A stretch of 32,778 nt of DNA from Nitrospinaceae bacterium. GTDB lineage: Bacteria > Nitrospinota > Nitrospinia > Nitrospinales > Nitrospinaceae. This document shows, piece by piece, positions 1 through 32,778 of the stretch. The stretch covers positions 1 to 32,778 of the forward strand of contig JAHELC010000019.1 of NCBI GenBank assembly GCA_024644405.1, in the 5' to 3' direction. Numbering within the stretch: position 1 is the stretch's first letter; every line of letters begins with the position of its first letter. The notes under the pieces are model-generated. The model was given only the letters and a program-made list of their open reading frames with translations. It did not search any database and was not told the DNA's origin. A program made the translations under genes and the position numbers.

Positions 1-2
1 AC

Positions 3-78
<76 letters not shown>

Positions 79-134
79 GCATCGGTTGGAAACGGGATAT
101 TTAACAGGTTTTTGCTCTGAAAATCAATACATCT

Positions 135-140
135 ATTATA
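135..140 (-). promoter_or_regulatory. possible -10 box for tRNA-Thr
   Basis: The minus strand reads TATAAT here, 57 bases upstream of the tRNA. I see no good -35 hexamer at 16-18 bases, so this rests on the -10 match alone. Confidence 0.3.
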
Positions 141-311
141 ACCCATCCCAATCCTCCCGGCCTCCCCTAAGGAAAACCACCCTCCACCTCTTCCATCCCC
201 CCGTGGGAGCTTCCCATAAAAGAAGAATCCCCCGGCCCCTTTGCAGGGGGAGTGCCCGCTCCGGCGCTACGCGGGTTTGATCCCGACTTTTAAACCTGTC
301 ATAATGCCCGC

Positions 312-1763
312 ATGAAAAAGGTCATTATCATTGGCGGCGGCATTGCCGGGTTGGCGGCGGCGTACCGCATCCAGGAAGAAATCAGCCACAACGGTCAGGT
401 CTCCTGCACCGTGCTGGAGGGATCGGACCGCTTCGGCGGAAAAATCCACACGATCCGCCGCGACGGCTTCATCCTGGAGCGCGGGCCGGATTCGTTCATC
501 TCCCAGAAACCGGCGGCGGTCGAATTGTGCAGGAAGCTCGGCATTGACGGCCACCTGCTGGGCACAAAGACCGATCACCCGCAAACCTTCGTCTACCTCA
601 ACCGCAAGATGGTCACCATACCCGACGGATTGAGCCTGATGGTGCCCACCAAATTCATGCCGTTCGTCACCACACGGCTGTTCAGCTGGCCGGGCAAGAT
701 TCGCATGGGGCTGGACCTGTTTCTGCCGAGACGGCGCGGCAACTCGGATGAGAGCCTGGCCTCGTTCGTGCGGCGGCGGCTGGGCACCGAGGCGCTGGAG
801 CGCATGGCGCAACCGCTGATGTCCGGCATCTACGCCAGCGACCCGGAAGCGATGAGCCTCAACGCCTCGTTTCCCATGTTCGCGCAAGTGGAAAAGAAAT
901 ACCGCTCACTCGTCCTCGGCATGCTGGCCCAGAAACGGAAACGTGCCACCGCTCCCAAACCCAAAAGCCCATCCGGCTATAAGCCGTTCTCGTTTTTCCT
1001 GACCCTGAAAAACGGATTGAGCGAAATCGTGGAGACGTTGATCGAACAGTCACCCGATATCCAGTTCCGCTCCAACGCGCAGGTGGCTTCAATGCAGAGA
1101 AACGGCCGCGGCTGGCGTATCGGCCTGAAATCGGGGGAAGAGTTGGAGGCGGACGCGGTAATAATGTCCACCCCGGCGAACCATACGGCGCGGCTGGTGG
1201 AAGACTGGGCGCCGGGCATCGCCGCCCGGCTGGACCAGATTCCTTACGTCTCCACCGCGGCAGTGGTGCTGGGATTCGACCGCAGCCGCTTCGCGCATCC
1301 CTTGCGTGGATTCGGGTTTGTGGTGCCGCACATCGAAAACCGGAAGATCACCGCCTGCACCTGGGTGTCCTCGAAATTTCCCGGCCGCGCCCCGGACGAC
1401 CGAGTCCTGCTACGCGCCTTCGTTGGCGGAGCGGTCAATGAACACCTGGCCGAACAGGATGCAGAGACGATCAAACAACAGGTGCGTGAGGAATTGCGTG
1501 ATATTATGGGCGTTCAAGAAGAACCCTTGTTTTGCGAGGTGTTTCAATATAAAAAGGGTAACGTGCAATACCGGGTGCACCATCCCCAGCTGGTGTCGGA
1601 GATCGAAAAAGAGCTGGCTGATTATAAAGGACTTTACCTGGCGGGATCGGCCTACAAGGGAATCGGGATCCCCGACTGCGTGAAAAACGGCACCGAGAAC
1701 GCCCAAGCCGCGCTCGAATTTCTGGGCGTGCATGCGGAACTAAGTCAATCCGGTACCGGTTGA
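312..1763 (+). CDS. hemY: oxygen-dependent protoporphyrinogen oxidase
   Basis: 483-residue FAD enzyme that oxidises protoporphyrinogen IX (or coproporphyrinogen III in the related branch) in late haem synthesis. The N-terminus has the dinucleotide-binding motif GGGIAG (residues 8-13) followed by an amine-oxidase fold. The C-terminal stretch LAGSAYKGIGIPDCVKNG is typical of the second FAD-contacting segment of this family. Length is normal for the family. This oxygen-dependent type is called hemY in some schemes and hemG in automatic annotation. The ATG at 312 has no strong ribosome binding site, but the FAD motif starts 7 residues later, so no later start is possible. The haem product fits the c- and b-type haem proteins encoded further along. 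The next gene starts 47 bases downstream on the same strand. Confidence 0.9.
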   Translation: MKKVIIIGGGIAGLAAAYRIQEEISHNGQVSCTVLEGSDRFGGKIHTIRRDGFILERGPDSFISQKPAAVELCRKLGIDGHLLGTKTDHPQTFVYLNRKMVTIPDGLSLMVPTKFMPFVTTRLFSWPGKIRMGLDLFLPRRRGNSDESLASFVRRRLGTEALERMAQPLMSGIYASDPEAMSLNASFPMFAQVEKKYRSLVLGMLAQKRKRATAPKPKSPSGYKPFSFFLTLKNGLSEIVETLIEQSPDIQFRSNAQVASMQRNGRGWRIGLKSGEELEADAVIMSTPANHTARLVEDWAPGIAARLDQIPYVSTAAVVLGFDRSRFAHPLRGFGFVVPHIENRKITACTWVSSKFPGRAPDDRVLLRAFVGGAVNEHLAEQDAETIKQQVREELRDIMGVQEEPLFCEVFQYKKGNVQYRVHHPQLVSEIEKELADYKGLYLAGSAYKGIGIPDCVKNGTENAQAALEFLGVHAELSQSGTG

Positions 1764-1810
1764 GTGCATCTAATGTACAGGATTCAATAATTCAACGATA
1801 GGAGACATGG

Positions 1811-2992
1811 ATGAAGTGGGCTTCGTGCATATCCACCCAGGAAACCATTGAAGCGTGTGTCGAGGAGGCGGTGGCAGGTGTGACCCGGCAATTGGGGGGC
1901 AAGGATGCCCATCTGACCGTCATTTTCGTTTCGCCGCATTTTCGCACCCATTACCGGGCAATCCCGCAGTTGTTGAGGGACCGCATGCCGGTTGGACTGC
2001 TTCTGGGGTGTTCCGGCGGCGGCATAATCGGCGGCGGTAAGGAGATCGAGCAGCAACCCGCCTTCAGCCTGACCGCCGCGCACCTGCCAGGTGTGGAACT
2101 GCAAACGATTCAGACGGACACCATGGATCTGCCCGACCCGGATACCGCCCCCTCGGTGTGGCATGAATGGCTGGGAGTGGACGTGGCGAAGAATCCTAAT
2201 TTCATCGTATTGGCGGACCCGTTTTCGTTCCGGGCGGAAGAGTTTCTGGCAGGAATGGATTTTGCCTATCCTCGTTCGGCGAAAGTCGGCGGTCTGGCCA
2301 GCGGTGCCCAGGCTCAGGGCGGAAATGCACTGTACCTGGACGACAAGATTTATAATGGCGGCCTCGTCGGGGTCGCCCTTTCCGGAAATATTCAACTGGA
2401 TACCATCGTCGCCCAGGGTTGCCGGCCCATAGGCCAGCCGATGAGCATCACCAAATGCGACCAATACCAGCTGTTGGAAGTCGACGGTCAACCTCCGTTG
2501 GAAAAGCTGGAGGAAATGGTCGAATCCCTGAGCGAAGACGATCGCAAACTGTTGCGAACCTCCCTTTTTCTGGGAATCGAAATGGACCCGTTGAAAGATG
2601 ATCCAGGACAGGGGGATTTCCTCATCCGCAACCTGATGGGCGTGGACCAGGCAACGGGTTCCCTGACAATTGGCGCTCCACTGAGAGAAGGACAGTTGGT
2701 GCAATTTCATCTGCGCGACAAGGTCATGTCGTCTGAAGATTTGAAGGTAATGCTGTCCCGGTACCAGAATAAGGAAGGGTGGCGGGAAGCCAAGGGAGCA
2801 TTGTTGTTCTCCTGTCTGGGGCGCGGCGAATACCTGTACGGACAACCCAACCACGATTCCGACATTTTTAAAACCAAGATGGGAGACATCCCGCTGGGCG
2901 GTTTTTTCTGCAATGGCGAAATCGGGCCAGTGGGACAAACCACGTTTTTGCACGGTTATACCAGCTCGTTTGGTATTTTCCGCCCGGCTTAA
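1811..2992 (+). CDS. FIST-domain sensory protein
   Basis: 393 residues, likely cytoplasmic with no signal peptide. The N-terminal half matches the FIST N domain: a beta-alpha pattern with the glycine-rich segment LLGCSGGGIIGGG near residues 64-76. The C-terminal half matches FIST C, ending in a glycine-rich segment with FFCNGEIGP. FIST proteins are thought to bind small ligands such as amino acids. Here the module stands alone, with no kinase, GGDEF or chemotaxis domain attached. The start is supported by AGGAGA at 1800-1805, and a clear terminator follows. Ligand and partner cannot be read from the sequence. Confidence 0.88.
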   Translation: MKWASCISTQETIEACVEEAVAGVTRQLGGKDAHLTVIFVSPHFRTHYRAIPQLLRDRMPVGLLLGCSGGGIIGGGKEIEQQPAFSLTAAHLPGVELQTIQTDTMDLPDPDTAPSVWHEWLGVDVAKNPNFIVLADPFSFRAEEFLAGMDFAYPRSAKVGGLASGAQAQGGNALYLDDKIYNGGLVGVALSGNIQLDTIVAQGCRPIGQPMSITKCDQYQLLEVDGQPPLEKLEEMVESLSEDDRKLLRTSLFLGIEMDPLKDDPGQGDFLIRNLMGVDQATGSLTIGAPLREGQLVQFHLRDKVMSSEDLKVMLSRYQNKEGWREAKGALLFSCLGRGEYLYGQPNHDSDIFKTKMGDIPLGGFFCNGEIGPVGQTTFLHGYTSSFGIFRPA

Positions 2993-3015
2993 ATTGCGAG
3001 CTTTCGAAAAATTTT

Positions 3016-3039
3016 AAACCCGTGAGGAACGGGTTTTTT
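3016..3039 (+). terminator. rho-independent terminator after the FIST gene
   Basis: AAACCCGT (3016-3023) pairs with ACGGGTTT (3029-3036) around a 5-base loop, and a run of T follows. It lies 24 bases after the FIST stop codon and just before the ribosome binding site of the next gene. Confidence 0.85.
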
Positions 3040-3060
3040 CATTTATGAGGAGAAAACAGA

Positions 3061-3330
3061 ATGGCTGTAAACGTTCAAGTGAACACCACCCCCAACGAGC
3101 ACGCCCTGAAATTCACCATCGACCGGCCGGCCATAGAATCCGGCCACAAAACCTTTGCCGACGCCGAAGCGGCGGAAGAGTCGCCGGTCGCGAAAGCGTT
3201 GTTCGGTCTTGAAGGAGTGGCCAGCGTATTCTTGATGGCAGACTTCATCACCGTCACTAAAAAACCCGAAGCAAAATGGGACAATCTGCAATCCGCCGCC
3301 GTCGAAGCCATCCAGGCGTCCTTTGACTGA
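3061..3330 (+). CDS. stand-alone Nfu N-terminal domain protein
   Basis: 89 residues resembling the Nfu_N domain of iron-sulfur scaffold proteins. It has a beta strand ending in ALKFTIDRP, a conserved pattern around SPVAKALFGLEGVASVFL, and then DFITVTKKPEAKWDNL. In full Nfu proteins this domain precedes a CxxC iron-sulfur domain, which is absent here, so this is the N-domain alone. It has no cysteines and cannot hold a cluster itself; a role in protein contacts during cluster assembly is an inference. GAGGAG sits 6-10 bases before the ATG. A 48-residue membrane protein follows 21 bases downstream. Confidence 0.85.
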   Translation: MAVNVQVNTTPNEHALKFTIDRPAIESGHKTFADAEAAEESPVAKALFGLEGVASVFLMADFITVTKKPEAKWDNLQSAAVEAIQASFD

Positions 3331-3351
3331 GCCCACGAGACCCTCTCATCA

Positions 3352-3498
3352 ATGATGGAAGAATTTTATAACTGGTTTACAACCGAACTGCCGCCGTTGC
3401 TGCAGTTGCTTTTCGGTATGTTCATCTCTCTCGGGGTGTTCAAACTGATGACGGTAATCGTCGACGCCTACCAGAAACGAAAAAAAAACGAGGAATAG
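3352..3498 (+). CDS. small single-span membrane protein (48 aa)
   Basis: A double-ATG ORF of 48 codons. It begins MMEEFYNWF, has a hydrophobic span of about 22 residues around LLQLLFGMFISLGVFKL, and ends in the basic tail YQKRKKNEE. This pattern (acidic start, one span, basic tail) is that of a real inner-membrane peptide with its C-terminus probably in the cytoplasm. It starts 21 bases after the Nfu_N stop, so it could be its operon partner. There is no clear ribosome binding site, which is the main doubt. The family is not recognised. Confidence 0.6.
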   Translation: MMEEFYNWFTTELPPLLQLLFGMFISLGVFKLMTVIVDAYQKRKKNEE

Positions 3499-3629
3499 TC
3501 CGGACCGATACTATATGTACTTGCCTCAAGTACATCAGAGTATGTTGATGGATCGTCATTGGGAGGGAATGGACAAGAGGTCCGACTGCCTGAAAAGAAG
3601 TTGGTAGCTACTTCTTTCCAGACAGTCGG
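3480..3629 (-). ncRNA. structured minus-strand RNA or 3' UTR
   Basis: Three inverted repeats lie between two genes. The largest pairs 3582-3601 with 3610-3629, a 20-bp stem. It has two mismatches as plus-strand RNA, but both become G-U pairs on the minus strand, so the minus strand is the likely transcript. A second stem pairs ATGTACTTG (3515-3523) with CAAGTACAT (3527-3535). A third, weaker one (3495-3499 with 3510-3514) is followed on the minus strand by nine T (3480-3488), resembling a terminator. The transcript could be the 3' end of the 3749-4000 gene or a separate small RNA. No known family is recognised. Confidence 0.45.
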
Positions 3630-3748
3630 GAAGTAGGCGTCAAGCGCCTTGGCCCTATACGGTGTGGACATTATCTATTTGCTCTGAAGAAAGAATAAAT
3701 ACGATCTCTTCCCTTCAATATCAACGGAAGCCCACGATACCTCCGTTG

Positions 3749-4000
3749 TCAGATACTTTCTGCTCCCTCTATCAACTCATCATCCTGCGGTAGTTCCTGC
3801 AGCTCGGCAATTCTCTTAAGATCGGGATGCTCCAGAGAATCGTCTCCCGAGTAAACCTGCGCAGGTACCCAGTTCGAACGGAATGCCCCCTCACCCTGAC
3901 TTTTTATAAAATAGAAAGCCCCCCTGGTTACTGCCGTAATAAGAAAAAAGGTGACTAAAATAACTGCAAATATGCTCAATCCTATCCAGAAAACATTCAT
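3749..4000 (-). CDS. small N-terminally anchored membrane protein
   Basis: 83 residues. An N-terminal hydrophobic span (about residues 4-27, beginning FWIGLSIFAVILVTFFL) is followed by a soluble, acidic tail ending in DDELIEGAESI. A strong GGAGGT at 4006-4011 lies 5 bases before the ATG, which makes expression very likely. Right after the stop codon lies an inverted repeat (CAACGGA 3722-3728, TCCGTTG 3742-3748), then the structured stretch at 3480-3629. The family is not recognised. Confidence 0.75.
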   Translation of the reverse strand: MNVFWIGLSIFAVILVTFFLITAVTRGAFYFIKSQGEGAFRSNWVPAQVYSGDDSLEHPDLKRIAELQELPQDDELIEGAESI

Positions 4001-4215
4001 GACTTACCTCCATAGCCCCAAATAAAGCTTCAACAGTTCTATCCTAAATACAAGCAAGCCATGTTCCTAAATCATTGAAAAATATTAAGTTACATTTAGT
4101 GTAAAGGTATGCTTCGGGTAAGCTCTTGTATTCGTTGTTACCCGTGCCGAAAAAAGAATGTCACTTTTATGTGATATTTAAACAGGCTAAAACCTGGGAG
4201 AGGTCTGCATCGATG

Positions 4216-4231
4216 ACTGACAGAATTTGTC
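4216..4231 (+). repeat. 16-bp motif ACTGACAGAATTTGTC, copy 1
   Basis: The same 16 bases recur in reverse orientation at 5491-5506. The core TGACA-GAATT-TGTCA is a near-palindrome, as expected for a dimeric regulator. A related half-palindrome GTCAC-TAAAT-TGAC lies close by, near 4250-4264. Confidence 0.6.
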
Positions 4232-4412
4232 AATTTAGAAACAAGTCCGGTCACTAAATTGACGAACGATGCATTCAACGCGATGAATGAAACCAATACT
4301 TAAGAGGGTAAATTCGTTGGATCGTGTTCAGTAATTGATTGGAATAATCGTAGGACCAGTCCTGGTGTATGGGAAGTCACTTTGCGAAAGATACATCCAC
4401 GAATAAAGGCAA

Positions 4413-4446
4413 CCGGAGTATGCGGCCTGCTGAACGCATACTCCGG
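4413..4446. repeat. 12-bp perfect inverted repeat
   Basis: CCGGAGTATGCG (4413-4424) and CGCATACTCCGG (4435-4446) form a perfect 12-bp stem with a 10-base loop. A second stem (4456-4463 with 4477-4484) follows 10 bases later. Neither is followed by a T run on either strand, so they are not ordinary terminators. Confidence 0.65.
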
Positions 4447-4855
4447 CACCCAATCTGGCAAGTCACTTGGAGGAAAACTTGCCAACAATGAAAATCAGTT
4501 CCCTATAATGTCCTTGGCAAAACATTGAAAACTGGATGAAACCCTTCGGATACAACACTGTTTTATAAGCAATATATATTCCAAAATGTATTATTTCATC
4601 GGCATTCCGTACCTAAATCTAAACCGGATTTCAACTGATTGAAAAACAAAAGATTGCCGTTGATAAAAAAGGCGCATATTTTTTATCGAAATTCCCGGCA
4701 TGCAGCCCATGGGTTTGTTGCACCACATTTAGAACGAAATTGGGGCAGAATTTAACAAATTATTGTACATTTTCTGGACAACGCTTATTTGGAAGCCGCT
4801 GAAAAGTCCCGCATTCTCTGATCAGGTTTCAGGCTGGTTCGGTAAAAAAGGTGAG

Positions 4856-4907
4856 CCAGCTATTCAGGGATTTGCGGTGCTCGAATTCCGCATCCCCGAA
4901 TAGCTGG
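4856..4907 (-). terminator. long hairpin, possible terminator of the 4951-5313 gene
   Basis: CCAGCTATTC (4856-4865) pairs with GAATAGCTGG (4898-4907). The stem continues inward as GGGAT/ATCCC and GCGG/CCGC with small interruptions. On the minus strand CTCACC and then six T follow the stem, so it may end transcripts of the gene just upstream. The 6-base gap before the T run makes this less than certain. Confidence 0.5.
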
Positions 4908-4950
4908 ATCGGGGGAGATGGTAACTTTATGCTGCTGATTGTGTCGGCGT

Positions 4951-5313
4951 TTATTTTTGTCCTGCCAATCGGTGCACATGACTCCAATCGGAAAACCGTG
5001 CTCCGATTTTCAATTCCTTAAAAGTCTGGATAGCGGAGTGATTCGCTGCTGACTTTTCTTTCAATACCGCGTGATCAAATTCGTCTCGATAGATCCACTT
5101 CAAAACAATGATTCCTGTTACCAGAGCCAGCATCACACCCAAACTGACGAGCTGTCCCAAAGTGGCATGCTCCGTCAAGCACAGGCATTGGGCTTCCAGC
5201 GTGCTGAGGATCCCTGCTGACGCTGAAGTGGGTAGCGTTAAACCCATCAAAATGCCTGCCTGCAAACTAAGTTTTAAAGCCTGTTTCATTGGGTTGCCTA
5301 TTAGCCATTTCAT
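4951..5313 (-). CDS. small exported or membrane protein
   Basis: 120 residues with a signal-peptide-like start (LSLQAGILMGLTLPTSASAG; a signal peptidase site after ASA is plausible). A second hydrophobic span lies near residues 52-74 (LVSLGVMLALVTGIIVLKWIY), followed by a charged tail. Two cysteines sit between the spans (QCLCLTEH). An in-frame ATG at 5289 (MKQALKLSL) gives a cleaner signal peptide; both starts have only weak AGG-type ribosome binding sites. The gene is bracketed by the two inverted copies of a 16-bp motif (4216 and 5491). The family is not recognised. Confidence 0.6.
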   Translation of the reverse strand: MKWLIGNPMKQALKLSLQAGILMGLTLPTSASAGILSTLEAQCLCLTEHATLGQLVSLGVMLALVTGIIVLKWIYRDEFDHAVLKEKSAANHSAIQTFKELKIGARFSDWSHVHRLAGQK

Positions 5314-5429
5314 TTACTGTGACCTAAACTAAAGCAATTGCCATTCCAAAACCGGAGGATTTTGGACCGGAAGCCGCCCTACCCCATCAGCCCGGTGATA
5401 ACGAGCGGGTTTTGAACAATTTGCATATC

Positions 5430-5457
5430 CGAAAAAAGCGCCTTTTTTGTGATTCGG
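5430..5457. terminator. A/T-stem hairpin, possibly bidirectional
   Basis: AAAAAAG (5432-5438) pairs with CTTTTTT (5442-5448), enclosed by CCGAA/TTCGG. Stems of this kind carry a T run on both strands. On the minus strand it lies about 100 bases past the hydrolase stop at 5554, so it may end that gene's transcript. Confidence 0.4.
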
Positions 5458-5490
5458 AAATTTAGGAAAATAATTACGTAAGAACGAAAA

Positions 5491-5506
5491 GACAAATTCT
5501 GTCAGT
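5491..5506 (-). repeat. 16-bp motif ACTGACAGAATTTGTC, copy 2 (inverted)
   Basis: Exact reverse complement of 4216-4231. It overlaps another inverted repeat, TGTCA-GTAAT-TGACA, at 5500-5514. Clustered TGACA/TGTCA half-sites around both copies suggest a shared binding protein. Confidence 0.6.
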
Positions 5507-5553
5507 AATTGACATTTTTGAGGCTTTTTAAGGGGTAGAAAAGGGGTATCCGG

Positions 5554-6306
5554 CTAAATGTCAACTGCGGTCAAATCGTCGGAAAGAATGATTTTCCCGG
5601 AAAATTCACGTTGGCAAACCTCCCGTACCGAGTCCATGTCACAGGGAGGATAAAAGTGGGTTAGCAGGAGAGTCTGGCACCCGGCCTCTCTCGCTATTCT
5701 TCCACACAGTTGAGGGGTGAGGTGCTTCTCGACTTTCATGTCGTCGGGGGTGGAGCACTCCAGAATTAACAGGTCAGACCCGCGTCCCAGTTCCACTATA
5801 CCGGCGCAGTAATCGGTATCCCCAGAGAAGGCCACCGTTTTTCCTTCTGCATTGGCAAAGCGAAATCCCCGGCTCATCTCAATATGCTGAACTTTTCCGG
5901 AGGTCACTTCCAGCCCATCGAATGTGCGGGTTTCCTCATCCAGTTCGGTGATCCGCACCTTATAGGAATCCGGCGTCAACCAGTGGTTGAATGCCTCCAT
6001 CATGCGCTCAAAATAATCTGTGAATCCCGGCCCCGCCACGATCGGCAGATCCCGGGTTCGGGGATTCAGCGGATATTTGGAAGCAAACAAAAAAGGGATC
6101 AAATCACACATATGATCCGGATGGGGATGAGTGAAAAATATCCGGTCGATATCATGGTAGGTGATCCCCAGGCGCAACAGTTGATGCACGTTGCCGTACC
6201 CAAAATCTATTAAAATCCGACAACCCTGTTCCTCCAACAGGTATCCCGCAGAGTTGCGTTGCAGATTGGGAACCGATGTTCCTGAGCCTAAAACCGTTAT
6301 TTTCAT
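5554..6306 (-). CDS. RNase Z-like metallo-beta-lactamase-fold hydrolase
   Basis: 250 residues. It begins MKITVLGSGTSVPN, the usual start of RNase Z and related phosphodiesterases, and has the zinc motif THPHPDH (H60, H62, D64, H65). Further ligands are likely VQHI, the SGDTD aspartate and the late LLTHFYP histidine. It lacks the long flexible arm of tRNA-processing RNase Z and is shorter (about 300 residues is usual), so it is more likely a phosphodiesterase or other hydrolase of the same branch. The ribosome binding site is weak. It is divergent from the DUF1566 gene, with about 96 bases between them. Confidence 0.85.
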   Translation of the reverse strand: MKITVLGSGTSVPNLQRNSAGYLLEEQGCRILIDFGYGNVHQLLRLGITYHDIDRIFFTHPHPDHMCDLIPFLFASKYPLNPRTRDLPIVAGPGFTDYFERMMEAFNHWLTPDSYKVRITELDEETRTFDGLEVTSGKVQHIEMSRGFRFANAEGKTVAFSGDTDYCAGIVELGRGSDLLILECSTPDDMKVEKHLTPQLCGRIAREAGCQTLLLTHFYPPCDMDSVREVCQREFSGKIILSDDLTAVDI

Positions 6307-6341
6307 GGGGTTTTCTTGATTTACGCCCGATTAAAAAGAAA

Positions 6342-6370
6342 TTGGTTTGGTGCCTGCCGATCAGTATAAT
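6342..6370 (+). promoter_or_regulatory. sigma-70 type promoter of the DUF1566-cytochrome run
   Basis: TTGGTT (6342-6347), a 17-base spacer and a perfect TATAAT (6365-6370). Transcription would begin near 6377, giving a leader of about 26 bases before the ATG at 6403. Confidence 0.75.
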
Positions 6371-6402
6371 AAGATGAGTGTTCAAACCATAATCTATTTC
6401 TT

Positions 6403-6906
6403 ATGAGAGTTCGAGATAAATTCAGACGCTTTAGGTTAATCTCCGTATTATTGTCGGGAGTTCTAGTGCTCCCCGTCTTGGCAGAATCGGCACGGTTCAC
6501 CGTTGAAACCAAGGGAACCGTTTTGGATTCCCGCACCGGTCTGATGTGGCAGAAAACAGATTCCTATCATGATATTAAAAGGGGAATGAACTGGTACGAA
6601 GCCCTGGAATATGTAAACGGAAAAAATGCCGAAAAATATGCCGGATATAACGACTGGCGTTTGCCGACCCTGGACGAGTTACGGCAGTTATGGGATTCCA
6701 AACGCCCGGTTGAAAGTAAAGACGGCGATCCCATCGGCCTGCCAGAGGTGTTTGCCTCGGGCGGCAGTTATTATCTGTGGACCGGCACTGAACGCAACCT
6801 CGACAACGCCTGGTACTTTGGTCTGGGTCAAAGCGAAGATTACTGGAACCTGAAAGATTTGGGTGACCTGGACCAGGGAGTCAAAATGGTCCGTAAAGCC
6901 CGGTAA
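6403..6906 (+). CDS. exported DUF1566 (Lcl C-terminal-type) protein
   Basis: 167 residues with an N-terminal signal sequence (basic start, then LISVLLSGVLVLPVLAES). The mature part has the DUF1566 signature: a strand with VLDSRTGLMWQK, then the tryptophan-rich NDWRLPTLDELRQLW, and finally YYLWTGTE and AWYFGLGQ. DUF1566 domains are found in exported and surface proteins; their function is poorly known. The ATG has no obvious ribosome binding site but lies just downstream of a strong promoter. It is followed 49 bases later by the di-haem cytochrome gene, so they are probably cotranscribed. Confidence 0.8.
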   Translation: MRVRDKFRRFRLISVLLSGVLVLPVLAESARFTVETKGTVLDSRTGLMWQKTDSYHDIKRGMNWYEALEYVNGKNAEKYAGYNDWRLPTLDELRQLWDSKRPVESKDGDPIGLPEVFASGGSYYLWTGTERNLDNAWYFGLGQSEDYWNLKDLGDLDQGVKMVRKAR

Positions 6907-6955
6907 AAACCTCACGGGTTATAGCAGAAAACCCCTCTCCTTAAAGAGGTATTCA

Positions 6956-8740
6956 ATGAACAAGAAGATAAAACTTTCTCTCGGTGGCGGCGTTGCCGGT
7001 TTAGCGTTATTGGCCGCCCTCGCTTTGATATGGAGTACCCCCGATCCCGTTTTCTCCCATGGTCAGGAAAAGCATACACACGACCCGGATAAACTTCCGG
7101 CCAAGCCCGAAGGCATGATCGAGTTCGGCAAAGAAGCCGCCCCCGGTTCCGAATACATGGCGGATCCTCCCGCCCAGGGCAAGGACCACAGCCAGCACGA
7201 TATGGGACACATGAATCATGATATGGGAACGGACTCGTTTCAAAAGCGCGGCGAACATGACATGGACCGTCTGCAAAAACCCAAAACCAAAGCGCAGGCC
7301 CTGTTAAACCGTGGCCGCAATATTTATCTCCATATGTGCGTTTACTGCCACGGGCGCGATGGCAACGGCGGCGGCACGGCAACCGATTATCTATACCCCT
7401 GGCCGCGCGATTTCCGCAAAGGTATTTTCAAATTCCGCTCCACTCCGACGGGAACGCTTCCCCGGGATGAAGACTTGTACCGCACCATTATCCGTGGGGT
7501 GCCGGGAACCTCGATGCCGGCATGGGGCGATGCCCTCTCGCCGCAAGACACCTGGGCGCTGGTCAACCTGATCAAAAGTTTTTCCGACCGATTTCGCAGT
7601 GAAGCTCCGGGAGACAGCCTGAAAGTCAAGCCCGCTCCTTCTTCCCAGGCATTGATCTCCAAAGGCAAACAATTGTTTGTGAAGCATAAATGTGTGGATT
7701 GTCATGGCGCCTCCGGCCGTGGCGACGGACGCCTCGCCGAATCATTGATGGACGCCTGGAAACATGCGGTGTTCGTGCATGACATTACCAATCCCAACTA
7801 TTACAAAGCCGGACACGAGGCGAAGGACATTTTCCGGACGATATCCACCGGACTGGACGGCACCCCAATGGGCTCCTACGCCCATCTCCCGGAAGAAGAC
7901 CGCTGGGCTCTGGTGCATTACGTCCGTTCCAATTTCCGAAAAGGATTCCAGAAGGGAGAATTTGAAACCGATGTGATGTCCTACCATGTTCCTTATGAGC
8001 TGGATACCAATCCCGACAGCCCGGTCTGGAAAGACGTCAAATCGACCAACCTGGTGTTGCGTCCGCTGTCGGCCAGACGCAATGCCATTGAGATCCTCAA
8101 TGTCACCTCCGTCAATAACGGCGAGGTACTGGCCGTCCGTCTAAAATGGAAGGACCCGAGCAAGGACGGATTCGTGGAGGGCCGGGCCGACGTGTTCACC
8201 GACGGCGTGGCGGTGCAGTTGGCGCTGGGGGATGTCACCCTGCACACCCACGGCCACAACGAACCGTTTTTTGGCATGGGCAACCGCGGCAAGCCGGTCA
8301 ACATCTGGCACTGGAAGGCGGGACTGGAGGAAACCCTCGAGGCCTCGGAGGATTCAGAATATTCTACCGGCGGCGTGGATATGGATGCGCTTATCTTCGG
8401 CGGCGTCATGTCCAATCCCGTCACCAAACTGGGCACCACGCAGGAAAACGCGGTGGAGGAACTCAACTCCGAAGGCTTCGGCACCATCACCCCGCAACCG
8501 AAGGAATACCAGAACGTGGAAGGCACGGGTGTTTGGAAAGACGGAGAATGGACCGTGGTATTCACCCGCACGTTTGCGGTATCGGGCAAATGGGACGCGA
8601 TCATTGACCGCAAGGAGCCCCTGCTGGTCGCATTCGCGGTGTGGGACGGCAAAAAGGAAGACCGCAACGGGCGCAAGGTGGTCAGCGTCTGGCAGAGACT
8701 TAACATTATGAAACCTCCATCCTCCGCCAAGGGGGGTTGA
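6956..8740 (+). CDS. di-haem cytochrome c fused to an EB_dh-type haem-b domain
   Basis: 594 residues. An N-terminal anchor or signal (about residues 8-26) is followed by a His/Met-rich linker (79-103). Two cytochrome c domains follow: CVYCH (128-132) with ligand Met in GTSMPAW (M187), and CVDCH (246-250) with a likely ligand Met in GTPMGSY (M305). From about 355 the rest matches the haem-b domain of ethylbenzene dehydrogenase, DMSO-reductase-type-II and nitrite oxidoreductase gamma subunits, including FFGMGNRGKPVNIWHW. It should act outside the inner membrane, passing electrons from a molybdoenzyme to c-type haems; no molybdoenzyme gene is in the window. AAGAGG before the ATG at 6956 fixes this start over an in-frame upstream ATG. 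The stop overlaps the next start. Confidence 0.88.
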   Translation: MNKKIKLSLGGGVAGLALLAALALIWSTPDPVFSHGQEKHTHDPDKLPAKPEGMIEFGKEAAPGSEYMADPPAQGKDHSQHDMGHMNHDMGTDSFQKRGEHDMDRLQKPKTKAQALLNRGRNIYLHMCVYCHGRDGNGGGTATDYLYPWPRDFRKGIFKFRSTPTGTLPRDEDLYRTIIRGVPGTSMPAWGDALSPQDTWALVNLIKSFSDRFRSEAPGDSLKVKPAPSSQALISKGKQLFVKHKCVDCHGASGRGDGRLAESLMDAWKHAVFVHDITNPNYYKAGHEAKDIFRTISTGLDGTPMGSYAHLPEEDRWALVHYVRSNFRKGFQKGEFETDVMSYHVPYELDTNPDSPVWKDVKSTNLVLRPLSARRNAIEILNVTSVNNGEVLAVRLKWKDPSKDGFVEGRADVFTDGVAVQLALGDVTLHTHGHNEPFFGMGNRGKPVNIWHWKAGLEETLEASEDSEYSTGGVDMDALIFGGVMSNPVTKLGTTQENAVEELNSEGFGTITPQPKEYQNVEGTGVWKDGEWTVVFTRTFAVSGKWDAIIDRKEPLLVAFAVWDGKKEDRNGRKVVSVWQRLNIMKPPSSAKGG

Positions 8741-10116
8741 TGCGCGGGCCCGGCCAGCGTAACGCTGGACCTGAATCCAGCATTGCGCCCCGTGAACCCT
8801 GCCCGCCGCTACCAGAAAGCCCGTCCTCCCTCCCGGCTGGAGCCGGATGGTGGACTTGGATTGCTTTCACAGCCGTCCTGTGGATGGGTGGACCCGATAC
8901 AATCAATGCGGAACCTCCGATCGGGCTCGGCGAACTCGATGCCTTGATCTCCCAGCACCTGCCCCAACAGGATCCCCGCTTAACCGGCAGAACCCTGAAA
9001 AATTTTGTCGTCCGTCAATCGGTGGGGGCAACCGGCACCACAACCTTCCTGATCCCCGGATTTGAAAATTATGACTGCGGCAAATGTCATCAGCCGGAAC
9101 AACTGGTTCAGAAGGCGGCCGGACGCATGGAGCGCGTGTTGGACCGACTCAAGAAAGCCCTCCCCGAAAGCCATCAAGTCCCGTTGCGCCAGTACATCAT
9201 TCAGCCCTATTCCGATGCCCTGCTCCAACCCGGACAATTGGCGCACGCCACATTCGACACGATCCGCATCTCTCCCGGCAGTATTCTGATTGACACCAAA
9301 GCTTACGGTGAAGCAACGCATCTCCATGAAACATTGCACCTCACCCAATCGTTTCTGGGTCACGTCAACGAGCTGGAAGCGTATGGGCTCAATATCCGAA
9401 CCGACCCCCGATTTTTGATTTTGAACTTTCCCTATTTTGCAAAAGTGTTGGAAGCGTTTTTCATACCGGATATGAACCAGGTCCTGGATGCGTATTTCAG
9501 GCGGAATATCCGGGAGACATCGAATGTGCCCCGCGAGACGCAATGGTTTCTCGGAGAATTCGATAAGGCCACATTGCAAAGATTGTCGCAGGCCATTATA
9601 AAAATCGAACCTCTTCTGGCGGAAGTCAGTCGGTTGAACCGTGAAGCCCCCCTGCAGTCGGCCTATTGGAGCGACCGTACCGGAGTGCGTTCCCTGTTGC
9701 TGGAAATCGCCGCAGTCAAACACCTGCCTCTGCCGGAGCTGACGGTCAGCACAGAAATGAAAGCCTGGGCGTTTGGCGTGTTCGATCTGCAATTCGAAAA
9801 AGACGATAACACGCGGCTCGGATACATCATCGACCGACGGAGGGAAGCACTGATGCATCTGCAATACGGCAAAGGGCCCAAGGACCCAAGCCAGCGCCTC
9901 GCCTTGTACTTTCATTACCTGGAGAAGAAATTTCTGGATGATAACGGCAAGATACAGCTCGCCGTCGACCCTCCGGAAGCCCTGACGGATTACGTCAAAC
10001 AAAAAGTGGCGGGCATTGAAACCATGATCCAGCTCCCCGGCTTCACCCCGGTGGAACAAGAGGCCGCCCGCGCCTGGGTGGCCGCCATTCAAAAAGAACT
10101 CTCTACTAATCAATAA
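8740..10116 (+). CDS. protein with one haem-c motif and an HExxH motif
   Basis: 458 residues from the ATG at 8740, which shares a base with the previous stop and follows six G (8731-8736). A hydrophobic segment (about 35-56, GWWTWIAFTAVLWMGG) should export or anchor it. One CxxCH (CGKCH, 113-117) would bind haem c. Residues 196-200 are HETLH, matching the HExxH zinc-peptidase motif, and NELEAYG 10-16 residues later offers a glutamate as third ligand. The rest is mostly helical. The first ~35 residues are Pro/Gly-rich, and part of them is encoded by a palindromic repeat. Overlap with the cytochrome gene suggests a shared job in electron transfer or in maturing the haem protein. No named family is recognised. 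Confidence 0.8.
   Translation: MRGPGQRNAGPESSIAPREPCPPLPESPSSLPAGAGWWTWIAFTAVLWMGGPDTINAEPPIGLGELDALISQHLPQQDPRLTGRTLKNFVVRQSVGATGTTTFLIPGFENYDCGKCHQPEQLVQKAAGRMERVLDRLKKALPESHQVPLRQYIIQPYSDALLQPGQLAHATFDTIRISPGSILIDTKAYGEATHLHETLHLTQSFLGHVNELEAYGLNIRTDPRFLILNFPYFAKVLEAFFIPDMNQVLDAYFRRNIRETSNVPRETQWFLGEFDKATLQRLSQAIIKIEPLLAEVSRLNREAPLQSAYWSDRTGVRSLLLEIAAVKHLPLPELTVSTEMKAWAFGVFDLQFEKDDNTRLGYIIDRRREALMHLQYGKGPKDPSQRLALYFHYLEKKFLDDNGKIQLAVDPPEALTDYVKQKVAGIETMIQLPGFTPVEQEAARAWVAAIQKELSTNQ
8754..8780. repeat. palindromic repeat inside a coding region
   Basis: CCAGCGT-A-ACGCTGG (8754-8768) overlaps CTGGA (8765-8769) paired with TCCAG (8776-8780). The pattern resembles dispersed extragenic palindromes, but here it encodes residues just after the start codon of the haem/HExxH protein. 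Confidence 0.55.
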
Positions 10117-10176
10117 GTTAGAGACTTTCCCCAGCCTTTCCTTTAAACTAAAAAGAACAGTTAAAAGGAGATTTTA

Positions 10177-10803
10177 GTGCAGGGCAGAATCCATTTGAAT
10201 TTATTGCTGGCATTTCTTTTTATTGTTTCCGGCTGTAGCAGTAAGCCGGGGGTTACGGTCAAGCGTTTCGATTTCAATGAAAGTTTTACCCCCTCTTCCT
10301 GGAAAAAAATTGTAGTCCTGCCTTTTTCCGGAGAAAAAAAATTTCGAAGGACCTCCGCAGAATGGTTCTCTTTTTATCTTCAAAAGCAACCGCATTATTC
10401 AATAGTGACTCCCACATTTGCGGAAATCGAAATAGCCCTGAAAGGAATGCATATCCCGGAGGACGGATTTTCTATCGAACAGGCGCGGCAGGCCGCTCGG
10501 CTTCTGGAAGCGGATGCGGTGTTTCTGGGGAATGTGGAAACCCGGAAGATATCGCAATCTCCCGTTAAAATTTTGATTCAACTTGTAGACGTTAAAACCG
10601 GTGAAACGATTGCCACACATACCATCGGTTATCCGTCCTGGGTTTTGTTGTGGGATAATTTTCAGGAATACGTAAGACTGGCTACCGATGCGGCGGGGAG
10701 AGATTTCCTTAAAGTGCTCCAGGGACTCGCCGAAGGAAAATGGATAGAGCCATCGCCAGACAACGCGTCGCCCGAAAGCCACAAGGACTCCAATGACAAA
10801 TAA
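10177..10803 (+). CDS. lipoprotein with a TolB-N/CsgG-like fold
   Basis: 208 residues, GTG start with AAAAGGAG at 10163-10170. A lipobox IVSGC puts the lipidated cysteine at residue 20. The mature part starts with a strand KKIVVLPFSGE and an alternating pattern (FSIEQARQAARLLEADAVFLGNVETRK) like the domain shared by CsgG, LpoB and TolB-N lipoproteins, which act at the outer membrane in secretion or assembly. A distinct tail ends in EPSPDNASPESHKDSNDK. Its stop overlaps the next lipoprotein start by 11 bases, so the two are probably translated together. The exact partner is unknown. Confidence 0.75.
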   Translation: MQGRIHLNLLLAFLFIVSGCSSKPGVTVKRFDFNESFTPSSWKKIVVLPFSGEKKFRRTSAEWFSFYLQKQPHYSIVTPTFAEIEIALKGMHIPEDGFSIEQARQAARLLEADAVFLGNVETRKISQSPVKILIQLVDVKTGETIATHTIGYPSWVLLWDNFQEYVRLATDAAGRDFLKVLQGLAEGKWIEPSPDNASPESHKDSNDK

Positions 10804-11293
10804 ACCTCAATCCAACAAACTGATGGTCCTGGCATTGGCCGCACTGATACCGGCGGGAGGATGTGTTTGGGGTTCGGTTCTGTATGACCGGACACTGGAA
10901 AAGGAAACGATTAAAAATATACAGCCGGGGAAAACCTCCCGGATGAATATTATAGAATGGTTTGGCCCTCCAACCGTTCTGGCCAATAAAGATGACGAGG
11001 TACTGCTCCCCCCTTTGGATACTGGCGAGGAAGAAATGCGGAAAGTCAGCTCCCAGGTTTTCTTTAAGTATTTTTTGAAAAGACATGCCATTTCCGAAGA
11101 CCATGTCGTTTATTATTATTTCAATGAAGGGGAAGATATCAACGGATTTGCCATCCCTATTCCTTTAGGGGCCACATTCGTCAGCCTCCCCGCCACTTAT
11201 GGCGATCTCCAGCTCAGCGAGCTGTGGGTTTTGGTGAACCGCAAAACGGGAAAAGTGGAAGATTACGTATATCTGGAATCGAAGGAAAAATAA
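10793..11293 (+). CDS. BamE/SmpA-like lipoprotein, paralogue 1
   Basis: 166 residues. A lipobox (IPAGGC, Cys 24) follows a short hydrophobic segment. The mature part begins like BamE/OmlA proteins: a helix with IQPGKTSRMNIIEWFGPPT, where the Gly-Lys-Thr and WFGPP positions match the Gly-x-(S/T) and (L/F)G.P pattern of that fold. It ends with VLVNRKTGKVEDYVY. BamE itself helps insert outer-membrane beta-barrels; whether this distant relative does so is unknown. The next gene is a clear paralogue sharing QPGKT, EWFGPP and a final VEDY. Confidence 0.75.
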   Translation: MTNKPQSNKLMVLALAALIPAGGCVWGSVLYDRTLEKETIKNIQPGKTSRMNIIEWFGPPTVLANKDDEVLLPPLDTGEEEMRKVSSQVFFKYFLKRHAISEDHVVYYYFNEGEDINGFAIPIPLGATFVSLPATYGDLQLSELWVLVNRKTGKVEDYVYLESKEK

Positions 11294-11295
11294 CA

Positions 11296-11787
11296 ATGAA
11301 GCTATGGAAAGTCACAATCCTTTGGGGACTCTCCTTAAGTGTGTTGCCGGGCTGTATCACTTTTTTTAAATACAGCGGCAAGGAAATCAAAGCTGCCCGG
11401 GTGGCACAAATTCAACCTGGGAAAACCCTCAAGAGAGAAGCCCTGGAATGGTTCGGACCTCCCATGACCATTTCCGCCCGGGGTGAAATAGTGGTGGTTC
11501 CAAAAGCCAGCGTCCCGGACAAGGAATACCGGGTACCCCGGAGGCCGACCATTGTGGAATCGGGTACCTTCTTTGACTTATTTACTTCGGAAGCTGGATT
11601 CTCAGAATACCATCGGGTCTATTATTTTTACTTTTCGGAGAGCCGGGAGCTGATGTATTTTTTGTTGGTGGCGACGTATGATGAAATTGAAACGAAATTC
11701 GACAAATTGTGGTTGTTGGTGGACGAAAGAACCGGCATCGTGGAAGATTATCATTTTAAAAAAGGCATCCAACTCAAGCGAAAGTGA
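11296..11787 (+). CDS. BamE/SmpA-like lipoprotein, paralogue 2
   Basis: 163 residues from the ATG at 11296, two bases past the previous stop. GAAGG at 11281-11285 lies upstream. A lipobox (VLPGC, Cys 19) follows the signal sequence. It shares with the preceding gene IQPGKT, EALEWFGPP, a YYFYF/YYYYF strand and a C-terminal TGIVEDYHF, so the pair arose by tandem duplication. It probably sits in the periplasmic face of the outer membrane. A longer reading frame upstream overlaps the previous gene and would bury the signal peptide, so I reject it. Confidence 0.78.
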   Translation: MKLWKVTILWGLSLSVLPGCITFFKYSGKEIKAARVAQIQPGKTLKREALEWFGPPMTISARGEIVVVPKASVPDKEYRVPRRPTIVESGTFFDLFTSEAGFSEYHRVYYFYFSESRELMYFLLVATYDEIETKFDKLWLLVDERTGIVEDYHFKKGIQLKRK

Positions 11788-11813
11788 CCCACCCCCACCT
11801 GAATCGCGGCCAT

Positions 11814-11854
11814 AAAAAAAGAACTCCCCACATTAAAGAAAGCGAAGAGTTCTT
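11814..11854 (-). terminator. terminator of the minus-strand nuoB
   Basis: On the minus strand AAGAACTC pairs with GAGTTCTT around a long loop and is followed by a T run (complement of the A run at 11814-11820). It lies 19 bases beyond the nuoB stop codon. It may also serve the convergent lipoprotein operon. Confidence 0.75.
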
Positions 11855-11872
11855 AAAAAAATTCTTTAAATT

Positions 11873-12415
11873 TTAAATATTGACGAGACGCTCGGGCGGG
11901 GTGACCGGTGCCGGGCCCTTAACATGGTCCGCCAGGGTTTCCTGCTGGACCTTGTCCTGTAATTTCATCAACCCATCGATGACCATTTCCGGACGCGGCG
12001 GGCACCCGGGAATATAAACGTCGACCGGGATCAAGGTGTCGATGCCCATGACCGTGGCGTAGTTGTCGTAGAACCCGCCGGAAACCGTGCACACTCCGTA
12101 GGCCACCACCCATTTCGGTTCGGCCATCTGGTTGTACACTTTGACCAGAATCGGGGCCTGCTTGTGGCTGATTGTCCCCACCACCATCAACAGATCCGCT
12201 TGACGCGGAGAAAACCGCGGAAACGCCGCACCGAACCGGTCCAGATCGTAACGCGGGCCGGCGGCCGACATGAACTCCATTCCGCAACAAGCGGTGATGA
12301 AGGGATATATGAAGAAGGAATATTTTCTGGCCCAGTTGACCGCCTGGGTCATCTGGGTCACAATCACGTTGTTGCCGAGGCTTACTTCCAGCTCGGACTG
12401 GGTTATATCTGACAT
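11873..12415 (-). CDS. nuoB: NADH-quinone oxidoreductase subunit B
   Basis: 180 residues; carries the terminal N2 [4Fe-4S] cluster of complex I at the quinone site. All four cluster cysteines are present: the tandem pair in TACCGMEF (C43, C44), GVCTVSGG (C109) and PGCPPRPE (C138). RYDLDRFG is also conserved. The start is the ATG at 12415, preceded by AGGAGT at 12422-12427; an in-frame ATG 21 bases upstream lacks such a site. The gene stands alone, with its own promoter and terminator, and no nuoA, nuoC or nuoD beside it. It may be one of several complex I copies or may supply a modified complex. Confidence 0.93.
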   Translation of the reverse strand: MSDITQSELEVSLGNNVIVTQMTQAVNWARKYSFFIYPFITACCGMEFMSAAGPRYDLDRFGAAFPRFSPRQADLLMVVGTISHKQAPILVKVYNQMAEPKWVVAYGVCTVSGGFYDNYATVMGIDTLIPVDVYIPGCPPRPEMVIDGLMKLQDKVQQETLADHVKGPAPVTPPERLVNI

Positions 12416-12462
12416 GAAAAAACTCCTGACTTTCAAACTATTCGGGTTACAATACTGGCGAT

Positions 12463-12492
12463 ATCATAGCAGAGAAAAGCCGGGAAAACCAA
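12463..12492 (-). promoter_or_regulatory. promoter of nuoB
   Basis: Minus strand: TTGGTT (12487-12492), an 18-base spacer and TATGAT (12463-12468). The start point would be about 40 bases upstream of the nuoB ATG. Confidence 0.6.
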
Positions 12493-12552
12493 AAAATAGG
12501 CTCCCCACCGGTAAAATTTCGCAGGTTCCGGCGGCCCAAATTTGGGTTTTCC

Positions 12553-12582
12553 TTGAGCTTTCGGGCAGTTTGGGGGTATGAT
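12553..12582 (+). promoter_or_regulatory. promoter of the LRR gene
   Basis: TTGAGC (12553-12558), an 18-base spacer and TATGAT (12577-12582). The leader of about 90 bases holds a perfect 7-bp hairpin, AGGTTCC/GGAACCT, at 12619-12636. Confidence 0.55.
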
Positions 12583-12677
12583 CGGGTATCAATAGAAACA
12601 GGGCCGGGCCCCGCCCACAGGTTCCCTCTGGAACCTTATGGGACATATGATTCGTGTAGGGAGGAAGTGGATTAATT

Positions 12678-13238
12678 ATGGACATGTCATTAAATAAAGA
12701 AGCCAAAGGCCAGAACCGGGGATTCGAGGAATCGTTGGCCCTGGTCAAGTCCGAGCTCAGCAAGGACGGCAAAACCCTCGATCTGACCGCTGCGTACCTC
12801 AAAGAGTACGGCGCGAAAGACATTGCCAACATGGAACTTCTGGAGGGTTTGCAAACGCTGGAACTGGGCACCAACATGATGGGCGCCAAGGGTGTGAAAT
12901 ACATAGCCCAGTCAAAGTATCTGGTCAACCTCAAATCGCTCAACCTGTTTTACAACAATCTCGGCAATGAGGGCGTGAAATATCTGGCCGTATCGGACAA
13001 CCTGCTCAGTCTCACCAGTTTAACTTTATCCGACAACAACATCACTGACGAAGGCGCAAAATACCTGGCCAAGTTTTTGCCATTGTTTACCAACCTGGCG
13101 CGTCTCGATATGCGTCTCAACAAGATCAAAGATGAAGGTAAAAATGCCTTGCTCGAGGCGGCCCGAATAATGGAGCTCAAGCAACTCCTGCTCGACAAAG
13201 TTGAAGGCTTCCAGGTCAAAACCAGCGGCCATCTGTAA
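12678..13238 (+). CDS. leucine-rich-repeat protein
   Basis: 186 residues without a signal peptide. Four or five repeats of the ribonuclease-inhibitor type run from about residue 50 to 160, for example LQTLELGTNMMGAKGVKYIA, LKSLNLFYNNLGNEGVKYLA and LTSLTLSDNNITDEGAKYLA, each 26-30 residues long. Such repeats form a curved protein-binding surface; the partner is unknown. GGAGG (12660-12664) is 13 bases from the ATG, slightly far, and an ATG two codons later is also possible. The gene is monocistronic, with its own promoter and a strong terminator. Confidence 0.85.
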   Translation: MDMSLNKEAKGQNRGFEESLALVKSELSKDGKTLDLTAAYLKEYGAKDIANMELLEGLQTLELGTNMMGAKGVKYIAQSKYLVNLKSLNLFYNNLGNEGVKYLAVSDNLLSLTSLTLSDNNITDEGAKYLAKFLPLFTNLARLDMRLNKIKDEGKNALLEAARIMELKQLLLDKVEGFQVKTSGHL

Positions 13239-13271
13239 GCGCCGGTACGGGGTTCCTGAATCACTCGTCTC

Positions 13272-13324
13272 AATAGAAAAAGGATCGACAGGGTTTCCTG
13301 CAGATCCTTTTTCTATTTTTTTTT
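13272..13324 (+). terminator. strong terminator after the LRR gene
   Basis: A perfect 15-bp stem (13272-13286 with 13303-13317) with a 16-base loop runs into at least seven T. It sits between convergent genes and may also slow minus-strand transcripts. Confidence 0.9.
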
Positions 13325-13343
13325 AAATAATCGGGGACAGTAC

Positions 13344-14492
13344 CTAGTAACTTTTGGGGAGTTGTTTCTCCAGCTTCTCAAGCGCCTTCCGCAAATCGGA
13401 ATCCTTGACTTTTTTGGGTTCCTTTCCAAACTCTTTAGGCTCTTCTTGATTCATCAATTTATACAAGGTGGACTCCGGGATGCCGTTTTCGAGCATCTGG
13501 CACACCGCGCTATGCTGCAAATCCTGCAGAGTAAACGGCTTCAACCCAAACCGGACCTGGGCGCGATGAAGACCCTCAGTCAATGTTTTGGCGTCAACGG
13601 GACTCATTCCGCCGGGAACAGGGAATAGAACGCCTGACATGGCCGACAATTCCTTAATCTTTCTCAAAAGATCCAAAGCCAGATTGGTTAGCGGGACCCT
13701 GTGCTTTTGCCCATTTATGGTGAAATCCCCCGGGATCACCCACCATTTGGACACCAAGTCAAAATCGGCCCACCGGGAAGGAATCACCTCCTCGTATCTT
13801 TGCGCGGTGATGATCAACAATTTCACCGCCATTTGATTTGTAGGAGGCATATCCGAGTTTTCAAGGCCCGACCATAGAGTTTTGAGTTCGTTCTTGCTGA
13901 GGACGCGGCTGAACGTATCTTTCAGAGTCTTCGGTTTTGCTTTCTCCTGCGGGTTTCTTGCTTTTTTATCCAGCGGTATGATCTTACTCTCCGCCGGCTT
14001 TGGGGTTGCCGGATGAGGGTGTGTTACTTTTTTCTCAACCCTTTGTTTGATTTCATCCAGTTTCGCAGCTGCTTTCCCTTTCAACATATCCAGAGTCTCC
14101 GAAGCCTTGATCTTGTCGAACTGCTCGGAAGCCTTGCCTTTAAATTGGTCCAGAGTCTCTGAAGCCTTCTCTCTAATTTGATCCAAAGTCAGGGGTTGAC
14201 TGGCAGAATCATCGACTTTTTTCTTGTCCGGTGCGGGAAGTCCCTTCTCGGGGTCCTTACCTTTCATCACCATTGCCATGGCCTTAAGCGCCTGCTGTCT
14301 TGCCGTATCAAGGCCCATCTCCGGATAGATCCCGAGGGTAATCATTTTGGTCATCTCACTGAAGCGGTATTCCAGGACAAAACTCTTTTCTCCTTCGGGG
14401 GTCACCTGGACACCGAACCCGCCATTATCCCAAATGATCTGGCGGCTTTTACCGGGTTCCAAATATTTAATTTTTCGTTCCGTCAAACTCAT
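13344..14492 (-). CDS. degenerate tyrosine recombinase (P4-integrase-like)
   Basis: 382 residues. Residues 1-82 match the arm-binding domain of P4-type integrases (GGFGVQVTPEGEKSFVLEYR ... MITLGIYPEMGLDTARQQA). Residues 200-345 match the catalytic domain: TAQRYEEV keeps the first arginine (R232), and NGQKHRVPLT the lysine strand. The HxxR motif is replaced by QDLQ (Q323, Q326) and no nucleophilic tyrosine is seen, so it should not recombine DNA. Between the domains are two 20-residue repeats (109-128, 129-148) starting KASETLD, probably helical. The C-terminus is lysine-rich. AAAGGA precedes the ATG. The frame is open, which suggests a new role, perhaps in DNA binding; decay is the alternative. 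Confidence 0.8.
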   Translation of the reverse strand: MSLTERKIKYLEPGKSRQIIWDNGGFGVQVTPEGEKSFVLEYRFSEMTKMITLGIYPEMGLDTARQQALKAMAMVMKGKDPEKGLPAPDKKKVDDSASQPLTLDQIREKASETLDQFKGKASEQFDKIKASETLDMLKGKAAAKLDEIKQRVEKKVTHPHPATPKPAESKIIPLDKKARNPQEKAKPKTLKDTFSRVLSKNELKTLWSGLENSDMPPTNQMAVKLLIITAQRYEEVIPSRWADFDLVSKWWVIPGDFTINGQKHRVPLTNLALDLLRKIKELSAMSGVLFPVPGGMSPVDAKTLTEGLHRAQVRFGLKPFTLQDLQHSAVCQMLENGIPESTLYKLMNQEEPKEFGKEPKKVKDSDLRKALEKLEKQLPKSY

Positions 14493-14533
14493 TCGATTCC
14501 TTTCGCACCGACGAAAATTCGTCAGAAGAATCT

Positions 14534-14562
14534 GTAATAATCAAGTAGGGATAGAGTATCAA
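14534..14562 (-). promoter_or_regulatory. promoter of the recombinase-like gene
   Basis: Minus strand: TTGATA (14557-14562), a 17-base spacer and TATTAC (14534-14539), about 40 bases before the ATG at 14492. Confidence 0.55.
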
Positions 14563-14590
14563 AACTGTATTCTGGAAAGAGAAGTAACCG

Positions 14591-15904
14591 TTATTCCTTG
14601 ACTATAATATCAGTGACCCTCATTTGCACCTTTCCGGCCCACGAGGGTGGCGCAAACTCCTTTACAAGGTATCCGATCTTCTTTGCCTTTTGGGGTTTCA
14701 AAGGATCGTTATCGCGTCCGGGGCGATATCTGGAGACTGACACCGGGTACAATTTCTTTTCACTGACAATAGCTCCCTTTCCATTATAAAAGTAAACCGT
14801 GATTTCCACTTCGTTCAGGGTCCGGTTGCCTTTATTCGTCAAGGTCGCAAACAGGCCCGGGTTGGGACTGCCAAAGAGGTACTGCCTTCCCTTTCCTACC
14901 GTCAGATTTCTGAGTTCCAGTTTTGCCATGTAGGCTTTTTTCTGGCTTTGGAGTTTCGCTACCTGAACCTGTTTTTTCTTAACCTCTTTACTTTTCCTGC
15001 TTTTGTTGATCGTCCCGGCCTGTTTCCTGGCTTTCTTGAGGGCGGACTGGGCAATGACATCGAGAGAAGAACGAACGGGTTCCAAAGGCAGGGTTATCCC
15101 GCTCAACTTCCAATCGATTCCTTTCCGTTCATACACGAGATCAATTCGCTCTCCATTATCAGCCTGGATTGTTGCAACGAATGTGCTTAAGCCCGCATAG
15201 TGGAATTCACCTTGAGACAACACGCTCTTCACGCTATCCAGCACTTTGTTTACGGACTCCATATTGAGTCCCAGGTCAGCCAGTGGATCTTTGGAGTTAT
15301 CGACGGCCGGAGTTTCAGGGCTGCCACGAGCCCAGGAGCCGATCAGACCTGTCTTCCCTTTTGTAAAACCCATCACCGCCTCCGGAGTCACCAGAGCGCT
15401 GGTCATTTTATCCACCTGGGCCCGGCCCACCGGATCCGCCAACTTGGCATTGGGAGCAACACTGATTTTCGCAGCGGATATTTCGTTCCATTGAACATCC
15501 AGTTGATTCTTAACATCCAGCTGCACATCGGAGTACTCGACCCATTGGGACAGCTTCTGAATATTTCCGCTATCCACGGCGGTTTGAACATTGTAAAAGG
15601 CCCAGTAGGGGTGAAAATACGCACCGGCTGCTGCCACGACCAGCAGGAGCAGTAAGAGGAAAATCCACGGGCCTTTCTTTTTAGGCTCGGGTTCAGGCCT
15701 GGAAGCAAAAACCTTGGCTAATTGAGGATGACTGTCCAGGCGCCGCCAGTTCACCCCGTCGAGACTGAACTCGTGCTTTGGCTTCAATTGGCCGTTCTTG
15801 ATGTCAGCAAATACGGACTGAACCTCGACACCCTCTGTCACTTTTTTCCCACGGCGTATCATCAATTTGGGACGTCGGGGCGACTTTACTGGTGCCTCAG
15901 GCAT
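14591..15904 (-). CDS. membrane protein with a DUF2939 domain
   Basis: 437 residues. A small cytoplasmic N-terminal domain (about 12-66, with EFSLDGVNWRRLDSHPQLAKVF, similar to GYF_2-like modules) is followed by one membrane span (79-96, WIFLLLLLLVVAAAGAYF). The DUF2939 domain comes next: YWAFYNVQTAVDSGNIQKLS with the later Val/Leu-rich strand pattern (about 98-290). A lysine-rich linker (about 293-330) leads to a C-terminal beta-sandwich (335-437, NKGNRTLNEVEITVYFYN), like the FxLYD/DUF3426 type. Everything after the span should lie outside the inner membrane. GGAG lies 12 bases upstream of the start, slightly far. Function unknown. Confidence 0.75.
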   Translation of the reverse strand: MPEAPVKSPRRPKLMIRRGKKVTEGVEVQSVFADIKNGQLKPKHEFSLDGVNWRRLDSHPQLAKVFASRPEPEPKKKGPWIFLLLLLLVVAAAGAYFHPYWAFYNVQTAVDSGNIQKLSQWVEYSDVQLDVKNQLDVQWNEISAAKISVAPNAKLADPVGRAQVDKMTSALVTPEAVMGFTKGKTGLIGSWARGSPETPAVDNSKDPLADLGLNMESVNKVLDSVKSVLSQGEFHYAGLSTFVATIQADNGERIDLVYERKGIDWKLSGITLPLEPVRSSLDVIAQSALKKARKQAGTINKSRKSKEVKKKQVQVAKLQSQKKAYMAKLELRNLTVGKGRQYLFGSPNPGLFATLTNKGNRTLNEVEITVYFYNGKGAIVSEKKLYPVSVSRYRPGRDNDPLKPQKAKKIGYLVKEFAPPSWAGKVQMRVTDIIVKE

Positions 15905-16262
15905 GATTGGAAAGACTCCAAGCTATTGTTAAAAAAGGATTAGTATTAGTTCAGGATAACAAATTTTCTGGATTTTTCCATTTATTCTTTAGCCAATTAA
16001 GCTTAAAATTTTTGACAGGAAAGCCTTTTAATTATTCAATTTAAGCAGGCCGCGGGCATATTCAAGGACCTTTATTGGGTAGGAACAGGCATAGGCCATA
16101 CCACCCCCATGATCAATCCGGAAAGCGTATTATCAGTATCGCAGAGGCATACGGATTCGTCCACCAGAACCTTCCCCTGAGGTTTTCTAAAGAACGGCTA
16201 TTGGCAAGTGTGCCAGGTAAATATAAAATTCGGTTTCAATTATTTTTCGTATTGAGGAACTT
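15905..16262. other. intergenic stretch between divergent genes
   Basis: The left part is the AT-rich leader of the DUF2939 gene, without a convincing promoter. The right end holds the promoter of the small membrane gene. Nothing else is supported. Confidence 0.5.
16201..16229 (+). promoter_or_regulatory. promoter with an overlapping palindrome
   Basis: TTGGCA (16201-16206), a 17-base spacer and TAAAAT (16224-16229). The -35 box is part of the inverted repeat TGGCAAGTGTGCCA (16202-16215), a possible operator. Confidence 0.6.
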
Positions 16263-16559
16263 ATGCTCATCATTCCCACACTACTGGGATTTCTAGCCCT
16301 TCTTTGGGTATTTGGAGCGGTTTTTCTGGCCCAAAAAAAACACTGGGTGGCTCTGGGCGTGCTGGTGGCGGGGACCCTGGGAGGGTTGGCATTCATGTTT
16401 CGCCCGGTCTGTGTGCCTATTGAAAATGGGGAACAGCAAGCCATCGAATATCATTACAGCGAACGCCAGGACAAGGATTTTTATGTGAAAGTGTTTCAAC
16501 AGCAGGATGGGCAGTGGCACCATTGTAAAACCTGGATCTCACGGCAGTTCTTCTTTTAA
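16263..16559 (+). CDS. small two-span membrane protein
   Basis: 98 residues. Two hydrophobic spans (about 1-23 and 28-46) are joined by a short basic turn (QKKH). A hydrophilic tail with YHYSERQDKDFYVKVFQQQDGQWHHCKTW follows. GAGGA at 16253-16257 gives a good start, and a promoter precedes it. Its last 21 bases overlap the end of the convergent gene. The family is not recognised. Confidence 0.75.
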   Translation: MLIIPTLLGFLALLWVFGAVFLAQKKHWVALGVLVAGTLGGLAFMFRPVCVPIENGEQQAIEYHYSERQDKDFYVKVFQQQDGQWHHCKTWISRQFFF

Positions 16560-17534
16560 CGTAGAAACGTCGACCTGATACACCACCGCCCGGGTGACGG
16601 CGGTCTGGTCAAAACTGAAAGCCACCTTCCCTTTCGCTCCAACGGTTATTTTTAAATTATGGCAGACACAGGATTCTTCCGGCCTATCCCAAAAAATTTC
16701 CTTTTGCCCTTCTAGGTCAAACACCGCGAACTCCACCCAACCCGCCCCCCGCGTGTCCCAGCGTTTACCCAGAAAAAGGTATCGATTGTCACCGCTCACA
16801 GCGATCGCATCGATCGATGCGTAACCCAGCAAACCCCATTTCAACCCAAGCAGCTTTTCCTTTTTTTGATAGGGAGGATGCATCCGGAACAGCCCTCCCT
16901 TTTTACTGAACAGGGACACTTCTGCATCGTAGTAATAAAAGGTCTCGCTGGAAGGAATATATAAAATGGAGCGCGTTACGGTTAATCGCGGCTTGAAAGA
17001 ACTTTTCGCAAGAGGCTCCAGGATCACCTTGCCGGTTTCCGGGTCGATGACTTTCAGACCGTCCAGAACAATCCCTTCCTTTGATCCACCAAACACTTCC
17101 TCCTGAACCACCTTCTGTTTGCCACGGATTTCATAGGACCATTGAGGTTGCCCCAAAGAATTGAGTCCCTCCAATCGCGCCCCCCGGGGACGGGGACATT
17201 CGACAAGATGCACCCGGGGCTTGGAAAGAATGATTTTGACGTTGCATTGATCCCCGGTTTTGTAGGAGAACTGCTCCTGAACCAGGCGGTTTTGAGCATC
17301 AAAGAAACTGACAATGCCGTTGTCGGCATCCTTGGTGAGCGGGCTTGATTCGGCGGAAGGTGACTTTGCATAGGGAACGGCATGAACCCCTATATTTTTC
17401 ACCGATGGAGAGGCGTCACTGGTAGGACTCGTCCCATGAAACAATCCAAATAAAACACAAAAAAATATCAGGCTCTTGCCTGACAGACAGGTATCTAAAA
17501 AATTCTTACTATTTAATCGGTTGTACATCGGCAT
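16539..17534 (-). CDS. exported protein of unknown function, possibly beta-propeller-like
   Basis: 331 residues. It starts with a basic N-terminus and a hydrophobic signal (LIFFCVLFGLFHG). The mature part is rich in beta strands, with turns such as DAQNRLVQEQF, GLKVIDPETGKVI and ISGDNRYLFLGKRW-like segments, suggesting a WD40/PQQ-type sheet protein; no exact family is recognised. Two cysteines in ESCVCHN resemble, but are not, a haem motif (CVCH has only one spacer residue). The first 22 bases overlap the end of the pentapeptide gene upstream, so translation is probably coupled. Confidence 0.65.
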   Translation of the reverse strand: MPMYNRLNSKNFLDTCLSGKSLIFFCVLFGLFHGTSPTSDASPSVKNIGVHAVPYAKSPSAESSPLTKDADNGIVSFFDAQNRLVQEQFSYKTGDQCNVKIILSKPRVHLVECPRPRGARLEGLNSLGQPQWSYEIRGKQKVVQEEVFGGSKEGIVLDGLKVIDPETGKVILEPLAKSSFKPRLTVTRSILYIPSSETFYYYDAEVSLFSKKGGLFRMHPPYQKKEKLLGLKWGLLGYASIDAIAVSGDNRYLFLGKRWDTRGAGWVEFAVFDLEGQKEIFWDRPEESCVCHNLKITVGAKGKVAFSFDQTAVTRAVVYQVDVSTLKEELP

Positions 17535-18241
17535 TCATATTCGGTTTCAGACAACCAGGAGATCTGAATACTGGCCGGGAAGGTCACGCTGTCTTTTTTA
17601 AACAGGGTCGCTTCAATCTGGGAACACTTGAGATGGAGGGCCTCCGAGAAATCCGCGCCCAAGATTTTACATTCACTGAAATCGGCGTTTAAGAGATCCG
17701 CCTGCCTCAATTGGGCTCGCGAAAGGTCTGCCCCGGTAAGATCGGCCCCATGCAGTTTGGCCCCGGTGAGGTCGACCCCTTCCAGATTGGAGTAACGCAA
17801 ATCCGCTCCGGTCAAATCGGCGCCCGACAGGTTCGCCTGGCGCAGGTCCCCGGCTTTCAGGTCGGCCTCGATCAAGCGCGCGTTCACGAATGTGGCCTCG
17901 TTCATATAAATGCCTGTCATATTGGAGAGACTGAGGTCGGCTCGGGTGAAGTCGGCTCCCCGCAAATCCGCTCCTTCCAGGTCGACCGACGTAAAATCAG
18001 CTTCCTGAAACAAGGCATTGCTGAGATTGGCTTCCTCCAGATTGGCTTCCCGGAAACGGGATTTCGCGGCCCGGGCCTCTCGCAGGCGAGCCCGGTAAAA
18101 CACGGCACGGGAACAATCGGCGTCATTGAGGGTGGCTTCGGTGAGATCGGCTTCGCTGAAATCAAACTCCACCAGATTCTGCCCATTGAAATCTTTCCCA
18201 ATGAGCTCTTTGCCACTCAGATCATTTGTCGAAGAATCCAT
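17513..18241 (-). CDS. pentapeptide-repeat protein
   Basis: 242 residues; about 30 consecutive A(D/N)LxX pentapeptides run from residue 8 to about 205 (for example EADLTEATLNDADCSRAVF, GADLTGADLRYSNLEGVDLT). They form a right-handed square beta-helix. The last 35 residues (VTFPASIQISWLSETEYECRC) are not repeats. Some family members mimic DNA and protect gyrase, but most have unknown roles; nothing here points to gyrase. No signal peptide. It lies in a minus-strand run with a zinc-ribbon gene, a small basic gene and the exported protein downstream, with which it overlaps. Confidence 0.88.
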   Translation of the reverse strand: MDSSTNDLSGKELIGKDFNGQNLVEFDFSEADLTEATLNDADCSRAVFYRARLREARAAKSRFREANLEEANLSNALFQEADFTSVDLEGADLRGADFTRADLSLSNMTGIYMNEATFVNARLIEADLKAGDLRQANLSGADLTGADLRYSNLEGVDLTGAKLHGADLTGADLSRAQLRQADLLNADFSECKILGADFSEALHLKCSQIEATLFKKDSVTFPASIQISWLSETEYECRCTTD

Positions 18242-18276
18242 ACGTCATTCCAGGAACATGTCTTTATCGTGTCCGG

Positions 18277-18468
18277 TTATTTGTCATGATTCGGAGTTTT
18301 AAAATCGATCAGCCCCTGTTGGCCTTTAGGTTTCAGGCCCCGGCGATTGGCGGATTTCAAAATTTGACTGAGATCCTTCTTTTCGGATTTTGATTTTTGA
18401 GATTGGTCCGGCTTTTCGGGAACCGGTTTTCGGGGTGTGTCAGGCTTTGAATTTTTTGAGTTCGTCAT
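18277..18468 (-). CDS. small lysine-rich protein
   Basis: 63 residues of low complexity, rich in Lys, Ser and Pro. A more ordered C-terminal part (DLSQILKSANRRGLKPKGQQ) may be a conserved segment. The start overlaps the end of the zinc-ribbon gene by 29 bases and the stop is 35 bases from the pentapeptide gene, so it fits the operon. No good ribosome binding site; translation would depend on coupling. No family recognised. Confidence 0.5.
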   Translation of the reverse strand: MTNSKNSKPDTPRKPVPEKPDQSQKSKSEKKDLSQILKSANRRGLKPKGQQGLIDFKTPNHDK

Positions 18469-18769
18469 TAGAGGTATGGGAAAAAGTTTTCATTAGCCGC
18501 ATCATTCCCATGGCCCGGGAAGATGAAGTCAGCACGACCGAAGGATTCCGGCATTTCGAGCAGACCGGTTGTTTGCGCACCCGCCGCCAAATGGAATAGA
18601 TAACTCCTGGAAGAATATACAGAAGCCACATGCAAATCTCAATCACCAACAATCCACGTTTGGCATCAACGGGATCCCGCTGGCAACCGCATTCCATACA
18701 AACGTATTTTTTGGTGAAGTCAACACCACCCAGCTTGAGCGGTTTCCTTGTTTTGAGCATTTTCTTCAT
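18440..18769 (-). CDS. zinc-ribbon membrane protein
   Basis: 109 residues. A split zinc ribbon: CMECGC near residue 24 and CSKC near 70 flank a hydrophobic hairpin (about 40-62, LVIEICMWLLYILPGVIYSIWRR). The arrangement of two cysteine pairs around a membrane-embedded IYSIWR segment is seen in small bacterial proteins and resembles LITAF-type domains, which lie on the membrane surface. AAGGA before the ATG supports the start. Likely first gene of the run reaching down to 16539. Function unknown. Confidence 0.7.
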   Translation of the reverse strand: MKKMLKTRKPLKLGGVDFTKKYVCMECGCQRDPVDAKRGLLVIEICMWLLYILPGVIYSIWRRVRKQPVCSKCRNPSVVLTSSSRAMGMMRLMKTFSHTSNDELKKFKA

Positions 18770-18915
18770 GGCGTTCCTTGATTTGCTTCAACTATTTTAT
18801 TTTAAGGGAATCCAACGAGAAAACCATTCATTTTTGAGACGCGACCAGGGACCTCCCCCTAGGAGGCCCGAAATGAAGGAAACTCCTGAACCTGGACTGG
18901 GATGCACCATGAGTG

Positions 18916-19299
18916 TCATTGCAGGGATTCGAAATAGGTTTGGAGCGCTACGGCATTATTGTGCTTCTCTTCCTTGGACCCGAATACAAACGTGACCACC
19001 GATTGGCTCAGCAGGTGCGATCGCAAGGTTTCGACGGCACCGGGATTGGCATCCAGTTCGGAAAAGTATTTTCTTTTGAACTCGCGCCATTTCTGAGGAT
19101 CGTGTCCGTACCAACGACGCAGCTCAGTGGACGGGGCGATCTCTTTAACCCATACGTCTAACTGCAAACGATTTTTAGTAAGACCACGGGGCCATAAACG
19201 ATCCACGAGTATGCGAAAACCATCGCTGGGAGAAGGTTCCTCATGGGCGCGTTTTACGCGAATCATTGCAAGCCCCGCAGTCATATCGTCCTCAGGCAT
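18916..19299 (-). CDS. DUF488 family protein
   Basis: 127 residues. Matches DUF488 strongly: MIRVKRAHEEPSPSDGFRIL, VDRLWPRGLTK, EIAPSTELRRWYGHDPQKW and FKRKYFSEL. These proteins are small and cytoplasmic; biochemical function is not established. I choose the ATG at 19299, with GGAG 7 bases upstream, over an in-frame start at 19335; ATGs at 19284 and 19266 (MIRVKR, where many relatives begin) are alternatives. It stands alone between opposite or distant genes. Confidence 0.82.
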   Translation of the reverse strand: MPEDDMTAGLAMIRVKRAHEEPSPSDGFRILVDRLWPRGLTKNRLQLDVWVKEIAPSTELRRWYGHDPQKWREFKRKYFSELDANPGAVETLRSHLLSQSVVTFVFGSKEEKHNNAVALQTYFESLQ

Positions 19300-19467
19300 G
19301 GGTGCTCCGCTACCCTGAAACAGAACATATAACACGAATTTTCATAGGAAATTACCTCGATTTTAGGTTTATAAAAAATTATCTTGCGGATCAGGTAGAA
19401 TAGTTGAAAATTACCGGGATCCTGATCCCTCAACCCCCAATTCGGCAACACTCTCCATGGATGGCTC

Positions 19468-20745
19468 ATGAATATTCTTATGGTGACCAACACATTTACT
19501 CCGCATGTCGGGGGTGTCGCCAAATCCGTGGCGGCCTTCACCGAAGCCTACCGGCGATTGGGCCACCGGGTACTGGTGATCGCCCCTGTATTTGAAAATA
19601 TGCCGGAAAATGAGACAGACGTCATCCGCGTTCCCGCCATCCAGAACTTCAACGGCAGCGATTTTTCCGTACGCCTGCCCATCCCGGGATATGTCTCCGC
19701 TTCGCTGGATGAGTTTCGCCCCGACATCGTCCACTCCCATCATCCTTTCCTGCTCGGCCACGCCGCTTTACTGGTTGCTGCGTCGTTCGATGTCCCTCTG
19801 GTATTTACCCATCACACCATGCATGAACAGTACACTCATTATGTCCCGCTGGATTCTCTCCAGCTCAAACGGTTCGTAGTCCAGCTGGCCACAGGGTACG
19901 CCAATCTCAGCGACCGGGTGATCGCCCCCAGCCAAAGCATCGCCGAAATTCTCCGGGGCCGCGGAGTGGAAACTGCCATCGAAGTGATTTCCACGGGAGT
20001 CGATGCTCAACGAATGTCTCAAGGAAACGGCTCCACCATACGGAAGCGCATGAACATCCCGCCGGGTGCGCAGGTGATCGGGCACACAGGGAGGCTGGCG
20101 CCGGAAAAAAATTTGCATTTCCTGGCCGAAGCGGTGGCCGAGTTCATTGATTGCCACCCGAAAACCCATTTCCTTGTGGTCGGGGAAGGGCCCTCCAGAA
20201 ACGAAATTGAATTCGTTTTTAAAAAGGCATCCGTGGATTCGAATCTTCACTTTACCGGAAACCTAAAAGGACAAGACCTGGTGGACAGTTACCATGTCAT
20301 GGACCTTTTTGCATTTGCCTCGAAAAGTGAAACCCAGGGCATGGTCCTGGTGGAGGCGATGGCCGCCGGGGTTCCAGTCGTCGCTCTCGATGCACCGGGA
20401 GCGAGGGACGTCATCACTCATAATAAAAACGGCTGGTTGATTGATAGTGAAGATCTCGCCGCCTTCGTCTCCGCTTTAAAACAGGCGTCGTTGCTTTCCG
20501 AGGAAGAGGAAGAAAAACTCCAACTGGCTCTAAAGCAGACCGTGGAAGAATTTTCGATGAATCGTTCCGCCGAACGCGCTCTTGCTCTTTACACGACCCT
20601 CAGTTCCGAGCAACCCTGCCCGAAAGAGACGGAAGACAGTCTGTGGGATTCGGCTCTGAGGGTAATCGAGGAGCAATGGAAAATCTGGGAAAATATCGCC
20701 AGCTCTGCCGAAGCGGCATTCACCGATGACACCCGTGATACTTAA
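19468..20745 (+). CDS. family 4 glycosyltransferase
   Basis: 425 residues with a GT-B fold. The N-terminal domain starts MNILMVTNTFTPHVGGVAKSV, with HSHHPFLLG and FTHHT in the acceptor half. The C-terminal domain has GHTGRLAPEKN (nucleotide site) and the ESQGM-like SETQGMVLVEAMAAGVPVVA, the E-x7-E signature of GT4. It resembles diacylglycerol and phosphatidylinositol glycosyltransferases most, but the acceptor is not certain. The last ~50 residues are an unusual acidic tail. The stop TAA touches the next ATG with no gap, so the two products are likely to act together. Confidence 0.87.
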   Translation: MNILMVTNTFTPHVGGVAKSVAAFTEAYRRLGHRVLVIAPVFENMPENETDVIRVPAIQNFNGSDFSVRLPIPGYVSASLDEFRPDIVHSHHPFLLGHAALLVAASFDVPLVFTHHTMHEQYTHYVPLDSLQLKRFVVQLATGYANLSDRVIAPSQSIAEILRGRGVETAIEVISTGVDAQRMSQGNGSTIRKRMNIPPGAQVIGHTGRLAPEKNLHFLAEAVAEFIDCHPKTHFLVVGEGPSRNEIEFVFKKASVDSNLHFTGNLKGQDLVDSYHVMDLFAFASKSETQGMVLVEAMAAGVPVVALDAPGARDVITHNKNGWLIDSEDLAAFVSALKQASLLSEEEEEKLQLALKQTVEEFSMNRSAERALALYTTLSSEQPCPKETEDSLWDSALRVIEEQWKIWENIASSAEAAFTDDTRDT

Positions 20746-23148
20746 ATGATCGGATATGCAGAGCGCCTATTTTTAAATATTCGCCGCTGGTTCAGCCGCA
20801 GTGAGTGGGGTATCCGTTTAGCGGGTCTTTCCAAATCGCGGGACACTGAATCGGATCCGGGATTGGTGATCCTGCAAATCGACGGTCTGTCCCGAACGCA
20901 ATTGGAAGCCGCTTTGCAAAAGGGCAAAATGCCCTACCTGAATCGCCTGATCCAACAGGAAGGATACCGGCTCCACACCCATTTCCCCGGAGTACCGACC
21001 AGCACCCCTGCTATTCAGGGGGAATTGTTTTATGGGGTCAAACGGGTTGTCCCTGCCTTCAGTTTCCTGGACCGTCAAAACAAAAAAATCATGCGCATGT
21101 TTGAATCCGACGCGTGCGCCCATGTGGAGAAAAACCTCGCGCAAAATGACTCCGGGCTTTTGGAGGGCGGCAGTTCCTATTCGAATATGTTTTCCGGCGG
21201 TGCGGAAGAATCCCATTTCTGCCCCGGCACAATTGGATGGAGCGGCCTCCTGAAACTCAGCAATCCGTTATTCCTGTTGCATCTGATCGTGTTCCACGGG
21301 TGGAGCCTGATACGCATGGCAGGCCTGGGCGTACTGGAAGTCGTGCTGGCGGTGATCGACAGTATCCGGGGCGTAATCGAAAAGCATGATCTGTGGAAGG
21401 AAATCAGGTTCATACCGGCGCGGGTGGCGATCTGCATTTTGCTGCGCGAACTCATTGTCATCGGAATCAAAATGGATGTGGCCCGCGGCCTGCCCATTAT
21501 CCATGCCAACTTCGTGGGGTATGATGAACAGGCCCACCGGCGCGGTCCCACTTCCCAATTCGCGCATTGGACGTTGAAGGGCATCGACAACGCCATCAAA
21601 CGCATCACGCAGGCGGCGCAACGGTCGCCGCGGCGGGAATACGACGTCTGGATTTATTCCGACCACGGCCAGCAAGAATGTGTCCCCTACCCCAAGGAAA
21701 ATGGCAGGACTCTGGAAGATGCCGTATGGAGTGTCTTTCAACAATTCGGCGAGTTCACCGGGTCTCTGCAAAATCCGGCGAAAGGGATTCAACTGCACCG
21801 CTCCAAATGGCTGGGTGGTTCGTTTCTGGAGCGGCTCTCCGGAAATCTGATGGAATTCAAAGACCCGGTCGAACCTTCGGAAATATCCGTCACAGCCATG
21901 GGTCCTCTGGGACATATCTATGGTCCGCAGGAAGTCACGCTGACCAACCGCGCCGCTCTGGCGCGCAAACTGGCGCAGGAAGCCAACATTCCCATGGTGA
22001 TGGTACCCACGGACGGCCATCGCATTAAAATCTGGACACCAGACGGCGAATATCATGTTCCTGGCGACGAGGAAACACTGCTCGGTTCCCATCATCCCTT
22101 TTTAAAGGAAGCCGCCGAAGAGTGGGTGCAGATGTGCCATCATCCCGACTCCGGTGATTTTGTGATTTCTGGTTGGCGGTTGGATGGCATTCCCATAACG
22201 TTCCCGATCGAAAACGGTACGCATGGCGGGATGGGACCGGAGGAGACCCAAGGATTCGCTCTGCTTCCTCTGGCAGCCCCGGTTCCCAATAGTGAGAAGA
22301 GTTTCATCCGCCCGATCGATTTGAGGGAAGGCGCTCTGGCGGTACTGGAAAAGAAACCGTTGGTTCGGATTCAACGCCCGCTGAAACCCACTCCCACCGG
22401 TCTTCCTCTGCGAGTGATGACTTACAACGTGCACAGTTGCGTGGGAATGGATGGAAAAATTTCAACGCGGCGCATCGCCAAAACCATCGCGCAATATGAT
22501 CCAGACATTGTAGCCCTGCAGGAATTGGATGTCGGACGAAGCCGGACGCAGGAAGTGGATCAGGCACATGAAATCGCCCGTGAGCTGGAAATGGAATTTC
22601 ATTTTCATCCGGCCCTTCAAATTGAAGAGGAGTTATACGGAGATGCCCTGTTGAGCCGTTATCCCATGCGGCTGATCCGGTCCGGCGACCTTCCCGGTCC
22701 CCCCAACCGTCCCGACCTGGAAACGCGGGGCGCCTTGTGGGCGGAAATCGATGTGGACGGTCACAAGGTTCAAATCCTCAATACCCATCTGGGGCTACGG
22801 TCCAGCGAGCAGCGGCACCAGGTCGAGGCACTGATAGGTTCCCAATGGTTGTCACATCCCGATTGTCGGGGGCCGGTCATCCTGTGTGGCGATATCAACG
22901 CCAACCCCAATCATAAAACCTGCCGCCGAATCACACAGCTTTTAAACGATGCACAAGACGAACTCGACAACCATATTCCGCAACGCACCTGGTTCGGGAG
23001 ATTCCCGGTGGGCCGTATCGATCATATATTCGTCGCAAAAGAAATCCAGGTACACTCCTGCCTCGTCCCCCGGACCTCCCTCACCCGCATCGCCTCGGAT
23101 CACCTGCCGCTGATTGTGGATGTGGTCATCCCTTTCCTTGAAAAATAA
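20746..23148 (+). CDS. fusion of phosphodiesterase (alkaline phosphatase superfamily) and EEP domain
   Basis: 800 residues. The N-terminal half belongs to the alkaline-phosphatase/type I phosphodiesterase superfamily: LQIDGLS (metal D46), GVPTSTPA (nucleophilic Thr near 87), NFVGYDEQAHRRGP (Asp and His ligands), IYSDHGQQE (Asp-His pair) and GTHGGMG. Hydrophobic helices near 170-205 may touch the membrane. From residue 555 to the end is an endonuclease/exonuclease/phosphatase domain: MTYNVHS, ALQELD, LNTHLG, CGDINANP and SDHLPL carry the metal and catalytic residues. Both active sites look intact. It starts at the base after the GT4 stop. A role on phosphodiester-linked lipids or glycans is an inference. 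Confidence 0.85.
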   Translation: MIGYAERLFLNIRRWFSRSEWGIRLAGLSKSRDTESDPGLVILQIDGLSRTQLEAALQKGKMPYLNRLIQQEGYRLHTHFPGVPTSTPAIQGELFYGVKRVVPAFSFLDRQNKKIMRMFESDACAHVEKNLAQNDSGLLEGGSSYSNMFSGGAEESHFCPGTIGWSGLLKLSNPLFLLHLIVFHGWSLIRMAGLGVLEVVLAVIDSIRGVIEKHDLWKEIRFIPARVAICILLRELIVIGIKMDVARGLPIIHANFVGYDEQAHRRGPTSQFAHWTLKGIDNAIKRITQAAQRSPRREYDVWIYSDHGQQECVPYPKENGRTLEDAVWSVFQQFGEFTGSLQNPAKGIQLHRSKWLGGSFLERLSGNLMEFKDPVEPSEISVTAMGPLGHIYGPQEVTLTNRAALARKLAQEANIPMVMVPTDGHRIKIWTPDGEYHVPGDEETLLGSHHPFLKEAAEEWVQMCHHPDSGDFVISGWRLDGIPITFPIENGTHGGMGPEETQGFALLPLAAPVPNSEKSFIRPIDLREGALAVLEKKPLVRIQRPLKPTPTGLPLRVMTYNVHSCVGMDGKISTRRIAKTIAQYDPDIVALQELDVGRSRTQEVDQAHEIARELEMEFHFHPALQIEEELYGDALLSRYPMRLIRSGDLPGPPNRPDLETRGALWAEIDVDGHKVQILNTHLGLRSSEQRHQVEALIGSQWLSHPDCRGPVILCGDINANPNHKTCRRITQLLNDAQDELDNHIPQRTWFGRFPVGRIDHIFVAKEIQVHSCLVPRTSLTRIASDHLPLIVDVVIPFLEK

Positions 23149-23310
23149 CCCGGATACTGGAAAGAAACGGCCCGACCTTTTACTGGAGATGCCGGATTTT
23201 TTCCGTTACCCTTGTTTAAGGTCATTCGGTCGGCGTACCCTGGGCGTCCTCACTCATTGACAGAACCCTGAAATCCACAACGAATCAACCGACCGGAAAT
23301 CCAAAAATAT

Positions 23311-24417
23311 ATGCGGAAAATCAAAGTTCTCATCGTGGATGATTCCGTTGTCGTCCGAAAAATGCTGTCCGACACCCTGGATCGGGACCCTGACATTGAA
23401 GTGGTGGGAACCGCGGCGAACGGCAGTATCTGCCTCAAGCAGATCCCTCTGGTCAAACCCGATATCATCTCCCTGGATATCGAAATGCCGGTGATGGATG
23501 GGCTTGAAACTCTGGAGAAGATTCGGGAGGAGTGGCCGGACCTTCCGGTCATCATGTTCAGCACCCTGACCCATAGCGGTGCCACCGCCACGCTGGACGC
23601 TCTCGCCAAAGGGGCGACCGATTACGTGACCAAACCCTCCGGGGTGACCGGCTTGAATCAGGGGATTGAGCGAATCAAAAACGAGCTGGTCCTGAAAATC
23701 AAAGCCCTGTGCAGTGAGTCCGCGGGGCTGGAGATACCCAACAATCTCCCCAAACCCAAACCGCTCGTCACTCAACCCGAAGTGCCGAAGAAAACGAAAG
23801 GGCCTAAATCGCTCCTCCGGGCGGATGTGGTCGCAATCGGTGTATCCACAGGCGGGCCGAATGCTTTGGCGGCCCTGATACCGTCTTTTTCTGCCAATTT
23901 CCCGGTCCCCATCGTAATCGTTCAGCATATGCCGCCCTTTTTCACCAAACTGCTTGCCGACCGGCTGAACTCGGAAACGGAGCTAACTGTACAGGAATGC
24001 AAAAACGGAAGTGTTCTTCAACCCGGCCACGTCTACATTGCACCCGGTGATCACCACATGGTGGTCCAACAACATAAAGACGATGTGGTGGCCCTTCTCA
24101 ACCAGAGCCCATACGAGAACTTTTGCCGTCCGGCGGTCGATGTTCTGTTCCGCTCGGTGGCCGAAGTTTACGGTCAAAATGCTCTAGCGATCGTTTTGAC
24201 CGGCATGGGACAAGATGGAACCGAGGGATGTCAACACATCCAGGATTGTGGAGGACAGGTCATCGTTCAGGATGAGGTTTCAAGCGTGGTCTGGGGAATG
24301 CCCGGATTCGTGGTGAAAAGGAGACTGGCAGACGAAATTCTGCCTTTGGATCAAATTGCTGAGGAAATTATTCAGAAAAGTCGCACCGGTCGTCCGCCCA
24401 CTCTGGCCGCCGGTTGA
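23311..24417 (+). CDS. cheB: chemotaxis methylesterase/deamidase CheB
   Basis: 368 residues. Receiver domain (1-125) with acidic pair D10-D11, phosphorylation site D56 (SLDIEMPVMDG) and K108. A linker (135-168) leads to the methylesterase domain with catalytic triad S179 (GVSTGGP), H206 (QHMPPFFT) and D302 (GMGQDG). It removes methyl groups from glutamates of chemoreceptors, and phosphorylation of D56 relieves inhibition. The length is normal. Upstream TTGACA (near 23257) has no good -10, so the promoter is unclear. No cheR, cheA or receptor lies nearby; a CheY-like gene converges on it. Confidence 0.95.
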   Translation: MRKIKVLIVDDSVVVRKMLSDTLDRDPDIEVVGTAANGSICLKQIPLVKPDIISLDIEMPVMDGLETLEKIREEWPDLPVIMFSTLTHSGATATLDALAKGATDYVTKPSGVTGLNQGIERIKNELVLKIKALCSESAGLEIPNNLPKPKPLVTQPEVPKKTKGPKSLLRADVVAIGVSTGGPNALAALIPSFSANFPVPIVIVQHMPPFFTKLLADRLNSETELTVQECKNGSVLQPGHVYIAPGDHHMVVQQHKDDVVALLNQSPYENFCRPAVDVLFRSVAEVYGQNALAIVLTGMGQDGTEGCQHIQDCGGQVIVQDEVSSVVWGMPGFVVKRRLADEILPLDQIAEEIIQKSRTGRPPTLAAG

Positions 24418-24433
24418 AGGGAGGAATACTATT

Positions 24434-24820
24434 TCAACTGGGGAAAATCTCTTTAATCTTTTCTTCCAACTGAGACGCATTAAAGGGTTTGACAATGTAC
24501 TGATTCACACCCGCCTGAACCGCCTCCATGATTTTTTCCCGGTCGGCTTCGGAGGTGACCATCAGAAAAGGAAGTTCTTTCAGGTCCCCATCGGACCGAA
24601 CGGCTTTCAAAAGATCGATTCCAGTCATTTTCGGCATATTCCAATCCGAGACCACCAGGTCGACTCCGTTCTCGCTGATTTTTTTCAAAGCCTGCTCTCC
24701 ATCTTCCGCATCCAACAAATTGGTATGCTCAAAACCCAGTTGCTTCAAATTATTCTTGATAATCTGGCGCATCACAGAAGAGTCATCGACCACCATCACT
24801 TTTTTGGTTTCGTAACCCAT
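24434..24820 (-). CDS. CheY-like single-domain response regulator
   Basis: 128 residues, receiver domain only. Acidic pair D12-D13, phosphorylation site D59 (VSDWNMPKMTG), T89 (LMVTSEA) and K111 (IVKPF) are all present. The DWNMP and KELPFLMVTSEA segments are close to chemotaxis CheY, which binds the flagellar motor. GGAAG precedes the ATG. It is convergent with cheB, with only 16 bases between the stop codons and no visible terminator. A role in motility is likely, but another single-domain output cannot be excluded. Confidence 0.88.
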   Translation of the reverse strand: MGYETKKVMVVDDSSVMRQIIKNNLKQLGFEHTNLLDAEDGEQALKKISENGVDLVVSDWNMPKMTGIDLLKAVRSDGDLKELPFLMVTSEADREKIMEAVQAGVNQYIVKPFNASQLEEKIKEIFPS

Positions 24821-25038
24821 AACTTCCTTTCCTTATCCAATGGGAACTGCAGCGGTTAATCAAACTGGTGCGGAACATTTCAAGAAAAACCGGTTGCTCT
24901 CTGGAAGAATCAACCCAACACCATATAAATTAAATAAACTGTCTATGTAAAAGAGTCAAGTAAAAGCACCCTTTTTTAGGGAAGCCTATCATTTAATTAT
25001 AAGGGAATTTTTCAGGGATTACCAAAAAATTGCTGAAT

Positions 25039-26130
25039 TTAAACCAGTTGGGGGGTTTCGTACAGGGTATCCCGCTCCATGGGGGTCCGCCCCGCTTCCC
25101 GGATCATGTCGACGATGGTTTGCCGGTGGAATATCTGGTCGGTGCTGGCCCCGGCGGCATGAATGATCTTCTCCTCCACCACCGTGCCGTCCATATCATC
25201 CACTCCCATGGCGAGCGACAATTGCGCGATCTTCGGGGTGATCATAATCCAGAACGCCTTGACGTGGGGGAAATTGTCCAGCATCAAACGCGAAACCGCC
25301 AGCGCTCGTAAATCCAACTGGCCGCTGGTAGAAGGCAAAAACTCCAGCGGTGTGTTTTCAGGATGAAAAGACAGCGGGATAAATGTGACAAACCCGCCGG
25401 TGCGGTCCTGCAGTTCCCGGAGACGCACCAGATGATCCACGCGCTCTTCGATGGTTTCCAAATGACCGTACAGCATGGTCGCGTTACTCTTCAGCCCCAC
25501 CTCATGCGCGATTTCGTGCACCTCCAGCCATTCTTCCCCGGTGATTTTGTCGTTGCAGATTTTCTTGCGGCAGCGGCTGGCAAAGATTTCCGCCCCGCCG
25601 CCAGGAATGGAGCCTAAACCCGCTTCACTCAATTCCTGCAAAGTGTCGCGCAGGGGCTTGCCCGCCAGTTCGGCCAGGTAATGCAACTCCACCGCGGTGA
25701 ACGCCTGAATATGTACCGCCGGAAAACGCTCCTTCAATCCCTTCACCATATCCAGATAAATCTCGTAGGGCCAATCCGGATGCAGGCCGCCGACGATGTG
25801 AAACTCGCTGACCTCCCCTCCCCGGTACGCCCCGGCATCCTCAAAAATTTCATCGAGGGATTTTTCGTAGGCGTTGGGGGCATCGGCTTTCACCCCGAAC
25901 GCGCAGAACTGGCAACTGTGAATGCAGATATTGGTGGGGTTGATGTGCCGGTTGTGGATGAAGTAGGCGTTGTTGCCGTTCATCTGCTCCCGGCGCAGAT
26001 TCGCCAGGCGCCCCACCCCGAGCAGATCGGGTGTGTCGAACAGGGTGACCGCGTCCTCAAACGACAGGCGCTCTCCCGCCCGCACCTTGGTCTCCATCGG
26101 CTTCAGTCTGTTGTCCAGATATTCAAACAT
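25039..26130 (-). CDS. mqnE: aminodeoxyfutalosine synthase (radical SAM)
   Basis: 363 residues. Joins the enolpyruvyl product of MqnA to S-adenosylmethionine-derived adenosine in the futalosine route to menaquinone. The radical SAM cluster motif CIHSCQFC is at residues 69-76 (C69, C73, C76), following the NINPTNIC-like segment HINPTNIC. Length and the SIPGGGAEI and HPENTPLEFLPSTSG stretches fit MqnE well. The ATG at 26130 has GAGGA 5 bases upstream; an in-frame TTG at 26142 is less likely. The ribosome binding site overlaps the stop codon of the small upstream gene, with 8 bases between the genes. Third gene of a minus-strand operon with a prenyltransferase. Confidence 0.92.
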   Translation of the reverse strand: MFEYLDNRLKPMETKVRAGERLSFEDAVTLFDTPDLLGVGRLANLRREQMNGNNAYFIHNRHINPTNICIHSCQFCAFGVKADAPNAYEKSLDEIFEDAGAYRGGEVSEFHIVGGLHPDWPYEIYLDMVKGLKERFPAVHIQAFTAVELHYLAELAGKPLRDTLQELSEAGLGSIPGGGAEIFASRCRKKICNDKITGEEWLEVHEIAHEVGLKSNATMLYGHLETIEERVDHLVRLRELQDRTGGFVTFIPLSFHPENTPLEFLPSTSGQLDLRALAVSRLMLDNFPHVKAFWIMITPKIAQLSLAMGVDDMDGTVVEEKIIHAAGASTDQIFHRQTIVDMIREAGRTPMERDTLYETPQLV

Positions 26131-26138
26131 GCGGTTCC

Positions 26139-26369
26139 TCAAATGATTTCAGTAAACGAGAACGATCCCATCAGCCCACTGATGAGGATCAATGACCTCA
26201 TGGGACCGTTCTCGTTGTTCAACATGCCGCGCATTGTACGCTTTTGTTCCGCCCGGCGGTAGACCTTTTTCGAGACCTTCACCTTCATCCGGTACCGCGG
26301 TCCCATCAACTCCTTGGCCACCGGATTTTCCTTAATGATTTCAATTTTCTTACCCATCGTTTTCTTCAT
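26139..26369 (-). CDS. ArfA-like ribosome-rescue factor (candidate)
   Basis: 76 residues, basic. Residues 15-35 match the core of ArfA (which recruits release factor 2 to ribosomes stalled on non-stop mRNA) without gaps: N15, L21, P24, Y26-R27, V30 and K34-K35 coincide with the conserved N.....L..P.(F/Y)R.(R/K)V...KK. A basic segment (VYRRAEQKR) follows, as in ArfA. The C-terminal 18 residues (SLILISGLMGSFSFTEII) are hydrophobic, like ArfA's degradation-prone tail. An mRNA hairpin (26155-26216) lies within codons 52-72. In arfA such a hairpin is cut and yields a truncated, active protein made only when rescue by tmRNA fails. AAAGGA precedes the ATG at 26369. Homology is my reading, not a search result. 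Confidence 0.7.
   Translation of the reverse strand: MKKTMGKKIEIIKENPVAKELMGPRYRMKVKVSKKVYRRAEQKRTMRGMLNNENGPMRSLILISGLMGSFSFTEII
26155..26216 (-). promoter_or_regulatory. hairpin inside the ArfA-like coding sequence
   Basis: Minus strand: AACGAGAACG pairs with CGTTCTCGTT (10 bp), then a G-U pair, then TCCCAT with ATGGGA (6 bp), a near-perfect 17-bp stem. The inner loop can form a smaller stem GAGG/CCTC. It lies 14-75 bases before the stop's first base, so cleavage by an RNase III-type enzyme would remove the stop codon. Only three T follow the stem, so termination is less likely than cleavage. Confidence 0.8.
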
Positions 26370-26383
26370 ATTCAATCCTTTGG

Positions 26384-27238
26384 TTAAATCCAAATACAAT
26401 CGGCTATCACCACACACATCAGGCCGACACTGATGATCCCGTTCACATTAAAAAAAGCAAAGTTGACTTTCGACAGGTCGTCACCCTTCACTAGAGAATG
26501 CTCGTAAATTAACAGTCCCGCCACCGCGATCACCCCTACCCCATAAAGCACTCCCAGGGCCGGATGCCACAACATGCCAAGGAGAAATAATATCATGAGC
26601 CCATGGGCCGCGTAAGCGATTTTCAGGGCGCGGTCGACCCCGAACCGTCTGGGAACCGAATAGACCTTGTTTTGATGGTCGGAATCCACATCGAGGCAGG
26701 AATAGATAATATCGAACCCGGTCAGCCAGAACACCACCGCCGCACCCAGAATGAGCGAAACCAGTGAGATTTCCTCCTTCACCGCCACCCAGGCCCCGAC
26801 CGGTGCGCAGGCCAGGGCGAATCCCAGGTACACGTGCGACCACGACGTGAAGCGTTTGGTGATCGAATAAAAAAACACAATCACCAACGCCACCGGCGAC
26901 AGGCTGAACGCCAGAGGGTTCAGCATGTAACTCGCCAGCACCAACACCGCCGAAGAGAGGACCAGAAAAACTCCATACTGAGCCACCGTCACCTCGCCCG
27001 CCGGCAGGGCCCGGTTCCGGGTGCGCGGATTGCGGGCGTCCAGCTGGGCATCCACGATGCGATTGAACGCCATGGCGGCGTTGCGCGCGCCGAACATCGC
27101 CAACAGGATCAACGCCAGCGTCTCCCAGTCCGGCATTCCTTCCGCCGCCAGGAACGCACTCATCACCGCGAACGGCAGGGCAAACACCGTGTGCTGGATC
27201 TTAATGTCCGAAAATATGATTTTCAATTTTCCCAGCAA
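26384..27238 (-). CDS. mqnP: UbiA-family prenyltransferase of menaquinone synthesis
   Basis: 284 residues, integral membrane protein with about eight spans. Two Asp-rich motifs bind magnesium and prenyl diphosphate: NRIVDAQLDARNPRT and DIIYSCLDVDSDHQ. It should attach the polyprenyl chain to the naphthoate ring. Its operon partner mqnE makes the MqnP type more likely than the ubiquinone UbiA, although UbiA proteins are hard to tell apart. I chose the TTG at 27238, with GGAGAGG 5 bases upstream, which gives MLGKLKIIFSDIKIQHTVFALP, the usual family start; an ATG at 27349 would add 37 residues that look unrelated. 14 bases separate it from the next gene. Confidence 0.85.
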   Translation of the reverse strand: MLGKLKIIFSDIKIQHTVFALPFAVMSAFLAAEGMPDWETLALILLAMFGARNAAMAFNRIVDAQLDARNPRTRNRALPAGEVTVAQYGVFLVLSSAVLVLASYMLNPLAFSLSPVALVIVFFYSITKRFTSWSHVYLGFALACAPVGAWVAVKEEISLVSLILGAAVVFWLTGFDIIYSCLDVDSDHQNKVYSVPRRFGVDRALKIAYAAHGLMILFLLGMLWHPALGVLYGVGVIAVAGLLIYEHSLVKGDDLSKVNFAFFNVNGIISVGLMCVVIADCIWI

Positions 27239-27416
27239 ACGCGCCTCTCCAAATTTTGAGAATATTACTTTTACGTAGCACCCTCCACTTTCTACAGAAA
27301 AATAAATTGGCTCCGGGCCTTGCCCGGTTATTGTACCCCACCCTTCCACTATTATTCCTTTTTAGTGGGCCCGGTTGCCTGTATATTGTTTGGACATTTA
27401 ATCTACAGAGTAGCCC

Positions 27417-29207
27417 ATGCGTAATTTTAAGCGCCTGTCCAAATTACTGATCCCGTACCGAACCGCAATCGTCTGGGGCAGTCTGTTCCTGGTGCTGGTT
27501 TCGGCGATCAACCTGGCGATCCCCCTGTTCGTGAAGCAACTGGTGGATGTGGTCGAGATCAACAAGGACCTCGACGCGCTCAATCAAATGGCGTGGACCA
27601 TCGCCCTGCTGTTCCTTTTGCAGATGCTGTTTTCCACCGCGCACAATTACCTGTACGATATCACCGAGAAGCGCGTCATCACCGACCTCCGGAAAATCAT
27701 CTTCAATCATTTGCAGACTCTGTCGACCAGTTTTTTTGTCAAACGGCGCACCGGCGAAGTCATGTCGCGCATGACCAACGACGTGACGACCATCGAAGGC
27801 GTGATCACCGACGTGCCCGCCACTCTGCTCCAGCAATCGATCCGCCTGGTCGGCGGCATCATCATAGTCATCATCATGAACTGGAAGCTGACTTTCATGA
27901 TTCTGGTGCTGGCTCCGATCATGGTGCTGTTCGCCAAAACGTTTGGCCGGAAACTCAAAAACCTGTCACGGGAAATCCAGGACAAGCTGGCCGTCTCGAC
28001 CACCATCATCGAGGAAAACATCAGCGGCATGCCCCTGGTCAAATCCTTCGTCCGGCAGAAACAGGAAATATCACGGTTTGACGATGCGGTGGAAGACAGT
28101 TTTCAAAGCGCCAGGAAGCGCGTCAAGATCTCCGCGTTCTTCGGTCCGATCATCGGTTTCATCGCCTTCATCACCGCGCTTATTTTATTGTGGTACGGCG
28201 GACGGGAGGTCATCGCCGGTAATCTCAGCCCCGGAGAAATGGTCGCCTTCATACTTTATGCGGCAATAATCGCCGGACCCATGGGCAGTTTCGCGCGGCT
28301 GTACACGCGCATCCAGGAAGGGCTCGGCGCCAGCGAACGCATCTTTGAAATTCTGGATACCCAGCCCGAAGTGCAGGATGCCCCCGACGCGTATCCCATG
28401 CCGGAGATCGTCGGCAAAGTGGAAATCAGAAACCTGCATTTCCATTACCGCAAGGACCAGGAAGTGCTGAAGGGTCTCAATATCAGCATAAATCCTGGGG
28501 AGATGGTGGCGCTGGTGGGTCCCAGCGGTGCCGGCAAAACCACCCTCGTGCAACTGCTGCACCGCTTTTACGATCCGGTATCCGGCGAGATTTTAGTCGA
28601 CGGCAAAAACATCCGCGACGTGCAGATGACGAGCTACTGGCGGCAGATCGGGCTGGTTCCGCAGGAAACTCTTTTGTTCGGTGGCACCATCGAGGAAAAC
28701 ATACGCTTCGCCAAAGAGGGGGCGACACTGCAGGAGATCCAGCAAGCGGCACGCTCAGCCAACGCCCACCCCTTTATCGAGGAATGTCCGGACGGCTACC
28801 AGACCATCGTCGGTGAAAAAGGCATTCGGTTGTCCGCCGGTCAGCGGCAGAGGATCGCCATCGCCCGCGCCATCCTCAAGAATCCGCACCTGCTGATTCT
28901 GGACGAAGCCACCTCGTCACTCGACAACGAGTCGGAGAAACTCATTCAGGAAGCGTTGGAGCGGTTGATGGAAGGCAAAACCAGTTTCGTCATCGCCCAC
29001 CGCCTGTCGACCATCCACAATGCCGACAAGATTCTGGTGATGGACAAGGGGCAGATCGTGGAAACCGGCACGCATCAGGAGCTGATGGACCACAAAGGCC
29101 TCTATCAGTACCTGTACAACCTGAAAGCCCTGCAAATCGAATCGGAGATGGAACCGGTTGAGGAAGGCGCACAATCAAAAATCAATCCTGTGACAAAAAG
29201 ATTTTAG
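27417..29207 (+). CDS. MsbA-like ABC exporter (fused permease-ATPase)
   Basis: 596 residues. Six membrane spans lie in residues 1-310, then the nucleotide-binding domain: Walker A GPSGAGKT (368-375), Q-loop in LVPQETLLF, signature LSAGQRQ (from 472), Walker B LLILDEATSSLD, and the switch histidine in AHRLST. It is a half-transporter that would dimerise to export lipid, lipid A or drugs. The MsbA/lipid branch fits best (SFFVKRRTGEVMSR, LFGGTIEENI), but substrate cannot be assigned. A possible TATATT -10 is at 27382-27387. It is followed 41 bases later by a CDP-alcohol phosphatidyltransferase, which strengthens a lipid link. Confidence 0.88.
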   Translation: MRNFKRLSKLLIPYRTAIVWGSLFLVLVSAINLAIPLFVKQLVDVVEINKDLDALNQMAWTIALLFLLQMLFSTAHNYLYDITEKRVITDLRKIIFNHLQTLSTSFFVKRRTGEVMSRMTNDVTTIEGVITDVPATLLQQSIRLVGGIIIVIIMNWKLTFMILVLAPIMVLFAKTFGRKLKNLSREIQDKLAVSTTIIEENISGMPLVKSFVRQKQEISRFDDAVEDSFQSARKRVKISAFFGPIIGFIAFITALILLWYGGREVIAGNLSPGEMVAFILYAAIIAGPMGSFARLYTRIQEGLGASERIFEILDTQPEVQDAPDAYPMPEIVGKVEIRNLHFHYRKDQEVLKGLNISINPGEMVALVGPSGAGKTTLVQLLHRFYDPVSGEILVDGKNIRDVQMTSYWRQIGLVPQETLLFGGTIEENIRFAKEGATLQEIQQAARSANAHPFIEECPDGYQTIVGEKGIRLSAGQRQRIAIARAILKNPHLLILDEATSSLDNESEKLIQEALERLMEGKTSFVIAHRLSTIHNADKILVMDKGQIVETGTHQELMDHKGLYQYLYNLKALQIESEMEPVEEGAQSKINPVTKRF

Positions 29208-29248
29208 ACCCCAACAAAAATGAAACCCATTTCAATGCAAAACCCATC

Positions 29249-29899
29249 ATGACTGAATCCATTCAACCTGAACATGAAACAGGCAAAGAGGTGCCGCCTC
29301 CCAAAACCTATGTCCACTATGCCGGCCGCTGGCTCATCCGGCCGCTGGTCAACACTCCGGTGACACCGAACCACTTGACGACCTTGCGTCTGTTGTCGGG
29401 TATCGCCGCCGCATGGGCGTTTGCGATGGGAGATTATTTCTGGACGGTCTGGGGAGGAGTGCTGTTCGCGATATCAGCCTTGCTGGATCGCGCCGACGGT
29501 GAGTTGGCTAAGCTGAGCGGCAAAAGTTCGAACTGGGGACACTGGTACGATTTGTACTGCGATGCCGTGGTCAACGTCGTGTTGTTCATCGGCATTGGCA
29601 TCGGCCTGACCGAAAGCGTGCTAGGTCACTGGGCATGGAAGATGGGCGTGCTGTCAGGACTCTCCATTGCGTTGACCTTCTGGATCGTGTTCCGCCTTCA
29701 TGAAAGCGGCAGTCATCCCAGCGAAGCCTTCAATTATCCCGATGGAATCGATCTTGATGACTCCCTGTTTCTGGTGTGCATTTTTGCCTGGTTTGATGGC
29801 ATGTTCTACCTGTTGATCGCCGCCTCTGTGTGCGCACCTGCATTTCTGATATTCGCCCTGTGGCAATATTTCACTCTCAAAACACCATCAGAAAATTAG
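29249..29899 (+). CDS. CDP-alcohol phosphatidyltransferase family protein
   Basis: 216 residues, membrane protein with about six spans. The family motif D80-x2-D83-G84-x2-A87-(R)-x8-G97-x3-D101-x3-D105 is complete except that the AR arginine is a lysine (K88). All four metal-binding aspartates are present, so it should still transfer a phosphatidyl or similar group from a CDP-alcohol, forming phospholipids or related compounds; the acceptor is unknown. It lies downstream of the ABC exporter and its last four bases overlap the convergent HpnA-like gene. Confidence 0.83.
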   Translation: MTESIQPEHETGKEVPPPKTYVHYAGRWLIRPLVNTPVTPNHLTTLRLLSGIAAAWAFAMGDYFWTVWGGVLFAISALLDRADGELAKLSGKSSNWGHWYDLYCDAVVNVVLFIGIGIGLTESVLGHWAWKMGVLSGLSIALTFWIVFRLHESGSHPSEAFNYPDGIDLDDSLFLVCIFAWFDGMFYLLIAASVCAPAFLIFALWQYFTLKTPSEN

Positions 29900-30879
29900 A
29901 GCCATCCCTGTGTCCGGTACCAGGCGACGGCATCGCGTGCGGATTCGAGTATCGGACGCGGATGAAGCCCGAGTTCTTTCAGGCTGGCCGAGGGATCGAA
30001 AAACATGTTGCGGCGGGTCAGGCGCACCCCGGTGAGGGTCGCCATTGGCATCTTGCCGCTGACGCAGTCGGCCCACAGTTCACTGAACCACGCAACCGCC
30101 AGCGCGAGCGCATAAGGCACCTTCCAGCGCGGCACGGGTTGTCCGGTTTCCTCTCCCAGAATGAGCAACCATTCCGAAAGGCGGATGTTTTCGCCCCCCA
30201 GAAGATATCGGATGCCGGTCCTCCCCTTCTGCATCGCCAGAATCATACCCGTCGCCACATCCCGGGCATCGACGAGATTGAACCGGCAATCCAGATAGGC
30301 CGGCAGTTCCCCTTTGCAGAAGGCCACCGACATGCGCGTCGGCGGAGTCATTCCCCGATCGCCGGGCCCGACCGGCAGAGTGGGACTGACAATAATGATG
30401 GGCGCGCCTTCCTCCACCATGCGGAAGACCTCCTCCTCAGCGCGAAACTTGCTGAGACAATACGGGCCCAGCATGTCGCTGGCCTGGAGACGCAGGTTTT
30501 CCACCGCGCCGCCCTTGGAATCCGGAGATGTGAGGATGCTCTCGGTGCTGGTGTACAAAATCCGTTTGGCCCCGTGGTCGAGGGCGGCACGCATCACGTG
30601 GACGGTGCCGAGACGGTTGATGCGATCGAATTCTTCCCGGTCGCGTCTCCATAAATTAGCATCGGCGGCGAGGTGGTAAACATAGTCGCAACCGCGCGCC
30701 GCTTCCCGGACCGCCGGCTCATCGCGAATGTCGGCACTCACCATCTCGATCCGGTCCAGCGGCAGATGATCGACCTTCGCCCCGGGCCGTTCCAGAACCC
30801 GAACGGGGTGACCGGCATCCAGCAGCTGCGCCACCAGATGAGAACCCAGGAAACCGGCGCCGCCGGTGACCAGGATCAA
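29896..30879 (-). CDS. NAD(P)-dependent epimerase/reductase, HpnA-like
   Basis: 327 residues, extended short-chain dehydrogenase. N-terminal Rossmann motif TGGAGFLGS, catalytic YCLSK (Tyr and Lys), and segments close to hopanoid-associated sugar epimerase HpnA: YHLAADANLW (HVAADYRLW in HpnA) and SPTLPVGPGDRGMTPPTRM. Likely acts on a nucleotide sugar or a related substrate in lipid synthesis; no hopanoid genes are in view, so this is a family match only. The start ATG overlaps the stop of the upstream gene by 4 bases (ATGA type), showing translational coupling. Confidence 0.85.
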   Translation of the reverse strand: MILVTGGAGFLGSHLVAQLLDAGHPVRVLERPGAKVDHLPLDRIEMVSADIRDEPAVREAARGCDYVYHLAADANLWRRDREEFDRINRLGTVHVMRAALDHGAKRILYTSTESILTSPDSKGGAVENLRLQASDMLGPYCLSKFRAEEEVFRMVEEGAPIIIVSPTLPVGPGDRGMTPPTRMSVAFCKGELPAYLDCRFNLVDARDVATGMILAMQKGRTGIRYLLGGENIRLSEWLLILGEETGQPVPRWKVPYALALAVAWFSELWADCVSGKMPMATLTGVRLTRRNMFFDPSASLKELGLHPRPILESARDAVAWYRTQGWL

Positions 30880-31892
30880 GACAGCACTCCTTCCGGCAAA
30901 TGGTCCGCCAGATACCGCAAATGTTCGCGCTGGGGTTTCAGACCTTCATGGGTCACCTTCTCCACAAGATCAAACGCGGCCCGGTTGAGTGGGCAGGGAA
31001 AGTCTCCCGCGAGTCGGATGAGATGACCGTTGTAGGCCTCGATTTCCGTGCGCCCGATGGGAATATCCGGCGCCATCGAACAATAGGTGCCGCGCAGGGA
31101 AGGACGAAAGAACATCGCCATAAAGGTGGGTAATCCGGGGGTGCGCAGAATCCAGGAGACCGTATCGGGATGAAACGGCCCGATGCGGGCCAGGGGGATT
31201 TTGGCATGCTGGAGGATCGCGTAATTTTCACGCAGAATCCCAAAAAAGAGTTTCTTGGCCAGCCCGTCGGTCAACAACTCCCCGTTGTCCACCCCGGCCG
31301 CCGCCGCCAGGGGCGAGATGGCGGCGTTGTACATGAGCTTGGTCGCTTTGTAAGGCCGGACGTCTTCCACAAATTCGACGGGAAACAATTTAGATTTCCC
31401 CAGCGCGGTGGCCAGGGATGCCAGTTCGGCCCGCTCGTCGGGAGTGATGGATCGGCGTCCCCCGATATGCAGGCTACCCGGCCGGGTGATCCGCGTGACG
31501 GGACGATCGGGTTCGCATTCCGAGACAAAAGAGGCAATCCCTTCGCCGGCATGATGGCGTCGTTCCAGTTCCGGATCAAAACCGTTCTGCACCGGCACCA
31601 GGAAGGTATCGTCCGGCAAACGGGCCAGCACTGCCGGATTGTCGTAGGTTTTGGTGCAGAGCAGGACGAAACCCTCCTCCGGCGGAGTCCAGTCGTCAAA
31701 CGCTAAAAACGGGACCGGTTGGGTTCCCCGTCCGACCACCGTGACGCCATCCTTTTGGCCCGCCGCAAGCTTGCCAGGGAGTGCCTCCACCAGGATCACG
31801 GAATACCCCTCCTGCGCCAGGCCCCAGGCCAGCACGGCGCCAATACCCCCGGCACCCAGGATATGAATCGGTTTGTTGATCAAGTCGGGCAT
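30876..31892 (-). CDS. ketopantoate reductase (ApbA/PanE) family protein
   Basis: 338 residues. N-terminal Rossmann motif HILGAGGIGAVLAWGLAQEG, then LCTKTYD and PVQNGF, where PanE has a VK..Q-type segment and LQNG. The C-terminal helical domain holds YKATKLMYNAAISPLAA, the usual site of the catalytic lysine and Asn, and the E-A-Y-N-G segment. True PanE makes pantoate for CoA. The divergence and coupling to an HpnA-like reductase suggest another 2-keto acid or a lipid precursor. The start follows no clear ribosome binding site. First gene of a two-gene operon. Confidence 0.82.
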   Translation of the reverse strand: MPDLINKPIHILGAGGIGAVLAWGLAQEGYSVILVEALPGKLAAGQKDGVTVVGRGTQPVPFLAFDDWTPPEEGFVLLCTKTYDNPAVLARLPDDTFLVPVQNGFDPELERRHHAGEGIASFVSECEPDRPVTRITRPGSLHIGGRRSITPDERAELASLATALGKSKLFPVEFVEDVRPYKATKLMYNAAISPLAAAAGVDNGELLTDGLAKKLFFGILRENYAILQHAKIPLARIGPFHPDTVSWILRTPGLPTFMAMFFRPSLRGTYCSMAPDIPIGRTEIEAYNGHLIRLAGDFPCPLNRAAFDLVEKVTHEGLKPQREHLRYLADHLPEGVLS

Positions 31893-32084
31893 CTACAGGA
31901 AAGCGGGAAAGGGTTCAACATACCAAGCATACCTGAATAACGATAATGGGATTTCAAAGGAAAAGCCAGTAGAGAATGCAGATTTATGGACCCCTGCCCG
32001 GGTCGGGGCAAACCACTGATATTGCAGTGCCAATCCTGCCCGGCGCAGGCCCCTACTTTTTTTTCAAAAATCCTTAAAAAACCC

Positions 32085-32113
32085 TTGCCGTTCGTTGTCC
32101 GGGTCTTTATATT
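32085..32113 (+). promoter_or_regulatory. rRNA promoter P1
   Basis: TTGCCG (32085-32090), a 17-base spacer and TATATT (32108-32113). Confidence 0.65.
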
Positions 32114-32218
32114 GATACCTTACCGAAGCAAAGGTTCTTTGTATTTCGCGGCATTTTGGAGGGGCCAGATCATTTGCGCCTCCCAACCTTCCTATTCTCA
32201 ATTAAATAAATTTTTTAG

Positions 32219-32247
32219 TTGACGAAACCCACAGGGGGGTCTATGCT
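32219..32247 (+). promoter_or_regulatory. rRNA promoter P2
   Basis: TTGACG (32219-32224), a 17-base spacer and TATGCT (32242-32247), preceded by an AT-rich block. The start point would lie about 95 bases before the 16S gene. Confidence 0.8.
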
Positions 32248-32265
32248 GTCCAACTTTGCTTTTAT

Positions 32266-32276
32266 AGCTCTTTGAA
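32266..32276 (+). promoter_or_regulatory. boxA antitermination site
   Basis: AGCTCTTTGAA matches the rRNA boxA consensus (TGCTCTTTAA) and lies in the leader, where the antitermination complex assembles. Confidence 0.6.
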
Positions 32277-32347
32277 ATTAAAAGGTGCCAAATGAAATTG
32301 CGGGTGCCAACGTTTATTGTACTTTGAGGACAATTTTTTCAGTTTTA

Positions 32348-32778
<431 letters not shown>

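Follow-up and report, generated by a model that had tools for sequence, protein, structure and literature searches.

In the closest described system, arfA, RNase III cuts a stem in the mRNA; as long as tmRNA is functional, the shortened product is tagged and degraded, and full-length ArfA is unstable owing to its hydrophobic tail (PMC3989581). In a survey spanning over 15,000 genomes, ArfA is limited to Gammaproteobacteria, some Betaproteobacteria and the Bacillus subtilis group (PMC11633108). The authors of the BrfA study expected further such factors, which sequence similarity alone cannot find (PMC6881298). Self-truncating backup rescue was previously known only in some Proteobacteria and in Bacillus. 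We analysed a window from Nitrospinaceae (the whole 32,778-nucleotide stretch of DNA) in which a small open reading frame (ORF) probably encodes an RF2-dependent backup factor of the ArfA type, produced from a self-truncating mRNA and being either a new branch of ArfA or its convergent twin. If true, this gene supplies the missing backup in a phylum with important marine nitrite oxidisers.

The locus shares features with BrfA, ArfT and ArfA. With BrfA (YqkK of Bacillus subtilis), compared here by its description only, it has in common a small basic product, an in-ORF structure expected to give a non-stop mRNA and RF2 as candidate partner (PMC6881298); unlike the window site, BrfA has an intrinsic terminator with a T-run. 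ArfT of Francisella is also a small rescue adaptor, but it is 40 amino acids long, lacks a terminator as well as an RNase III site and is not hydrophobic at the position of ArfA F25 (PMC6299226), where the family described here is aromatic; this family also has a hairpin. The likeness to ArfA (PF03889; E. coli YhdL) extends to size (72 against 76 amino acids here), a basic region followed by a tail, a core register of I+xN-(5)-L-(4)-[FY]R-x-x-V-(3)-KK followed by YxR, and an mRNA hairpin with mismatches that either lies in the ORF or spans the stop codon.

The small reading frame and its hairpin

The sequence-only reading had proposed a 76-residue ArfA-like rescue factor with a built-in hairpin, situated in a menaquinone operon. 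The ORF itself was confirmed, with an ATG start and an upstream AAAGGA, and the features of the locus are as follows.

26139..26369, minus strand: ArfA-like small ORF of 76 amino acids (P0001), with ATG start, homologues and the pS/pN of its core as evidence
26377..26382, minus strand: Shine-Dalgarno-like AAAGGA, read directly in the sequence upstream of the ORF's ATG
26253..26333, minus strand: core motif KENPVAKELMGPRYRMKVKVSKKVYRR, residues 13-39, from profile alignment to 12 ArfAs and near-invariant columns
26155..26216, minus strand: hairpin within the ORF over codons 52-72 (5' arm 26200-26216, 3' arm 26155-26171, inner stem between)
26142..26195, minus strand: hydrophobic tail SLILISGLMGSFSFTEII, residues 59-76, with low pLDDT
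25039..26130, minus strand: downstream neighbour MqnE (TIGR03700), above the NCBIfam cut-off, co-directional and 8 bp past the ORF's stop
26384..27280, minus strand: upstream neighbour, a UbiA-like prenyltransferase (TIGR01475), by NCBIfam match

The core of P0001 spans residues ~9-48, and the motif within it consists of NPVA+xL, an aromatic Y26 (at the ArfA F25 position), V30, KK34-35 and Y37xR39. Searches of Pfam, NCBIfam, PHROGs and PDB returned no family above cut-off for P0001, and viral scans found nothing. Its AlphaFold model is of low confidence (pLDDT 68, pTM 0.25) with helices at 16-21 and 39-52, in line with a peptide that perhaps becomes ordered only on the ribosome. The window also holds a tRNA-Thr (cgt) at positions 3-78 on the minus strand, at the extreme edge of the contig.

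Folding confirmed the 17-bp stem claimed for 26155-26216 over codons 52-72. The hairpin is 62 nt in length and consists of 17 bp, a 1x1 mismatch, 2 bp, another 1x1 mismatch and 7-8 bp, with a stability of -43 kcal/mol (z -8.3) that was reached by none of 200 shuffles, and it is the strongest and longest short-range inverted repeat in the 32.8-kb window. Rfam gave only sub-threshold matches to microRNA precursors, such as any hairpin gives. Given that there is no T-run terminator after the stem at the window site, where the sequence past the stem reads TACTGAAATC, the hairpin is not a classical intrinsic terminator. It is the proposed site of RNase III cleavage or of truncation. A long near-perfect inverted repeat might instead be a mobile or repetitive element (REP- or MITE-like) that landed in a small ORF by chance; however, no second copy was found in the 2.98-Mb genome, and this single-copy state already refutes such a reading here. 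The conservation of the hairpin with compensatory changes over the genus and the differing sequences that other genera have at this position likewise make an inserted element extremely improbable. Another strong inverted repeat, ranking second in the window, lies at 13272-13317 (21-nt arms, 90% complementary, 4-nt loop).

Selection on core and stem, and hairpins across the family

The pN/pS values computed over six species of the window's genus separate two layers of selection. In core codons 2-48, pS was 0.529 and pN 0.135 (pN/pS 0.26), and this part of the gene is under ordinary purifying selection at the protein level. By contrast, stem codons 52-72 had a pS of 0.155 and a pN of 0.142, so that synonymous change was down 3.4-fold and equal to non-synonymous change. 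Among the seven sequences available for covariation, 94.5% of cells were paired, 5 pairs had changed on both sides, and the covariation score was reached by none of 500 shuffles, whereas sliding the partners by 1-3 columns left pairing in just 32-54% of cells. Thus, the hairpin that the sequence-only reading had pointed to is conserved with compensatory changes. The homologue L007 is 1 nt shorter in the loop, so that its frame is shifted and the ORF stops inside the 3' arm while the stem stays intact, although an assembly error may conceivably account for this frameshift. Because synonymous change is suppressed, the arms covary and the L007 stem survives a frameshift, we conclude that the stem is kept as RNA and not as peptide, and it is very likely a conserved RNA element tied to the reading frame of its own gene. 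The case thereby offers a search route to such factors, namely to look for small basic ORFs that end in an RNA stem of their own, conserved and low in synonymous change.

The search of Nitrospinota genomes for which the sequence-only reading had called did reveal homologues. A search of 61 genomes found the family in most genera, with the weakest matches being chance. Among 77 Nitrospinota genomes, 34 were positive with profile A1, which represents families f1 and f4, and 35 with profile A2, which represents f2 and f3, or about half, with all clear matches falling within the window's order. The f1/f4 and f2/f3 groups are homologous, because A2 matches the window gene at 7e-8 and hhalign of A1 against A2 gives a probability of 97%. 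Judged by these profiles, the ORF belongs to an unannotated family of small basic proteins, in most of which the pattern (N/D)PVA+xL-(4)-[YF][RH]-x-+-V-x-x-S-K-K-x-Y-x-R-(3)-K can be read. A GenBank search with a pattern, albeit a narrow one, retrieved loci titled Nitrospinota, Nitrospinaceae or Nitrospina and one titled Nitrospirota, and no member outside these taxa. Two family copies are present in G022, on contigs C59 (L013) and C10 (C10:56509-56667), and paralogues therefore exist.

As for the menaquinone operon, the MqnE and UbiA-like flanks are indeed in place at the window site, but a role of the operon as part of the system did not hold. Since the gene adjoins mqnE only in f1 (besides L008, which is probably mis-binned) and has different neighbours in f2, f3 and f4, the operon is, on this comparison of gene order, incidental to the ORF. 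The exceptional L008 sits on contig C38 of G044, an f2-classed genome in which an f1-type copy nearly identical to L009 lies beside mqnE; this contig is possibly, even probably, mis-binned.

To count hairpins in the homologues, a fixed stretch around the stop codon (80 nt upstream and 30 nt downstream) was scanned; this count is unbiased, whereas z-scores on stems cut by eye are biased. A z below -4 was obtained in 12 of 33 homologues and in 1 of 78 control gene ends. Some stems are internal to the ORF and others span its stop codon; they are mostly long and broken by 1x1 mismatches, and comprise five different sequences (GAGAACGGTCCCAT, CAGGAAGGAYCCGAT, GAATTAAAGGAACCGAA, CAATCGGCAAAAGAA and AGGAATTCAGG). 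Where the tail after YxR has at least 22 residues, an uninterrupted stem of 10 bp or longer is almost always present; the tailed exceptions are the g8 pair (L030 and L076), and L012, with a tail of 13 residues, has no stem. None of the tail-less homologues, about a third of the family, has a hairpin; regulation by truncation is therefore not universal in the family. In L093 (G030), an assembly gap (a run of N) starts at the expected place of the hairpin, in the 3' part of the ORF. Among arfA genes fetched for comparison, the stem lies inside the ORF in E. coli, Pasteurella and Neisseria and across or against the stop in Photobacterium, Pseudoalteromonas, Vibrio and Proteus, while the arfA of Aeromonas is short and without such a stem.

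These family-wide data bear on the possibility that the product is an unrelated small basic protein (for example, one binding the ribosome or RNA) and that the hairpin acts as a stability or attenuation element for the downstream mqnE. Intergenic hairpins often set mRNA levels, and the f1 gene is indeed co-directional with mqnE and 8 bp upstream of it. However, f2, f3 and f4, with their other neighbours, include many members that keep a hairpin in the corresponding position, unrelated in sequence; the presence of a hairpin tracks whether the ORF itself has a tail, and the stop codon of that ORF often lies within the stem. Together with the missing T-run at the window site, these observations argue that an element serving mqnE is unlikely.

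Relation to ArfA and to other small proteins

The ungapped ArfA register N, L, P, Y-R, K-V and KK put forward from the sequence was upheld in its spacing but not in its P, which is not conserved in the homologues; the partners in E. coli ArfA are N14, L20, P23, F25-R26, R28-V29 and K33-K34, also without gaps. Aligning the f1/f4 profile with 12 ArfAs gave 25 ungapped columns with a score of 24.4, as compared with a maximum of 16.9 in 300 column shuffles. Four subsets picked one and the same register with scores of 16.7-24.8 (8.4 for a reversed decoy), of which the two weaker ones (the window's genus and the other f1 members) were only level with their own null maxima. For the f2 subfamily alone, the ArfA score was not above the null (reached in 32 of 300 shuffles). 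Thus, the expected similarity to a rescue factor was recovered in part: the family is ArfA-like above column shuffles, but Pfam and HMMER do not call it ArfA. The HHalign probability of the family against ArfA is only 42%. The Pfam ArfA model PF03889, with which E. coli ArfA as positive control scored 89.5 bits, did not match P0001 in a search of its own genome even at E <= 10. A reverse HMMER search with the A1 profile did not recover arfA in four gammaproteobacterial records, and HMMER alone therefore cannot establish the link; the same profile matched no rescue factor in the PDB. An open frame in G044 (L031) with a sub-cut-off Pfam ArfA match (2e-4) was rejected as an ArfA, being without the family core or architecture.

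Unlike ArfA, the family here falls below Pfam detection, occurs in a different phylum beside different neighbour genes, and lacks two ArfA marks. The KGKGS motif is absent, its GKG being missing so that KK runs straight into xYxR, and so is the Lys-His pair common to ArfA and BrfA, P0001 having no His at all; some true ArfAs (L049 and L052) are also without Lys-His. At the position of ArfA F25, which enters an RF2 pocket formed by V198 and F217 (PMC6299226), P0001 has Y26, and all homologues have Y or F. The RF2 of this genome (L140) has V and F at the V198 and F217 places, where its RF1 has T and A. Given that V198 and F217 are generally conserved in RF2, this pocket match is permissive evidence only. 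We have not filed the gene as ArfA because of the HHalign value, the Pfam and HMMER misses, the absence of KGKGS and Lys-His and the permissive nature of the pocket evidence; it nevertheless probably works like ArfA and may be a distant branch.

A competing assignment is to the uncharacterised DUF7230 (PF23876; small NPVAK proteins, many of them from phages), which would not be of the ArfA type. The family gives weak sub-cut-off matches to it (E 0.0018-0.008), and the present gene is the best DUF7230 match in several of these genomes. However, these matches reach at most 17-19 bits against a PF23876 cut-off of 27 bits, and in a comparison with ten phage proteins only the hexamer ENPVAK was common (score 17.0) and the remaining sequence was not alignable, as opposed to 25 columns and 24.4 for ArfA. 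We therefore consider membership of DUF7230 very unlikely. The phage members were reached with a query that served only as bait and were then checked against Pfam; such DUF7230-like NPVAK proteins (L144-L154) are mostly 37-77 aa in length and occur in rV5-like and jumbo phages, in over 170 records.

The remaining alternative differs from descent in ancestry only. The gene could represent a separately evolved, order-wide rescue-factor family of Nitrospinota, release-factor-dependent, that converged on the ArfA core pattern and re-invented a self-truncating, tmRNA-repressed mRNA. The patchy distribution within one order, the lack of KGKGS and of a Pfam match, and the f2 subfamily without ArfA similarity speak for it, and BrfA and ArfT, regarded as independent origins, provide precedent (PMC6881298; PMC6299226). 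It has to be set against the 25-column ungapped register common to ArfA and the four subsets and an f1/f4 score well above shuffles, and we entertain it as a tentative but serious possibility. If convergent, the family would have arrived at this feedback logic independently once more, gaining or losing hairpins along with a disposable tail. Given a rescue factor, descent from ArfA and convergence appear about equally likely to us.

Rescue inventory and proposed mechanism

For two Nitrospinae genomes, the survey cited at the outset reported smpB and ssrA as present and arfA, arfB and rqcH as absent (PMC11633108). Our own inventory tested 16 genomes. RNase III was found in all 16 and tmRNA above cut-off in 15 (partial at a contig end in G016), with a tag of ANDYDVAVAA; tmRNA matches in G001 were weak only. 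Proteins with an RF-1 domain numbered one or two of ~360 aa per genome (RF1 and RF2). None of the 16 genomes had a short ArfB-like RF-1-domain protein, an extra piece in G036 lying at a contig end, and none had RqcH above cut-off. No known ArfA was detected in these genomes, and GGQ, the mark of the ArfB hydrolase, is absent from P0001.

The conserved hairpin and the above-null ArfA profile score support the proposal of a new rescue factor or a new ArfA branch, and in our assessment the protein is probably a release-factor-dependent rescue factor. Of the three refuting conditions attached to that proposal, the two checked here, on profile similarity and on hairpin conservation, did not come true. 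By analogy with arfA, we infer a course of mRNA truncation, tagging and rescue. RNase III would cut the mRNA inside the stem (with transcription termination perhaps taking its place in some relatives), and a cut in codons 52-72 would let translation end on a message without a stop codon, with the hydrophobic tail SLILISGLMGSFSFTEII wholly or mostly lost. While tmRNA-SmpB is working, the nascent factor would be tagged with the above peptide and destroyed. When trans-translation is overloaded, a truncated protein of about 52-60 residues would be released with its core and basic region, insert the basic tail into the vacant mRNA channel and recruit RF2, leading to hydrolysis of peptidyl-tRNA on other ribosomes that have stalled. 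Full-length protein, which would be rare, should be unstable via its hydrophobic tail or, in one family, via a C-terminal LAA.

Eight f2 homologues (L018, L019, L021, L022, L025, L027, L028 and L079) terminate in ...LAA, an end that we take to be like that of the E. coli ssrA tag, and the full-length product may thus carry its own ssrA-type degron at the C-terminus. Since the LAA triplet of f2 lies inside the 3' arm, RNA constraint alone could also explain it. Among the gammaproteobacterial ArfAs L044-L046, L048 and L049, several end in IAA, KAA or MAA.
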